From Bhargavaea beijingensis (GTDB taxonomy: Bacteria > Bacillota > Bacilli > Bacillales_A > Planococcaceae), in NCBI RefSeq assembly GCF_900101985.1, contig NZ_FNAR01000016.1, positions 1 to 57,783 on the forward strand: 57,783 nt of DNA. The letters run 5' to 3'. The position numbers were made by a program, and so were the translations under genes. Shown piece after piece: positions 1 to 57,783 of the stretch; positions within the stretch are counted from its first letter, which is position 1; each line of letters opens with the position of its first letter. A model generated the notes under the pieces. It did not search any database and had not been told where the DNA came from. It saw only the letters and a program-made list of their open reading frames with translations.

Positions 1-164
1 CCGGTTTCCCGGAGTTATCCCGATCTTACAGGCAGGTTGCCCACGTGTTACTCACCCGTCCGCCGCTGAATCAGGGGAGCAAGCTCCCCGTCATCCGCTC
101 GACTTGCATGTATTAGGCACGCCGCCAGCGTTCGTCCTGAGCCAGGATCAAACTCTCCATAAGA
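1..164 (-). rRNA. 16S ribosomal RNA, 5' end only
   Basis: On the minus strand the sequence reads from about 164 as the conserved start of 16S rRNA, with GAGTTTGATCCTGGCTCAG at 155-137 and the universal segment for growth above the V1 loop. The gene runs off the left edge of the window, so only about 164 bases are present. The mature 5' end is placed by comparison with Bacillus 16S and may be a few bases off. Confidence 0.97.
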
Positions 165-345
165 GAGTATGAGTAAGCTCATACTTTAAAGCTGGCATAT
201 CAAGTGATATGTCCGATATCATTTGTTCCGTTCTCGCCCGACGGGGTCGGGGATCGGGAACTCATTTCATCAGCGTTTTGCTGTTCAGTTTTCAAGGTTC
301 ATCGCGCCGGCCGCGTACAACTCCCGGCTGTTTGGCGACTTTTCT
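165..345 (-). other. rRNA operon leader with conserved box and hairpins
   Basis: The transcribed leader between the rrn promoters and 16S. It contains the motif CTTGAAAACTGAACAGCAAAA (minus strand, about 296-276), the typical Bacillales rRNA leader box that overlaps the NusB/NusE antitermination region. Two inverted repeats are visible: AGTATGAG-TAAG-CTCATACT at 166-185 and CATATC-AAGT-GATATG at 196-211. The first abuts the mature 16S 5' end and could take part in processing. Confidence 0.8.
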
Positions 346-374
346 ATCTTAACACCCTCTCTGAGTAGTGTCAA
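346..374 (-). promoter_or_regulatory. rrn P2 promoter
   Basis: Minus strand: -35 TTGACA at 374-369, a 17-base spacer, then -10 TAAGAT at 351-346. This is a near-consensus vegetative promoter in the expected position for the downstream promoter of an rRNA operon. Confidence 0.88.
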
Positions 375-418
375 GAAGTTTTTTCGGCCGTTGGGCCCGC
401 CCCTTAAGGACAAGAACT

Positions 419-448
419 ACTATACATCATGGAGCCGGCGGAAATCAA
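419..448 (-). promoter_or_regulatory. rrn P1 promoter
   Basis: Minus strand: -35 TTGATT at 448-443, an 18-base spacer, then -10 TATAGT at 424-419, about 73 bases upstream of P2. The tandem arrangement is normal for Bacillales rrn operons. The -35 box overlaps the stop codon of the EamA transporter gene, so the rRNA promoter begins inside the preceding gene. Confidence 0.75.
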
Positions 449-1356
449 CCCCCTTTTCCAAGAAAGAGTTTTCTGATTTTCCGCCCGTCCAATACAAACA
501 ATGTGATTCCGGCCAAAACAATAAGTCCGCCTGCGATTTGCGTCGGAATCAGGGCTTCGTTGAAGATGTAATACGCCAGCACTGCTGCCCCTACAGGCTC
601 AAACAGGATGGCGATCGATATGACATTCGTACTTACATAGCGGAGCGACCAATTAAACAGCGTATGGCCGAACAGGTTGGGCAGGATGGCGAGCATCGCG
701 AACCAAAACCAGTCCGTCGCCGGGTATGGGCCGAACTTCTCCCCTACAGCAATCACATAGATGAAAATCGCTACAGTGCTGACGCTGTAAACGATGAACG
801 TATAGGTAATGAGGGAAATCCTCTGCCTGACGTCCTGACCGAACAACAGATAACCGGTGATGAGTGCGCAGGCAGCCAGCGCCAGCATGTCACCGAAAAA
901 GGCTTCCCCGCCGAGCCGGAAATCTCCCCAGCTGATGAGGACACTCCCCCCGATTGCAATCAGTCCCGACAGGATGATCTTTGCTGAAAGCTTCTCTTTA
1001 AAGAAAAGATAAGTACCCGCGAAAGCAAAGATCGGCTGAAGGGTCACAAGGACCGTTGAGCTTGCCACCGATGTGTAATTCAGCGATTCAAACCATAGAA
1101 TAAAATGAAACGCCAAAAACACACCTGCAATCACCGAAAAAATCCAGTCTCTTCTCGAAATGAGCTTTACTTCATGCCTGTACTTAAGTAAAAAGGCCGG
1201 TGCCATGACAAGAACCGAAAACAGCATCCGGTAAAATGCGGTTACTCCCGCATCCGCAGAGACCAACTTAACGAAAATGGCCGAGAAAGCCAGGGTAATG
1301 ACGCCGATCATGATCGGTATGTACGGATGGATTGATGGTTTGTCCACTTTGTGCAT
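445..1356 (-). CDS. EamA/DMT family transporter
   Basis: A 303-residue membrane protein with about ten hydrophobic segments in two repeated halves, as in drug/metabolite transporters of the EamA family. The N-terminal half starts near residue 13 and the second EamA repeat covers roughly residues 155-290. The substrate cannot be told from sequence; relatives export metabolites, amino acids or drugs. The ATG at 1356 follows an AGAGAGAAG ribosome site. It is transcribed towards the rRNA operon, and no terminator is visible between them; the rrn P1 promoter overlaps its stop codon. Confidence 0.88.
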   Translation of the reverse strand: MHKVDKPSIHPYIPIMIGVITLAFSAIFVKLVSADAGVTAFYRMLFSVLVMAPAFLLKYRHEVKLISRRDWIFSVIAGVFLAFHFILWFESLNYTSVASSTVLVTLQPIFAFAGTYLFFKEKLSAKIILSGLIAIGGSVLISWGDFRLGGEAFFGDMLALAACALITGYLLFGQDVRQRISLITYTFIVYSVSTVAIFIYVIAVGEKFGPYPATDWFWFAMLAILPNLFGHTLFNWSLRYVSTNVISIAILFEPVGAAVLAYYIFNEALIPTQIAGGLIVLAGITLFVLDGRKIRKLFLGKGG

Positions 1357-1476
1357 CTTCTCTCTTGTTTATAATGTCTCTTCCGGCGTTTCGCGGCGGT
1401 CCAGGAAGTGAATACAGATTATAGCCTAACAGAATTGGCTCCGTCTGCCCATAGCCGACCGAAAAGGGGGAATCAT

Positions 1477-2205
1477 ATGGACTACTTGCTCGGTTCACCT
1501 CTATTGGAGACCGGTGTCTTCTTCAAACTGGGCTTTTCAGGGCTGCTCAGCCTGGTCATCGGCATTGAACGGGAGCTAAAGCGAAAACCGGTCGGACTCA
1601 AAACGAGCGTCGTCATCGCAACGTTCAGTTGCCTCCTGACCATTATTTCAATTGAGACCGCCTACTCCACACCCGCTCGCCACGACATCAATATTACAAT
1701 GGACCCGCTACGGCTGGCTGCACAGATTGTCAGCGGCATCGGTTTTCTCGGTGCAGGCGTCATCCTGAAACGGGACAACGACAATATCACCGGCCTGACA
1801 ACCGCTGCGATGATCTGGGGAGCCGCCGGCATCGGAATTGCCGTAGGAGCAGGCTTCTACATCGAAGCGGCAGTGGCCGTCGCCATTGTCATGATCGGAG
1901 TGGAGTTCCTCCCTCCGCTCATGAATATCGTGGGACCGAAAAGACTGCGGGTCAAAGAATATACGCTCGTCACGGTAGTCACCGGGATGGAAAACATCGA
2001 TCAGTTGATCTGTTGCTTGCACGAACACAGCGCCGATGCGGAAAATGTCCGTATGAAGATGATGAAAGATGAAGGATTCCCGGAGAACTCCCACGAAGTG
2101 GAGCTGAGACTTTCCGTGCAGCCGAAAGTGAACTCTTCCGAAATCTATAGTTGGCTGCATGAGCTGAATTATATCCAGACCGCAGAACTGATCGCAACAC
2201 AATAA
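1477..2205 (+). CDS. MgtC/SapB family membrane protein
   Basis: A 242-residue protein. Four to five membrane segments lie in the first 150 residues and carry the MgtC/SapB signature (IGIERELKRKPVGLKTS near residue 27, then GFLGAGVILKRDN and GLTTAAMIWGAAGIGIAVG). The cytosolic C-terminus (about 155-242) resembles the ACT-like domain seen in this family. Relatives affect magnesium homeostasis or membrane potential; no substrate can be assigned. I chose ATG 1477, which follows AAAAGGGGG at 1462-1470, over an upstream start 23 codons earlier. Thirteen bases separate it from the downstream CDF gene, so the two are probably co-transcribed. Confidence 0.9.
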   Translation: MDYLLGSPLLETGVFFKLGFSGLLSLVIGIERELKRKPVGLKTSVVIATFSCLLTIISIETAYSTPARHDINITMDPLRLAAQIVSGIGFLGAGVILKRDNDNITGLTTAAMIWGAAGIGIAVGAGFYIEAAVAVAIVMIGVEFLPPLMNIVGPKRLRVKEYTLVTVVTGMENIDQLICCLHEHSADAENVRMKMMKDEGFPENSHEVELRLSVQPKVNSSEIYSWLHELNYIQTAELIATQ

Positions 2206-2218
2206 CCGGAGGTGCACA

Positions 2219-3220
2219 ATGAACGATTTTTGGAAACTTCTGAAGCAGGGCAACAAGCCTTCTCTGCTTGCAGCCATCGTAAACACATTTATCGCCATAA
2301 TGAAAGGCGCAGGTTTTCTATTCACCGGAAATGTGGCACTCTTTGCCGAGACCATGCATTCATTCGGCGATGCGGCCAACCAGTACTTTGTCTACATCGG
2401 TTCGGCGCTCTCGAAGAAAGCACCGACTCCGCGCTTTCCAAACGGGTTTGGCAGGATTGTCAACCTGGTATGCCTGTTTGCCGTTGTCATCGTCGGCATC
2501 ATGGCCTATGAGACGGTCAAAGAAGGCTGGCATCATATCTTCCACCCGGGAGAATCCACCGGTTTCTGGATCAGTTTCAGCATTCTCCTGATCGCGACAC
2601 TTCTTGAGTTCTTCGTCCTCTATAAGGCAGGCAAAGAAATCCTGCACGATGCCGGCATCCAAGGCGGACCGCTCGCCCCGGTCATAACCAGCTTCGCTAA
2701 TCTGAAATATGCGCGCCCTGCGACAAAACTGGTCTTTATGGAAGATACCGTTGCGACGGCCGGCGGTCTTCTTGCCCTCATTGCTGTTGTACTGGCGAAG
2801 CTTTTCGGACTTGACTGGACCGAAGGTGTCGCATCCATTCTGATCGGCGCCATGATGTTCTATGTGGTCGGCATCATCTTCCTTGAAAACGCACGTGGGG
2901 CAATCGGAGAAACGGATGAGGAGATGTTGAACCACATCGCCTATCTTTTGGCGGAAGATAAAGATGTACGGGACCTTCAGAAAGTCGAAGTGATCAAAGA
3001 AGGCGAATCCTTGCACGTGGAGATTGTTGCTGAAGTCGACAAAACACTCTCTTTTGAAAAGGTGGATGACATCCGTGACCGGCTTCTCGATCTGATCGCA
3101 AGCCAGAAAAATGTGGCAGATGTCACCATCTCCTTTGATGAGGATGACGGGATAAAAACTTGGAAACGTGACGGGCTTGGTGTTCGGCCGACACGGGAAG
3201 ATTTAAAAAAACTACATTAA
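2219..3220 (+). CDS. Cation diffusion facilitator (CDF) transporter
   Basis: A 333-residue divalent-cation/proton antiporter of the CDF family, probably exporting zinc, iron or manganese. Residues 1-210 hold the transmembrane domain. ALFAETMHSFGDAANQ (about 41-56) carries the His-x3-Asp metal site of helix 2, and a second acidic site lies near FMEDTVATAGG. The C-terminal cytosolic domain (about 225-310) is the alpha/beta regulatory domain of the family. A GGAGGT site precedes the ATG. It is likely in one operon with the MgtC-like gene, and the unit ends at the palindrome at 3220-3261. Confidence 0.9.
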   Translation: MNDFWKLLKQGNKPSLLAAIVNTFIAIMKGAGFLFTGNVALFAETMHSFGDAANQYFVYIGSALSKKAPTPRFPNGFGRIVNLVCLFAVVIVGIMAYETVKEGWHHIFHPGESTGFWISFSILLIATLLEFFVLYKAGKEILHDAGIQGGPLAPVITSFANLKYARPATKLVFMEDTVATAGGLLALIAVVLAKLFGLDWTEGVASILIGAMMFYVVGIIFLENARGAIGETDEEMLNHIAYLLAEDKDVRDLQKVEVIKEGESLHVEIVAEVDKTLSFEKVDDIRDRLLDLIASQKNVADVTISFDEDDGIKTWKRDGLGVRPTREDLKKLH

Positions 3221-3261
3221 ACATAAAGATGCCGGGTCCATGGACCCGGCATCTTTATGTT
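3220..3261. terminator. Bidirectional terminator (42-bp perfect palindrome)
   Basis: A perfect 42-base palindrome, two uninterrupted 21-base arms with no loop bases. It lies between the convergent CDF gene (plus) and alcohol dehydrogenase gene (minus) and overlaps both stop codons. The arms end in TTTATGTT on each strand, so it can terminate both transcripts. Confidence 0.88.
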
Positions 3262-4429
3262 ACAGGCTGTTATTCAGGATGGTTTCAACCTCTTCCTTTT
3301 CTAAGGAGGCGAATTGGCCAACCGGAGTGCCGGAATATGATTTTTCAGCCATCAGGACAATGTTCGTATCGTCGATTCCATAGTCGGCCAGACGCTCCGG
3401 CGCACCGAGGGACGTCCAGAATCTGCGGAGCCGGCTGACGCCTTCCAACGCAGTTTCCTCGGTTGTCTTTCCTTCAGGTTCGACGCCGAACACATTGACC
3501 GCCAATTGGGCAAAACGCTCCGGACGGGTTCCTTTGAGGATATTGTAGGTCATCCATTCCGGGAAGAGAATTGCCAATCCGCCTGCATGAGGAATATCGT
3601 AGATGGCAGAAACCGCATGCTCGATATTATGCGTTCCCCAGTCCCCTCTGTAGCCCATCTCCAGAAACTTGTTCAATGCGATGGTTCCCGCAAACATAAT
3701 CGTCCCGCGGTGTTCTGTGTTTCCCAGATCTTCCATCAACTTCGGTGCCGTGCGGATAATGGCTCTCAGCACACCTTCACACATTTCATCCTGTACCGGT
3801 GTGTTGACCGCATTGTTGAAATATTGTTCAAAAATATGGGACATCATATCCACAATCCCGTAGACAGTCTGATCCTTCGGCACACTGGCCGTATAGGACG
3901 GATCCAGAATAGAGAATTTCGGGAAATTCAGCGGGCCGCCCCAGCCATACTTTTCTTGTGTCTCTTCATTCGTGATGACCGATCCTGCGTTCATCTCGGA
4001 ACCTGTCGCAGCAAGCGTCAGGACGACACCGATCGGCAATGCCTCTTCGGCGATGGCTTTTCGGGTGACAAGATCCCATGCATCGCCGTCGTATTTCGCT
4101 GCGCTCGCAATCAGTTTAGAGCAGTCGATGACCGATCCCCCGCCTACAGCAAGCACGATGTCAATCCCCTGCTCTTTGCAAATGGCAGCGCCTTTCTCGG
4201 CAGTTGTCACGCGGGGGTTCGGGTCAACACCCGACAATTCGTGGACCTCGGCACCGATTTCTCCGAGCACTCGCATCACATCGTCGTAGACGCCATTGCG
4301 CTTGATGCTGCCCCCACCGTAGACGAGCAACACTTTCTTGCCGTACTGGGAAAGTTCCTTTTTCAGCGTTTCGATCTGGCCTTCCCCGAAAATCAGCTTT
4401 GTCGGGTTTTGGAAAGTGAATGAGTTCAT
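3260..4429 (-). CDS. yugJ: Iron-containing alcohol dehydrogenase (butanol dehydrogenase type)
   Basis: A 389-residue group III alcohol dehydrogenase matching B. subtilis YugJ, an NAD(P)H-dependent butanol dehydrogenase. The N-terminal Rossmann-like domain holds [14 protein letters not shown] (about 33-46) and the GGGSVID nucleotide-binding loop (about 96-102). The helical C-terminal domain provides iron ligands, including DMMSHIFE near 194-198 and later histidines in THNIEHAV and IPHAGG. It would reduce aldehydes such as butanal or act on related alcohols. The next gene, yuzA, is divergent, which is also a B. subtilis neighbour. Confidence 0.92.
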
Positions 4430-4552
4430 TTGTTCGCCTCCTCACCTATATTTTCGCATGAATAACCGCTGTTTTCCATTGTTCTGTCACCTATCGGACG
4501 CATAAACCTTGTATTTCGCGTCCATCCTATTGGATGAGGAGGTGGTTCCATC

Positions 4553-4825
4553 ATGGAAACTTTCCGTAGAATCGCTCTTGCCCTCACCATCATCGGGGCC
4601 CTCAACTGGGGTCTGGAAGCGCTGATGGGATTTGACGTCGTCGCCGATCTGGCTGGCGGCAGGGATACCCTGATTGCCCGGCTGATCTATGGGATCATTG
4701 CACTTGCAGGCATTGTGAGTCTCGGCTACCTGTTCAGGGATGAGCCGGCGCGGCATCAGCGGATTGAGCAGGACGAGTACGAATGGCAGACACGTCCGCC
4801 GACAGGAATGATGGAAGAGAAATAA
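4553..4825 (+). CDS. yuzA: DUF378 membrane protein, YuzA-like
   Basis: A 90-residue protein with two membrane segments (about 8-27 and 42-60) and the family motif ALTIIGALNWGL near residue 10. The charged C-terminal tail is probably cytosolic. DUF378 proteins have no known function. GAGGAGGT lies seven to eight bases before the ATG. It is divergent from yugJ, as in B. subtilis. A strong terminator follows at 4830. Confidence 0.87.
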   Translation: METFRRIALALTIIGALNWGLEALMGFDVVADLAGGRDTLIARLIYGIIALAGIVSLGYLFRDEPARHQRIEQDEYEWQTRPPTGMMEEK

Positions 4826-4829
4826 AAAA

Positions 4830-4856
4830 GGACCGTCCCCTAGCCGGGGACGGTCC
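4830..4856. terminator. Bidirectional terminator
   Basis: GGACCGTCCCC and GGGGACGGTCC form an 11-bp perfect stem with a five-base loop. On the minus strand it is followed by CTTTTTTAT, making a strong terminator for the yuzA side read from the dehydrogenase strand's opposite neighbour and, for plus transcripts, a weaker U-tract (TGTCTTGTT). It sits between the convergent yuzA and glutamate dehydrogenase genes. Confidence 0.82.
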
Positions 4857-4868
4857 TGTCTTGTTACC

Positions 4869-6113
4869 TCACGCCCAGCCGCGGAAACGGGCAGCTTCAG
4901 CGGTTCTGCGGATGCCGACCATGTATGCAGCGAGACGCATATCAATGTTTCGGGATTTTGCAGTATTGTAGACATTTTCAAATGCCTCGGTCATCTTCTG
5001 ATAAAGCTTATCGTGGATTTCTTCCTCTGTCCAGTAGTAGCCTTGGTTGTTCTGCACCCACTCGAAGTAGGAGACTGTGACGCCGCCTGCGCTTGCAAGA
5101 ACGTCCGGTACGAGGAAGATGCCGCGTTCCGTCATGATTTTTGTAGCTTCGGAAGTGGAAGCCCCGTTGGCCGCTTCAACGACAATTTTAGCCTTGATGT
5201 CGTGAGCATTGCCCTCATGCAATTGATTTTCGAGTGCTGCAGGAACGAGGATATCGCAGTCGAGCTTGAACATTTCATCGTTTGTGATTGTGTCCTCAAA
5301 CAGAGTCGTCACCGTACCGAAGCTGTCGCGGCGGTCCAGAAGATAGTCGATATCCAGGCCATCCGGGTTGTGAAGTGCTCCGTACGCATCCGAAATCGCA
5401 ATGACTTTTGCGCCGGCGTCGTGGAGGAACTTGGACAGGTAGCTTCCGGCATTGCCGAAGCCCTGGATGATGACACGTGCGCCTTCGACTTCAATGCCGA
5501 TACGCTTCGCCGCTTCACGGATCGAGATGATGACGCCCTCTGCAGTTGCACGGTCACGGCCCTGCGAACCGCCGAGTACGATCGGCTTGCCCGTGATGAA
5601 CCCTGGGGAGTTGAACTCGTCAATGCGGCTGTACTCGTCCATCATCCATGCCATGATCTGTGCGTTGGTCATGACGTCGGGTGCAGGGATGTCCTTTGCA
5701 GGCCCCATGATCTGGCTGAGCGCGCGGACATATCCGCGGCTCAGGCGTTCGAGTTCGCCCATGGACATTTCGCGGGGATCGCAGATGATGCCGCCCTTGC
5801 CTCCGCCATATGGAAGGTCGACGATGCCGGCTTTCATTGTCATCCACATCGACAGCGCACGGACTTCATCCGCCGTCACGCCCGGGTGGAAACGCACGCC
5901 GCCTTTTGTCGGGCCGACTGCGTCGTTGTGCTGTGCACGGTAACCCGTAAAGACTTTGACTTTTCCATCATCCATTCGGATCGGAATCCGGACTTCGGTC
6001 ATGCGGATCGGCTCTTTCAGCAGCTCGTACATGCCCTCATCATAGCCCAATTTATCCAGCGCTTCATGAATTACTTTTTGTGTGGAGGTAACAAGATTTG
6101 TGTTCTCGCTCAT
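4869..6113 (-). CDS. rocG: NAD-dependent glutamate dehydrogenase (RocG/GudB type)
   Basis: A 414-residue enzyme for glutamate + NAD to 2-oxoglutarate + ammonia, the last step of arginine and proline breakdown. Visible are the substrate region GPTKGGVRFHP (about 67-77), the catalytic lysine in LPYGGGKGG (about 100-108), PAPDV near 145, and the dinucleotide site GFGNAGS (about 215-221). The reading frame is full length. Its place beside rocD and rocA favours the RocG role over GudB, although the sequence alone cannot separate them. A TACAAT -10-like box lies upstream near 6157-6162, but I see no convincing -35. Confidence 0.92.
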   Translation of the reverse strand: MSENTNLVTSTQKVIHEALDKLGYDEGMYELLKEPIRMTEVRIPIRMDDGKVKVFTGYRAQHNDAVGPTKGGVRFHPGVTADEVRALSMWMTMKAGIVDLPYGGGKGGIICDPREMSMGELERLSRGYVRALSQIMGPAKDIPAPDVMTNAQIMAWMMDEYSRIDEFNSPGFITGKPIVLGGSQGRDRATAEGVIISIREAAKRIGIEVEGARVIIQGFGNAGSYLSKFLHDAGAKVIAISDAYGALHNPDGLDIDYLLDRRDSFGTVTTLFEDTITNDEMFKLDCDILVPAALENQLHEGNAHDIKAKIVVEAANGASTSEATKIMTERGIFLVPDVLASAGGVTVSYFEWVQNNQGYYWTEEEIHDKLYQKMTEAFENVYNTAKSRNIDMRLAAYMVGIRRTAEAARFRGWA

Positions 6114-6215
6114 GGTATTGATTCGCCTCTTTAAATCATATTAGGATGCTCGGCAACATTGTAACATAAATCAACGGTTCAGTGTCGACTCAAGTTTACG
6201 TTTATGCATAACAGA

Positions 6216-7409
6216 TCAAGCCGCAAATACTTCACGAATTTTGCCGAGTGCCCAGTCAAGCTCTTCTTTGGAAATGACGAGCGGTGGAGCAAAACGGATG
6301 ACCGTATCATGCGTTTCCTTGCAGAGAAGGCCGAGCTCTTTCAGTTTCTCGCAGTAAGGACGCGCTTCGGTATGCAGTTCGACACCGATGAAGAGCCCGC
6401 GTCCGCGCACTTCCTTGATGTCTGTGTTGTCGATTTTGCGCAGTTCGGCCATAAAGTATTCGCCGAGTTCGAGCGCCTTGTCCGCCAGGTTCTCTTCCTC
6501 AAGCACCTCGATGGATGCGATCGACACCGCGCAGGCCATCGGATTCCCGCCGAATGTGGAACCATGGGATCCCGGATTGAACACACCAAGGACCTCCTTG
6601 TCTGCAGCCACACAGGAAATCGGGAACACCCCGCCCCCGAGCGCTTTTCCGAGGATATACATATCCGGGTCTACATCTTCCCATTCACATGCGAACATTT
6701 TGCCTGTCCGTGCAAGACCGGCCTGGATTTCGTCCGCGATAAACAGAACATTGTTTTCCCGGCAGAATTCGCGTGCTTCTTTCAGGAACCCTTCCTTCGG
6801 AATGATGATGCCCGCTTCGCCCTGGATCGGCTCGAGGATGATGGCGGCAGTATTTTCATTGACAGCGTCTTTCAGGGCTTCAAGATCGCCATAATCGATA
6901 TGGACGATGCCCGGAAGCATTGGGCCGAAACCGCGCTGATATTCAGGATCGGATGACATCGATACAGCAGTCATCGTACGGCCGTGGAAGTTGCCGTTGC
7001 AGACGATGACTTCCGCCTTGCCTTCTTCGACACCCTTTACATCATAGGCCCAGCGGCGGGCCGCCTTGAAAGCAGTCTCGACCGCTTCCGCCCCCGTATT
7101 CATCGGCAGGACCATTCCTTTGCCGGTGAGGCTGCTGACTTTTTCATACCAAGGAGCCAGCTGGTCATTGTGGAAAGCACGTGACGTCAGCGTCACTTTG
7201 TCTGCCTGATCTTTCAGCGCCTGGATGATTTTCGGGTGGCGGTGACCCTGGTTTACTGCGGAATAGGCGGAAAGCATATCCATATACTCATTTCCTTCAG
7301 GATCCTTTACCCATACCCCTTTTGCTTCTGAAATGACGATCGGCAGCGGATTGTAGTTTTTCGCCCCATACTTGTCCGTCTGTTCAATGATCTGCTGTGT
7401 TTTTGTCAT
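6216..7409 (-). CDS. rocD: Ornithine--oxoacid aminotransferase
   Basis: A 397-residue class III PLP aminotransferase converting ornithine and 2-oxoglutarate to glutamate-5-semialdehyde and glutamate. The start of the fold ([19 protein letters not shown]), the cofactor region [19 protein letters not shown] and the PLP lysine in [10 protein letters not shown] are clear. I chose ATG 7409, nine bases after GGAGG at 7423-7419, over an ATG at 7418 that touches the ribosome site. It is the middle gene of rocA-rocD-rocG; the hairpin at 7433-7456 separates it from rocA. Confidence 0.94.
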
Positions 7410-7432
7410 CCTTCTCATCCTCCCTCATGTAA

Positions 7433-7456
7433 AAGGCGGACTGAATGGTCCGCCTT
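7433..7456 (-). terminator. Hairpin between rocA and rocD
   Basis: AAGGCGGAC and GTCCGCCTT form a nine-bp stem with a six-base loop. On the minus strand only TTTT follows, and the rocD ribosome site begins a few bases later. It could be a partial terminator, an attenuator or an mRNA-stability hairpin within a rocA-rocD transcript. Confidence 0.6.
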
Positions 7457-7489
7457 AAATCATTAACCACTATCAATCTTTTTCGGCAA

Positions 7490-9034
7490 TCAGTGCATTT
7501 CCGAAACGGTCTTCGCCTGCATATGCAATGCCAGGTAGTCAGGTCCGCCTGCTTTGGAGTCGGTTCCGGACATGTTGAAACCTCCGAATGGCTGGTAGCC
7601 GACCACTGCAGCCGTGCAGCCACGGTTGAAGTAAAGGTTTCCGACATGGAAATCTTCACGCGCTTTTTCAAGGTGGAAACGGTTATTGGAGATGACCGCT
7701 CCCGTCAGACCGTAGTCAGTGTTGTTTGCGATGTCAATTGCTTCATCGAAGTCTTTCGCCTTTGCAAATGCAACAACAGGGCCGAAGATTTCTTCCTTCA
7801 TGATGCGCGCTTCCGAATCGACATCTGCAAAGATCGTCGGATTGACGAAGTACCCCTTGGAGTCGTCACCCGTGCCGCCGAGAACAAGACGACCTTCTTG
7901 CTTGCCGATCTCCACATATTCGAGAATCTTGTCATAGGAAGCTTTGTCGATGACCGGTCCCATGAAGTTGTTGTAGTCTTCCGGGTTGCCGACAGTAAGT
8001 TCTTTTGTCAGCTCTGTCACGCGGTCAAGCACTTGGTCATAGACGTCTTCCACGATGACTGCGCGCGAGCATGCCGAACACTTCTGTCCGCTGAAGCCGA
8101 ATGCGGATTTAACGATCGACTGTGCAGCCAATTCGAGGTCCGCATCATTGTCAACGACGATCGTGTCCTTGCCGCCCATCTCAGCAATGACGCGCTTGAG
8201 CCAGATCTGGCCTTCCTGGACTTTCGCCGCACGCTCGAAGATGCGCACACCAACATCACGGGAGCCTGTGAAGCTGATGAAGCGAGTTTTCGGATGATCA
8301 ACGAGGTAGTCACCGATATCACGGCTGGATCCCGGCACAAAGTTGATGACACCTGCAGGGAGGCCTGCCTGCTCCATAAGCTCAACAAACTTATAAGCGA
8401 TCACGGACGTATTGGATGCCGGCTTCAGGAGAACCGTGTTCCCAGTAACCGCAGCGGCAACCGCTGTGCCCGCCATGATGGCGAATGCAAAGTTCCAAGG
8501 CGAGATGACAACGCCGACTCCAAGCGGGATATAGCTGAAGCGGTTGTCTTCACCAGGACGCTGTGCGACGGGTACGCCGTCTTTCATCGCAATCATCTGT
8601 CGTCCGTAGTATTCGAGGAAGTCGATTCCTTCAGCCACGTCAGCATCCGCTTCCGGCCAAGGCTTGCCTGCTTCCTTGGAAAGAAGTGCCGAAAGTTCGA
8701 ATTTGCGGCGGCGTGCGATTGCTGCTGCACGGAAAAGGATGTCCGCACGGACTTCGGGCTTCACCTTGCGCCAAGTCTCAAAAGTCTCTTGTGCGACTTG
8801 CATGGCCTTTTCGGCGTGTTCTTGTGTTGCCTTAGATACATATCCGATGATTTCTTCCCGGTTGGAAGGGTTGAAGTTTTCCATTTTGTCTTCGGTGTAG
8901 ATGCGTTCTCCCCCGATGACAAGCGGAATTTCCTGACCCAGGTACTCCTTGACTATGCTGAACCCTTGCTCATATGCACGTCGGTTCTCCTCGTTCGAAA
9001 AATCCGTAAGTGGCTCGTGTTTGTAAGGAATCAA
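7490..9034 (-). CDS. rocA: 1-pyrroline-5-carboxylate (glutamate semialdehyde) dehydrogenase
   Basis: A 514-residue NAD-dependent aldehyde dehydrogenase that oxidises glutamate-gamma-semialdehyde to glutamate, the step after ornithine aminotransferase and proline dehydrogenase. The family features are present: PWNFAFAI near 169, the general-base glutamate in IAEMGGKD, and the catalytic cysteine in [12 protein letters not shown] near 320. The length equals RocA/YcgN enzymes. It is the first gene of the minus-strand roc group and is divergent from the RocR-like regulator, with 142 bases between. Confidence 0.95.
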
Positions 9035-9176
9035 TTGAACTCCTCCTCCATTTGATGTTCGAGATGCTAAAAAAATTTGCTCTCATTTCGTTTCACACTT
9101 ATAATAATGCAAAAGATCATTGCGAATTTCAAGTCTAAATCTCTGAAAAACGCAAAAAACTAATTTGAGGTGGACC
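9035..9176. promoter_or_regulatory. rocA / RocR-like divergent control region
   Basis: This 142-base region must hold promoters for both directions. For rocA I see TTCGCA, 17 bases, TATAAG (about 9121-9093 minus strand) as a possible vegetative promoter. I do not see a convincing -24/-12 sigma-54 element (GG and GC ten bases apart in the TGGCAC-N5-TTGCA context). A GAGGTGG ribosome site precedes the regulator at 9167-9173. Confidence 0.4.
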
Positions 9177-10490
9177 ATGGCTACCCAAAATGACGCGCTT
9201 TGGCCCTTCTACAAATTCGCCGTGGAGCATGCCGCACTGGGCATCCACGCCGTCGACATGAATGGAAGGACCGTCATCTACAATGAGAAAATGAAGCAAA
9301 TCGAAGGGCTCGATCTGGACGAACTGACAGATCGGAGCGTGCTGGATATGTTCCGGTTCGGCCAGGAAGAGAGCACGCTCATGAAAGTCATCCGGAGCGG
9401 GGATCCCGTCCGGAATGTCAAACAGACCTATTGGAATCGGAACGGGCAGGAAATCACCACCGTGAATGACACGTATCCGGTTTTCGGCCAGGAGGGAATG
9501 GTCGGCGCGGTTGAACTGGCACGGGACGTGACCGCGCTGGAGAAGTTCGTCCATCAGCCGCTCCGCACCTATGATGAGACCGTTACGTTTGCTTCCATCA
9601 CGGCGGAAAGCGATGCGATGAAATCGGTGATCGCAACAGCCAAAAAAGCGGCCGATGCTCAACTTCCGGTTTTATTGACAGGGGAAACAGGCACCGGGAA
9701 GGATCTTCTGGCAGGGGCGATGCACAATGGATCGTCACATGCGGGAAGCCCATACTATACCCTGTTCTGCCCGGGTCTCGACTCGGCCGATATTCACCGG
9801 ACGATGAAGGCAATCAGGAAGGAAGAGAACTGCACCGTGTTCTGTGACCGGCTCGACCTGATGCCGCTTAAGCTGCAGGAAGAACTGCTTAAGGAACTCG
9901 AAGCGCTTGGTGAGGATTCCAGACAGTACATTGCAAGCATCGGAGGAGACGCATTCGATCTGATTGCAAATGGGTCCCTATTGAAAGGCCTCTACTACTT
10001 TTTCTCGTCTATCACCATCTATATCCCACCGCTCAGAAAGCGGATGGATGACCTGTGGCCATTCATCGATGAATTTCTGGATCGCCACCGCCAGCGTTTC
10101 GGTTCCGCGGTTAAAGAGCTTTCTCCTGCAGTCCGGGAAACATTCGATTCTTATACATGGCCTGGCAACCTGAAGGAAGTCGAACTGCTTCTTGAAGAAA
10201 TCACTTCTCTCCTGACGACGGAAACCGAGATCACCCAAGATCTGCTGCCCCACCATTTCAAGCTGAAGGTGCAGGAGGAGTTCTCCCCTGCCAAGAGGCC
10301 CCAGGATTTTGTTCTGAGTGAAGGACAGGAGTTTCTTCCGTTGGATACTTATTTGCACGAAGCTGAAGAATATTATCTGTCGAAAGTGATGAATGTATTC
10401 GAAGGAAATGTCACAAAAGCAGCGCAGGCACTTGGCATGAGCCGCCAAAACCTCCAGTACCATCTGAAAAAAATCCGGAACGGCCAATGA
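9177..10490 (+). CDS. RocR-like PAS/AAA+/Fis regulator with degenerate AAA+ domain
   Basis: A 437-residue protein with the layout of sigma-54-dependent activators: an N-terminal PAS-like sensor (about 10-120), an AAA+ core (about 135-345) and a Fis-type helix-turn-helix (about 411-433, NVTKAAQALGMSRQNLQYHL). Walker A GETGTGKD (169-176) is intact. The GAFTGA loop and its ELFG lead-in are missing: only about 30 residues separate Walker A from Walker B. The Walker B glutamate is arginine (TVFCDRLDLMP), and the arginine finger of the usual LYYRL is phenylalanine (GLYYFFSS). ATG 9177 follows GAGGTGG. Its position next to rocA argues for a role in roc control. It probably does not drive sigma-54 polymerase and may act as a DNA-binding sensor. 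Confidence 0.85.
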   Translation: MATQNDALWPFYKFAVEHAALGIHAVDMNGRTVIYNEKMKQIEGLDLDELTDRSVLDMFRFGQEESTLMKVIRSGDPVRNVKQTYWNRNGQEITTVNDTYPVFGQEGMVGAVELARDVTALEKFVHQPLRTYDETVTFASITAESDAMKSVIATAKKAADAQLPVLLTGETGTGKDLLAGAMHNGSSHAGSPYYTLFCPGLDSADIHRTMKAIRKEENCTVFCDRLDLMPLKLQEELLKELEALGEDSRQYIASIGGDAFDLIANGSLLKGLYYFFSSITIYIPPLRKRMDDLWPFIDEFLDRHRQRFGSAVKELSPAVRETFDSYTWPGNLKEVELLLEEITSLLTTETEITQDLLPHHFKLKVQEEFSPAKRPQDFVLSEGQEFLPLDTYLHEAEEYYLSKVMNVFEGNVTKAAQALGMSRQNLQYHLKKIRNGQ

Positions 10491-10519
10491 GCGGCAGGCT
10501 GTGCCCGTTCGGAAAATAA

Positions 10520-10567
10520 AAAAGCAAGGAATCCGCCGGCTGCTGCCGGTCAGGCTTCCTTGCTTTT
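10520..10567. terminator. Bidirectional terminator
   Basis: The arms AAAAGCAAGGAA (10520-10531) and TTCCTTGCTTTT (10556-10567) pair perfectly, and an inner GCCGGC segment can extend the structure. It lies between the convergent RocR-like gene and yugI, with A/T runs on both outer sides. Confidence 0.82.
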
Positions 10568-10568
10568 C

Positions 10569-10940
10569 TTATTGTCCGGACTGCCGGATCCAGTCCTGGA
10601 GCTTATCGCGGAGCGTATTGAACCCGTCAGGCTCACGCTCATCGATCCGGTCCTGGAGAGACTTTCTCGGTCGGTCTTCCCGGCGTGTCTGCGGGCGTTC
10701 CTGAAGTGCGCGGAGCGAAAGGCTGATCTTGCCGGCCTCCTCATCGATATCCAACACTTTAACGTTCACTTCATCCCCGACCGTCAGATAATCATTGACA
10801 TCCTTTACATAACCATATGTGATTTCCGAGATGTGAACGAGGCCTTGCGTATCCTTGTCCAGGGCGATAAATGCCCCGTATGGCTGGATGCCGGCGACCT
10901 TGCCGGTGACCACATCTCCTGTTTGATAGTTGCTTGCCAT
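10569..10940 (-). CDS. yugI: S1 domain RNA-binding protein (general stress protein 13, YugI-like)
   Basis: A 123-residue protein. Residues 5-76 form one S1 RNA-binding domain (TGKVAGIQPYGAFIALD, GLVHISEI, VKVLDIDEEAGKISLSL), followed by a charged tail rich in Arg and Asp. Homologues associate with ribosomes and are stress-induced in B. subtilis. The start is ATG 10940 after GGGAGCGG; an upstream ATG at 10988 lacks a ribosome site. The downstream end is at the shared terminator 10520-10567. Confidence 0.9.
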   Translation of the reverse strand: MASNYQTGDVVTGKVAGIQPYGAFIALDKDTQGLVHISEITYGYVKDVNDYLTVGDEVNVKVLDIDEEAGKISLSLRALQERPQTRREDRPRKSLQDRIDEREPDGFNTLRDKLQDWIRQSGQ

Positions 10941-10993
10941 AAAAACCGCTCCCAATCGATTTAATTTACGAATCTGCCATTTGGCCATTGTAA

Positions 10994-11022
10994 ATTATAC
11001 CATACGAAAGGTTTTACGGCAA
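10994..11022 (-). promoter_or_regulatory. yugI promoter
   Basis: Minus strand: -35 TTGCCG at 11022-11017, a 17-base spacer, then -10 TATAAT at 10999-10994 with the extended TGG motif directly upstream (TGGTATAAT). Confidence 0.75.
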
Positions 11023-11035
11023 AAAGGGGGCCGGA

Positions 11036-13120
11036 TCATTGGGTGTCTTGATCGTCGATAAGCCAGAGTCCGTCAGGGGTGTATGTCAACCAGATTTTGT
11101 GCTCTTTTGTAGGCCCGAAGTAAACATAGACAGGTGCGCGTATTCCGGTTTCATGGTGCTCAATTGCGGAAATTTGGTAGTCGACGGATCCGCCTTCCAA
11201 AACGCGTGTAGTCCCTTCTTCCGCCAGCCTTGCCACAACATCTGGGTTTCCTTCTGCAGATAGCATGGCCATCATCTCCTCGTCTTGCCGATCGGCGGCG
11301 AAAAGCGCCAGGAGTACAATCATCACCTGTGTTTCCCCTTCAAGAATAGAGCGATCTCCCCCTTCCGTAAGGTCCCGGTACAAGGTTTCTGCCCGCACCG
11401 TATATTCCGAATCCGGCAGGTATGCGCTTTGAATAATTTCATGATCGGGTTCTCGCTCCACACCGTCACGGGCACTCATCAGAGCGTATTGGTAATCTTC
11501 CGGCGTCAGGACATTATAGGAAGCCGAACGTTTCCATCCGGTTTGTTCCATTTCACGAACGACCGGGCTCATCAACGTTCCCGATGGGGTCCCGGAATTC
11601 GAGGCGATCCGCTTCCATATCGCCCTTCGTTCGGGAACCACTGTCCCATCGTCTCCAAAGACCCGGCCTGTGCCTCCCCCAAAAACAAATTCCCTAAAAT
11701 GATAGACCGCCGTTGCCTCAGGCATCGTCCATTGATCGCCGGTCTCCCTGGCAACAGCAAACTCTTCCAGTCCGTGCAACGCTTCGGCAATTATTTCGGG
11801 TGACAACTCCAAGGAATTCAGTGCAGGTTCCAAAGTTTCTTCAAGTGCCGCCAATCTGGCAACAGACTGCTCCAGCTTTTCAGCATCCTCACCCAGTTTC
11901 GGTATTTCCCCCGGCACCGGATAAACTTGGTCGTCAAATGTCCATACTTCGCCCGTAAGCCCGTATCCTTCCTTTTCCATCAGCCGGACAGCATGCCGGA
12001 GCGGGTTCGGATAGTCATCGGCATTGCCGAAGAACTTTGCAGCATCAAATTTCCCTTCCCTGACCGCATCTTTAAGAATATCCTGATGCTCCATGAAGCG
12101 GGTGGAAAAAATCATCGACAGTTCATTTTTCCGGTTTTTGAATCTCTCCAAAAATATCCGGCTTCCGGCTTTGTCATCGGTGAGCGGCCGGTCGCGGAGA
12201 TTTTTGATCATCTCAGAGGGCAGGCCGAATACACTCATCTGTTCACTGACAGCCTGCTCCACCTCTTTTTTCTCCGGCGCATTCCCTTGCTTTATGTCGA
12301 GTTTAAATTCGGAGATCAGCCGATCAAATTCATATTGCGCTTCATCGATTGTAAAAAAACCTTGCATCTCCATATCCGTCGCGCCAACCTTTTCCTGAAA
12401 CCGCGCTTTTTCTTCATCAAACTGCAACTCCAGTTTCTTGATATATGCACCATCAGCAGGTGCAGCCCACACGGGGAAGATAAATGCCGCAGCAATCAGG
12501 AGTACGACTGCGCCAAGAAGCCCTGCTCCTGCCGCCCACAACCGTTTTCCCTGAGGTGCGTCCGTAACTTGTTCACCCAAGACAGACGTTGCCGGCTGTT
12601 CTGGCGTGGATTCCGGATACGGTATCCGGCCGTACGCTCGCCGGAGCAATGTAAACTGGCGGGCAAGATCACGATTCGGATCAGTTTCCAAAAGCATTCG
12701 TGAGCCCTTTTCCGCCTTAGATAACGCCTCACTGGCGGTGATCCTGCAAATGGAACCTGCCTCTTCGGGTTTGAAATCATGCAAATTCATTAGGACAAAC
12801 GGCAATCTGATCCCGGCGGGAAGCCCGCGGATCTCCTGGTGCAGAAGTTCATCTTCTTCAAACCGGAAAAGGTGATCAGGTTCTTCTCCGCCCTGATTTT
12901 CTTCAATCATTCCAGCGGCAGTTCGGAACAGAAGGATCGCGGGGTCCCTCTCCTCTTTCTGCACTACCAGTCCTTCTTGTATTGCCCTCTCCGCAATTTC
13001 CCCAACCTTCTCATACGGCACACCTGCCTGGTGAAGAAATTGCCGGACTCTGTTCTTGAGAAATTCCGGTATCTCGGCCTCTCCCGGAAATAGCGTGGAA
13101 CTTTTTTCTTCTTCCCCCAT
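11036..13120 (-). CDS. Membrane protein with sigma-factor-like N-terminus and large extracellular domain
   Basis: A 694-residue protein that I cannot assign to a named family. Residues 1-145 look like a degenerate ECF sigma factor: a helical region-2-like part, then a region-4-like segment at about 92-143 (EIRGLPAGIRLPFVLMNLHD, then EAGSICRITASEALSKAEKG). A low-complexity linker leads to one membrane segment at 194-219 (WAAGAGLLGAVVLLIAAAFI). Residues 220-694 are acidic, largely helical and predicted outside the cell. ATG 13120 is preceded by AAAGGG. No anti-sigma partner gene is adjacent. It could be a membrane-tethered DNA-binding regulator; this is inference from the domain layout. Confidence 0.75.
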   Translation of the reverse strand: MGEEEKSSTLFPGEAEIPEFLKNRVRQFLHQAGVPYEKVGEIAERAIQEGLVVQKEERDPAILLFRTAAGMIEENQGGEEPDHLFRFEEDELLHQEIRGLPAGIRLPFVLMNLHDFKPEEAGSICRITASEALSKAEKGSRMLLETDPNRDLARQFTLLRRAYGRIPYPESTPEQPATSVLGEQVTDAPQGKRLWAAGAGLLGAVVLLIAAAFIFPVWAAPADGAYIKKLELQFDEEKARFQEKVGATDMEMQGFFTIDEAQYEFDRLISEFKLDIKQGNAPEKKEVEQAVSEQMSVFGLPSEMIKNLRDRPLTDDKAGSRIFLERFKNRKNELSMIFSTRFMEHQDILKDAVREGKFDAAKFFGNADDYPNPLRHAVRLMEKEGYGLTGEVWTFDDQVYPVPGEIPKLGEDAEKLEQSVARLAALEETLEPALNSLELSPEIIAEALHGLEEFAVARETGDQWTMPEATAVYHFREFVFGGGTGRVFGDDGTVVPERRAIWKRIASNSGTPSGTLMSPVVREMEQTGWKRSASYNVLTPEDYQYALMSARDGVEREPDHEIIQSAYLPDSEYTVRAETLYRDLTEGGDRSILEGETQVMIVLLALFAADRQDEEMMAMLSAEGNPDVVARLAEEGTTRVLEGGSVDYQISAIEHHETGIRAPVYVYFGPTKEHKIWLTYTPDGLWLIDDQDTQ

Positions 13121-13219
13121 TTCACACACCCTTTTCTTTTCTCTTCCTTTATAATACCAAATTCCATTAATCCTCCTGTTTCTTTTTTAATTAGATAAAA
13201 GGAAGGACTTCTTTTTTGG

Positions 13220-13231
13220 ACAACATGTTGT
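13220..13231. promoter_or_regulatory. Possible operator palindrome upstream of NSS transporter
   Basis: ACAACATGTTGT is a perfect 12-base palindrome immediately upstream of, and touching, a TACAAT -10-like box (13231-13236), about 40 bases before the transporter start. It may bind a dimeric regulator. Confidence 0.3.
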
Positions 13232-13269
13232 ACAATGAGGGAATCAGTTTTCGGAGGGATCATCTATTT

Positions 13270-14598
13270 ATGTCAAATCGAGAAAATTGGACTTCTAAAA
13301 TCGGATTCATCCTGGCAGCAGCCGGCAGTGCCATAGGGCTCGGCGCCATCTGGAAGTTTCCGTATATGGCCGGCACAAATGGCGGCAGCATATTTATCTT
13401 GCTGTTCATCCTCAGCACCATATTGATCGGTCTTCCGATTCTCATAGGAGAATTTCTGATTGGCCGGCGCGGACAAGCTGATGTGGTAACGGCTTTCCGT
13501 CGGCTGGCCCCCGGAACAGCCTGGCCGATTTTCGGTTTCCTCGGCTTTATCCTTTCCATCATTGTGCTGTCCTTTTACAGCGTAGTCGGCGGCTGGATCC
13601 TTTCCTATCTTGTCCGTTCAGCCGCCTATCTTTTTGGAGGCGGTACCCCTCATGATTTCGGCGCTCTGTTTGAGTCAATCATCGCCCGGCCGGGAGAAGC
13701 ACTTCTTGCACAGGCTGTCTTCATGTTCCTGACCATCTGGATTGTGTCACGCGGAATCCAGGGTGGCATCGAGCGCGCCAGCAAGTGGATGATGCCGATG
13801 CTATTTATCTTCTTTATCATCCTGGCGATCCGCTCGCTTACCCTGGACGGAGCAATGGAAGGAATCCGCTTCATGTTCGTCCCGGACTTTTCTTATTTGA
13901 ATGGCGAGACGGCTCTGCTGGCACTCGGACAAGCGTTCTTCTCGCTGAGCGTCGGTATCGGCAGCATGATCACCTATGCCTCCTATTTGCCGAAAGATGA
14001 AAATCTGGTGAAGTCCGGTTGGAGTGTGACGCTCCTGAATATCGTCATCTCCATTCTGGCGGGCCTGGTGATCTTCCCTGCCGTCTTCGCTTTTGGTGCC
14101 TCGCCTGCCGAAGGACCGGGACTCGTTTTCGTCATCCTTCCGGCCATCTTCGAATCGATGCCGTTCGGCTTCCTGTTCATGCTTCTGTTCTTTGTCCTGA
14201 TGCTGTTCGCAACACTTACATCCAGTATCGCCATGCTTGAGATCACCGTTTCGATCGGCATCCGCAACAAGTATGAAAAACGCAAAGGAGCTGCTTTCCT
14301 TTTCGGAGTGATTGTCTTTCTTGTCGGTATACCAAGCGCGCTGTCATTCGGAATTCTCTCTGACACAAAGGTGTTCGGCCTGACATTCTTTGATCTGGCA
14401 GACACCATCGTCTCCAAATTCGGTATGCCGATCGGAGCATTCCTTATCGCCCTGTTTGCGGGTTACTATTTGTCCCGCGAGATCACCGAGGAAGAACTGG
14501 GCGGACCCGGGTTCCAGGCTTCTGCCTGGCGTATCCTCGTGCGGTATGTCTGCCCGCTCGCCATCATATTGATTTTCATCTCGACCATATGGGGATAA
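13270..14598 (+). CDS. Neurotransmitter:sodium symporter (NSS) family transporter
   Basis: A 442-residue sodium-coupled transporter of the NSS (LeuT) fold with 11-12 membrane segments. The signature of helix 1, GFILAAAGSAIGLGAIWKFP, holds the unwound sodium/substrate site. Relatives in Bacillus are YocR and YhdH; bacterial members import amino acids. It lacks a MetS-type small subunit next to it, unlike the second NSS gene at 34236. ATG 13270 follows GGAGGG with 11 bases spacing, a better start than one 18 codons upstream. A terminator follows at 14612. Confidence 0.9.
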   Translation: MSNRENWTSKIGFILAAAGSAIGLGAIWKFPYMAGTNGGSIFILLFILSTILIGLPILIGEFLIGRRGQADVVTAFRRLAPGTAWPIFGFLGFILSIIVLSFYSVVGGWILSYLVRSAAYLFGGGTPHDFGALFESIIARPGEALLAQAVFMFLTIWIVSRGIQGGIERASKWMMPMLFIFFIILAIRSLTLDGAMEGIRFMFVPDFSYLNGETALLALGQAFFSLSVGIGSMITYASYLPKDENLVKSGWSVTLLNIVISILAGLVIFPAVFAFGASPAEGPGLVFVILPAIFESMPFGFLFMLLFFVLMLFATLTSSIAMLEITVSIGIRNKYEKRKGAAFLFGVIVFLVGIPSALSFGILSDTKVFGLTFFDLADTIVSKFGMPIGAFLIALFAGYYLSREITEEELGGPGFQASAWRILVRYVCPLAIILIFISTIWG

Positions 14599-14611
14599 CT
14601 GATACCATTAA

Positions 14612-14638
14612 AAAAAACCGCCAAATTGGCGGTTTTTT
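14612..14638. terminator. Bidirectional terminator
   Basis: AAAAAACCGCCAA and TTGGCGGTTTTTT form a 13-bp perfect stem around a single A, with T runs in both directions. It lies between the convergent NSS transporter and yugE. Confidence 0.92.
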
Positions 14639-14641
14639 CAT

Positions 14642-14902
14642 TTACAGCGGACATCCTGCCCCATATTTGAGAGCAATCAGTTTATAGGAAATGTCCATGC
14701 AGGCCTCGTGAGGGATCCAAAGTTCATAGGATTGTTCATAGATCAGGCGGATCCGCTTCGCTAGTTCAGAAGGATGGACGGCGTCATGAAGAGCTATGAT
14801 CACATCGGCAATCTCAGTCTCGTATGCACCGGGCCCGTGATTGAACGGGTCCCACCGATTGAGAAGATCCGCCGCAAAATGATTGATTTCGATGGTATCC
14901 AA
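14642..14902 (-). CDS. yugE: DUF1871 family protein, YugE-like
   Basis: An 86-residue, soluble, mainly helical protein matching DUF1871 (B. subtilis YugE, structure known, function unknown). The WDPF segment near residue 17 and the DVIIALHDAVHP stretch are family-typical. It is close to other yug genes here as in B. subtilis. It shares the terminator at 14612 with the NSS gene. Confidence 0.85.
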   Translation of the reverse strand: MDTIEINHFAADLLNRWDPFNHGPGAYETEIADVIIALHDAVHPSELAKRIRLIYEQSYELWIPHEACMDISYKLIALKYGAGCPL

Positions 14903-15006
14903 CAGTACTCACCTTTTTTTCAGTTCTCTCACTCATTAATAGCTATAATAGCACAGCTATAAAAAAAAGAAAGAAGGAAATCCTCTGAGAAAACCGGCAA
15001 ACCCAA

Positions 15007-15039
15007 AAACAGCCGGCCTCACTGGGAGGGCGGCTGTTT
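15007..15039 (-). terminator. Terminator overlapping a stop codon
   Basis: AAACAGCCGGCC and GGGCGGCTGTTT pair with one mismatch around a nine-base loop that contains the stop codon of the small membrane protein gene. On the minus strand GGCTGTTTTTGG follows the stem. Confidence 0.7.
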
Positions 15040-15231
15040 CGCATTCCGTTCGGCCAAGATGCGCTGCTCGAGTTCACGTGTCGCTTCTTCCTGTTGAGCC
15101 GACTTTTTTCTGATCCAGCGAAAAGCCAGATAACACAGGAATAAGCAGACGAGCAATGCTCCAACTGCCGGGATATATAGGGTCTTGTCTTCCGGAAAAT
15201 AGAGGAACGGCATGAGAAGAACCGCTTCCAT
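15019..15231 (-). CDS. Small single-span membrane protein, unknown
   Basis: A 70-residue protein. Residues 15-37 form one membrane segment (LYIPAVGALLVCLFLCYLAF) and residues 38-70 a charged helical tail (RKKSAQQEEATRELEQRIL), probably cytosolic. I do not recognise a family. It lies upstream of yugE with its own terminator, and downstream of the cyclophilin gene in the same direction. Confidence 0.7.
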   Translation of the reverse strand: MEAVLLMPFLYFPEDKTLYIPAVGALLVCLFLCYLAFRWIRKKSAQQEEATRELEQRILAERNAKQPPSQ

Positions 15232-15269
15232 GATGATTCACTTCCTTGATGTGGATTCCGGGTGCTGGG

Positions 15270-15860
15270 TTACTTTTTCAGAATTTCGATCGATTGGATG
15301 ACGACATCCTCAACCGGCTTGTCTTGAGCGCCTGTTTCAACGTCCGCAATGGCGTCGACAACATCAAGCCCTTCGACTACCTGGCCGAAAACGGTATGGC
15401 GCTGGTCGAGCCAAGGTGTGCCGCCTTTTTCCGCGTAGGCTTCGATGATCTCTTTCGGGAAACCTGCTCCTTCAAGCTGGCCGAGCATCTGGGACGGAAC
15501 ACGGTTTGCCTGTACAATGAAAAATTGGCTGCCGTTTGTGCCAGGCCCCGCGTTGGCCATCGACAGTGCTCCGCGGAGGTTAAACAGCTCCGGCGAAAAC
15601 TCATCCTCAAAAGTAGAGCCGTAGATGCTTTCACCGCCCATGCCCGTTCCCGTCGGGTCTCCGCCCTGGATCATGAAATCCGGGATGATACGGTGAAAAA
15701 TGATACCGTCGTAATAGCCGTTCTCGGCATGTGTGAGGAAGTTCTCGACCGTCTTCGGAGCCTGTTCAGGGAACAGCTTCACCTTGATCGGGCCATGGTT
15801 TGTATGAATGATTGCAAGTGCTTCATTTTCTGCAGCTTCGTTCACCAGCTGTGGAAACAT
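15270..15860 (-). CDS. ppiB: Peptidyl-prolyl cis-trans isomerase, cyclophilin type
   Basis: A 196-residue cytosolic cyclophilin. The catalytic stretch [19 protein letters not shown] and the NGSQFFI strand are intact. At 196 residues it is longer than B. subtilis PpiB (about 143): the extra loop containing [18 protein letters not shown] is the pattern of the longer cyclophilins of staphylococci and Planococcaceae. ATG 15860 follows AAGGAGAG; an ATG seven codons upstream has no such site. No signal peptide is seen. Confidence 0.92.
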
Positions 15861-16026
15861 GGAATCTCTCCTTTTCTCCAAGCACCGGACGGCACAGGAG
15901 GTTCAGTATCCCCATAAGTGTAACATACTGGCCCGAGGGAAAACGATGAATAAGTCATGACACTTTTTTCGGGTTACGAAATGCTTTATAATGGGCATAC
16001 TAAGGTATAAAAAGGGCGTTCGATAG

Positions 16027-17259
16027 ATGTCTATACAAAAACGAAACTTTGCCATCATTCTGGTGACCAACTTCCTGGTCGCAGGCACAATGACAATGAT
16101 CATGCCGTTCCTTTCCCTCTACATCGAAACGTTCGGCGACCATTCTGACGCCTATGTACAGAAATGGGCGGGACTGATCTTTGGCGCGACCTTCGTATCG
16201 GCATTTATCATGTCGCCGATCTGGGGACGGATTGGCGATAAATACGGTTTCAAGCCGATCCTGATGATCAATGCCTTCGGAATTTCTGCGTTCATGTTCA
16301 TGATGGGGTTCGTCGACGATGTATACACGTTCCTCTTTCTCCGCCTGGCGATGGGCGTCGTGACCGGCTTCATTCCGACTTCCCTCGCCTTCATCAGTTC
16401 ACAGACTGCGAAGGGCCAAGCCGGCAAGACGCTCGGCACCCTTCAGATGGGGAGCGTATCCGGTACTCTTTTCGGCCCCGCTCTCGGAGGACTGCTGGCG
16501 GATTCGTTCGGATTTGAACTCGCTTTCATCATTTCCTCTGCCGCAATCTTCATCTCTGCACTTATCGTGACATTCGGGATCAAAGAACAGAAAAAAGAGA
16601 AAAAGGATCGCGGTCATGTCTATTCCAGAAACACCATCGTACGTTCCATCCTCAACCACAGGCTGATGCTCAACGTCATGATTATCACGGCGCTGATCCA
16701 GATCGGAAACTTCAGCATCCAGCCGCTGCTTTCCCTCTACGTCGCAGAACTGACCGAGGCCGATCAAGTCGCTTTTCTGGCAGGACTCACATTCAGCGCA
16801 GCCGGCGTCGGCAACCTGCTTTTCGCGAGAAAATGGGGGCAGCTTGGGGATAATTACGGTTACGAGCGGGTGCTGACAGTGCTGTTGCTCATGACTTTCG
16901 TGTTCATGGTTCCACAGGCACTTGTCACGAGCCTTTCTCAGCTGATTGTCCTGCGCCTTCTGTTCGGAATTGCGGTCGGCGGTCTCATCCCGGTCACCAC
17001 CGCCCTGATCCGGAGGGAAGCACCTGTGGATATTCAGGGTGAAGTGCTTGGTTATAACACCAGCTTCCGCTTTTTCGGAAACATCGTCGGCCCGATGTTC
17101 GGGGGGATTGTAAGCGGGTTTATCGGCATTTCCTCCGTGTTCTATGTGACGGCCGCACTTTTCCTGATTGCTCTCATCTCCTTGTACTTCACGCGCAAGA
17201 GACCTCCGGAAGATTTCGAAGATGTCCTGGAGCGTCAGGAAATGCTTCATTCACACTAA
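16027..17259 (+). CDS. MFS transporter, probable multidrug exporter
   Basis: A 410-residue, 12-span major facilitator protein. Motif A appears in both halves (GRIGDKYGFKPIL and GQLGDNYGYERVL), and the motif-C-like GSVSGTLFGPALGG places it in the drug:proton antiporter group. It resembles B. subtilis YuxJ, also a neighbour of the mrp operon there, but I leave the symbol blank. A strong terminator follows at 17270. Confidence 0.88.
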   Translation: MSIQKRNFAIILVTNFLVAGTMTMIMPFLSLYIETFGDHSDAYVQKWAGLIFGATFVSAFIMSPIWGRIGDKYGFKPILMINAFGISAFMFMMGFVDDVYTFLFLRLAMGVVTGFIPTSLAFISSQTAKGQAGKTLGTLQMGSVSGTLFGPALGGLLADSFGFELAFIISSAAIFISALIVTFGIKEQKKEKKDRGHVYSRNTIVRSILNHRLMLNVMIITALIQIGNFSIQPLLSLYVAELTEADQVAFLAGLTFSAAGVGNLLFARKWGQLGDNYGYERVLTVLLLMTFVFMVPQALVTSLSQLIVLRLLFGIAVGGLIPVTTALIRREAPVDIQGEVLGYNTSFRFFGNIVGPMFGGIVSGFIGISSVFYVTAALFLIALISLYFTRKRPPEDFEDVLERQEMLHSH

Positions 17260-17269
17260 AACTTCCTTT

Positions 17270-17303
17270 AAAAGGGTGCACAGCTCATGCTGTGCACCCT
17301 TTT
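17270..17303 (+). terminator. Terminator of MFS gene
   Basis: AAAAGGGTGCACAGC-TCAT-GCTGTGCACCCTTTT, a 15-bp perfect stem followed by TTTTTT. It isolates the MFS gene from the mrp operon. Confidence 0.93.
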
Positions 17304-17510
17304 TTGCCCCACCACGTTCAAAAAGTTTTCATCGTGGATTTTTTAAGCCTTTTTTAAATAGGAAGATCTTCAATACGCTCCGATAAAATCATTGGTGGAT
17401 GCCAGTTTCTTCAATGCAACCGCTTTACGATTGGGTTATAATTAGTCCTGTTACCTATCCACCGGAAACCTGTTTTTGCCGGAAACCCATTTTTGAAAGG
17501 AGGATCCTTC

Positions 17511-19928
17511 TTGATATCCGTGCTGCTGTTATTCGCACCGGTCGCGGCTGCCCTGCTCGTTCCGATGTTGGCCCGCCGGTTGCGCGGAATTCATACCGGA
17601 TGGTTCGTGCTCGCCGTACCGGTTTTGCTGTTCGTTTATTATCTGGGCTTCCTGCCCAAAGTAAAAGATGGCGGTGTCCATATCGGGGAACTGTCATGGA
17701 TTCCGTCATACGGTATTTCACTCACTTCCTACATAGATGGCCTCAGCCTTCTCTTCTCCCTCCTCATTACAGGAATCGGGTCCCTGGTCGTCCTCTATTC
17801 GATTTTTTATCTCGATAAGACGAAAGAGCGGCTTGGCAATTTCTATGCTTACCTGCTCATGTTCATGACCGCGATGCTCGGTGTCGTGCAGTCAGACAAT
17901 ATGATCGCGCTCTACGGTTTCTGGGAATTGACGTCGATTTCGTCCTTCCTGCTTATCGGTTACTGGTACACGCGGGACCGTTCCCGTTTTGGGGCGCTTA
18001 AGTCGATGATGATCACTGTATTCGGCGGGCTCATGATGCTCGGAGGCTTCATTCTTCTCTACATCATGGGGGGAACGTTCTCCATCCGGGAACTGATTTC
18101 AATGGCCCCTGAATTGGCTGAACATTCTCTTTTCGTCTGGGCACTAGTGCTCGTCCTTTTGGGGGCGTTCACCAAATCTGCCCAGTTCCCGTTTTACATC
18201 TGGTTGCCGGACGCAATGGAAGCGCCTACTCCGGTCAGTGCGTATCTCCACTCCGCAACCATGGTTAAAGCCGGACTTTATCTGGTTGCGCGCTTTACAC
18301 CGATTTTTGCCGCCTCCGAGATCTGGGTGTGGCTGGTCACCTCGATCGGGGTGCTCACCCTCTTCTGGGGATCCTTCTTTGCCGTTAAGCAAACAGATCT
18401 CAAAGGAATTCTGGCCTTCTCGACTGTCAGCCAGCTCGGGCTGATCATGTCCCTTCTTGGAGCGGCTGCTGCTGCTTTCCACGTGGAAGGCGCGGCGGAA
18501 ACAATGTTCAAGTATGCCGGCTTCGCGGCGATTTTCCATCTCGTGAACCATGCTGCATTCAAAGGCAGCCTGTTCATGGTCGCAGGGATCATCGACCATG
18601 AGACCGGGACGCGTGATATCCGAAAACTCGGCGGACTCATGGCTCTGATGCCGGTCACGTTCACGCTCGCTTTGATCGGCTCCCTGTCCATGGCAGGCCT
18701 TCCTCCGTTTGGAGGGTTCCTCAGTAAGGAGATGTTCCTGACCGGAATGCTCAGCCTGGGCGAACTCGATTTGTTCTCGCCGGCTGCATGGGGAACAGTA
18801 CTGCTGGTTGCAGCCTGGATTGCGAGCGTATTCACGTTCATCTACAGTTTCTATTTTGTATTCCGCACGTTCACAGGAAAGCACAAGCCGGATCTTCTTC
18901 CGAAGTCCGCCCACGAGGCACCGGCAGGAATGCTTGTCTCCCCTGCAGTGCTCGGCCTGATCGTCATTGCGATCTTCTTTATTCCGAACGTTGTCGGGAA
19001 CTGGATCGTCAAGCCTGCGGTTGCCGCCGTGCAGCCATTTATGTATGGTTCGCCCGCGGACGTCGATGTCCATGTCGCCGCCTGGCATGGCCACATCACA
19101 CCGGAACTGATGATGACCATCGGGATTGTCATCGCCGGCCTGATCCTATACGGGCTGCTTCCGAAGTGGCAGGGGGTCTACCGTGCCTTTCCTGAATACC
19201 TGACGCTCAATAAGTTGTATGATTCCGCGATGGTCTTCTCGGAAAGCGGCACGAACCGGCTGTCCCGTTCCTATATGAACGGACAAATCCGGAGCTATCT
19301 GATCTATATGTTCTCGGGCATCGTCATCATCGTGCTCGGTTCGATGATTGCAAAGGATGCCATCCATGTAACCATGGAGGGGACTGCACCGATTGGAGCG
19401 GTGGAAATCGGCCTGATCGTCGTCCTTGTCGCCTCTGTGGTGACCACACTCATCGCGCGTAAACGCCTGACGGCCATTATCGCTCTCGGAGCTGCAGGCT
19501 ATGTGGTCGCCCTCTTCTTCGTCGTCTTTAAAGCGCCGGACCTAGCGCTGACGCAACTTGTTATCGAAACCGTATCGGTCGCGCTTTACCTGCTGGCGTT
19601 CTACCATCTTCCGAAGATGAGCCGCCACGATGAAAAACGGAAATTCCGTGTCGGCAACGCGCTCGTCGCCGCTGCGGTCGGCCTGATGATGGCTCTGCTA
19701 GCAATGTCGGCAGCTTCCCAGAAAGCATTGCCGTCCATTTCACAGTTCTACAAAGACACGGTTTATTCCGAAGCGGGCGGCGGCAACATCGTCAACGTCA
19801 TCCTTGTTGACTACCGTGGTTTTGATACGTTGTTCGAAATTGCGGTCCTGTCCATTGCGGCGATCGGCATTATCGGCCTGATCCGTCTCCGTCTCACAAG
19901 AAAGGGGGATTCCAGTGAAAAACAGTGA
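17511..19928 (+). CDS. mrpA: Mrp sodium/proton antiporter subunit A
   Basis: An 805-residue, roughly 20-span subunit. The N-terminal part is homologous to NuoL/ND5 of complex I and holds the proton path residues in EAPTPVSAYLHSATMVKAG (about 238-256). The C-terminal part contains the MbhD/MrpB-like segment (KAPDLALTQLVIETV). It works in a hetero-oligomer with MrpB-G to expel Na+ in exchange for H+. I chose TTG 17511, six to seven bases after AAAGGAGG; the TTG at 17493 would overlap that site. First gene of a seven-gene operon; its end overlaps mrpB by 14 bases. Confidence 0.95.
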   Translation: MISVLLLFAPVAAALLVPMLARRLRGIHTGWFVLAVPVLLFVYYLGFLPKVKDGGVHIGELSWIPSYGISLTSYIDGLSLLFSLLITGIGSLVVLYSIFYLDKTKERLGNFYAYLLMFMTAMLGVVQSDNMIALYGFWELTSISSFLLIGYWYTRDRSRFGALKSMMITVFGGLMMLGGFILLYIMGGTFSIRELISMAPELAEHSLFVWALVLVLLGAFTKSAQFPFYIWLPDAMEAPTPVSAYLHSATMVKAGLYLVARFTPIFAASEIWVWLVTSIGVLTLFWGSFFAVKQTDLKGILAFSTVSQLGLIMSLLGAAAAAFHVEGAAETMFKYAGFAAIFHLVNHAAFKGSLFMVAGIIDHETGTRDIRKLGGLMALMPVTFTLALIGSLSMAGLPPFGGFLSKEMFLTGMLSLGELDLFSPAAWGTVLLVAAWIASVFTFIYSFYFVFRTFTGKHKPDLLPKSAHEAPAGMLVSPAVLGLIVIAIFFIPNVVGNWIVKPAVAAVQPFMYGSPADVDVHVAAWHGHITPELMMTIGIVIAGLILYGLLPKWQGVYRAFPEYLTLNKLYDSAMVFSESGTNRLSRSYMNGQIRSYLIYMFSGIVIIVLGSMIAKDAIHVTMEGTAPIGAVEIGLIVVLVASVVTTLIARKRLTAIIALGAAGYVVALFFVVFKAPDLALTQLVIETVSVALYLLAFYHLPKMSRHDEKRKFRVGNALVAAAVGLMMALLAMSAASQKALPSISQFYKDTVYSEAGGGNIVNVILVDYRGFDTLFEIAVLSIAAIGIIGLIRLRLTRKGDSSEKQ

Positions 19929-20337
19929 CGTCATTATCCAGACGGCGACGAAAGTCGTGTTTTTCATCATCTTCCTGTTTGCGATCCATATTTTCTTTGC
20001 GGGACACTATACGCCAGGAGGCGGATTTGTCGGCGGGTTGCTGACTGCATCGGCACTTGTCCTGCTGCTGCTTGCATTTGACATCCGCACGGTCAGCAAG
20101 GCGCTTCCGTTCAACTACACGGTCATCATCGGAATCGGGCTGATTCTCGCCCTCGGAACTGCATCAGCCTCCATTCTGTTCGATGTTCCGTTCTTCACCC
20201 ATGCGTACGACTACTTTGACTTGCCGCTGTTCGGGAAAACTTCTCTCCACTCGGCGATGCTGTTTGACCTCGGTGTCTACCTGGTCGTCGTCGGCGCAAC
20301 GATGAATATCATTCTTTCGATTGGAAGTGATGACTAA
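19915..20337 (+). CDS. mrpB: Mrp antiporter subunit B
   Basis: A 140-residue, four-span MrpB subunit. GHYTPGGGFVGGLLTASALV near residue 29 is the family signature. It starts at GTG 19915 inside the end of mrpA, with AAAGGGGG as ribosome site, and its stop overlaps the mrpC ATG (TAATG). Confidence 0.95.
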   Translation: MKNSDVIIQTATKVVFFIIFLFAIHIFFAGHYTPGGGFVGGLLTASALVLLLLAFDIRTVSKALPFNYTVIIGIGLILALGTASASILFDVPFFTHAYDYFDLPLFGKTSLHSAMLFDLGVYLVVVGATMNIILSIGSDD

Positions 20338-20678
20338 TGGAAATTCTCATGTCGGTCATCATAGGCTTTCTCTTTATGGCCGCCGTCTATTTGATCCTGT
20401 CCAAGAGCCTCCTCCGCGTGATTATCGGAACCGGCCTGCTCAGCCACGGTGCACACCTGCTTATTTTGACGATGGGCGGGTTCAGTGGCTCCGCTCCCCC
20501 GGTGCTGACCGATGGGGTGACGGACTTCGCGGATCCCCTTCCGCAGGCACTCATCCTTACGGCGATCGTCATCAGTTTCGGTGTGACCGCGCTGTTCCTC
20601 GTGATGGCATACCGCTCGTATCAGGAACTCGAGACGGACAATATGACACTATTGAAAGGAAATGACGAACATGACTAA
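20337..20678 (+). CDS. mrpC: Mrp antiporter subunit C
   Basis: A 113-residue subunit with three membrane segments, homologous to NuoK/ND4L of complex I. GLLSHGAHLLILTMGG is characteristic. The C-terminus overlaps the mrpD start by eight bases, consistent with translational coupling. Confidence 0.95.
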   Translation: MEILMSVIIGFLFMAAVYLILSKSLLRVIIGTGLLSHGAHLLILTMGGFSGSAPPVLTDGVTDFADPLPQALILTAIVISFGVTALFLVMAYRSYQELETDNMTLLKGNDEHD

Positions 20679-22152
20679 CCTTTTGTTATTTCCGGTCCTG
20701 ATCCCGTTCCTGACAGCGATGATTCTACTGTTCTTCCCAAAGAAGATCACAGCACAGCGCACCGTCACCGTTGCGGGCATGACCCTTGCCGTGATCGCAT
20801 CGGCAGTACTTGTCTCGGTCGTGCTGCGGGACGGTATCCAGGCGGTTACCCTGGGGAGCTGGCCGGCGCCATTCGGTATAACGATGGTTTCGGACCCGCT
20901 GTCAGCGGTACTGGTCCTCACTTCGAACCTGATCACCTTGGCAATCGTCTTTTACAGCTTCAGGTCGATCGGTGAAAGCCGGGAAAAGCACCTTTACTAC
21001 TCTGCAATGATGTTCATGCTGGCCGGTGTGAACGGCGCTTTCACAACAGGCGATATCTTCAACATGTTCGTCTTCTTTGAAGTGCTCCTGATGGCTTCCT
21101 ATGTCCTGATTGTGCTCGGCGGCGAAAAACGCCAGCTCCGTGAATCAATCAAATACATACTCGTGAACATCGTCTCCTCTGCATTATTCGTCACGACTGT
21201 CGCGATGCTGTACTCGGTCACAGGGACACTCAACATGGCCGATATTTCTGCAAAGGTTTCGGAAATCGGACAGAGCGGGATCCTGACGGTCATTGCCGTG
21301 ATGCTGATTCTTGTCTTTGGGCTGAAAGGAGCCATTTTCCCGCTTTACTTCTGGCTGCCAAGCTCCTATGCGGCTCCGCCTGTTCCGGTGCTTGCCCTGT
21401 TCGGCGCACTTCTTACCAAAGTCGGCGTCTACGCAATCATGAGAACAGTGACTCTGCTGTTCCCTCATGACCCGGGCTTTACCCATGAACTGCTGATGAT
21501 TCTTGCTGTCCTGACGGTCGTTGCCGGGTGCATCGGCGCGCTCGCCTACTACGACCTGAAACAGATCGTGATTTACAACATCGTCATCGCCGTCGGGGTC
21601 ATCCTGTTCGGTGTGGCACAGACAAATATGGCCGGATTGGAAGGCGCCGTGTTTTATCTGATCCATGACATGCTCATCAAGGCCGGCCTCTTTATGCTGA
21701 TCGGTGTCATTATCGCCATTACCGGCACTTCGAATCTGCGGGAGATGGGCGGCCTTATGAAAACCTATCCGGGACTCGCCTGGACATGGCTCATCGCGGC
21801 GTTCGGCCTGGCTGGCATCCCGCCGCTCAGCGGCTTCTTCGGCAAGCTCCTGATTGTACAGGGCGCTTTTGAAGCGGATAACCTCTGGGGCGGAATCATT
21901 ATTCTCGCTTCCAGTCTGATCGTTCTCTTGTCTGTCATCCGGATCTTCATCCACGCTTTCTGGGGAGAACCGAAGCCGGTCAAAGGAACTTCCGCAGGCG
22001 TTTACCGCGGCCTGCTTATCCCGGCTGTTATCGTGACCGCTCTCACTGTCATGTATGGGGTCGGCACGGAATGGCTCCGTCCGCTCATGTGGAATGCCGC
22101 GGAAATCCTCCACCAGCCATCGATGTATATCGATGCGGTGCTAAAGGAGTAG
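20671..22152 (+). CDS. mrpD: Mrp antiporter subunit D
   Basis: A 493-residue, 14-span subunit homologous to NuoN/NuoM of complex I. Key features are the conserved glutamate in NMFVFFEVLLMASY (about 134) and the lysine in PVPVLALFGALLTKVGVY (about 252). I use ATG 20671, placed nine bases after AAAGGAA, rather than ATG 20662, which touches that site. Confidence 0.95.
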   Translation: MTNLLLFPVLIPFLTAMILLFFPKKITAQRTVTVAGMTLAVIASAVLVSVVLRDGIQAVTLGSWPAPFGITMVSDPLSAVLVLTSNLITLAIVFYSFRSIGESREKHLYYSAMMFMLAGVNGAFTTGDIFNMFVFFEVLLMASYVLIVLGGEKRQLRESIKYILVNIVSSALFVTTVAMLYSVTGTLNMADISAKVSEIGQSGILTVIAVMLILVFGLKGAIFPLYFWLPSSYAAPPVPVLALFGALLTKVGVYAIMRTVTLLFPHDPGFTHELLMILAVLTVVAGCIGALAYYDLKQIVIYNIVIAVGVILFGVAQTNMAGLEGAVFYLIHDMLIKAGLFMLIGVIIAITGTSNLREMGGLMKTYPGLAWTWLIAAFGLAGIPPLSGFFGKLLIVQGAFEADNLWGGIIILASSLIVLLSVIRIFIHAFWGEPKPVKGTSAGVYRGLLIPAVIVTALTVMYGVGTEWLRPLMWNAAEILHQPSMYIDAVLKE

Positions 22153-22159
22153 ATGGATC

Positions 22160-22639
22160 ATGGCCTTTCAAATCTTATTGAACTTCATCCTGGCTTTTAC
22201 CTGGATGTTCATCCTTAACTCATTCAGCGCATCCACGTTCATCATCGGATGGCTGCTCGGTCTCCTGCTGATCCTGATGATGCGCCGCTTTTTCCCTGGA
22301 CCGATCTACGTCAAACGGATCTGGGCGATTCTCAAGCTCGTGCTCTTGTTCTTCAAGGAACTGTGGATGGCCAATATCCAGGTGTTCATGCTGGTCATCA
22401 AACCCAAACTTGACATCCAGCCGGCCATTTTCAGATATCCGACGAAGCTGAAAAGCGACTGGGAAATCACCTTGCTGTCGGCGCTCATCACCCTGACCCC
22501 CGGCACAATCGTGATGAATGTCTCCGAAGACAAGAAGATGCTTTACATTCATACGCTTCATATCGACGACGTGGATGAAGCCGTCAAGTCCATCCGGGAT
22601 TCGTTTGAAAAAGCCATTATGGAGGTGAGCCAGCCTTGA
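22160..22639 (+). CDS. mrpE: Mrp antiporter subunit E
   Basis: A 159-residue subunit with two to three N-terminal membrane segments and a cytosolic C-terminal domain containing ITLTPGTIVMNVS (about 111-123), the family motif. It ends at 22639, overlapping the TTG start of mrpF by four bases. Confidence 0.94.
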   Translation: MAFQILLNFILAFTWMFILNSFSASTFIIGWLLGLLLILMMRRFFPGPIYVKRIWAILKLVLLFFKELWMANIQVFMLVIKPKLDIQPAIFRYPTKLKSDWEITLLSALITLTPGTIVMNVSEDKKMLYIHTLHIDDVDEAVKSIRDSFEKAIMEVSQP

Positions 22640-22917
22640 CGATTCTGTTTTGGGTCTCCCTTGTCCTGATTGTTGTCTCCATGGCTATGTTCGTTTATCG
22701 CCTGATCAAAGGCCCTACTGCGCCGGACCGCGTGATTGCACTGGATGCCATGGGTGTCACACTCATTTCCATGATTGCCCTGCTGTCCATCCTGGTCGGT
22801 ACGAACTTCTATCTGGAGATCATCCTGCTGCTCGCCATTCTGTCCTTTATCGGGACGGTCGCCTTCTCCAAATTTATAGAGAAAGGAGAGGTGTTCGACC
22901 GTGGAAATTCTGATTGA
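22636..22917 (+). CDS. mrpF: Mrp antiporter subunit F
   Basis: A 93-residue, three-span subunit with the motif GPTAPDRVIALDAMG (about 26-40). The start is TTG 22636, preceded by GGAGGTGA with six to seven bases spacing. The last 17 bases overlap mrpG. Confidence 0.94.
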   Translation: MTILFWVSLVLIVVSMAMFVYRLIKGPTAPDRVIALDAMGVTLISMIALLSILVGTNFYLEIILLLAILSFIGTVAFSKFIEKGEVFDRGNSD

Positions 22918-23257
22918 CATTCTTGTCGCGGTGCCGTTGGTTGTCGGCGTTGTCTTTACACTCGTTACAGCGATCGGCCTTTACCGGTTCCCGGATCCCT
23001 ACACACGTGCGCACGCTGCTTCAAAAAGCTCGACAGTTGGAGTGCTGGGGGTCCTGGTGTCCGTCTTTCTTCACTTCTGGCTGATCGAGGGACACTTCAA
23101 CCCACGAATTCTCCTCGGGATCCTCTTTCTCTTCATCACCGCTCCGGTCGGTGGCCATATGATGGCGCGGGCTGCTTACTTTGCCGGCGTAAAACCAACT
23201 GAGCTGACAGTGAAAGATGAACTTGGAGAAGATATACGGAATTATGAAGGAAAGTAA
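22901..23257 (+). CDS. mrpG: Mrp antiporter subunit G
   Basis: A 118-residue, three-span subunit; AIGLYRFPDPYTRAHAASK (about 25-43) is the MrpG signature. GTG start at 22901 after GGAGAGG. Last gene of the operon, directly followed by a strong terminator. Confidence 0.94.
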   Translation: MEILIDILVAVPLVVGVVFTLVTAIGLYRFPDPYTRAHAASKSSTVGVLGVLVSVFLHFWLIEGHFNPRILLGILFLFITAPVGGHMMARAAYFAGVKPTELTVKDELGEDIRNYEGK

Positions 23258-23295
23258 AAAAGCTTCTGCGGATTTGATACCGCAGAAGCTTTTTT
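23256..23295. terminator. Terminator of the mrp operon
   Basis: AAAAAGCTTCTGCGG and CCGCAGAAGCTTTTT form a 15-bp stem with an eight-base loop; runs of A and T on either side make it usable from both strands, matching the convergent small gene at 23305. Confidence 0.92.
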
Positions 23296-23304
23296 AGTTG
23301 GCCA

Positions 23305-23508
23305 TCACCAGTAATACGGCCGGTACGGGTATCCGTACGGACTGTAATATGGATAAGAGTAAGGGTAAGAATATGGATAATACGGATAGCGGCGCCCTCC
23401 GTAAAACAGGACGTCACCGAGCAGACTGCCGGCAAACCCGCCAAGGAACGGACCGAAGAACAAATTGTCTCCCCCTCTCCGGTAGGGATAGCGTCGGTAG
23501 CGAGGCAT
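23305..23508 (-). CDS. Small Tyr/Pro/Gly-rich protein
   Basis: A 67-residue protein. Residues 1-13 are basic (PRYRRYPYRRGGD), 15-34 form a glycine-rich hydrophobic stretch (NLFFGPFLGGFAGSLLGDVL), and the tail from 38 is a run of YPYY/SYPY repeats rich in Tyr and Pro. The composition recalls small spore coat and surface proteins of Bacillus, but there is no clear family. GGGGGAAGG precedes ATG 23508. Likely real because of the ribosome site and the convergent terminator. Confidence 0.72.
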   Translation of the reverse strand: MPRYRRYPYRRGGDNLFFGPFLGGFAGSLLGDVLFYGGRRYPYYPYSYPYSYPYYSPYGYPYRPYYW

Positions 23509-23563
23509 TTGCCTTCCCCCTTTCCCCGCTATCCTATGCCGGAAGCCCGGCCGGGCCTGGGCG

Positions 23564-25072
23564 TTATTTCCGCTCTTCTTCCGCCATCAGGTCGACAAGC
23601 GTGGCAAGTGTCCTAACCATTACACCCGTGCCGCCTTTCGGGCCGAGATCATGCGCGGACGACGCTCCGGACGTTCCCGCGATATCCAAGTGGATCCACG
23701 GGGTCTCTTCTGCGAACTCGCCGACAAATCCGCCCCCGAAAATCATATGGCCATCACTTCCCGGTGAGTTGTTGAGATCCGCCACGTCACTTTTGCGGAT
23801 CCGTTTTTTGTCGCTTTCCGTCAGCGGCAGCCTCCAAACAAACTCCCCTGTCTCGGATGCCGCTTCCAGGAACGTCTCAAAGAATCCTTCATTATTAGTG
23901 AGCGCGCCGGTTTTGTCATAGCCGAGAGCGGTGATGACGCCTCCTGTGAGCGTTGCAACGTCCACCAGGTAATCCGCCCCGGACTGTTTGGCATAAGTGA
24001 CCGCATCGGCCAGGACAAGGCGACCCTCGGCATCCGTGTTCAGCACTTCAATCGTCTTGCCGCTGAGTGAGGTGATCACGTCATCCGGCTTGAATGCACC
24101 GCCGGAAATCATATTGTCCGTCGAGGCAATAACAGCGACCACGTTCTTTTTCGGACGAAGTTCACCGATGATGCGCATGGCACCGAGCACGGCAGCCGCT
24201 CCGCCCATATCACCCTTCATGCCGACGATGCCGGTCTTGGTTTTGATGGAGTAGCCGCCGGTGTCGAACGTAATCCCCTTGCCGACGAGGCCGACCACGT
24301 CTTCCCACTTGTCCGTCCCTGCGTATTTCATGACAATCAGGCGCGGTTCTTCGACAGAGCCCTGGTTCACTGCCAGGATGGCGCCCATGCCGAGCTCTTC
24401 CATCTCGGTGCGGCCAAGCACCTCGATGCTGAAGCCATACTGCTCTGCAAGGCGCACAGCGTATTCAGCCATCGCAGTTGCCGTAAGGATGTTGCCCGGC
24501 GTGTTTACAAGGTCCCTAGCCTCATTGACGGCGTCCGCATAAACCCGTCCGACACCGAAGGCGGGCTTGATCACACCTTCTCCCGCATCACTTAAAAGCG
24601 TAACTTCGCGAAGTTCCACCTGCTTCTCATTGGAGCCGGTTTTGTAATCTTCAAAGACATAAGTGCCAAGCCCAAGGCCCTCGGCCGCCGCAAAAGCGAT
24701 GTCCGCCTCTTCAAAGTCCCCCGAGGTAAACGATGCCGTCCAGATGGCCGCGGTTTCCGCTTTCATCTTGCGGAGCTTTTTGCCGGCACCGACAAACACT
24801 TTTCTCAGATCATCCGCATCCAGCGTTTTATCATTGCCTATCCCCGCGAAAAGAACGCGGCTGAACCCTGCATCCGGCATGGCCGGCACCAGGCTATATT
24901 CATGACGCCCGGATGCAACATCGCCGGAGCGGATCCATCCTGTCAAAGCCCCTCCGAACAAAGCATCCAACTGATTCCAGCCTTCCACATGTTCGGGATG
25001 TTTCGGCACGCCCACAATCAGGACATCTGCCGTGATTCCCTCTAGGCTGTTTTTCTGTACGTTGATTTCCAT
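23564..25072 (-). CDS. pepA: Leucyl aminopeptidase, M17 family
   Basis: A 502-residue cytosolic aminopeptidase releasing N-terminal residues from peptides. The C-terminal catalytic domain holds GKGITFDTGGYSIKTKTG (about 261-278, with catalytic lysine), MKGDMGGAAAV and NTDAEGRLVLADA (about 342-354), which supply the two-zinc site and the catalytic arginine. ATG 25072 lies six bases after GGAGGG. It corresponds to B. subtilis YuiE and, as there, is adjacent to yuiD (divergent). Confidence 0.95.
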   Translation of the reverse strand: MEINVQKNSLEGITADVLIVGVPKHPEHVEGWNQLDALFGGALTGWIRSGDVASGRHEYSLVPAMPDAGFSRVLFAGIGNDKTLDADDLRKVFVGAGKKLRKMKAETAAIWTASFTSGDFEEADIAFAAAEGLGLGTYVFEDYKTGSNEKQVELREVTLLSDAGEGVIKPAFGVGRVYADAVNEARDLVNTPGNILTATAMAEYAVRLAEQYGFSIEVLGRTEMEELGMGAILAVNQGSVEEPRLIVMKYAGTDKWEDVVGLVGKGITFDTGGYSIKTKTGIVGMKGDMGGAAAVLGAMRIIGELRPKKNVVAVIASTDNMISGGAFKPDDVITSLSGKTIEVLNTDAEGRLVLADAVTYAKQSGADYLVDVATLTGGVITALGYDKTGALTNNEGFFETFLEAASETGEFVWRLPLTESDKKRIRKSDVADLNNSPGSDGHMIFGGGFVGEFAEETPWIHLDIAGTSGASSAHDLGPKGGTGVMVRTLATLVDLMAEEERK

Positions 25073-25149
25073 TGTCATCCCTCCATCCAGCTTTCATTTC
25101 CATTATACCGGAAGGTCGGAGGACGGGTCAGCCCGGCCCCTGCATATGT

Positions 25150-25155
25150 TATAAT
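25150..25155 (+). promoter_or_regulatory. Candidate extended -10 for yuiD
   Basis: TGTTATAAT (25147-25155) is an extended -10 element 34 bases before the yuiD start. No good -35 is visible. Confidence 0.45.
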
Positions 25156-25188
25156 TCTTACTATCTTCTGCCCGAAAGGTTGTGCCCC

Positions 25189-25665
25189 ATGTCCCTATTC
25201 CACAACGCACCCCTCTGGGTGGCGATATTCAGCATCTTCTTCGCCCAGTTTGTCAAGATACCGATTCACTACCTGGCCTCGCGGGAGGTGGATTGGAAGC
25301 TTTTCACTTCCACGGGCGGCATGCCAAGTTCCCATTCCGCTGCCGTCTCTTCGTTGGCAACGGCCATCGGGTTCGAGCACGGTTTCGATTCCTCCATTTT
25401 TGCGGTCGCTGCCGTGTTCGCCATCATCGTCATGTTCGATGCATCGGGCGTCCGCTTCCAGGCCGGCCAGCAGGCAGTCGTCATCAATCAGATGCGTACA
25501 GATTTCAGGAATTTCATCCAGACAACCCGGGAATGGCCGCAGAAGGATGAACAGCAAAAAATCGAGGAACTGAAAACCCTGCTCGGACACAAGCCGAGTG
25601 AAGTGTACGCCGGCGCATTGACCGGTATTTTCCTATCCGTGATTCTATATGCATTCGTTCTCTGA
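25189..25665 (+). CDS. yuiD: Divergent PAP2-type membrane protein, YuiD-like
   Basis: A 158-residue, four-span protein, the same length as B. subtilis YuiD. The segment STGGMPSSHSAAVSSLATAI (about 38-57) is the phosphatase motif PSSHSA typical of the acid phosphatase/vanadium haloperoxidase-related (DUF212) group. Activity is unproven. ATG 25189 follows GAAAGG. Terminator at 25676. Confidence 0.9.
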   Translation: MSLFHNAPLWVAIFSIFFAQFVKIPIHYLASREVDWKLFTSTGGMPSSHSAAVSSLATAIGFEHGFDSSIFAVAAVFAIIVMFDASGVRFQAGQQAVVINQMRTDFRNFIQTTREWPQKDEQQKIEELKTLLGHKPSEVYAGALTGIFLSVILYAFVL

Positions 25666-25675
25666 TGCCCGATCA

Positions 25676-25715
25676 ATCAAAAAGCGTCCCGCCTTCAGGC
25701 GGGACGCTTTTTGAT
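25676..25715. terminator. Bidirectional terminator
   Basis: ATCAAAAAGCGTCCCGCC-TTCA-GGCGGGACGCTTTTTGAT, an 18-bp perfect stem. Shared by the convergent yuiD and yuiB genes. Confidence 0.93.
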
Positions 25716-25725
25716 TTGTCTGTTG

Positions 25726-26055
25726 TCAGAACATCCTGTAACCCATTCTCCGAAGAATGATCATGGCGATGCCAGCGATGATGGCACCGACAAAACCTCC
25801 GATCAGAATGACGATATCAGCGGCATGAAGGGAGACGAGCTTGTCTCCAAGGCTGCTGAAAGCCGTACCCGGACTGGTGATGTAATCCATTACCCGCACT
25901 TCATCCACAATCAGGATGACGACGATCGGGTAGACGATTGCCATGAGCCATGTCATGCGGAGCAGCATATTCAGAAGAAAGCCGATCCCAAAGAACATGA
26001 CCATGAACAGCAGGAACGACAGCATGACTTCTACAATGGATAATGATCCGTCCAA
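25726..26055 (-). CDS. yuiB: YuiB family membrane protein
   Basis: A 109-residue protein with three hydrophobic segments (about 9-28, 34-50, 80-100). It matches the small membrane protein YuiB of B. subtilis, function unknown. The start is TTG 26055 behind GGAGGTTAG. Confidence 0.82.
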   Translation of the reverse strand: MDGSLSIVEVMLSFLLFMVMFFGIGFLLNMLLRMTWLMAIVYPIVVILIVDEVRVMDYITSPGTAFSSLGDKLVSLHAADIVILIGGFVGAIIAGIAMIILRRMGYRMF

Positions 26056-26137
26056 TTCGCTAACCTCCGATTTCCCTCCATCAGTTTACCGGAACGGACA
26101 TCCTCTTTCAACAAGCCTGACCCCGTTCACCAATCTG

Positions 26138-26653
26138 TCAGAAATCGGGATTGGCTGAACCTTTACGGAAAAAGAACTTGTAGCTGGTATATCCAAAGAT
26201 GTCGCCCGGCCAAGCCCCGGGAACTTCAGGCAAACCGCCGTCAACGGCTTCTTCTGCAATCTCGTGGATCAGAAGCGATGAATCGGGGGAGGCCGCCAAC
26301 TTGCCGGGCGTCATCCATCGGGCTTCGATGATTTCCCGTTCCTGGGGAATGACCGGTTGAGTGTCCGAAACAGGCCGGAGCAGAAACAGCGCCATGTTGT
26401 CGCTCACTTCCCCTTTCAGCACACCGGTCCGGAAACCGGCCATCCCGATGAGCCGGGTGCGGATACCGGTCTCTTCCTCTACCTCGCGGATAGCCGCTTC
26501 ATCCGCACGTTCCCCCGGCTCGACAAAACCGGCCGGGAACGACCATTTCCCCTTCAGGCCGCCATATGACTTCTTGACGACCAGCCATTCTCCGTTGCCG
26601 TTCATGACGATGCCCGCCGCACCGAGCCAGACTTTCCCCCGTTCTTTCCCCAT
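26138..26653 (-). CDS. NUDIX hydrolase
   Basis: A 171-residue protein with a complete Nudix box, G-x5-E-x7-REVEEETG (about 42-63: GFVEPGERADEAAIREVEEE). It hydrolyses a nucleoside diphosphate linked to another group; the substrate is not evident. Proximity to two FAD/NAD oxidoreductases is compatible with dinucleotide housekeeping, but that is speculation. GGAGGAAAAAG precedes ATG 26653. Confidence 0.9.
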   Translation of the reverse strand: MGKERGKVWLGAAGIVMNGNGEWLVVKKSYGGLKGKWSFPAGFVEPGERADEAAIREVEEETGIRTRLIGMAGFRTGVLKGEVSDNMALFLLRPVSDTQPVIPQEREIIEARWMTPGKLAASPDSSLLIHEIAEEAVDGGLPEVPGAWPGDIFGYTSYKFFFRKGSANPDF

Positions 26654-26707
26654 ATCTTTTTCCTCCTGTCATCCCGGCCGCTTTCAGGATAGGCCGATTG
26701 AAAAAAT

Positions 26708-26751
26708 CTCCCCGAACAGATCCGTGAACATTCCGGATCCGTATCGGGGAG
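26708..26751 (-). terminator. Terminator of yumB
   Basis: CTCCCCGA and TCGGGGAG, extended inward by imperfect GATCCG pairing; on the minus strand it is followed by ATTTTTTC. It lies just downstream of yumB and separates it from the Nudix gene. Confidence 0.8.
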
Positions 26752-26812
26752 TTTCTTTTACATAACCAAACGGGCAGCCTGTCCAAGGATAGAACCGCCG
26801 CCCCGGCTCTTA

Positions 26813-28030
26813 TCAAAGAACGTTGAATTTACCTTTTTTGAGGACGAGCGATGGTCCGCCGATCAGATAGAGCGCACGGTTGTCGATCATCTTCTTGAGG
26901 AAGCTTGCTTTTTTGCCTGTAACCAGTTTGCCGTCGAATACGTTGCCGATTGCATCATCTTCGCCGAGCGAGCACACGGTTCCTTTCAGATCAGGAACGA
27001 ATTTCTTCGTTTTGCCGCCCTTGGCAAGACTGATGATGTTTTCCGCAATCTGTACGCCCTGTTGCATGGCGATCTGAGCTGTCGGCGGGTAAGGGCGTCC
27101 GGCATCCTCATTCATCATGAAGGCGCAGTCCCCTACGATGAAGACATCGTCATAACCCGGCGCACGCATGTCCTCTCGCACGGCCACACGGGCACGTTTG
27201 CTTTCGATTGACGTCTCTTCGATCAGGCGGTTGCCGCGGACACCTGCAGCCCAGACAACCGTGCCGGCTTTGATGAATTCAAACTTATCTTCACCGGTCT
27301 TGATTTTGACGCCTTCAGGAGTTGCTTCCACGACAGGCGTGCCGATGGAGAATTCGATTCCTTTTGACTTCAGGTAAGAAGTGGCATAATCCACAAGTTG
27401 CGGATCAAAGCCAGGCAGGACCATCGGCGCGGCTTCCACGCAGATGACGCGGACTTTTTCCCGTGGCACATCGAACTCTTCGCAAAGCTCAGGTACGCGG
27501 TTGCCCAGTTCGCCCAGGAACTCGATGCCCGTGAAGCCTGCTCCGCCGACGACGATTGTCAGGCGGGAATCGTCTTTTTCATCTTCCAGCGACCATGTCG
27601 CAAATTGGTATTCGATGTGCTCGCGGATCTGGCGTGCCGCATTGACGTCCGCGATGCTGAGCGCGTACTTGTCGAGGCCTTCGATTCCAAAGGTCTCGCC
27701 TTCAAAGCCGAGTGCGATGACGAGATAGTCATACGACAGTTCTCCTGCATCGGTTCCCACTTTCTTATTGTCGACATCGATCGATTCGACCGTCGCCTTG
27801 ATGAATTTCACCTTGTTTTCATTCAGGACGCGCTTGATATCGTAGCGCACATCTTCAGGCGAAAGCGTTCCGGCAGCCGCTTCGTGGAGCCAGGTCGATT
27901 CGTAATGGTAATCATTTTTGTTCACGAGGACGATGTCCATGTCATCTGTGCCGATTTTCTTTTGGAGATTGACGACTGTTGACAGTCCGCCGTATCCGCC
28001 TCCGAGCACCAGAACTGTAGGTCTCTTCAC
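26813..28030 (-). CDS. yumB: NDH-2-like NAD(P)/FAD-dependent oxidoreductase, YumB-like
   Basis: A 405-residue flavoprotein. It has the FAD-binding GGGYGGLSTV near residue 10, the NADH-binding VGGAGFTGIEFLGEL near 160, and GDCAFM near 300 for the second FAD contact. The family is type II NADH:quinone oxidoreductase, which passes electrons to menaquinone without pumping protons. I start at GTG 28030, giving the length of B. subtilis YumB; a GTG at 28045 overlaps the AAAGGTGG ribosome site. A promoter and a long leader with a hairpin lie upstream. Confidence 0.9.
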   Translation of the reverse strand: MKRPTVLVLGGGYGGLSTVVNLQKKIGTDDMDIVLVNKNDYHYESTWLHEAAAGTLSPEDVRYDIKRVLNENKVKFIKATVESIDVDNKKVGTDAGELSYDYLVIALGFEGETFGIEGLDKYALSIADVNAARQIREHIEYQFATWSLEDEKDDSRLTIVVGGAGFTGIEFLGELGNRVPELCEEFDVPREKVRVICVEAAPMVLPGFDPQLVDYATSYLKSKGIEFSIGTPVVEATPEGVKIKTGEDKFEFIKAGTVVWAAGVRGNRLIEETSIESKRARVAVREDMRAPGYDDVFIVGDCAFMMNEDAGRPYPPTAQIAMQQGVQIAENIISLAKGGKTKKFVPDLKGTVCSLGEDDAIGNVFDGKLVTGKKASFLKKMIDNRALYLIGGPSLVLKKGKFNVL

Positions 28031-28084
28031 TTCAATTCCAACCACCTTTATGAAATATGTCTATACATGCAGGACGGCCACAAC

Positions 28085-28101
28085 GCCGTGATTGTCACGG
28101 C
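28085..28101. promoter_or_regulatory. Inverted repeat in yumB leader
   Basis: GCCGTGA-TTG-TCACGGC is a perfect seven-bp dyad about 35 bases downstream of the yumB promoter and 55 bases upstream of the start codon. It could be an operator or an mRNA hairpin. Confidence 0.5.
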
Positions 28102-28135
28102 ATCGCGCCGTAATCGACAAAATCCTTCAAGTCTT

Positions 28136-28164
28136 AGTTTAGTCCTTTATATAGGGTAATTCAA
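28136..28164 (-). promoter_or_regulatory. yumB promoter
   Basis: Minus strand: -35 TTGAAT at 28164-28159, 17 bases, -10 TAAACT at 28141-28136. The implied leader is about 100 bases. Confidence 0.65.
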
Positions 28165-28196
28165 GTGACAGATTAGGAAATAAAAAAGACGGTAAT

Positions 28197-28484
28197 CCGG
28201 TCTCAGACTGTGTATAAAGTGAGTGGATTATACTTTTGTCTGCAGTTTTTCTATTCCTGAAATCTTCCGGATTTCCGTTGCCGTCCCTGTTGCCCAACAC
28301 CGACGCTTTTGAGCGGCGCTAACAGCCTCCTCGGGCTGCGCTTGCAGCGTCATCGGCTAATGCTAAGTGTGGCATGCGATGGACAGCCCTTCTCGGAAGG
28401 GATAAAATATTCATATCCACGAAAATGACAAAACGGACCCCGAAAGATTTCTTCGGGGTCCGCTTTATCTACAGTCTGAGACCG
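28197..28484. repeat. 288-bp intergenic element with 23-bp terminal inverted repeats (repeat copy A)
   Basis: The ends CCGGTCTCAGACTGTGTATAAAG (28197-28219) and, inverted, CCGGTCTCAGACTGTAGATAAAG (28484-28462) match at 21 of 23 positions. Inside are TTGTCTGCAGTTTTT, a GACGCTTTTGAGC segment and CAGCCTCCTCGGGCTGCGC, pieces that recur in part at 43.7-43.9 kb. There is no coding frame. It looks like a decayed dispersed repeat or MITE. Together with the yumB leader it fills the gap 28031-28501. The yutM terminator lies inside its right end. Confidence 0.6.
28434..28462 (-). terminator. Terminator of yutM
   Basis: CGGACCCCGAA and TTCGGGGTCCG form an 11-bp stem with a seven-base loop; minus-strand continuation is TTTTGTCATTTT. 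Confidence 0.87.
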
Positions 28485-28501
28485 GAAATCCGGGCTCTTA
28501 G

Positions 28502-28864
28502 TCAGCATTTATCTGGCGTGCCAACTTTCTTTGCGGTCCTGAACGATGTACCGCAACCGCAGGAAGCGATGGCATTCGGGTTGTTGATGGTGAATCCGCC
28601 ACCCATGAGGGACTGCTTGTAGTCGATTGTCGTGCCATTCAGGATGCCCGCATCTTCTTTGGAGACGACAATCTGAATTCCATGCAGTTCCAGGAATTCA
28701 TCATCTTCGTTGCGCTCTCTCGTGAAGTTGAGGCCGTAGGTCAGTCCGCTGCATCCGCCGCCGTTGACCCCGACACGAAGGTAAGAACCTTCCTCTTCAT
28801 TGTTGACCATCATTTCCTTTACCTGATAGGCCGCAGCTTCCGTCAGTTCCACCACTTGTGTCAT
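28502..28864 (-). CDS. yutM: A-type Fe-S carrier (HesB/IscA/ErpA family), YutM/SufA-like
   Basis: A 120-residue Fe-S carrier that receives clusters from the SufB/C/D-SufU system and delivers them to target proteins. The three ligand cysteines are present: NGGGCSGL (C38 region) and the C-terminal SCGCGTSF pair. The length equals B. subtilis YutM. The partner suf operon is about 16 kb away at 44187-49366. A short AGTGAGGG site precedes the ATG. Confidence 0.93.
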   Translation of the reverse strand: MTQVVELTEAAAYQVKEMMVNNEEEGSYLRVGVNGGGCSGLTYGLNFTRERNEDDEFLELHGIQIVVSKEDAGILNGTTIDYKQSLMGGGFTINNPNAIASCGCGTSFRTAKKVGTPDKC

Positions 28865-28938
28865 CTTCCCTCACTCCTTTTCTTCCATCTTACCGGTTGT
28901 TCCCCGCAGGTTCAAATGCCGGGACCCATTATTGAAAA

Positions 28939-28958
28939 GGATCCGCCGTGGCGGATCC
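28939..28958 (-). terminator. Terminator of the NifU-like gene
   Basis: GGATCCGCC-GT-GGCGGATCC, a nine-bp stem with a tight two-base loop followed on the minus strand by TTTTCAAT. Confidence 0.75.
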
Positions 28959-28964
28959 GGGAGA

Positions 28965-29201
28965 TCAAAAGACTTGTTCGACTTCGACGACGCCCGGCAC
29001 TTCTTCGACGAGCGCGCGCTCGATACCGGCTTTGAGCGTGATTGTCGAACTTGGGCAGGTTCCGCACGCGCCAAGCAGGCGGAGTTTCACGATGCCGTCC
29101 TCAACGTCAACGAGTTCACAGTCGCCGCCGTCGCGGAGAAGGAACGGACGCAGTTTATCCAGGACTTCTTGTACGCTATCCATCATCGCTGTTTCTGTCA
29201 C
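28965..29201 (-). CDS. yutI: NifU C-terminal domain Fe-S protein (Nfu type), YutI-like
   Basis: A 78-residue protein consisting only of a NifU C-terminal domain. The CxxC that binds a bridging [4Fe-4S] cluster is in [11 protein letters not shown] (about 43-53), preceded by the [14 protein letters not shown] family stretch. It acts as Fe-S carrier/scaffold with YutM and Suf. The start is GTG 29201 with AAAGGAG ten bases upstream. Divergent from yuzD. Confidence 0.92.
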
Positions 29202-29281
29202 TTCAATTCGACTCCTTTCACTGATTTCATTATAATGTGTTCAAGACAGAAAATCCATAAAGGAAATCGGGGGGAAATTCA

Positions 29282-29611
29282 TTGAATCAAAAAGGGATCA
29301 ATATCGAAGTATACGGTGCCGATGTTATCTGTGCAAGTTGCGTGAACGCCCCTTCTTCAAGGGATACATACGAATGGCTGGAAGCGGCCATTTCAAGAAA
29401 GTATCCGGGTCAGCCGTTCCGGATTGATTACATCGATATCGAACAGCCGATCGAGGATCCGGAACGCGCCGACATTGCTGCCCGCGTCAGGGATGATGAG
29501 TTCTTCTATCCTCTCGTCATGATTGGCGGCGAAGTGGTCGGCGAAGGTTATATTCAGCTGAAGCCGGTTTTCAGGGAACTTGAAAAGCATGGACTTACAG
29601 CGGAAGCTTGA
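29282..29611 (+). CDS. yuzD: YuzD family thioredoxin-fold protein (DUF1462)
   Basis: A 109-residue protein. CASC (about 18-21, in GADVICASCVNAPSS) sits where thioredoxins carry CxxC, followed by a thioredoxin-like order of elements including YPLVMIGGEVVGEGY with a proline before the last strands. Function unknown; the location between Fe-S carriers and flavoproteins suggests redox work. TTG start at 29282 after GGGGGGAA. Confidence 0.88.
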   Translation: MNQKGINIEVYGADVICASCVNAPSSRDTYEWLEAAISRKYPGQPFRIDYIDIEQPIEDPERADIAARVRDDEFFYPLVMIGGEVVGEGYIQLKPVFRELEKHGLTAEA

Positions 29612-29637
29612 GAGCCCCCAAGATTAATAGTTAATCG

Positions 29638-29880
29638 ACTGCAGACAACATGAGAGGAGTACTCCTTAGTCTGCAGTTTTTGCATCTATCGTTCACTGCT
29701 AAATCCCCCGGATTTCCACTTCGGTCCCTTTCTTACCGAAATTGCATTTTGGATGCAGAAAAGGCTTTATAAAAGAGGATGCCGCAACGAAACTGAAAAT
29801 CAGTTTCGGCGACATCCTCCAAAGTGGCAATTCCGGACGGAATGTTGCCGAAATGTGACTTTCGGTGTTATCCTCCCCGT
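29638..29880. repeat. Structured intergenic repeat (copy B) with terminator of yuzD
   Basis: It begins with ACTGCAGAC (29638-29646) paired with GTCTGCAGT (29669-29677) and TTTTT, which can terminate yuzD. The same CTGCAGAC...GTCTGCAGTTTTT unit occurs at 43708-43751 and partly at 28.2 kb. Further in are a long hairpin at 29775-29819 (GAGGATG and CATCCTC outside, CGAAACTGA and TCAGTTTCG inside), a second at about 29824-29851, and a near-direct repeat TTTCGG-x-G-x2-ATCCTCC. No coding frame is seen. This accounts for the 314-base gap before yutJ. Confidence 0.55.
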
Positions 29881-29895
29881 TCATAACCCCCTAAT

Positions 29896-29913
29896 CCCTT
29901 GATACATCAAGGG
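29896..29913. terminator. Hairpin downstream of yutJ
   Basis: CCCTTGAT-AC-ATCAAGGG, an eight-bp stem 13 bases after the yutJ stop. It lacks a U-tract, so it may stabilise the 3' end rather than terminate. Confidence 0.4.
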
Positions 29914-29925
29914 TTTCCCTGCCCA

Positions 29926-30993
29926 TTAACCATTATGCCACTTGTACATCCATAGGATGCCCGATTTCAGCAGCCGTGCAATACGGCCGGTGACAGTACG
30001 GTCGGCGAGGAAGGCGAAGCCTTTTTTCTTGCCGAGGGAACCGACGATGCCCTGCAGCTTGATTTCCGGCATCTTCTCCGGCAGCGTTTCGCCGTTCCAG
30101 CGCATCTTCAGCACTTTGACGATCTGCTCGCCCTGCTCCTCGGCCAGGTAGGCGCTCGGCGCGTGCGGGAGTGCGGCACAGTCGCCGACGACATAGACGT
30201 TTTCATAGTCTGGGATGTTATGGTGCGGCGTGAGGATGACACGGCCTCCTCCTGCTTTCTCAACATCCAGATTACGCACGATTTCGACCGGACGGATGCC
30301 TGCAGTCCAGACGACTGCATCTGCCGGAATCGAATTTTCGTGGTTATAAAGCAGATGGGGTTCTACCTTTGTGATGTTGGAGTTGCTGATGACTTCCACA
30401 TTATTTTCATCAAACCAGCGCTGTACGTAATTGCTGAGGCGCTCCGGGAAGTCACGGAGAATCCGGGGACTGCGGTCGAACAGCTTGATGTTCAGGTCCG
30501 GACGGCTTTCGCGGAGTTCGCTTGCGATCTCGATGCCGCTCAGTCCTGCACCGACAATGGCGACTGTCGCGCCGCCTGGCAGCCCGAGGACTTCTCGGTA
30601 TGTATCACGGGATTTGCCGATCGTCTGGATACTGTGCGTATTTTCTGCTGCTCCCGGCACGTCATGATAGTTATCGTCACATCCAAGCCCGATGACGAGA
30701 TCGTCATATTGGATGCTGTCGCCGTTGTCGAGATAGATGCATTTTTCATCCATGTTGACGTCCACGACTTCTGCTGTGACCGTGCGCAGGCGCTCGTGTT
30801 CAGGGAAGTCGACACGGACTTCCGCATCCGGCACCGTTCCTGCCGCCAACGCGTAAAACTCTGTCTTCAAACTGTGAAACGGCGTCCGGTCGATCAGGAT
30901 GATTTCCCGGTCCTCGGGAAGTTGATTGGGCAGGAGGCGGAGCAGGATTCTCATGTTTCCGTAACCGCCACCTAACAGGACTAGTTTCTTCAT
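29926..30993 (-). CDS. yutJ: NDH-2-like FAD-dependent oxidoreductase, YutJ-like
   Basis: A 355-residue flavoprotein, the length of B. subtilis YutJ. The N-terminal dinucleotide motif is KLVLLGGGYGNMRILLRLLP; the NAD motif is VAIVGAGLSGIEIASEL near 153; GDCAALPHAPSA near 268 completes the FAD site. Asn replaces the second Gly of the YumB-type GGGYGG motif. It is the second NDH-2-like gene within 3 kb and may have a different acceptor or role. GGAGATTACC precedes the ATG. Confidence 0.9.
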   Translation of the reverse strand: MKKLVLLGGGYGNMRILLRLLPNQLPEDREIILIDRTPFHSLKTEFYALAAGTVPDAEVRVDFPEHERLRTVTAEVVDVNMDEKCIYLDNGDSIQYDDLVIGLGCDDNYHDVPGAAENTHSIQTIGKSRDTYREVLGLPGGATVAIVGAGLSGIEIASELRESRPDLNIKLFDRSPRILRDFPERLSNYVQRWFDENNVEVISNSNITKVEPHLLYNHENSIPADAVVWTAGIRPVEIVRNLDVEKAGGGRVILTPHHNIPDYENVYVVGDCAALPHAPSAYLAEEQGEQIVKVLKMRWNGETLPEKMPEIKLQGIVGSLGKKKGFAFLADRTVTGRIARLLKSGILWMYKWHNG

Positions 30994-31144
30994 GGTAATC
31001 TCCTTTATGAAAGTTACATTTTTATTCTCAGTTCTTGCGTTCCATCGCCATTATATCTGAATGTGAGAGGTTTCACAATAAGCCGTTTAATTGACGGGAG
31101 GATGAAAAAGGAGTACGATTTCCCGGTAGGAGAGGTGAATGTTA

Positions 31145-31381
31145 GTGAATCCGATTGTAGAATTCTGCATGAGCAACATGGCCTGCGGTTCACAGAAAAC
31201 ATTCGAGGAACTCGAACAGGACCCGAATCTTGATGTCCTCGAATACGGCTGCCTCAGCTTCTGCTCGCAATGTGCCGAATCGCTTTATGCGGTCGTCAAC
31301 GGCGAGATCGTCGAAGGCGAGACACCGGATGAACTGAAGGAGAACATCTACCGTTTTATCGAAGAGAACCCGCTGTTTTAA
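31145..31381 (+). CDS. yuzB: YuzB family protein (DUF1450)
   Basis: A 78-residue protein matching YuzB. Cysteines at 8, 14, 36, 40 and 43 ([20 protein letters not shown]) give a C-x5-C...C-x3-C spacing like thioredoxin-fold [2Fe-2S] ferredoxins, which might mean a cluster or redox role; unproven. I start at GTG 31145, seven bases after GAGGTG, giving the same length as B. subtilis YuzB; an ATG two codons upstream is too close to that site. Divergent from yutJ. Confidence 0.85.
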
Positions 31382-31398
31382 GGCAATCCCATATAGAT

Positions 31399-31430
31399 AA
31401 AAGCGCAATGCCGGCCGGCATTGCGCTTTT
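31399..31430. terminator. Bidirectional terminator
   Basis: AAAAGCGCAATGCCGG directly followed by its exact complement CCGGCATTGCGCTTTT, a 32-base perfect palindrome between convergent yuzB and yutF. It touches the yutF stop codon. Confidence 0.92.
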
Positions 31431-32197
31431 TAGATATCTTCCCAATTGTCCATCGTACTCAGACTATAGGTCGGCTGCTCCCTATAATTGATAAGATCAG
31501 CCGCCCTTGTGACGCCTGTGTCCACATGCACGGTACCAATACCGAAGCGGATACCGGCCATGATGTCGGTTTCGTAGTTGTCCCCGACCATGACCATCTC
31601 TTCCTTTGCAAGCCCGTGTCTTTCGGCTAGAGCCTCCAGCATCGGGACTGCCGGCTTGCCGATATAAAACGGACTGACGCCTGTCGCAAGTTCGATAAGA
31701 CCTGCGAAAGCACCGTTCCCGGGCACCAGACCCCTTTCGGTCGGGTAGGCCTTATCGCTATTTGTGGCGACAAACATTGCCCCTCCGGAAACCGCAAGTG
31801 AAGCATCGGCTAGTTTTCCGTAAGTGATCGCACGGTCGATGCCGACCACCACGGCATCGGGAGCTTGCCGTACAATCCGGTGGCCTGCCGTTTCCAATGC
31901 CATCCGGAGACCTTCTTCCCCGATCATGTAGACCGGAAGCGTACCGTGATTGCTGACCAGATGGTCTGCTGTCGCAACCGATGAGGTCATGACTTCTTCA
32001 GGCGCAGCCGTGATGCCCATCCGAGCCAGTTTTTCGGCCTGATGCTCAGGTGTAAGTGCAGAGTTATTGGTCACAAAAAACACACCGCACCCTTTCTTCC
32101 TAAGCTTCCGGATAAAGCGGGCCGTTGCCGGGATCGGTTCTTCTCCGCGGTAGACGGTTCCATCCAGGTCAAAGCACCATGCCTGGTACTCCCTCAT
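31430..32197 (-). CDS. yutF: HAD-type hydrolase, YutF/NagD-like
   Basis: A 255-residue haloacid-dehalogenase phosphatase with a large cap, of the p-nitrophenylphosphatase/NagD subgroup. Motif I is FDLDGTVYRG (about 9-18), motif II is FFVTNNSA near 40, motif III/IV GKPAVPM and MVGDNYETDIMAG near 208. The substrate is probably a sugar or nucleotide phosphate. Its start overlaps the yutE stop by four bases, so the two are coupled. Confidence 0.92.
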   Translation of the reverse strand: MREYQAWCFDLDGTVYRGEEPIPATARFIRKLRKKGCGVFFVTNNSALTPEHQAEKLARMGITAAPEEVMTSSVATADHLVSNHGTLPVYMIGEEGLRMALETAGHRIVRQAPDAVVVGIDRAITYGKLADASLAVSGGAMFVATNSDKAYPTERGLVPGNGAFAGLIELATGVSPFYIGKPAVPMLEALAERHGLAKEEMVMVGDNYETDIMAGIRFGIGTVHVDTGVTRAADLINYREQPTYSLSTMDNWEDI

Positions 32198-32646
32198 TCA
32201 TTGTCCTCAGGAAGAAAGGCGGAAACCGGACCCAGTTCCTCCGCCAGATAGCGGCGCGTGCTGTCGGGGAAGCGCCGGAGAGCCGGCATCGTTGCGGTGA
32301 GCACACGCTCCGTAACGGCTGGGTCCACATCCATGAATTCACGGACAATCATTTTTCTCAGGCCGATCAGCTCTTTTAGCGGTGCCTCCATCTCCGTTTC
32401 AATGACTTTTTCATCGAGCAGGATGTCGATGATGTCTTCATAGCTTCCCGGATCCCGCATGATGAAGCCGTCAATGAGCGTATTGCCGATATCGATCACT
32501 GATTCAATGAGATTGTGCGCGATACGTTCCAGTGCAAGGCCCCCCGCCGGGCTGCCTGACCAATCGGAGCGGCTGTCGTATACTTTAAAAAGATGTTCCA
32601 TATGCGAAGCGGTCTTCTCCACTTTGTTTCGGTCGATGAAATACAT
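32194..32646 (-). CDS. yutE: DUF86/HepT-like domain protein, YutE-like
   Basis: A 150-residue helical protein of the DUF86 (HepT-like) family. The HepT antitoxin/RNase motif R-x4-H-x-Y is not intact: the equivalent stretch reads GLRKMIVREFMDVD, with His to Arg and Tyr to Phe. No MntA-type nucleotidyltransferase partner is adjacent. It is therefore more likely a housekeeping YutE than an active toxin. It overlaps yutF by four bases. Confidence 0.83.
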   Translation of the reverse strand: MYFIDRNKVEKTASHMEHLFKVYDSRSDWSGSPAGGLALERIAHNLIESVIDIGNTLIDGFIMRDPGSYEDIIDILLDEKVIETEMEAPLKELIGLRKMIVREFMDVDPAVTERVLTATMPALRRFPDSTRRYLAEELGPVSAFLPEDNE

Positions 32647-32667
32647 GCTGATTCCTCCAGTTCATTC

Positions 32668-32711
32668 AAGACGAAAACCCGCAACGGCTTATTTGCCGTT
32701 TTGCGGGTCTT
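32668..32711 (-). terminator. Terminator at the end of yutD
   Basis: AAGAC...ACCCGCAACGGC and GCCGTTTTGCGGGTCTT form an interrupted long stem around TTATTT, which includes the yutD stop codon. The minus-strand 3' side ends in GGGTTTTCGTCTT. Confidence 0.7.
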
Positions 32712-33033
32712 CCTGTTCGATCTCTGATGCGGCATCCTGTTTTTTGGAGTTGCCTTTCGCCTGAGGAGCTTTCTTCAGGACAAAATAGGCGCATCCGAAG
32801 TTACAGTGCTCGTACAGATAATCCTCAAGGGTACTGATTTTCGTCGCGATGGTCGCTTTCGGGTTGCGATCATCAAAGAAGCCGCGGAGACGGAGCTGTC
32901 CATAGCCCCAGTCACCGACAATGAAGTCGTATTTGGCAAGGATATCACTATAGCGTGACTCCAGAGCTTCTTGCTGCAAAGCGTCCCGGTAATCCTCGAT
33001 CACTACGTACTCGGTGTTTTCGATCTTGATCAT
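32689..33033 (-). CDS. yutD: YutD family protein (DUF1027)
   Basis: A 114-residue soluble protein. The core (about 1-90: YVVIEDYRDALQQEALESRY, DFIVGDWGYGQLRLRGFFDD) is the DUF1027/YutD family; a charged tail follows (KKAPQAKGNSKKQDAASEIE). Function unknown. ATG 33033 follows AGAAGG. It starts 14 bases after lipA ends, so it is likely in the lipA transcript, as in B. subtilis. Confidence 0.9.
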   Translation of the reverse strand: MIKIENTEYVVIEDYRDALQQEALESRYSDILAKYDFIVGDWGYGQLRLRGFFDDRNPKATIATKISTLEDYLYEHCNFGCAYFVLKKAPQAKGNSKKQDAASEIEQEDPQNGK

Positions 33034-33047
33034 GTTTGTGCCTTCTT

Positions 33048-33977
33048 TCAGGATTGGACGGCTGGTTCGCTTTCGCCACGGCGCTGCCGTTCGCGTGCAG
33101 CTGCGTTGACCTGCTCGTCCGCGTGGTAGCTGCTGCGTACAAGTGGACCGGCTTCGCAATGGGAAAAGCCTTTGGTCATAGCAATTTCGCGAAGCTCGCC
33201 GAACTCCTGCGGCGTGTAATATTTCTGAACAGCGATATGCTTTTTCGTAGGCTGCAGGTACTGGCCGATCGTCATGATATCCACGTTGTTCGAACGGAGA
33301 TCGTCCATGGTCTCGATAATTTCTTCCCATGTCTCTCCAAGGCCGACCATCAGGGAGGATTTCGTCGGGATTTCCGGTTGCATCTCCTTGGCCCTGCGCA
33401 GGAACTCAAGGGAACGGTCGTACGTTGCCCGTGCCCGGACACGCTTTGTCATGCGGCGAACCGTCTCGATGTTATGGTTAAGAATGTCCGGCTTGGCGTC
33501 CATCAGTGTCTTCAGGCTGTTATAGTCACCCGCGAGGTCTGAAGGGAGCACTTCTACCGTTGTAAACGGATTCTTTCGGCGGATGGCGCGAATCGTTTCC
33601 GCCATGACACCCGCTCCTCCGTCGCGCTGGTCATCACGCGCCACCATCGTGATCACGGCATGCTTGAGATTCATCAATGCGACGGAATCGGCTACGCGTT
33701 CCGGCTCGGCCAAGTCGAGTTCATTCGGCAAGCCGGTCTTGACTGCACAGAATCTGCAGGCCCTCGTACAGACCGCGCCAAGAATCATGAAGGTGGCCGT
33801 CCTTCTCTCGCCCCAGCACTCGTGGATGTTCGGACAGCGCGCCTCTTCACAGACGGTATGCAGCCCTTTTTCGCGCATCATCTTTTTAAGGTCGACATAG
33901 TTGTCATTGGTGTTCAGCTTGATTTTCAGCCAATCCGGCTTTCGGATATGCTCGTTTCCCGGCTTGCATGATGTCAT
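33048..33977 (-). CDS. lipA: Lipoyl synthase
   Basis: A 309-residue radical-SAM enzyme inserting two sulfurs into protein-bound octanoyl groups. It has both cluster motifs: [12 protein letters not shown] (auxiliary [4Fe-4S], about 44-55) and CTRACRFC (radical-SAM cluster, about 70-77), plus RSSYHADEQ near the C-terminus. It needs Fe-S supply (Suf, YutM and YutI nearby) and serves lipoylated proteins such as GcvH, encoded at 54998. ATG 33977 is nine bases after GGAG; ATGs at 33983 and 33992 are alternatives. Confidence 0.95.
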
Positions 33978-34089
33978 CGCCATCGGCTCCATTCTCTCTG
34001 TATTGAACATGCTCACTGTTTTCAATGTAACACAATGGCTAAGCCGGGACAACAGCCAGTGGAAGGTGCCTGAAGGGGCAGGCATGAAA

Positions 34090-34113
34090 AAGCGCCCCAT
34101 TTAAGGGACGCTT
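34090..34113 (-). terminator. Terminator of NSS-MetS unit
   Basis: AAGCGCCCC and GGGACGCTT pair with one mismatch around ATTTAA; the minus strand continues TTTTTCATG. It lies just after the small metS stop. Confidence 0.75.
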
Positions 34114-34118
34114 CCGTT

Positions 34119-34223
34119 TTATCGTTTTTTGGCTTTTGCGACTGCGTTCGCAATGCTTGCCGCGAGGCCGCCCCAGATGATCAGAATGCCGAGAATCATC
34201 ATGAAGATTGCCGATCCGCTCAT
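34119..34223 (-). CDS. metS: MetS-type NSS transporter small subunit
   Basis: A 34-residue single-span peptide, M-S-G-S-A-I-F-M-M-I-L-G-I-L-I-I-W followed by GGLAASIANAVAKAKKR. Tiny subunits of this form (hydrophobic core, WGG, basic tail) accompany the methionine/alanine importer MetP of the NSS family. It starts 12 bases after the end of the NSS gene, with GGGGGAAG as ribosome site. Too short for usual gene finders. Required for activity in Corynebacterium; here by analogy. Confidence 0.85.
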   Translation of the reverse strand: MSGSAIFMMILGILIIWGGLAASIANAVAKAKKR

Positions 34224-34235
34224 GGAACTTCCCCC

Positions 34236-35765
34236 TTATGATTGATCTCTGTCATATGGCTCAAGTGCATGTCTGTTCCATTTAATGAAGGTGAACAGGA
34301 TGCCCAAGACAAGTGCTGCGATGGCGACCGACCACCCCGCCCCCAGGATGAAAGCATCCGAATATCCTTCATAGTTGCCGGTTTCAAAGTCAAAACGTTT
34401 GCCGAGGTTCGTTCGGAACAGATCGAACATCATGTACCCAAGCACCAAAGGTGTAATGACCGTGAGGGAGAACTTCCACCATCCCCCGATCTGGATATCG
34501 GACATCGGATTGGCATGGTCCTTGAATACGTCAAGCTTGCGGAAGATCCACGCGACCGCGATGACCTCAATCAGTCCGATGAAGGCGACGCCGAATTGGT
34601 TGATGAAATAGTCGGCCACATCCAGGAAGTAAAGTCCTCCGCGTGTAGAAAACAGCAGCGAGATCAGCGAGGCAAGGCCGGCTCCAAAGAGGACCGCCTT
34701 ATTCCGCGAAATCCCCAGTTTCTCGGAAAGACCTGCGACATACGTCTCACAGATGGAGATGAGCGATGTGAGCCCGGCCAGTACGAGCGACAGGAAGAAC
34801 AGGACACCGAACAGGGCATTCATGCCCGGGAACTCGTTGATAATCTGCGGGAACACCGCAAAGGCGAGTCCGACTCCCGCCGTGGCGACTTCGTCGACGG
34901 GCACGTTGCTCTGGACAGCCATGAACCCGAGTGCGGCAAAGACGCCGATTCCGGCAAGCAGCTCAAAGCCGGAGTTTGCAAAGCCTGTAATGAAGGCGTT
35001 GTTCGTAATATCGGATTTCTTCGGCAGGTAGCTTGAATACGTGATCATGATCGCGAATGCGATGGATAAACTGAAGAAAATATGGCCGTAGGCCGCTACC
35101 CAGACAGTGCCATTCGCCAGCTGACTGAGGTCCGGCTTAAAGAATGCCTCGAGCCCGGTCAGGGCGCCCGGCAGCGTAACCGCCCGGATGACGATCAGCA
35201 GGAAGACGATGACGAGAGCCGGAATGAAGATCCGGTTTGCCATTTCAATCCCTTTTTTTACGCCTGCAAACAGGATGCCGAAGACGATGATCCAAACAAG
35301 AATGTGCGGGATCAGGACACCCGGCACAAACCCGCCGACTTGTCCCGGTGTATCCGCCAGGTTAAGCACCTCACCGAACAGGAAGCCGGTGGTATCGTCC
35401 CCCCACTGTAGGTTGAACGAATAAATCGTGTATTTCATTGCCCATGCGATGATGACCGAATAATAGGTGGAGATGACAAAAGCGACAAATACACCCCACC
35501 AGCCGAGCCATTCAGCCTTTTTCCCTTCCATGCGGAAGAAAGAAAGCGGGGCCGACCCGCGATACTTCTGCCCGATTGTAAATTCCATGATCAGAATCGG
35601 GATTCCGGCTGTTAGAAGCGCAAATAAGTAAGGAATGAAAAATGCCCCGCCGCCATTTTCATAGGCGACATAAGGAAAACGCCAGATATTCCCGAGGCCG
35701 ACCGCAGATCCGACCGCAGCCAGGATAAAGCCGGCCCTCGTCCCCCATTGTGAACGCTGTCCCAT
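34236..35765 (-). CDS. NSS family sodium-dependent transporter (MetP-like)
   Basis: A 509-residue, 12-span NSS transporter. Helix 1 carries GFILAAVGSAVGLGNIWRFP, followed by VAYENGGGAFFIPY. The adjacent MetS-type peptide points to methionine or alanine import. ATG 35765 follows AAGGGGGATCAAT; the frame is open upstream but lacks another good start. A strong promoter is at 35860-35888. It is more canonical (GN rather than GA after GLG) than the NSS gene at 13270. Confidence 0.9.
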   Translation of the reverse strand: MGQRSQWGTRAGFILAAVGSAVGLGNIWRFPYVAYENGGGAFFIPYLFALLTAGIPILIMEFTIGQKYRGSAPLSFFRMEGKKAEWLGWWGVFVAFVISTYYSVIIAWAMKYTIYSFNLQWGDDTTGFLFGEVLNLADTPGQVGGFVPGVLIPHILVWIIVFGILFAGVKKGIEMANRIFIPALVIVFLLIVIRAVTLPGALTGLEAFFKPDLSQLANGTVWVAAYGHIFFSLSIAFAIMITYSSYLPKKSDITNNAFITGFANSGFELLAGIGVFAALGFMAVQSNVPVDEVATAGVGLAFAVFPQIINEFPGMNALFGVLFFLSLVLAGLTSLISICETYVAGLSEKLGISRNKAVLFGAGLASLISLLFSTRGGLYFLDVADYFINQFGVAFIGLIEVIAVAWIFRKLDVFKDHANPMSDIQIGGWWKFSLTVITPLVLGYMMFDLFRTNLGKRFDFETGNYEGYSDAFILGAGWSVAIAALVLGILFTFIKWNRHALEPYDRDQS

Positions 35766-35859
35766 ATTGATCCCCCTTGATGTTTCTCCCCGCCCATCCC
35801 CCATAACACCAAATAAACGGGAAGATTTATTTTTTTCTGAATTATCTAATCCTATTGTA

Positions 35860-35888
35860 AGTATAACGACCCTGAAATATGAAGTCAA
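35860..35888 (-). promoter_or_regulatory. Promoter of the NSS-metS unit
   Basis: Minus strand: -35 TTGACT at 35888-35883, 17 bases, -10 TATACT at 35865-35860. Just downstream, ATAATTCAGAAAAAA (35845-35831) matches the CodY box AATTTTCWGAAAATT at 10 of 15 positions, a possible roadblock site. Confidence 0.72.
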
Positions 35889-35926
35889 AGTCTTTTTTCT
35901 TTTTCGACAAGTTTCATTGGCATAAC

Positions 35927-35953
35927 AAAAGACAGGGGGCTACCCTGTCTTTT
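35927..35953 (-). terminator. Terminator of the NhaC-type gene
   Basis: AAAAGACAGGG-GGCTA-CCCTGTCTTTT, an 11-bp stem, minus-strand continuation TTTTGTTATG. It ends four bases from the stop codon. Confidence 0.88.
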
Positions 35954-35956
35954 GAC

Positions 35957-37552
35957 TTAGTTCCCGGTATGTTCATGCATGGCCGGAGTGGCCGCGCGGC
36001 CTTTCAGCATCCAGAAAGCAATGACGGCCGCCAGCAGAAGCGTTACGGTCACAAGGCCCAGCGCAAGTGAATCGGTCAGGCCCAAGACTACATAACCCAC
36101 TGTCGCAATGGAGGCACTTACCAAAGCATACGGAAGCTGGGTGGCCACGTGGTCGATATGGTTGGAGCCCGCTCCGGTCGACGACATGATTGTCGAATCG
36201 GAGATCGGCGAGCAGTGGTCTCCGAAAACGGCGCCTCCCAGTACCGCGGCAAGCGATGCAATCAGCATCTCAGGCGCGGCATTGAGCATGACTTCTCCCG
36301 CAATCGGGAGAAGGATGCCGAACGATCCCCAGGATGTCCCTGTTGAAAAGGCGATGATTCCGGCCAGAACAAACATGAGCGCAGGAAGGAGTTCTGCAGG
36401 AATGTTTGCACGTTCGACGACACCGGAAAGGAAAGCCCCTGTTTCAAGTTCTCCGATCAGATACGTAAGTGCCCATGCGAGAATCAGGATGGACACCGCC
36501 GGCATCATGGCCCTGATGCCGCTGACGATGGCCGGTGCGATATACTCGGATTTCCGGAAGTTCCCTTTCCCCGGCTGGGTCAGGAAGAGGATCAGTGCCA
36601 CGGCAACACCGGAGAGGCCTCCAGAAACAAGTGACAGCGGCACATCGGTCATCTCGAAGATGGTCCAAATATCCGCGCGGCCATATTCAGCCATGCTGCC
36701 CCGATAGCCCGTCAGCATCATTCCGCCGAAGGTGACAGCAACGAGTGTAATAATCGGAAGGATGAGGTCAATGACTCGTCCATTGTCGTGGACAGGAAAC
36801 TCTTCCTTGAGCTCCCCCGGAACTTCCTTGTTCGGGTCGAACAGTTCTCCTTTTTCGATCGCCCGGCGCTCATGCTTGCGCATCTCGCCGAAATCGAAGT
36901 TGGTTAGTGCAGCGAAGAAGACAAACACCAGTGTGGCAAATACATAAAAGTTCATCGGGATCATGAGCAGGAATGCCTCAAGCGCAGAATACGAAACAAC
37001 GGATGCACCTGCAAGAATCGTTCCGATCACACCGATCAGATAGGCACCCCAACTTGAAATTGGAGCGATTGCACAGACCGGTGCAGATGTCGAGTCGATG
37101 AAATAAGCAAGCTTTGCCCTGGAGATTCTATGGCTGTCGGTGACAGGACGCGCAATCTGACCGACGGCCAGCGCATTAAAGTAATCATCCACGAAAATGA
37201 GCATTCCCAGGAAAACCGGGAGCAGCCTGGCTCCCCTGCGTGTCCGGATCCGTTTTGTCGCCCAATCGGCAAATGCCCGGCTTCCGCCGGAAAGGCTGAC
37301 GAATGCGGTCAGCACGCCGAGCAGGATGACAAACAGCGTAATAAAGATGTTATACGTGTTCAGCCCGCCGTCCCAGAAAGTGATCGTCAATGCTGTCCAA
37401 AATGCCTTGAGGGACTCCAGCGGGCTGAACGAAGCCACGATCAATGCGCCTGCGATGATCCCTGTGCCGAGTGAAAGAAGCACACGTTTCGTGATCAGCA
37501 CCATGACGATGGCGATCAGTGGGGGCAGGATTGAGAAAATAGTACCTGACAT
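35957..37552 (-). CDS. NhaC-superfamily antiporter, predicted lysine transporter
   Basis: A 531-residue, 12-13 span protein of the NhaC/ion transporter superfamily. FVDDYFNALAVGQI (about 116-129) and FGDHCSPISDSTIMSSTGAG (about 445-464) are the family's conserved acidic/polar motifs. The leader is a lysine riboswitch, so the regulated solute is most likely lysine; this fits the LysW group predicted from such riboswitches, but sodium/proton exchange is the family's classic activity. GGAGGAATGAAATC precedes the ATG. Confidence 0.88.
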   Translation of the reverse strand: MSGTIFSILPPLIAIVMVLITKRVLLSLGTGIIAGALIVASFSPLESLKAFWTALTITFWDGGLNTYNIFITLFVILLGVLTAFVSLSGGSRAFADWATKRIRTRRGARLLPVFLGMLIFVDDYFNALAVGQIARPVTDSHRISRAKLAYFIDSTSAPVCAIAPISSWGAYLIGVIGTILAGASVVSYSALEAFLLMIPMNFYVFATLVFVFFAALTNFDFGEMRKHERRAIEKGELFDPNKEVPGELKEEFPVHDNGRVIDLILPIITLVAVTFGGMMLTGYRGSMAEYGRADIWTIFEMTDVPLSLVSGGLSGVAVALILFLTQPGKGNFRKSEYIAPAIVSGIRAMMPAVSILILAWALTYLIGELETGAFLSGVVERANIPAELLPALMFVLAGIIAFSTGTSWGSFGILLPIAGEVMLNAAPEMLIASLAAVLGGAVFGDHCSPISDSTIMSSTGAGSNHIDHVATQLPYALVSASIATVGYVVLGLTDSLALGLVTVTLLLAAVIAFWMLKGRAATPAMHEHTGN

Positions 37553-37600
37553 GATTTCATTCCTCCAATTTCTGAAGGGGTAAGAGCCTTGCGCAAAAGC

Positions 37601-37881
37601 AAAACGGCCGGCACCCTGCGCTGTTTGCGCAAAGGGAAGCCGGCCGTCACTACGTTCGTCAGTTGAAATGAGTCATCACAACGTACGATCTGTAGCTCTC
37701 CATACGGATCTTTCCGCATGACAGTGCCATCCCTGTTCGGAATGGCCCCAGCGGACCTTCGCTGACTGCTCCGGTCCACTTCGGCAATGCTTCCTTTTAC
37801 GCACGGTCATCGTTGTCAAACTCACGTGTGCTACTCATAAGCGATTGCGGCCTCTACCCAATCGAATCTATTTATATCTTG
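37601..37881 (-). ncRNA. Lysine riboswitch (L-box) with terminator
   Basis: The leader reads, on the minus strand, GGGTAGAGGCCGCAATCGC then ATGAGTAG near 37859-37825, TTGCCGAAGTGG near 37777, GGCACTGTCATGCGG near 37727 and GGAGAGCTAC near 37700: the conserved lysine-riboswitch blocks in order, with P1 closing (GTAG/CTAC). A terminator follows, ACGGCCGGC and GCCGGCCGT (37647-37604) plus TTTTGCTTTT. High lysine should favour termination and shut the NhaC-type gene. Fills the gap 37553-37923. Confidence 0.93.
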
Positions 37882-37887
37882 TCACCG

Positions 37888-37916
37888 ATCATATCAGATT
37901 GAGATGAAGTTTGCAA
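37888..37916 (-). promoter_or_regulatory. Promoter of the lysine-riboswitch transcript
   Basis: Minus strand: -35 TTGCAA at 37916-37911, 17 bases, -10 TATGAT at 37893-37888, with transcription expected to begin near 37881. The -35 is only eight bases from the yunB stop codon. Confidence 0.8.
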
Positions 37917-37923
37917 TGGCAAC

Positions 37924-38721
37924 TTATTCATCCGGAAGCGGGATCGGCACCTCGATTGACGGTGGATCGACATTCTCTCCTTTGTTGAAGATATGCGGCA
38001 CCTGCCCCTGTACGAGACCGATGGCAATCGGAATCCTCTGCTCGACTCTCGACTGCTTGGATGCAAATGGAACTATAATTCGGACATTCACCTGGATGAT
38101 CGCATCGACCTGCACAAGCGCGTTATTAATACCGAACTCGCGGATTTCCGTATTCGGATTGGCATGGACGTCACCGATGACATGGAACCGTATCGGTATC
38201 TTCGGACCCAGGTTTCCGATTATCGGCATTCCAAGCGCCTGCCCGAGCGGGACGAAGAACACAATACCGTCTCTGTCCTTCATCGTCTCCACGTCGTATT
38301 CGATGTTCTCGAGCTTCGGCAACGTGTTCAACTCACCCGCTTCTGCCATTTCCAGATGATCCGATACAAGCCCGTGGGTTTCCGCAATGAACCGGTTGAT
38401 GATTTCCGTATTCAATTTTGCCGTCACCATTTCCGACTGTTCGGATGGAACGTATTCAATAATATCATTGATGTCGAGTACATTGGCTGTCCGGGCATCA
38501 ATCGCCTTCGCAATGACCTCGGAAGCAATTTTCTGGGTCTGCACTTCCGCGTAATCGGCAAGCGCCGGTCCTAGCCGGGCATTGAGAGCATAGAAAAAAG
38601 CCGCCATCAGGATAAGTCCGAACGGGAGGAGAAGCGGCAAGAGCCTTCTCTTTCCCGCTCCGGGTCGCAGCCTCCTCCTGCGCGCGTATGGAAACTTCAA
38701 TAAATAATCCCCCTGCCCCAT
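37924..38721 (-). CDS. yunB: Sporulation protein YunB
   Basis: A 265-residue protein: basic N-terminus, one membrane anchor (about 27-47, LLPLLLPFGLILMAAFFYAL) and an extracytoplasmic domain with DINDIIEYVPSE and a C-terminal IPIPLPDE stretch. It matches B. subtilis YunB, made in the mother cell under sigma-E. Its retention suggests endospore formation. Last gene of the yunF-yunE-yunD-yunB string, 21 bases after yunD. Confidence 0.9.
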   Translation of the reverse strand: MGQGDYLLKFPYARRRRLRPGAGKRRLLPLLLPFGLILMAAFFYALNARLGPALADYAEVQTQKIASEVIAKAIDARTANVLDINDIIEYVPSEQSEMVTAKLNTEIINRFIAETHGLVSDHLEMAEAGELNTLPKLENIEYDVETMKDRDGIVFFVPLGQALGMPIIGNLGPKIPIRFHVIGDVHANPNTEIREFGINNALVQVDAIIQVNVRIIVPFASKQSRVEQRIPIAIGLVQGQVPHIFNKGENVDPPSIEVPIPLPDE

Positions 38722-38742
38722 CTTACGGGGAGAGGGAAGGAT

Positions 38743-40149
38743 TTATGAGGGCGGGGCGCCGAACTTCAGGATGGCGTACCCTGCAAGGACATCCCGGATA
38801 AATTCCGGCATGAAGTATTCTTTCCTGGCCTGCTTGAAAGCCGGGAAGAAAAATCCGTATGTGAACAGATCCAGGGTGGCGAGCCTGTACACCCGGTCCG
38901 GCTCTGCAGCGGTGCCTGCCACAAGCAGCTTCCCGTTTTCACCGCGACTGATTCCGTGATGAATCATCGCCCCCATCTTTTCGCCGCGGAACCCGAGGCC
39001 TTTCAGCCGGATTCCCGGCCATTCAGGGTTCTGGCTCAACTCATAGGCCTCTTCGAGCTCTTTTCCCGTCAGCGTGATCACACACGGGTTGATCGGATGA
39101 GGCAGGAGGCGGTGCAGATCCAATCCGGAAACATTGCCTTCCCGCAGTCCTCCGAGGAAGATTCCCGAATTGAACATGGCACAGTCCGCGCCTGTGTGGG
39201 ATAGGAGAGCCTCGGCGAACAGGCCGGAAAGCGGTGTAGGGCCTTCCCACCCTCCCCTCAGTTCCACTGGATTCAGGAACACGGTTTCGGACAACAGCTC
39301 CGCCGCCTTTTGTCTTAACAGCCTATCAAAGCTTTTGTCGTCTTCGGGGATGGGAAGTGTCTCCGTGTCGTGGACCCGCGCCGTTGCCCCGACAACCTTG
39401 GATTTGGCGTGGTCGAAGGTCAGTGAGATTTCACCGACATAATGTCCCCATTTGCCTGCTGCAGCAACAAGTGTGTCGCCGACTTCCCTGCCGGCCGGAT
39501 ACAAGTGATGCGTATGTCCACCGATGATGACATCAATCAGGCCGTCCGTCTGTTCCGCAAGCCGGTCGTCTTCAGACGAGCCCATATGCGACAGACAGAT
39601 CAGAATATCGGACTGCCGGGTGACACGCGGTGCTGCCGCCTCAAGCGCGGAGCGCGGACCGGCCACCTTCCATCCCAGACGCTCATAGGACGTGCTGAAA
39701 TCGGCTGTGGCGGCAATCAGGCCGATCCGGATGCCGGATTTGGTCGTCAGATAGACTTCCGGTACCGTCCAGCCGGGCTGTTTTCCTTCTTGTGTGAACA
39801 AATTGGCCAGCACGACCGGAAAATCCGCTTCCTCGTAAAGAGCGGACAATTCTCCCGGAGACAGAGTGATGCCTTCATTGTTGCCGATCGTGACGGCATC
39901 GTAGCCGACTTCATTCAGCATCAGGACGTTCCCTTTCCCTCTTGTAGCGTCTGTGTAAGGATGGGAACGGTCCATATGATCACCGATATCAAACAGGTAG
40001 CACGTCTCACCCCTTTCCCGGTGGACCGCCTTTCTCTGCAGGAGGAAGTCCCGGATTCTCGGCCAATGTTCAAAATGGCTGTGGAGATCGTTCGTGTGGT
40101 AAATATGAATGGTTTCCTTCAACGTGCAATCAGCCCCATATTCCTTCAT
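38743..40149 (-). CDS. yunD: Bifunctional metallophosphatase/5'-nucleotidase, YunD-like
   Basis: A 468-residue protein without a signal peptide. Residues 15-255 form the calcineurin-like phosphoesterase with YHTNDLHSHFEHW, FDIGDHMDRS, TIGNNEG, LSHMG and GGHTHH metal/active-site motifs; the rest is the 5'-nucleotidase C-terminal domain. It would dephosphorylate nucleotides or related compounds in the cytosol. ATG 40149 overlaps yunE by 20 bases; TTG 40122, ten codons in, is an alternative and fits the fold equally. Neither has a strong ribosome site. Confidence 0.88.
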   Translation of the reverse strand: MKEYGADCTLKETIHIYHTNDLHSHFEHWPRIRDFLLQRKAVHRERGETCYLFDIGDHMDRSHPYTDATRGKGNVLMLNEVGYDAVTIGNNEGITLSPGELSALYEEADFPVVLANLFTQEGKQPGWTVPEVYLTTKSGIRIGLIAATADFSTSYERLGWKVAGPRSALEAAAPRVTRQSDILICLSHMGSSEDDRLAEQTDGLIDVIIGGHTHHLYPAGREVGDTLVAAAGKWGHYVGEISLTFDHAKSKVVGATARVHDTETLPIPEDDKSFDRLLRQKAAELLSETVFLNPVELRGGWEGPTPLSGLFAEALLSHTGADCAMFNSGIFLGGLREGNVSGLDLHRLLPHPINPCVITLTGKELEEAYELSQNPEWPGIRLKGLGFRGEKMGAMIHHGISRGENGKLLVAGTAAEPDRVYRLATLDLFTYGFFFPAFKQARKEYFMPEFIRDVLAGYAILKFGAPPS

Positions 40150-40957
40150 AGATGGACCGGATTCCCGTGATCAGGAGAATGATCCGGAGTGCAGTCACCA
40201 GTGTTTCAGAGTTCAGGCGTTTGTTCAGGGCCGCTCCGATTTTCGCACCTGCATATGCGGCCGGCACGACCGGCAGCGTATAGAGCCATGGGACATTGCC
40301 GAGTGTGATATGACTTGCCGCATTGACGATCGCCGACAGGAAGACCATGAACATTGAAGTTCCCACCGCTACATGAGGCGGGAACAGGAACAGCAAAATC
40401 ATCGCGGGGACAATGATCGAGCCGCCCCCGATGCCAAAGAGACCCGATGCGAAGCCGATACCAAACGTAAGCATGACCGCAAACCAGATGGGATACCCGT
40501 ATTCATGGACAGCGCCTTCCTGATCCTTGAATGTGCGTGTCCTTCCATGCTCCACAAACCACCTGACCGGTTTCAGGTATTTCCTGACGAGTAAAAGCAC
40601 GGAGAGGAAAATGAGCAGGAGGCCGAAATACAGATTAAACGACGGCAAGTCCAGTCCTTTATTCACATAGGCCCCGAGGATTGTCCCCGGGATGCTGCCC
40701 GCGAAGAAAATCAGCCCGCTCCGGTAATCGACAGTGCGCGTCTTCATATAAGAAAGAGTCGAAGATAGCCCGATGAAAATCATCATGATGACGGATAGTC
40801 CGACAATTTTCTGCGGAGTCAGCCCCGGAACCCAACCGAGTGTGATGCCGAAATAAAGAGCAGCCGGAACGAGGATGACGCCGCCTCCCAGGCCGACAAG
40901 TGCCCCGATGATACCGGCAAACAGGCCCGTCACGGCCAGGATGACGAACTCCATCAA
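40130..40957 (-). CDS. yunE: Sulfite exporter TauE/SafE family protein, YunE-like
   Basis: A 275-residue, eight-span protein of the TauE/SafE family. GALVGLGGGVILVPAALYFG (about 18-37) and GLFGIGGGSIIVPAMILLF (second repeat) are the duplicated family motifs. Members export sulfite, sulfoacetate or other small anions; the substrate here is unknown. Its start overlaps the yunF stop by four bases. Confidence 0.9.
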   Translation of the reverse strand: MMEFVILAVTGLFAGIIGALVGLGGGVILVPAALYFGITLGWVPGLTPQKIVGLSVIMMIFIGLSSTLSYMKTRTVDYRSGLIFFAGSIPGTILGAYVNKGLDLPSFNLYFGLLLIFLSVLLLVRKYLKPVRWFVEHGRTRTFKDQEGAVHEYGYPIWFAVMLTFGIGFASGLFGIGGGSIIVPAMILLFLFPPHVAVGTSMFMVFLSAIVNAASHITLGNVPWLYTLPVVPAAYAGAKIGAALNKRLNSETLVTALRIILLITGIRSIYEGIWG

Positions 40958-41814
40958 AGCTCCTCCCCGCCGAACAGATCCAGCTGTTGCACGACCGGCC
41001 GTTCCGCTTCAATTCCCGAGATCCCCATAAACCGCTTGGCATTTTCCGCGGCATGTCCGCCCGAGTTGTTGTTGAAGACGACAAAGACGTCCTCGGAGGC
41101 GATGCCGGAAATCTCTTCAGCCAACCCTGCCAGTTCCGTGTCGTTGTAGTCATACAAATAGCGGACTTCCCGCCACTTCTTGTCATCGCGTCCATTTGCC
41201 GTCCACCCTGCCGTGTTGCGGCCGTGCAGCCGGACCAGCGTCTTGTCTTCGCGGGTGGCTTCCGGAACGAATGGGATGCTGCCCTCTCCCGCCTGCGGTT
41301 CATCACATACCGAATGGATGAAATCCTGCTCGCGGAGAAAGTCGAGGGTGCCATCACGGTATTTTTCCGAATACCAGGACTGATGACGGAACTCGACGGC
41401 CACATCGAGCCCTTCAAGGTACTTTCTCATCTTCCTCAGGGCACTGACATTCTCTTTTGTGCAGTCGAACCATGGCGGGTACTGGGCGAGGATCATCGGC
41501 AGCTTGCCGGCCTCGAGCATCGGCCCGACCGACATCCGGAACAGCCGGAACATCTCTTCTTCCGATTCATAGGGAAGCCGCCCGCGGTGATGGCCCGTCA
41601 TGCCCTGGTACGCCTTGACGATAAAACCGAAGTCATCCGGCGTCTCCCCGATCCACTTCCGGATATTCCGTTCCGGCTGTATGGCGTAAAAGGTCGAGTC
41701 CAGCTCAACGACCCGGAAATGACCGGTGTAGTCCTTCAGCTTTTCCGTTTTCTTGGAGGTGGGGCTGTAAACATCCGGGTGGTCGCCCCATCCGGTCAAG
41801 CCAACCCTGATCAT
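40954..41814 (-). CDS. yunF: DUF72 family protein, YunF-like
   Basis: A 286-residue TIM-barrel-like DUF72 protein (GLTGWGDHP near the start, FRVVELDSTFYAI, FIVKAYQGMTGH, VEFRHQSWY, VCDEPQ, RLHGRN and FNNNSGGHA near the end are typical). Function is unknown. The last ten residues include QLDLFGG, which matches the QL[S/D]LF clamp-binding pattern. ATG 41814 is six bases after GGAGAG; an ATG six codons upstream is less well placed. Confidence 0.88.
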   Translation of the reverse strand: MIRVGLTGWGDHPDVYSPTSKKTEKLKDYTGHFRVVELDSTFYAIQPERNIRKWIGETPDDFGFIVKAYQGMTGHHRGRLPYESEEEMFRLFRMSVGPMLEAGKLPMILAQYPPWFDCTKENVSALRKMRKYLEGLDVAVEFRHQSWYSEKYRDGTLDFLREQDFIHSVCDEPQAGEGSIPFVPEATREDKTLVRLHGRNTAGWTANGRDDKKWREVRYLYDYNDTELAGLAEEISGIASEDVFVVFNNNSGGHAAENAKRFMGISGIEAERPVVQQLDLFGGEEL

Positions 41815-42011
41815 AGGCCTCTCTCCCTTCATCCTATTTTCATATGCCCCATCTTATCACAATACCCGTATTGAAGAGCCGGAAAGCCCGTATTAAATAG
41901 GAAAAGCCTATACGAAAAAACGACCACTTTTCCGCTCGCCTCTCCCTTACCGCATGCAGCTGGTGATCAAACAAACGGTAAAGATGCGACGGAACTGGTA
42001 CAAAAAGCCGA

Positions 42012-42040
42012 TTGACAAACAGCTCTAAAAAAAATATTAT
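42012..42040 (+). promoter_or_regulatory. Promoter of the amino-acid permease, with CodY-like box
   Basis: -35 TTGACA (42012-42017), 17 bases, -10 TATTAT (42035-42040), near consensus. The overlapping sequence TATTATCTGAATATA (42035-42049) matches the CodY motif AATTTTCWGAAAATT at 11 of 15 positions, so CodY repression in rich medium is plausible. A leader of about 190 bases follows; the rest of the gap 41815-42236 is AT-rich with no convincing gene. Confidence 0.7.
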
Positions 42041-42169
42041 CTGAATATAGATAATCTCGATATTATTTATACTCAATCCGGAACGACGTTTCAGCATGAA
42101 AGGACTAGTCCTAACCCTCGTACTGAACTAGAGCGTTTCTTGATTAAGAACCATCTTTTAAAAATCGGA

Positions 42170-42212
42170 CAAAGACGGGAAATTACGTTCTTATGTCCAT
42201 TTTTTCTTTTTA
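42170..42212 (+). promoter_or_regulatory. Weak leader hairpin before the permease
   Basis: GGACA and TGTCC bracket an imperfect stem and are followed by ATTTTTTCTTTTT, shortly before the permease ribosome site. It could be an attenuator, but the stem is weak. Confidence 0.3.
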
Positions 42213-42236
42213 CTGGAGGTTTGGGAGGAGAAAATT

Positions 42237-43625
42237 ATGCAGGAACAATCATTGGAACGAGGCTTAAAAAACAGGCACGTGCAATTGATCGCCATTGGGG
42301 GAGCAATCGGCACCGGTCTATTCCTTGGCGCAGGAAAGTCCATTCATCTGGCAGGACCGTCTATCCTGCTGTCCTATCTGATTACAGGGATCATTTTGTT
42401 CCTGATTATGCGAGCGCTCGGCGAACTCTTGATGAGCAATTTGGACTATCATTCTTTTGTCGACTTTGTAAAGGATTACTTCGGTGAAATGGCAGCGTTC
42501 ATCACCGGATGGACCTATTGGTTCTGTTGGATCTGTATTGCCATGGCTGACCTGACTGCCATCGGAATTTATTCGCAGTATTGGTTTCCGGAAATTCCTC
42601 AATGGATGCCGGGGCTCATCGCTCTCGTCGTCTTGCTTTTCATGAATCTGGCGACCGTAAAACTTTTTGGTGAAATAGAATTTTGGTTTGCCCTGATCAA
42701 AATCATTGCGATTGTCGGGTTGATCGTAGTCGGCATTTTCATGATTATCAAAGGATTTACCACTGACGCAGGCACGGCCGCATTCTCAAATATCTGGAAT
42801 AACGGCGGATTGTTCCCGAACGGCATCAGCGGCTTTATCCTCTCGTTCCAGATGGTGGTGTTCGCTTTTGTCGGGATTGAACTTGTCGGTCTCACAGCCG
42901 GTGAAACGGAAAACCCGGAAAAAGTCCTTCCCAAAGCGATTAACAGCATCCCCATCCGGATCCTCATTTTCTATATCGGCGCTCTGTTCGTCATCATGAG
43001 TGTCTATCCATGGGATGCCGTCGACCCTGCGGCAAGCCCATTCGTGCAAGTGTTTGTCGCCGTCGGGATTGCAGCGGCTGCCGCAATTGTCAATTTTGTC
43101 GTGCTGACATCGGCGGCCTCGGCTTGCAACAGTGCCATTTTCAGTACAAGCAGGATGCTTTATTCCCTTGCGAAGGAACAAGATGCACCGGAGCAGTTCG
43201 CGAAACTGGACCGGCGCAAAGTGCCGTCTCCCGCTTTGTTTTTCTCGGCGGGTGTGATCCTCATTTCCGTCATCTTGAACTACATCATACCTGAAGGCGT
43301 GTTCACTCTGATCACGAGCATTTCCACCGTCTGCTTTATTTTCATCTGGGGAATCACTGTTCTCAGTCATCTGAAATACCGTAAGACCAGGCCGGAATTG
43401 GCAAAGGCAAACAAATTCAAGATGCCGCTTTATCCGTTTGCCAACTATATGATCCTTGCTTTCCTCGCTTTTGTCCTGGTCGTGCTCGCTATTGCGGAAG
43501 ATACCCGGATATCCCTGATGGTGACGCCTGCCTGGTTTATCCTGTTGGCCGTGATCTATAAAACGCGCATATCCAAGAAAATTAAAGTGGTCCATGTTGA
43601 GAAGCATGAATCAGTCAAATATTGA
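42237..43625 (+). CDS. Amino-acid permease (APC superfamily, AapA/CycA-like)
   Basis: A 462-residue, 12-span permease of the amino-acid transporter family. The first helix has LIAIGGAIGTGLFLGAGKSI (about 18-37), and ELVGLTAGETENPEKVLPKA is the conserved loop. The closest named type is the D-serine/D-alanine/glycine group, but substrate prediction is weak. Strong GGAGG-type site before ATG 42237. It is transcribed from the promoter at 42012 and ends before the hairpin at 43676. Confidence 0.88.
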   Translation: MQEQSLERGLKNRHVQLIAIGGAIGTGLFLGAGKSIHLAGPSILLSYLITGIILFLIMRALGELLMSNLDYHSFVDFVKDYFGEMAAFITGWTYWFCWICIAMADLTAIGIYSQYWFPEIPQWMPGLIALVVLLFMNLATVKLFGEIEFWFALIKIIAIVGLIVVGIFMIIKGFTTDAGTAAFSNIWNNGGLFPNGISGFILSFQMVVFAFVGIELVGLTAGETENPEKVLPKAINSIPIRILIFYIGALFVIMSVYPWDAVDPAASPFVQVFVAVGIAAAAAIVNFVVLTSAASACNSAIFSTSRMLYSLAKEQDAPEQFAKLDRRKVPSPALFFSAGVILISVILNYIIPEGVFTLITSISTVCFIFIWGITVLSHLKYRKTRPELAKANKFKMPLYPFANYMILAFLAFVLVVLAIAEDTRISLMVTPAWFILLAVIYKTRISKKIKVVHVEKHESVKY

Positions 43626-43675
43626 GATTCAGTGCTATCTGGACAAATAGATAAGACTGAGTTCGTACATATAAA

Positions 43676-43751
43676 ACCGTTGCCAAAGTAATGGCAACGG
43701 TATCAGGCTGCAGACAAAGTGAGTATATGACTCCCTTGTCTGCAGTTTTTT
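43676..43751 (+). terminator. Tandem hairpins ending the permease gene; repeat copy C
   Basis: First hairpin ACCGTTGCCA-AAGTAA-TGGCAACGGT (43676-43701). Second hairpin CTGCAGACAA (43708-43717) with TTGTCTGCAG (43736-43745) followed by TTTTTT, a complete terminator. The second belongs to the repeat family also seen at 28.2 and 29.6 kb. The sequence following it (CCGTATTTCCGCTG, AACGCTTTTGAGC) parallels copy A. Confidence 0.8.
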
Positions 43752-43967
43752 CTTCTTCATAATATTCTCCGTATTTCCGCTGAGGGCTTTAACGCTTTTG
43801 AGCACAGAGCCGTTCTTCGTGACGGCGCCAGTACGGAAACTGGAGTCTGTGCGCATCGCAGAGCGTTGCGCAACACTAAAGCGGAGTGGTGTGCCACATC
43901 CCCGGGGTCTTCGGCTAACGCTTTTCCCGCAGGTGTCTCGGATTCTCTGCTTCACTCCGCCATTGGA

Positions 43968-44066
43968 ACGCACGTTTTCCGGCACACCCACGCCGTCCTG
44001 CTCTCAGAAGCTGGAACAAGCATCAAGTATGTCAGTCGTCGGTTCGGACACCACTCAAAAAATTGA
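43968..44066 (+). pseudogene. Tyrosine recombinase C-terminal remnant
   Basis: The frame reads THVFRHTHAVLLSEAGTSIK then YVSRRFGHHSKN and stops. This is the end of a phage/transposon tyrosine recombinase: box II H-x-x-R (HVFRH) and the GH of the following helix are kept, but the catalytic Tyr region is cut off by a stop and terminator, and the N-terminal part is missing upstream. It is a relic of an integrated element. Confidence 0.75.
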
Positions 44067-44096
44067 AAAGGGCGAACTCAAAAAAGTTCGCTCTTT
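44067..44096 (+). terminator. Terminator after the integrase remnant
   Basis: AAAGGGCGAACT and AGTTCGCTCTTT, a near-perfect 12-bp stem immediately after the remnant's stop codon. Confidence 0.7.
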
Positions 44097-44124
44097 ACAC
44101 CGATAAAAATGCGGCTTCAATTTT

Positions 44125-44163
44125 AAAGGGTTTCGAGGTAACTGCAGCACCCCGAAACCCCTT
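44125..44163 (-). terminator. Terminator of the suf operon
   Basis: AAAGGGTTTCG and CGAAACCCCTT pair (one mismatch) around a 17-base loop, minus-strand continuation TTTAAAATTG. It is about 24 bases downstream of the sufB stop. Confidence 0.7.
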
Positions 44164-44186
44164 GCTGTATATGGTTTGACTAGCGA

Positions 44187-45584
44187 TTAACCGATCGAAC
44201 CTTCCATCTCAAACTTGATGAGGCGGTTCATTTCGACCGCGTATTCCATCGGAAGTTCTTTCGTGAACGGCTCGATGAAGCCCATGACGATCATTTCCGT
44301 CGCTTCTTCTTCCGAGATGCCGCGGCTCATGAGGTAGAAGAGCTGTTCTTCGGATACTTTCGAAACTTTCGCTTCGTGCTCGAGGGAGATATTGTCGTTC
44401 AGGATCTCGTTATATGGAATCGTGTCGGACGTGGACTGGTTGTCCATGATGAGCGTGTCGCACTCGATGTTGGAACGCGCGCCGGACGCCTTGCGGCCGA
44501 AGTGCACGATTCCACGGTACGAAACCTTGCCGCCCTGCTTCGAGATCGACTTCGAAACGATTGTCGAAGACGTGTTCGGGGCGAGGTGCATCATCTTCGC
44601 GCCTGCATCCTGATGCTGGCCTTTCCCTGCCAGTGCAATGGACAGCGTCATGCCGCGTGCGCCTTCGCCCTTCAGGATGACCGCAGGATACTTCATCGTC
44701 AGTTTCGAACCGATGTTGCCGTCAACCCATTCCATCGTCGCATTTTCTTCGGCGACTGCGCGCTTCGTGACGAGGTTGTAGACGTTGTTCGCCCAGTTTT
44801 GGATCGTCGTGTATCGGCAATAGGCGTCTTTCTTGATGATGATTTCAACAACCGCCGAGTGGAGGGAGTTCGTCGTGTAGACTGGCGCCGTGCAGCCTTC
44901 CACATAGTGGACGCTCGCCCCTTCGTCCACGACGATCAGAGTACGTTCGAACTGCCCCATATTTTCCGAGTTGATGCGGAAATACGCCTGAAGCGGCGTA
45001 TCCACTTTCACACCCGGCGGGACATAGATGAATGAGCCGCCCGACCAAACAGCCGAGTTCAGTGCCGAGAACTTGTTGTCCGACGCCGGGATGACTGTTG
45101 CCCAGTACTTCTTGAAGAGCTCCTCGTTTTCACGGAGCGCGGAATCTGTGTCCTTGAACACGATGCCCAACTCTTCAAGGTCTTCCTTCATGTTGTGATA
45201 AACAACTTCGGATTCGTACTGCGCCGATACACCGGCAAGGTACTTTTGTTCCGCTTCCGGAATTCCGAGCTTGTCAAATGTACGCTTGATCTCTTCAGGA
45301 ACTTCATCCCAGGAGCGCTCAGTCGCTTCCGACGGCTTGACATAGTACGTGATCTCATCGAAGTTCAGCTCGCTGAGATCGCCGCCCCACATCGGCATCG
45401 GCTTTTTGTAGAAAATATCGAGTGCCTTCAGGCGGAAGTCGAGCATCCACTGGGGCTCTTCTTTCATCCTGGAGATTTCTTCGACAATTTCTTTTGTCAG
45501 ACCGCGCTTCGAACGGAAAACCGATACGTCTTTGTCGTGGAAGCCGTATTTATAATCGCCGATTTCCGGCATGTTTTTAGCCAT
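44187..45584 (-). CDS. sufB: Fe-S cluster assembly protein SufB
   Basis: A 465-residue scaffold protein on which, with SufC and SufD, [4Fe-4S] clusters are built. The beta-helix core shows [20 protein letters not shown] (the conserved cluster-related cysteine) and the C-terminal [19 protein letters not shown] motif. ATG 45584 follows GGAGGAACAG. Last gene of sufC-sufD-sufS-sufU-sufB, 14 bases after sufU. Confidence 0.97.
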
Positions 45585-45598
45585 TACTGTTCCTCCGT

Positions 45599-48568
<2,970 letters not shown>

Positions 48569-48586
48569 TTCGTTTGTCCCCTTCCG

Positions 48587-49366
48587 TTAAGCTTCTTGTC
48601 CGACAGTTTCATCTTCGATGCCGAGTTCTTCCTTGATCCAGTCATAGCCCTGTGCCTCGAGCTTCTGGGCAAGTTCCGGACCGCCGGATTTGACGACACG
48701 GCCCTGCATCATGACATGGACATGATCCGGCGTGATGTAGTTTAGGAGACGCTGGTAGTGGGTAATGATCAGGCAGCCGAAGTTTTCCCCGCGCATTTCG
48801 TTAACGCCTTTGGAGACGACTTTCAGCGCATCGATGTCGAGACCGGAGTCGATTTCATCAAGGATGGCGAATTTAGGCTTCAGCATCATGAGCTGAAGGA
48901 TCTCATTGCGCTTTTTCTCACCGCCCGAAAAACCTTCGTTCAGGTAGCGCTGTGCCATTTCCTGATCCATTTCAAGTGTTTCCATCTTGCTGTCCAGCTC
49001 GCGGATGAATTTCATAAGCGAGATTTCCTCGCCTTCTTCACGCTGCGAGTTGATGGCGGAACGGAGGAAGTCGGCATTGGTCACGCCGGAGATTTCACTC
49101 GGGTACTGCATGGCAAGGAAGAGGCCCGCTTTGGCCCGCTCGTCCACTTCCATTTCAAGGACGTCTTCGCCGTCAAGTGTGACTGTACCTGCAGTGACTA
49201 CATATTTGGGATGCCCCATGATGGCCGATGCGAGCGTGGATTTACCCGTCCCGTTCGGTCCCATGACAGCATGGATTTCATTTGTATTGATTGTCAGGTC
49301 GACGCCCTTCAGGATTTCTTTGCCTTCAATTTCGACGTGCAGACCTTTGATTTCGAGAGTAGACAT
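48587..49366 (-). CDS. sufC: Fe-S assembly ATPase SufC
   Basis: A 259-residue ABC-type ATPase powering the SufBCD scaffold. Walker A GPNGTGKSTL (about 35-44), signature FSGGEKKRNEI (about 143-153) and Walker B FAILDEIDSGLD (about 165-176) are complete. ATG 49366 follows GGAGGTATTCGG. First gene of the suf operon. Confidence 0.97.
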   Translation of the reverse strand: MSTLEIKGLHVEIEGKEILKGVDLTINTNEIHAVMGPNGTGKSTLASAIMGHPKYVVTAGTVTLDGEDVLEMEVDERAKAGLFLAMQYPSEISGVTNADFLRSAINSQREEGEEISLMKFIRELDSKMETLEMDQEMAQRYLNEGFSGGEKKRNEILQLMMLKPKFAILDEIDSGLDIDALKVVSKGVNEMRGENFGCLIITHYQRLLNYITPDHVHVMMQGRVVKSGGPELAQKLEAQGYDWIKEELGIEDETVGQEA

Positions 49367-49419
49367 CCGAATACCTCCAGTATGGTATGGCAATGCCATC
49401 CTTATTTATCATCATTCTA

Positions 49420-49448
49420 ATCTTAACTGAAAGCGGGGGCGCATGCAA
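49420..49448 (-). promoter_or_regulatory. suf operon promoter
   Basis: Minus strand: -35 TTGCAT at 49448-49443, 17 bases, -10 TAAGAT at 49425-49420. The leader is about 47 bases and contains the small dyad ATGGC-AAT-GCCAT near 49386-49398. Confidence 0.75.
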
Positions 49449-49584
49449 ATCATTTAGACAGGTTCTGCGGAACTCCCCAATAATCGCAGAAAGCCTATTA
49501 TTCATAGGTTCCTTGGACGGGTCATCACTTATTGAAAGCCATTTTCAATTATCAGCTGCCGATTGAGAATGGAAATCAGGTTAA
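49449..49584. other. Non-coding stretch upstream of suf with small hairpins
   Basis: No gene is seen. Two short dyads are present: TTCTGCG...CGCAGAA (about 49463-49492) and CCTAT-TATTC-ATAGG (about 49496-49510). They lie upstream of the suf promoter and could be operators or remains of an older transcript. Confidence 0.35.
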
Positions 49585-49585
49585 C

Positions 49586-49618
49586 AAAAGGACCGCCGCT
49601 GAAAGCGCCGGTCCTTTT
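49586..49618 (-). terminator. Terminator downstream of the symporter region
   Basis: AAAAGGACC and GGTCCTTTT with partly paired GC-rich interior; the minus strand continues GTTAACC after TTTT. It closes the symporter unit or the small frame at 49641. Confidence 0.7.
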
Positions 49619-49640
49619 GCACGGGTTCATTATTGATCAG

Positions 49641-49826
49641 TCATTGTCGTTGGTGGTGGCTTCCCGTCTCCGGCCTCATACCGAAGCTTTGGCTAAGGGC
49701 GTATTCCCGCTCCCTCTGTTTTTCCACTTTCAGTTGCAGCCTCGGATTCATGCGGTAATCTTCATAGCCGATGCCGTGTGCACTCCGGAAACATTGTGCC
49801 ATCCTATCCGTATACTCGAGCCTCAT
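49641..49826 (-). CDS. Possible small hypothetical protein
   Basis: A 61-codon frame rich in Arg, Gln and Glu (RLQLKVEKQREREYALSQSF). There is no strong ribosome site directly before ATG 49826, and I recognise no family. Support is only its position between the symporter gene and a terminator, with plausible codon use. It may be a chance frame. Confidence 0.3.
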   Translation of the reverse strand: MRLEYTDRMAQCFRSAHGIGYEDYRMNPRLQLKVEKQREREYALSQSFGMRPETGSHHQRQ

Positions 49827-49924
49827 GGGGTCGATAATGAACCATTCCTTTCGATATTGCCGGCCTTAGCCGGTTTGGTTTCCCTTTTAGTGTACCCGAT
49901 ATGGGAACGCCCAAACAGGAAAAA

Positions 49925-51142
49925 TCAGACGGTTTTCGTTCCTGCAGGTGTTGCAGGAGTTGTGTCAGTCGAAGTTGCAAAGCGGTCGGTGATGATGGCG
50001 AGCGCGCCGTCGCCTGTGACGTTCGTCGCTGTGCCGAAGCTGTCTTGCGCCATGTAGAGGGCAATCATCAGCGCAATCATCGGCTCGGTAAAGCCGAGCA
50101 TCGATGAAAGGAGTCCGAGCGCCGCCATGACCGCACCGCCCGGTACGCCGGGTGCGGCAATCATGGTTACACCCAGAACGGCGATGAATTGGATCATCGG
50201 GCCGATGGATACAGGCATACCGTTCATGAGCATGACACCGATTGCACAGGTTGTCAGTGTGATGGTACTTCCCGACAAATGGATGTTGGCAAACAACGGC
50301 ACAGTGAAATTGACCACTTTATCGGAAGCGCCTGTTTTGCGTGCCTGGCGGACTGTCACCGGGATTGTCGCCGCAGACGACTGGGTGCCGAGCGCCGTGA
50401 AGTACGCCGGTGCCATGATTTTTAAAAGGCTGAACGGATTGCGATGTGTCAGTGCACCCGCTGCAGTGTACTGGATGAGCAGCATGAACAGATGCATGGC
50501 GATGATCAGCACGAACACCATGGCAAACACCGAGAGGACGCTCGCCACCTGCCCGGCATAAGTCATATTGAGAAAGACGCCAAAGATGTGGAACGGAAGC
50601 AGCGGAATGATGACGCTGCTGATCGTCTTCTCGATCAGTTGCTGAAATTCATCAAAAACAGAGAGCAGTGTCTTGCTGCCCGTAGCAGCCATCCCGATTC
50701 CCATCAGGAATGCGAAAATCAGGGCTGTAAGGACTCCCATGACCGGCTCGATTTCAAGCTCAAAAAGTGCCGAAGCCAATGCTTCCGACGGATCACTGAT
50801 CTGCTCGGCTGCCGGGTTTCCGATCAGTCCGGGAAGAAGGTTTGAAGCGACGAAAAACGCCAGTATCCCGGCCGCGATAGTGGAAAGGTAGGCCAAGCCC
50901 GTCGACAATCCAAGCATCTTGGCAGACCCTTTTCCGAGTTTGGCGATGCCGGGTGCGATAAATCCGATGATGATCAGCGGAACAACGAAACTGAGGAATC
51001 CGCCGAACAGCATATTAAATGTTGCTCCGAGCTCTACGAACCAGAGCCCGTACTTTTCCGGGATCTTGGTGAGAAGCGAGCCGATACCGACCGCCAGCGC
51101 AATGGCAATGACGATCCGGCCCAGCAGGCCGATTTTCTTCAT
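49925..51142 (-). CDS. Dicarboxylate/amino-acid:cation symporter (DAACS family)
   Basis: A 405-residue sodium- or proton-coupled symporter of the glutamate transporter (GltPh-like) fold, eight helices plus two hairpins. HP1 shows TALGTQSSAATIPVTVR (serine-rich motif), and APGVPGGAVMAALGLL corresponds to HP2. The NMTYAG-like and DxxGTATNVTGD elements are present in TM7/TM8. Likely substrates are glutamate, aspartate, serine/threonine or C4 acids; sequence does not decide. GGGGGAACATCT precedes the ATG. Confidence 0.9.
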   Translation of the reverse strand: MKKIGLLGRIVIAIALAVGIGSLLTKIPEKYGLWFVELGATFNMLFGGFLSFVVPLIIIGFIAPGIAKLGKGSAKMLGLSTGLAYLSTIAAGILAFFVASNLLPGLIGNPAAEQISDPSEALASALFELEIEPVMGVLTALIFAFLMGIGMAATGSKTLLSVFDEFQQLIEKTISSVIIPLLPFHIFGVFLNMTYAGQVASVLSVFAMVFVLIIAMHLFMLLIQYTAAGALTHRNPFSLLKIMAPAYFTALGTQSSAATIPVTVRQARKTGASDKVVNFTVPLFANIHLSGSTITLTTCAIGVMLMNGMPVSIGPMIQFIAVLGVTMIAAPGVPGGAVMAALGLLSSMLGFTEPMIALMIALYMAQDSFGTATNVTGDGALAIITDRFATSTDTTPATPAGTKTV

Positions 51143-51287
51143 GATAGATGTTCCCCCTAAAAAGACAGTTGTTTTTTTGATGTGACCACTTTACCACACT
51201 CCCCCATCGGTTAGAAGGCTTGGCCACATATTCAGAATACATTGTCTTGTTAGCGGATACAACAGGAAATGACAGACAGGCATAAAA

Positions 51288-51335
51288 AGGCCGCCGCCCC
51301 GGGATTCCAGTTCGGATTCCCGGCAGCAGCGGCCT
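51288..51335 (-). terminator. Terminator of metQ
   Basis: AGGCCGC and GCGGCCT outer arms with an inner GGGATTCC/GGATTCCC near-dyad; minus-strand continuation TTTTTATG. It ends the metNPQ operon. Confidence 0.7.
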
Positions 51336-51360
51336 CGTGGGTGCTGATTTCTTCTAAAGA

Positions 51361-52218
51361 TTATTTTTCGTCAACCGGCACGACAGAGCCGTCCCATTCT
51401 TCGACGATGAAGTCTTGGATTTCTTTGGAGCGGAGTACGTCTACAAGTGCCTTGATTTCCCCTTTTTCTTCATCGCCGCTTCGGACAGCAATCACATTGA
51501 CATAAGGAGATTCGGAATCTTCGAGTGCAATCGCATCTTCAAGCGGGTTGAGTCCTGCATCAATTGCATAATTGGAGTTGATGAGGATTGCATCCCCTTC
51601 ATCCTGGTTGTAGAGCTGCGGGAGGAAGGACGCTTCATAATCTGCGTCAAATTTAAGGTTTTTCGGATTTTCTGCAATATCCTTGACCTCTGCTTTGGTC
51701 TTGTCGACTCCCTCATCAAGTTTGATGAGGCCCTGGGCTTCCAGCATGGAAAGGATCCGGCCGTGGTCCGCGACCGAATTGCTCATCAGGATCGTCGCAC
51801 CGTCAGGCAGATCTTCAAGGGATTTGTACTTTTTGGAATAAATGCCGATCGGTTCGATGTGGATGCCGCCAGCATTGACGAAGTCATAACCATGGTCAGC
51901 CATCTGTGATTCAAGGTAAGGGATGTGTTGGAAGTAGTTCGCATCAATCTCTTTTGATTCCAGGTCCTCGTTCGGAAGTACGTAATCCTGATAGGTCTCA
52001 ATTTTCAACTCGATGCCTTTTTCCTCAAGAAGCGGCTTTGCTTCTTCCAGAATGAGGGCATGCGGTACGTTGGAGGCACCGACAACGAGTTCTTTTGCCT
52101 CTCCACCGCCTTCTCCAGCCTCTGATGAACCGGAAGTAGCGTTATCCCCGCCGGTACCGCACGCGGCGAGAGCGAGTGTGCCTGTTGCCAAAAGTAGTCC
52201 TGCTGCAAATTTCTTCAT
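51361..52218 (-). CDS. metQ: Methionine ABC transporter substrate-binding lipoprotein
   Basis: A 285-residue NlpA-family lipoprotein. Signal peptide with lipobox LAAC (cysteine at about 20), then a Gly/Ser/Glu linker and the binding domain (ELVVGASNVPHALILEEAKP, NYFQHIPYLE, NAGGIHIEPIGIYS). It captures methionine outside the membrane. ATG 52218 lies eight bases after GGGGG. Third gene of metN-metP-metQ under the SAM riboswitch. Confidence 0.95.
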   Translation of the reverse strand: MKKFAAGLLLATGTLALAACGTGGDNATSGSSEAGEGGGEAKELVVGASNVPHALILEEAKPLLEEKGIELKIETYQDYVLPNEDLESKEIDANYFQHIPYLESQMADHGYDFVNAGGIHIEPIGIYSKKYKSLEDLPDGATILMSNSVADHGRILSMLEAQGLIKLDEGVDKTKAEVKDIAENPKNLKFDADYEASFLPQLYNQDEGDAILINSNYAIDAGLNPLEDAIALEDSESPYVNVIAVRSGDEEKGEIKALVDVLRSKEIQDFIVEEWDGSVVPVDEK

Positions 52219-52260
52219 GATCATTTCCCCCTTAGATGTTTTGATACACGATGTGCAATA

Positions 52261-52929
52261 TCAGCGCTTGTCCACCCGTTTGACCAGAATGTCCCCAATC
52301 CACTGGATCGCGAAGACGATGATGAGGATCAGGATGGTGGCAACGAGTGTGACATCAGTCCGGCTTCTCTGGAAACCGTCAAGATAAGCGAGGTTCCCCA
52401 GTCCGCCGGCCCCGATGATGCCGGCCATCGCCGTGTAACCGACAAGCGCGATGGCCGTTACAGTAATACCTGAAATCAGTGCCGGCATGGATTCCGGCAA
52501 GAGGACTTTGCGGATGATCGTCCATGTAGTGGCTCCCATCGACCGGGCCGCCTCGATCACACCCTTATCGATTTCAGCCAGGGCAATCTGGACCATCCGT
52601 GCGTAAAACGGAGCGGATCCGATGATCAGTGCAGGCAGTGCCGCGTTGGGCCCCCGAATTGAGCCGAGCAGCAGCTTCGTAAGCGGGATCAGCAAAATTA
52701 TCAGGATGATGAACGGAATCGAGCGGAAGATGTTGACAAATGCCGCCGTGATCAGATTCGAAATCCGGTTCTGGTAAATCCCCTTTGGTCCCGTCAGGAA
52801 AAGAAGGATGCCGAGTACAAGCCCGATCAGAAAGGTGAACAATGTGGCGACCGCCGTCATATAAAGCGTCTCAAGCGTCGCCTCCCACATTTTCTCCCAG
52901 TCCACATTCGGAAACAGCTGTTCAATCAC
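52261..52929 (-). CDS. metP: Methionine ABC transporter permease
   Basis: A 222-residue permease with five membrane spans and the EAA loop EAARSMGATTWTIIRKVLLP that docks on MetN. The start is GTG 52929, seven bases after GAGGTG, overlapping the metN end by eight bases; the resulting length equals B. subtilis MetP. Confidence 0.94.
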   Translation of the reverse strand: MIEQLFPNVDWEKMWEATLETLYMTAVATLFTFLIGLVLGILLFLTGPKGIYQNRISNLITAAFVNIFRSIPFIILIILLIPLTKLLLGSIRGPNAALPALIIGSAPFYARMVQIALAEIDKGVIEAARSMGATTWTIIRKVLLPESMPALISGITVTAIALVGYTAMAGIIGAGGLGNLAYLDGFQRSRTDVTLVATILILIIVFAIQWIGDILVKRVDKR

Positions 52930-53947
52930 GATCAATCACCTCTGTTTCCACGTCTTTGGAGTGCAGGAATTCCACTGCCTCTGCAACCGCCTGATCCTCT
53001 CCCACCAGATTCAGGATGATGGAGCCGAATGTCCCGCCATGTGTCTGCGAGACATTGGCCTGCAGGATGTTCACATCGATGTCGAATGTGCGGATAAGAC
53101 GGGCAAGCACCGGCTCCCCTGTCCGCTCGCCGACAAAACCGAGACGGATCAGTGTACCATCCGGGTTTTCCCGGATCAGCTGGCTGATCGCCTGTTTGGC
53201 ATCCTGCGATTCGGTCACCTGTGAAACGAACCGCTTCGTGATCGGCTGTTGCGGCGATCGGAACACCTGGAGCACATCGCCCATCTCGACGACGCGCCCC
53301 GCCTCCATAACGGCAACCCGATGGCAGATTTTCCTAATCACGTGCATTTCGTGTGTAATGAGGACGATTGTCAGGTTGAGTCTTTTATTGATGTCCGTCA
53401 GGAGATCGAGGATCGAATCGGTCGTCTCCGGGTCCAGCGCTGAAGTGGCTTCGTCGCATAGAAGGACATCCGGTTCATTGGCAAGCGCCCGCGCGATCCC
53501 GACGCGCTGCTTCTGTCCGCCCGATAGCTCGGAAGGGTAAGCATCTTCCCTTCCTTCCAGGCCGACCAGGCGCACGAGCTCACGTACCCTCGGTTCCCGC
53601 TCCGCCTTGTTCACACCGGCAATTTCCAGCGGGAAAGCGATATTCTCCGCAACCGTGCGGGACCATAGCAGGTTAAAGTGCTGGAAGATCATGCTGACTT
53701 TCTGGCGCGCCTTCCTGAGATCTGCTCCGGAGATCGACGACATCTCCATGCCGTTTACCGTCACCCGGCCGGCCGTCGGCTTTTCCAGGCCGTTCAGCAT
53801 CCGGATCAGCGTACTTTTTCCGGCACCGCTGTAGCCGATGATTCCGAATATCTCGCCTTCCAGGATCTCGAGGTCGACTTCGTCGACGGCATTGAGTGTC
53901 CGATTGGATAGGCGGAATTGCTTGGTCAGTTGTTCTAGCTTAATCAT
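52922..53947 (-). CDS. metN: Methionine ABC transporter ATP-binding protein
   Basis: A 341-residue ATPase. Walker A GYSGAGKST (about 38-46), signature LSGGQKQRVGIA (about 140-151), Walker B VLLCDEATSALD (about 160-171), and a C-terminal NIL/ACT-like domain (about 265-341) that senses methionine in this family. GAGGTGACCAAATG-type site before the start. First gene of the operon under SAM riboswitch control. Confidence 0.96.
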   Translation of the reverse strand: MIKLEQLTKQFRLSNRTLNAVDEVDLEILEGEIFGIIGYSGAGKSTLIRMLNGLEKPTAGRVTVNGMEMSSISGADLRKARQKVSMIFQHFNLLWSRTVAENIAFPLEIAGVNKAEREPRVRELVRLVGLEGREDAYPSELSGGQKQRVGIARALANEPDVLLCDEATSALDPETTDSILDLLTDINKRLNLTIVLITHEMHVIRKICHRVAVMEAGRVVEMGDVLQVFRSPQQPITKRFVSQVTESQDAKQAISQLIRENPDGTLIRLGFVGERTGEPVLARLIRTFDIDVNILQANVSQTHGGTFGSIILNLVGEDQAVAEAVEFLHSKDVETEVIDRD

Positions 53948-53964
53948 TTGGTCACCTCTGCATT

Positions 53965-54141
53965 AAAAAGACCCGTCCGCGTAAAGGCAGACAGGTCGCG
54001 CAACCGATTCCGTTTTCCGGTCGGAGCATTTCCTCTCATCTGCCAAAGCGCTTGCGCTTTGAGTGATTTGGCACCATTTCACGTTTCCGTGACGGTTGCC
54101 GGGCTTCATCGGGCACGTCCCTCCGCCTCTCTCAATAAGAG
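53965..54141 (-). ncRNA. SAM-I riboswitch (S-box) with terminator
   Basis: On the minus strand: CTCTTATTGAGAGAGGCGGA, GGGACGTGCCCGATGAAGCC, CGGCAACC, GGTGCCAAATC and GGCAGATGAGAG (54141-54032) are the conserved S-box blocks in order. The expression platform ends in GACCTGTCTGCC and GGACGGGTC (53997-53970) with TTTTT. High SAM should terminate transcription before metN. It fills the gap between yusE and metN. Confidence 0.97.
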
Positions 54142-54192
54142 TATTCCGTATTCGTTTATGTTCATCCTCGGAGCGGATGACTGATGCATGAA

Positions 54193-54221
54193 ACTATATC
54201 ACAGCGACCTTTTTGCGTCAA
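54193..54221 (-). promoter_or_regulatory. Promoter of the SAM-riboswitch/metNPQ transcript
   Basis: Minus strand: -35 TTGACG at 54221-54216, 17 bases, -10 TATAGT at 54198-54193. The -35 overlaps the yusE stop codon. Confidence 0.8.
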
Positions 54222-54526
54222 CTTAATTTTTCATACAGGTGCGGAACCGACCGGAAGGCGTAGATTTTTTCCACCGGCCGGCCTTCTTTTGCGACCAGGA
54301 GGCATGGCACGCTTTCCACCCCATACTTGGCGGCCACCTCCTCGTGATAATTAAGATCCGCCTTGCCGAGGCTGATTTCGGGGAGCAGCTTTTCCACAAC
54401 GTCCATCATCTTCGATGCGACCTGGCACGTCCCGCAAAGGGGAGTATAGAGATAAAAAGCGGCTGTGGCCGAGTTCTTTGATGCTTCTTCAAATTGCTGC
54501 AGATTCCATTCTTCCACCTTGCTCAT
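54218..54526 (-). CDS. yusE: Thioredoxin family protein, YusE-like
   Basis: A 102-residue thioredoxin-fold protein with the active site CGTC in YTPLCGTCQVASK (about 28-40) and the cis-proline in VESVPCLLV. Substrates are unknown. It directly follows yusF, as in B. subtilis, with three bases between. Confidence 0.92.
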   Translation of the reverse strand: MSKVEEWNLQQFEEASKNSATAAFYLYTPLCGTCQVASKMMDVVEKLLPEISLGKADLNYHEEVAAKYGVESVPCLLVAKEGRPVEKIYAFRSVPHLYEKLS

Positions 54527-54529
54527 CCT

Positions 54530-54868
54530 TTACAGCAGAAATTCGGTCTTGATCTCGATGTTTGCCGATAGCAGTTCCTCAGCCAGCACCCGGAGCGGCG
54601 TGGTCGCAACTTCCCGGTAGACCCGGTCCGTATAAAGATGACGGGCTTCCGGATACTCCCTCCTGAGGAGCGCGCGCAGCTTCTCCCCGGAACGGTCCGC
54701 ATCAAAAAACGCGAAGATATCCGCGCCCTCATAAGGTTCAAGAAGTTCTTCTATCCTTGTCGGGCTTGCCGTCCCGTTTGTACAGATGATGTCCACCGGC
54801 TCATCCAGTAGCGGTGCAAGGCGTTTCCTGTCTGAGCTGCCTTCGACGATGATCACTTTGTCGGTCAT
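54530..54868 (-). CDS. yusF: Toprim domain protein, YusF-like
   Basis: A 112-residue protein that is essentially one Toprim domain: the glutamate in IIVEGSSDRKRL (about 6-17) and the DxD motif in FAFFDADRSGEK (about 55-66) are intact. Toprim folds bind Mg2+ in topoisomerases, primases and small M5-like nucleases; this stand-alone form is uncharacterised. ATG 54868 follows GGAGGG. Confidence 0.9.
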   Translation of the reverse strand: MTDKVIIVEGSSDRKRLAPLLDEPVDIICTNGTASPTRIEELLEPYEGADIFAFFDADRSGEKLRALLRREYPEARHLYTDRVYREVATTPLRVLAEELLSANIEIKTEFLL

Positions 54869-54961
54869 CCTGATCCCTCCGCGAGCACACCGTTTAATAT
54901 CGGGCCGCATCCGGAACAGGCGCCGATTCCGGTCGCGGTCCTTTGTATTAGAAGATGCAAA

Positions 54962-54985
54962 AAACGCCGGAAGATGCCGGCGTTT
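54962..54985 (-). terminator. Terminator of gcvH
   Basis: AAACGCCGG-AAGATG-CCGGCGTTT, a nine-bp stem, minus-strand continuation TTTTTTGC. Confidence 0.88.
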
Positions 54986-54997
54986 CCTGAATGCAGG

Positions 54998-55378
54998 TCA
55001 GCCCTGCGTCATTTGATCGTATTGTTCGGCGGACATGAGCTTGTCGATTTCGGAAGAATCAGAAGGTTCAACGATGACCATCCATGCCTTTTCATAAGGG
55101 GATTCATTCACGAATTCAGGATTGTCCTCCAGCTCTTCGTTTACTTCCACCACTGTGCCGCTGATTGGTGCATACAGCTCGGAAACCGTCTTCACGGATT
55201 CAACACTGCCGAAAGGCTCGTCCGCTTTGATTTCTGCGCCGACTTCCGGCAGCTCGACAAATACGATGTCGCCGAGTTCAGCTTGTGCGAAGTGTGTGAT
55301 CCCGATTCGCGCCTTGCCGTCTTCCGTCTTAACCCATTCGTGTTCTTCGGAATAGCGAAGTTCTGTTGGTGTGCTCAT
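54998..55378 (-). CDS. gcvH: Glycine cleavage system H protein
   Basis: A 126-residue lipoyl carrier. The lipoylated lysine is in [15 protein letters not shown] (about 63); the hybrid-motif fold runs from [10 protein letters not shown] to WMVIVEP. It carries the aminomethyl group in glycine cleavage, and in B. subtilis also serves as lipoyl donor for LipL. GGAGGGGTCAG precedes the ATG. The other gcv genes are not in the window; lipA at 33048 makes the cofactor. Confidence 0.96.
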
Positions 55379-55450
55379 TCTGACCCCTCCAGCAAAAAAT
55401 TATCCACCCATTTCAGTTTGCCATACGGCGGCAGGAAACTCAATAGTCGC

Positions 55451-55807
55451 TTAACTCCACGCGGATTCAAATTCCGCTTCACGGAATCCGACGGTTGCCT
55501 TTTCGCCATCGTAGACGATCGGACGCTTGATAAGCATCCCGTCCGAAGCGAGAAGACGGATTTGTTCGTCTTCCGACATTTCCGGCAGACGGTCCTTGAG
55601 TCCATTTTCGCGATAGACTTTTCCGCTTGTGTTGAAGAACTTCTTCAGATCAAGACCGCTTCCCGAGATGATTTCCCGGAGCTGTTCCTCCGATGGCGGG
55701 GCTTCTTTGATATCAAATTCATCATAGGTCACACCGTGCTCATCCAGCCACTTTTTTGCCTTGCGGCAAGTGGTGCATTTGGGGTATCCGTAATAGGTGA
55801 CTGCCAT
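55451..55807 (-). CDS. yusI: ArsC/Spx/MgsR family protein, YusI-like
   Basis: A 118-residue thioredoxin-fold protein of the ArsC/Spx group with the CxxC at PKCTTCRKAKKW (about 9-20) and the RPIVYDG segment near 95. The length equals B. subtilis YusI. It might be a reductase or a redox regulator; unproven. ATG 55807 follows GGGAGG. Confidence 0.92.
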   Translation of the reverse strand: MAVTYYGYPKCTTCRKAKKWLDEHGVTYDEFDIKEAPPSEEQLREIISGSGLDLKKFFNTSGKVYRENGLKDRLPEMSEDEQIRLLASDGMLIKRPIVYDGEKATVGFREAEFESAWS

Positions 55808-55853
55808 AACCTTGCCTCCCTGCTTCTTATCTTGGGACAAGTATAACAAAAAG

Positions 55854-55887
55854 AAAGCCCGTTCTGCTTGAAGCAGGCCGGGCATTT
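55854..55887 (-). terminator. Terminator of fadE
   Basis: AAAGCCCG...CTGC-TTGAA-GCAG...CGGGCATTT; minus-strand continuation TTTCTTTTTG. It separates fadE from yusI. Confidence 0.75.
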
Positions 55888-55900
55888 CGGGATAACCGGT

Positions 55901-57688
55901 TCAGACTGTGTATTTCATGGCTTCGTTTAGTTTGTCAGCCGCTTCGCGCTTCAGAGGGATCAGGTTCTTCGGCGTGTAACGGGTGAGCTTACGGAGTGCG
56001 GACAGCATCATGCGCTGGTTGTCTCCCTCGACAGAAGCGATGAGCACTTCTTTTGCTTCCTGTTCGATGCGCTGCATCGCTTCCTGGCAGAAGACTTCTG
56101 TGTAGAGGACCTTCTGGCGGGATTTTTCTTCCCCTTCACGGCGGATCGCCTTCTCCGAACGGAGCAGAGCGGATTCCATGGCAAAGACGTCATTCGCGAT
56201 ATTGGCGATGTTGACGAGCACTTCCTGCTCTTCTTCGAGTTTGGTGCCAAATCGCTGGGCGGCCATGCCGGCAGCAAGGAGACCAATTTTCTTCGCGTTC
56301 TTCACGAGGATCTTCTCCTGTGCAAGCGCTTCGTCGCCCGGTTCTTCCGGCATCATCATCAGCAGCTCTTCCTGAAGCGACTGGGCCTTCTGGAGAAGCG
56401 GAAGCTCCCCTTTCATCGCTTTTTTCAGGAACGTGCCCGGCACGAGCAGACGGTTGATCTCGTTCGTGCCTTCGAAGATCCGGTTGATGCGGGAGTCGCG
56501 GTAAGCGCGTTCGACTTCATACTCCTGCATGTAGCCGTAACCGCCGTGCAGTTGGACAGCCTCATCAACGACATGGTCAAGCGTTTCGGATCCGACGACT
56601 TTGTTGATGGAACATTCGATGGCATATTCCGCGATGGCCTCTGCAATTTTGCGGCCGTCCTTTTGCTCTTCTTCGCTCAACTGTCCCATGCGGTCGTCAA
56701 AGTAGCCGACCGTTCGGTAGATCAGGCTTTCCGTTGCATACAATTCGGATGCAAGTGTTGCGATCTTTTCTTTGGTCAGATTGAAGGATGCGATGCTGCG
56801 CTTAAACTGCTGGCGCTCATTTGTATATTTGATGGCAAGCTCAAGCGCGCGCTTGGAACCGCCGACACCGCCGACACCAAGCTTATAGCGCCCGATGTTC
56901 AGGATGTTGAATGCAATCACATGGCCGCGGCCCTTTTCGCCGAGCAGGTTTTCCACAGGCACTTCCGCATCCTCAAGGATCAATGTGCGTGTCGAAGAAG
57001 ACTTGATCCCCATCTTCTTTTCTTCCGCACCGACGGATACGCCCGGATAATCTTTCTCGACGATGAAGGCGGTAAAGTGTTCGCCGTCGATTTTGGCATA
57101 GACGACGAAGACATCCGCAAATCCGGAGTTCGTGATCCACTGTTTTTCACCGTTGAGGATATAGTGTGTTCCCGCTTCGTTGAGCTTGGCTGTCGTACGC
57201 GCGCCGAGTGCGTCTGATCCGGACCCCGGCTCGGTCAGTGCGTATGCGAAGATTTTTTCAGCCGTCACCGAGACCGGCAGGTATTTGCGCTTCTGCTCTT
57301 CGTTGCCGAAAAGAACAATCGGAAGCGTACCGATGCCGACATGGGCGCCATGGGTGATGGAGAAACCGCCGGCGACGGACATTTTTTCGGTAATCAGCGC
57401 CGACGAAATTTTATCCAGCCCGAATCCGTCATATTCCTCCGGTATATCGGCTCCGAGAAGGCCGAGTTCACCTGCCGATTTCAGAAGGCGCACAGAGTTT
57501 TCGAATTCATGGTTTTCCAGCTTATCGATGACCGCAAGCACTTCGTTTTTGACATACTCCTCCGTTGTCTTTGCAATCATCTTATGCTCTTCCGTGAAGT
57601 CCTCCGGCGTGAACACCTGATCCGCGTCGATGTCTTCGATGAGAAATGCGCCGCCTTTGATGAGCGCCTTGTCTTTTGTTTCAGCCAT
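55901..57688 (-). CDS. fadE: Acyl-CoA dehydrogenase
   Basis: A 595-residue FAD enzyme for the first step of beta-oxidation, matching B. subtilis FadE (YusJ). The acyl-CoA dehydrogenase core is at about 30-415: [12 protein letters not shown] (FAD/substrate), [12 protein letters not shown], and the C-terminal [17 protein letters not shown] and FEGTNEINR motifs. A C-terminal extension (about 420-595) is characteristic of this longer form. The ATG at 57688 follows GGGAGGAAACG. Upstream partner genes would lie beyond the window. Confidence 0.95.
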
Positions 57689-57783
57689 ATTCGTTTCCTC
57701 CCTGTTTTTTATGGTTTTTTTCCTTTTGTATCAGCCGGTACGGGCCCGGGTCATAAGTCGTCCCGCTCCGTGAGGCAGGCCTC

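Follow-up and report, generated by a model that had tools for sequence, protein, structure and literature searches.

RocR activates SigL-dependent roc operons in response to the effectors arginine, ornithine and citrulline and, in B. subtilis, point mutations can switch on a SigA-type promoter that lies ahead of rocDEF, as described in the accessible text of PMC9245794 (also PMC4348106). The GAFTGA motif is conserved in the eight enhancer-binding proteins (EBPs) that B. thuringiensis HD73 has, RocR among them, according to the available excerpt of PMC4428206. EBPs without an intact GAFTGA are a known kind, as cases have been published for TyrR, DhaR, HupR, VpsR, YplP and NtrC. Specifically, TyrR, DhaR and HupR are listed as EBP descendants with a defective GAFTGA that use sigma70, while VpsR and B. 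subtilis YplP are listed as proteins without the motif (excerpts of PMC3162934). The motif is likewise absent from the NtrC proteins of Caulobacter and Rhodobacter capsulatus, the latter of which needs ATP binding rather than hydrolysis (accessible part of PMC10274813).

The regulator analysed here is encoded in a 57,783-nt stretch of the Bhargavaea beijingensis genome (hereafter, the window). It resembles Bacillus RocR in its PAS, AAA+ and Fis-HTH layout, in the sequences of its PAS and HTH domains, in its divergent orientation relative to roc genes, and in the palindrome found at the locus. Unlike RocR, it lacks GAFTGA, the Walker B Glu, the sensor I Asn and the Arg finger, and its L2 segment is shortened; the roc promoter appears to be of the sigmaA instead of the -24/-12 type, with palindromes in the core promoter. 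As an EBP descendant that has lost GAFTGA and, apparently, its link to sigma54, it is comparable to TyrR, DhaR and HupR, from which it differs in lineage and presumably in ligand, the likeness being one of description rather than of compared residues. The NtrC proteins of R. capsulatus and Caulobacter, as well as Vibrio VpsR, share with it an L1 deletion including GAFTGA and the use of sigma70 promoters (accessible part of PMC10274813), but they are two-component-type or c-di-GMP-linked proteins of other genes, with activators among them. B. subtilis YplP is another Gram-positive EBP homolog without GAFTGA (excerpts of PMC3162934), again likened by description, but it is linked to cold shock and not to roc genes. 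Among the literature matches listed, within open-access scope, no paper dealt with a RocR that lacks GAFTGA, with the spread of such a form through a family, with any RocR of the Planococcaceae, or with a displaced palindrome pair.

The regulator and its missing residues

Table 1. Features of the regulator-roc locus in the window (strand as in the analysed sequence).
Feature	Position	Strand	Basis or remark
GAFTGA-less RocR-like regulator gene	9177..10490	+	ORF, ATG start, 437 aa
Regulator domains: PAS, residues ~1-125; degenerate AAA+, ~140-368; Fis-type HTH, 394-432			Pfam, alignment
Walker A codons, residues 169-176 (GETGTGKD), kept	9681..9704	+
Walker B pair D224-R225 (Glu to Arg)	9846..9851	+	alignment
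F275 at the Arg-finger position	9999..10001	+	alignment
Fis-type HTH, residues 394-432, recognition region LGMSRQNLQY	10356..10472	+	Pfam
rocA, P5C dehydrogenase-like, divergent from the regulator, presumed target	7490..9034	-	TTG start
rocD, ornithine aminotransferase-like	6216..7418	-
Glutamate dehydrogenase-like gene	4869..6113	-
rocA -35, TTGAAA	9127..9132	-	TTG in 142/142 scored loci
rocA -10, CATTAT, 17-bp spacer	9104..9109	-	pattern match
rocA ribosome-binding site, GGAGGAGG	9042..9049	-
Putative operator 1, GCAA-N7-TTGC, in the rocA -35/-10 spacer, over the predicted regulator transcript start	9109..9123	-
Putative operator 2, imperfect palindrome GAGAGCAAATTTTTTTAGCATCTC, core with one mismatch to GCAA-N7-TTGC	9061..9084	-
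Predicted regulator-gene -35, TTGCTC	9077..9082	+
Predicted regulator-gene -10, TATAAT, overlapping the rocA -10	9100..9105	+

The regulator matches the Pfam families PAS_4, Sigma54_activat, AAA_lid_14 and HTH_8, which together with the alignment bear out the PAS/AAA+/Fis layout and the intact Walker A motif described in the initial annotation of this DNA (Table 1). The Sigma54_activat match is partial and covers only profile positions 2-61 of 168, corresponding to regulator residues 142-201. A GAGGTGG stretch ahead of the ATG was seen by eye at 9167-9173.

The protein was compared with 15 GAFTGA-bearing RocR rows from other genomes, B. subtilis RocR itself not being among the aligned rows. 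The GAFTGA loop is absent from the regulator in this alignment. Counted from the Walker A Lys to T220, the regulator has 46 residues versus 61 in the reference rows, and counted from R225 to I252 it has 28 versus 38, so that the L1 (GAFTGA) and L2 segments are both shortened, by 15 and 10 residues, respectively. The Walker B pair is D-R where all 15 references have D-E, and F275 stands where all 15 have the Arg finger. The initial annotation had named the loss of the GAFTGA segment and these two substitutions, and the alignment agrees on each of them; the shortening of L2 and the loss of sensor I (G256 versus N in 15/15) go beyond the losses named there.

What had been seen as a peculiarity of one gene proved to be family-wide: a relative of the regulator at E ≤ 1e-90 is present in 243 of 261 Planococcaceae genomes searched. 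Named relatives come from Bhargavaea, Sporosarcina, Planococcus, Lysinibacillus, Kurthia, Viridibacillus, Ureibacillus and others, the closest being that of Bhargavaea massiliensis (97% identity). The residue census covered 130 distinct aligned relatives (58 named ones and 72 rows from family genomes) rather than all 243; L120, L127, L142-L147 and EBP_L004 were left out of the census and the tree, and one relative, L050, out of the alignment used for the structure. R225, G256 and F276 are invariant in all 130 relatives, and the Arg-finger position is occupied by F (96), L (18), Y (15) or H (1) but never by Arg. The Walker A Lys (K175) is kept in 122 of the 130, the others having Ile in six cases, Thr in one and a gap in one; ATP binding may therefore not matter in the seven relatives with a replaced Lys. 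In five pairs with Bhargavaea copies, dN/dS ranged from 0.027 to 0.052 for the whole gene and from 0.022 to 0.049 for the AAA+ domain, values that are rough due to the high dS (0.55-1.37). By these sequence measures, purifying selection acts on the GAFTGA-less form, which is spread across the family.

The Walker A Lys is also lost (GESGTGID, GESGAGTD) in the divergent regulator copies L121, L122 and L192-L197 and in L126 and L198, and several divergent copies without this Lys adjoin a rocA. A record titled Arthrobacter beigongshangensis (L077) carries the regulator and roc genes at 54-86% identity; its title may be a mislabel.

Promoters and palindromes of the roc locus

The gene divergent from the regulator, which we take to be rocA following the initial annotation, is followed on the minus strand by what are presumably rocD and a glutamate dehydrogenase gene (gdh), and the three genes would form an operon. 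Intergenic regions between the regulator and roc genes were collected from 173 loci and comprised 157 distinct sequences, 142 from GAFTGA-less and 15 from GAFTGA-bearing loci; the 16 uncounted loci are repeats of counted sequences or the window's own copy (L006). Also uncounted were 19 of the loci L010-L200 with no divergent roc gene in the stretch (L121, L125, L126, L128, L138, L142-L147, L166, L172, L174, L176, L193, L196, L198 and L199).

A sigmaA-type pattern, TTG-N20-CANNAT, which was drawn up after viewing the sequences and whose CA is also part of the palindrome, matches 142/142 GAFTGA-less loci versus 1/15 GAFTGA-bearing ones (1.6% of single-base shuffles); these loci represent few independent events, since 139 of the 142 belong to one clade. 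The distribution of the -24/-12 element (up to one mismatch) is the reverse, with 0/142 versus 14/15 (0.09% of single-base shuffles). The window itself has no such element in its rocA intergenic region, as the initial annotation had stated. Two -24/-12 strings with up to one mismatch occur elsewhere in the window, at 35280 and at 7533 on the minus strand; the latter lies inside the 3' end of rocA and was found in only one of 64 rocD upstream regions of relatives. Judged by sequence only, the rocA promoter is of the vegetative type, TTGAAA-N17-CATTAT. The predicted promoter of the regulator gene, TTGCTC-N17-TATAAT (9077-9105), has its TATAAT in place in 131 of the 142 GAFTGA-less loci.

The palindrome GCAA-N7-TTGC is exact in 137 and has one mismatch in five of the 142 GAFTGA-less loci. 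Among the GAFTGA-bearing loci it is exact in 6/15 and has one mismatch in 9/15, and the best match in each of these 15 loci was reached by at most one of 100 shuffles. A copy in the promoter spacer and a copy downstream, each with up to one mismatch, are present in 140/142 GAFTGA-less loci apiece. A palindrome scan, which in the window picked another stretch and missed the imperfect operator 2, placed the pair 43-44 bp apart in 121/142 loci. A template scan, by which operator 2 of the window lies at 59.5, located this site 59.5-60.5 bases from the first base of the -35 in 136 of the 138 scored loci (of 142). In the window, operator 2 covers approximately +13 to +36 relative to the inferred rocA start, and its core centre lies 43 bp from operator 1.

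Within the 14 loci with a -24/-12 element, the palindrome is found upstream, mostly with its centre between -72 and -127 relative to the inferred start. Two copies at a spacing of 43-44 bp occur in only four of them (L140 and L183, as well as L141 and L177 with a weak copy), and a 29-bp spacing in two. The HTH recognition region of the regulator (LGMSRQNLQY) is nearly the same as that of the GAFTGA-bearing RocR proteins (LGISRQSLQY). As the palindrome is present in both classes, the HTH is nearly unchanged and only the location differs, the palindrome looks ancestral and its position changed. Both putative operators can act on both promoters, because the regulator promoter overlaps the rocA -10.

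Proposed mechanism and its alternatives

TyrR needs ATP and acts through palindromes to repress sigma70 promoters. We propose, with a probability of roughly 0.6, that the regulator of the window is a RocR-lineage protein that has turned into a TyrR-like, ligand-controlled repressor of a sigmaA promoter and of its own gene. Such an enhancer-binding protein would no longer work with sigma54, while its little-changed Fis-type HTH would still recognise sites of the ancestral type, here two GCAA-N7-TTGC palindromes at a distance of 43-44 bp. This pair now straddles the sigmaA-type promoter of rocA, with operator 1 between the -35 and -10 elements, where it also covers the predicted start of the divergent regulator gene, and operator 2 over the presumed first transcribed part of rocA and over the predicted regulator -35. 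Most likely, an ATP-bound oligomer on both sites would repress rocA-rocD-gdh and its own gene. The conserved PAS domain would sense a metabolite of the arginine pathway, such as one of the RocR effectors ornithine, citrulline and arginine, and its binding would release the oligomer. The initial annotation had suggested either an ATP-binding repressor or a vegetative-promoter activator. The first option is favoured and the second less so, since one putative site is situated within the core promoter and the other beyond the inferred start; we infer repression rather than activation from this geometry.

An unlikely but serious alternative is a dual regulator that, as in TyrR, represses without ligand and with ligand aids the sigmaA polymerase at the same promoter. 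The rocA -10 CATTAT at the 17-bp spacing is weak (4 of 6), and GAFTGA-less EBPs at sigma70 promoters have precedents in the accessible part of PMC10274813. Loci that lost the regulator bear both on this possibility and on the repressor reading. Among the 18 family genomes without the regulator, ten keep rocA, and in nine of these ten the S1-domain gene that is normally found beyond the regulator adjoins rocA. Three of the ten loci (L216, L217 and L219, two of which look like one event) keep the -35/-10 elements at 17-bp spacing and have decayed palindromes, as if their promoter worked alone, which speaks for repression. Their -35 is nearer to the consensus, TTGACA once and TTGACT twice, which could be a compensation for a lost activator. 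The other seven loci have a different upstream region without the sigmaA element, one of them still with operator 2. However, operator 2 of the window lies downstream of the inferred start and operator 1 inside the core promoter, and no further conserved site was seen by eye upstream of the -35, which argues against ligand-dependent activation. The rocA of L222 (G245), which has no full regulator beside it, retains operator 2 together with 29 residues left over from the regulator.

It is improbable that the regulator acts as a MerR-like activator, with its operator in an over-long 20-bp spacer and a DNA distortion that lets a TATTAT or TATAAT hexamer serve. The better-scoring -10 is indeed found at the 20-bp spacing in 122/142 loci, with an average of 4.87 of 6 matches versus 4.02 at 17 bp. 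A 17-bp spacer fits 142/142 loci and a 20-bp one 90%. Against this reading, A2 and T6 are present in 142/142 loci only for the 17-bp hexamer, which is a condition of the pattern itself. Moreover, the hexamer at 20 bp is AATAGA, AATGTA or AATTCA in some divergent loci, the regulator-less loci L217 and L219 keep CATAAT at 17 bp, and the divergent TATAAT offers another explanation for the conserved A/T run.

Still less credible is a remaining service to sigma54, in which the regulator would join an intact EBP in mixed rings or act as a brake on it. The host genome does encode sigL (PF04552 match at C27:190326-190802, E 6.9e-60) and two EBPs with a GAFTGA-type motif (GSFTGA and GAFSGA), besides three EBPs without GAFTGA, and a GAFTGA-bearing RocR coexists with the GAFTGA-less form in genomes such as G017, G020, G058 and G149. 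Three perfect -24/-12 sites were identified near the two GAFTGA-type EBPs (stretches of 15.5 and 7 kb, 22.5 kb in all), and no perfect site near the three GAFTGA-less ones (stretches of 4.3, 7 and 8.8 kb, 20.1 kb in all). A sigma54 DNA-binding-domain match is present in 152 of the 261 family genomes, six of these matches being weak. The 243 regulator-bearing genomes include 133 with a strong match, six with a weak one and 104 with none found, among them the one-contig genomes G014 and G066. By these domain searches, the regulator persists in genomes without a sigL match, which argues against a sigma54 partner, as do the absence of a -24/-12 element at rocA and the loss of the Walker B Glu and Arg finger in all 130 aligned relatives. 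The initial annotation had proposed control of the roc genes without remodelling of sigma54 polymerase, which sigL together with a -24/-12 start at rocA would have contradicted; only sigL is present, and the sigmaA-type element in all GAFTGA-less loci and the 104 genomes without a sigma54 match are consistent with the proposal. The sigma54 independence of the regulator is thus well supported at the sequence level, and the label of a sigma54 activator would be wrong for most of the family (Lysinibacillus, Sporosarcina, Planococcus, Kurthia and others).

Several catalytic residues are gone, but a decaying pseudogene or a sequencing error, the latter also considered in the initial annotation, has a negligible chance given the dN/dS of ~0.05 or less in five pairs, the same losses in 130/130 relatives, the conserved operators and the same gene organisation in close relatives at 78-97% identity, which rules out the error.

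A possible route from activator to repressor

It is quite possible, though at somewhat less than even odds, that an enhancer module was moved at this locus. A RocR-type palindrome pair (43-44 bp) would have left its distant position ahead of a -24/-12 promoter and ended up within the core of a sigmaA promoter. What had been an ATPase activator would have turned into a repressor, gated by ATP, of two divergent promoters that overlap, with the loss of sigL possible afterwards. The stages of decay would be represented by L181, which combines GAFTGA with the sigmaA element, by L173 and L175, which lack GAFTGA but have the Walker B and Arg-finger residues, by the family form, and by the copies without the Walker A Lys. 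Outside the family, the sigmaA element was also found at L173 and L175, as well as at L178, where most of these residues are lost; these three make up the rest of the 142 GAFTGA-less loci. L181 (G589) encodes a GAFTGA-bearing RocR, yet its rocA is preceded by a sigmaA-type TTGATT-N17-CATCAT with a palindrome in the spacer; a second exact palindrome lies 45 bp upstream of the spacer copy, and no -24/-12 element is present between the genes. L181 may use sigma54 at another gene, since a -24/-12 element occurs elsewhere in its stretch (1755), and it is a possible intermediate. Such loci would offer a stepwise natural series in which an enhancer-dependent activator may become a regulator of the core promoter, all at a single locus and while keeping its DNA site, and the order in which promoter, loop, ATPase and sigma factor were lost becomes testable.

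Other EBPs without GAFTGA were observed in the B. beijingensis genome. One of them (L201:1597-2949, on G000:C41) has E-G for the Walker B D-E and no Arg finger, and adjoins an aminotransferase gene that we take to be GabT-like; no -24/-12 element with up to one mismatch was found in its 7-kb stretch. Another, presumably BkdR-like (L004, G000:C20:99134-99631; L214), keeps the Walker B DE and the Arg finger and has no -24/-12 element with up to one mismatch in 8.8 kb. Finally, GAFTGA-bearing RocR genes were found beside rocD or rocA at ~0.8-1.2 kb from the sigma54 domain of sigL in four loci, L184-L187 (G255, G237, G017 and G149).
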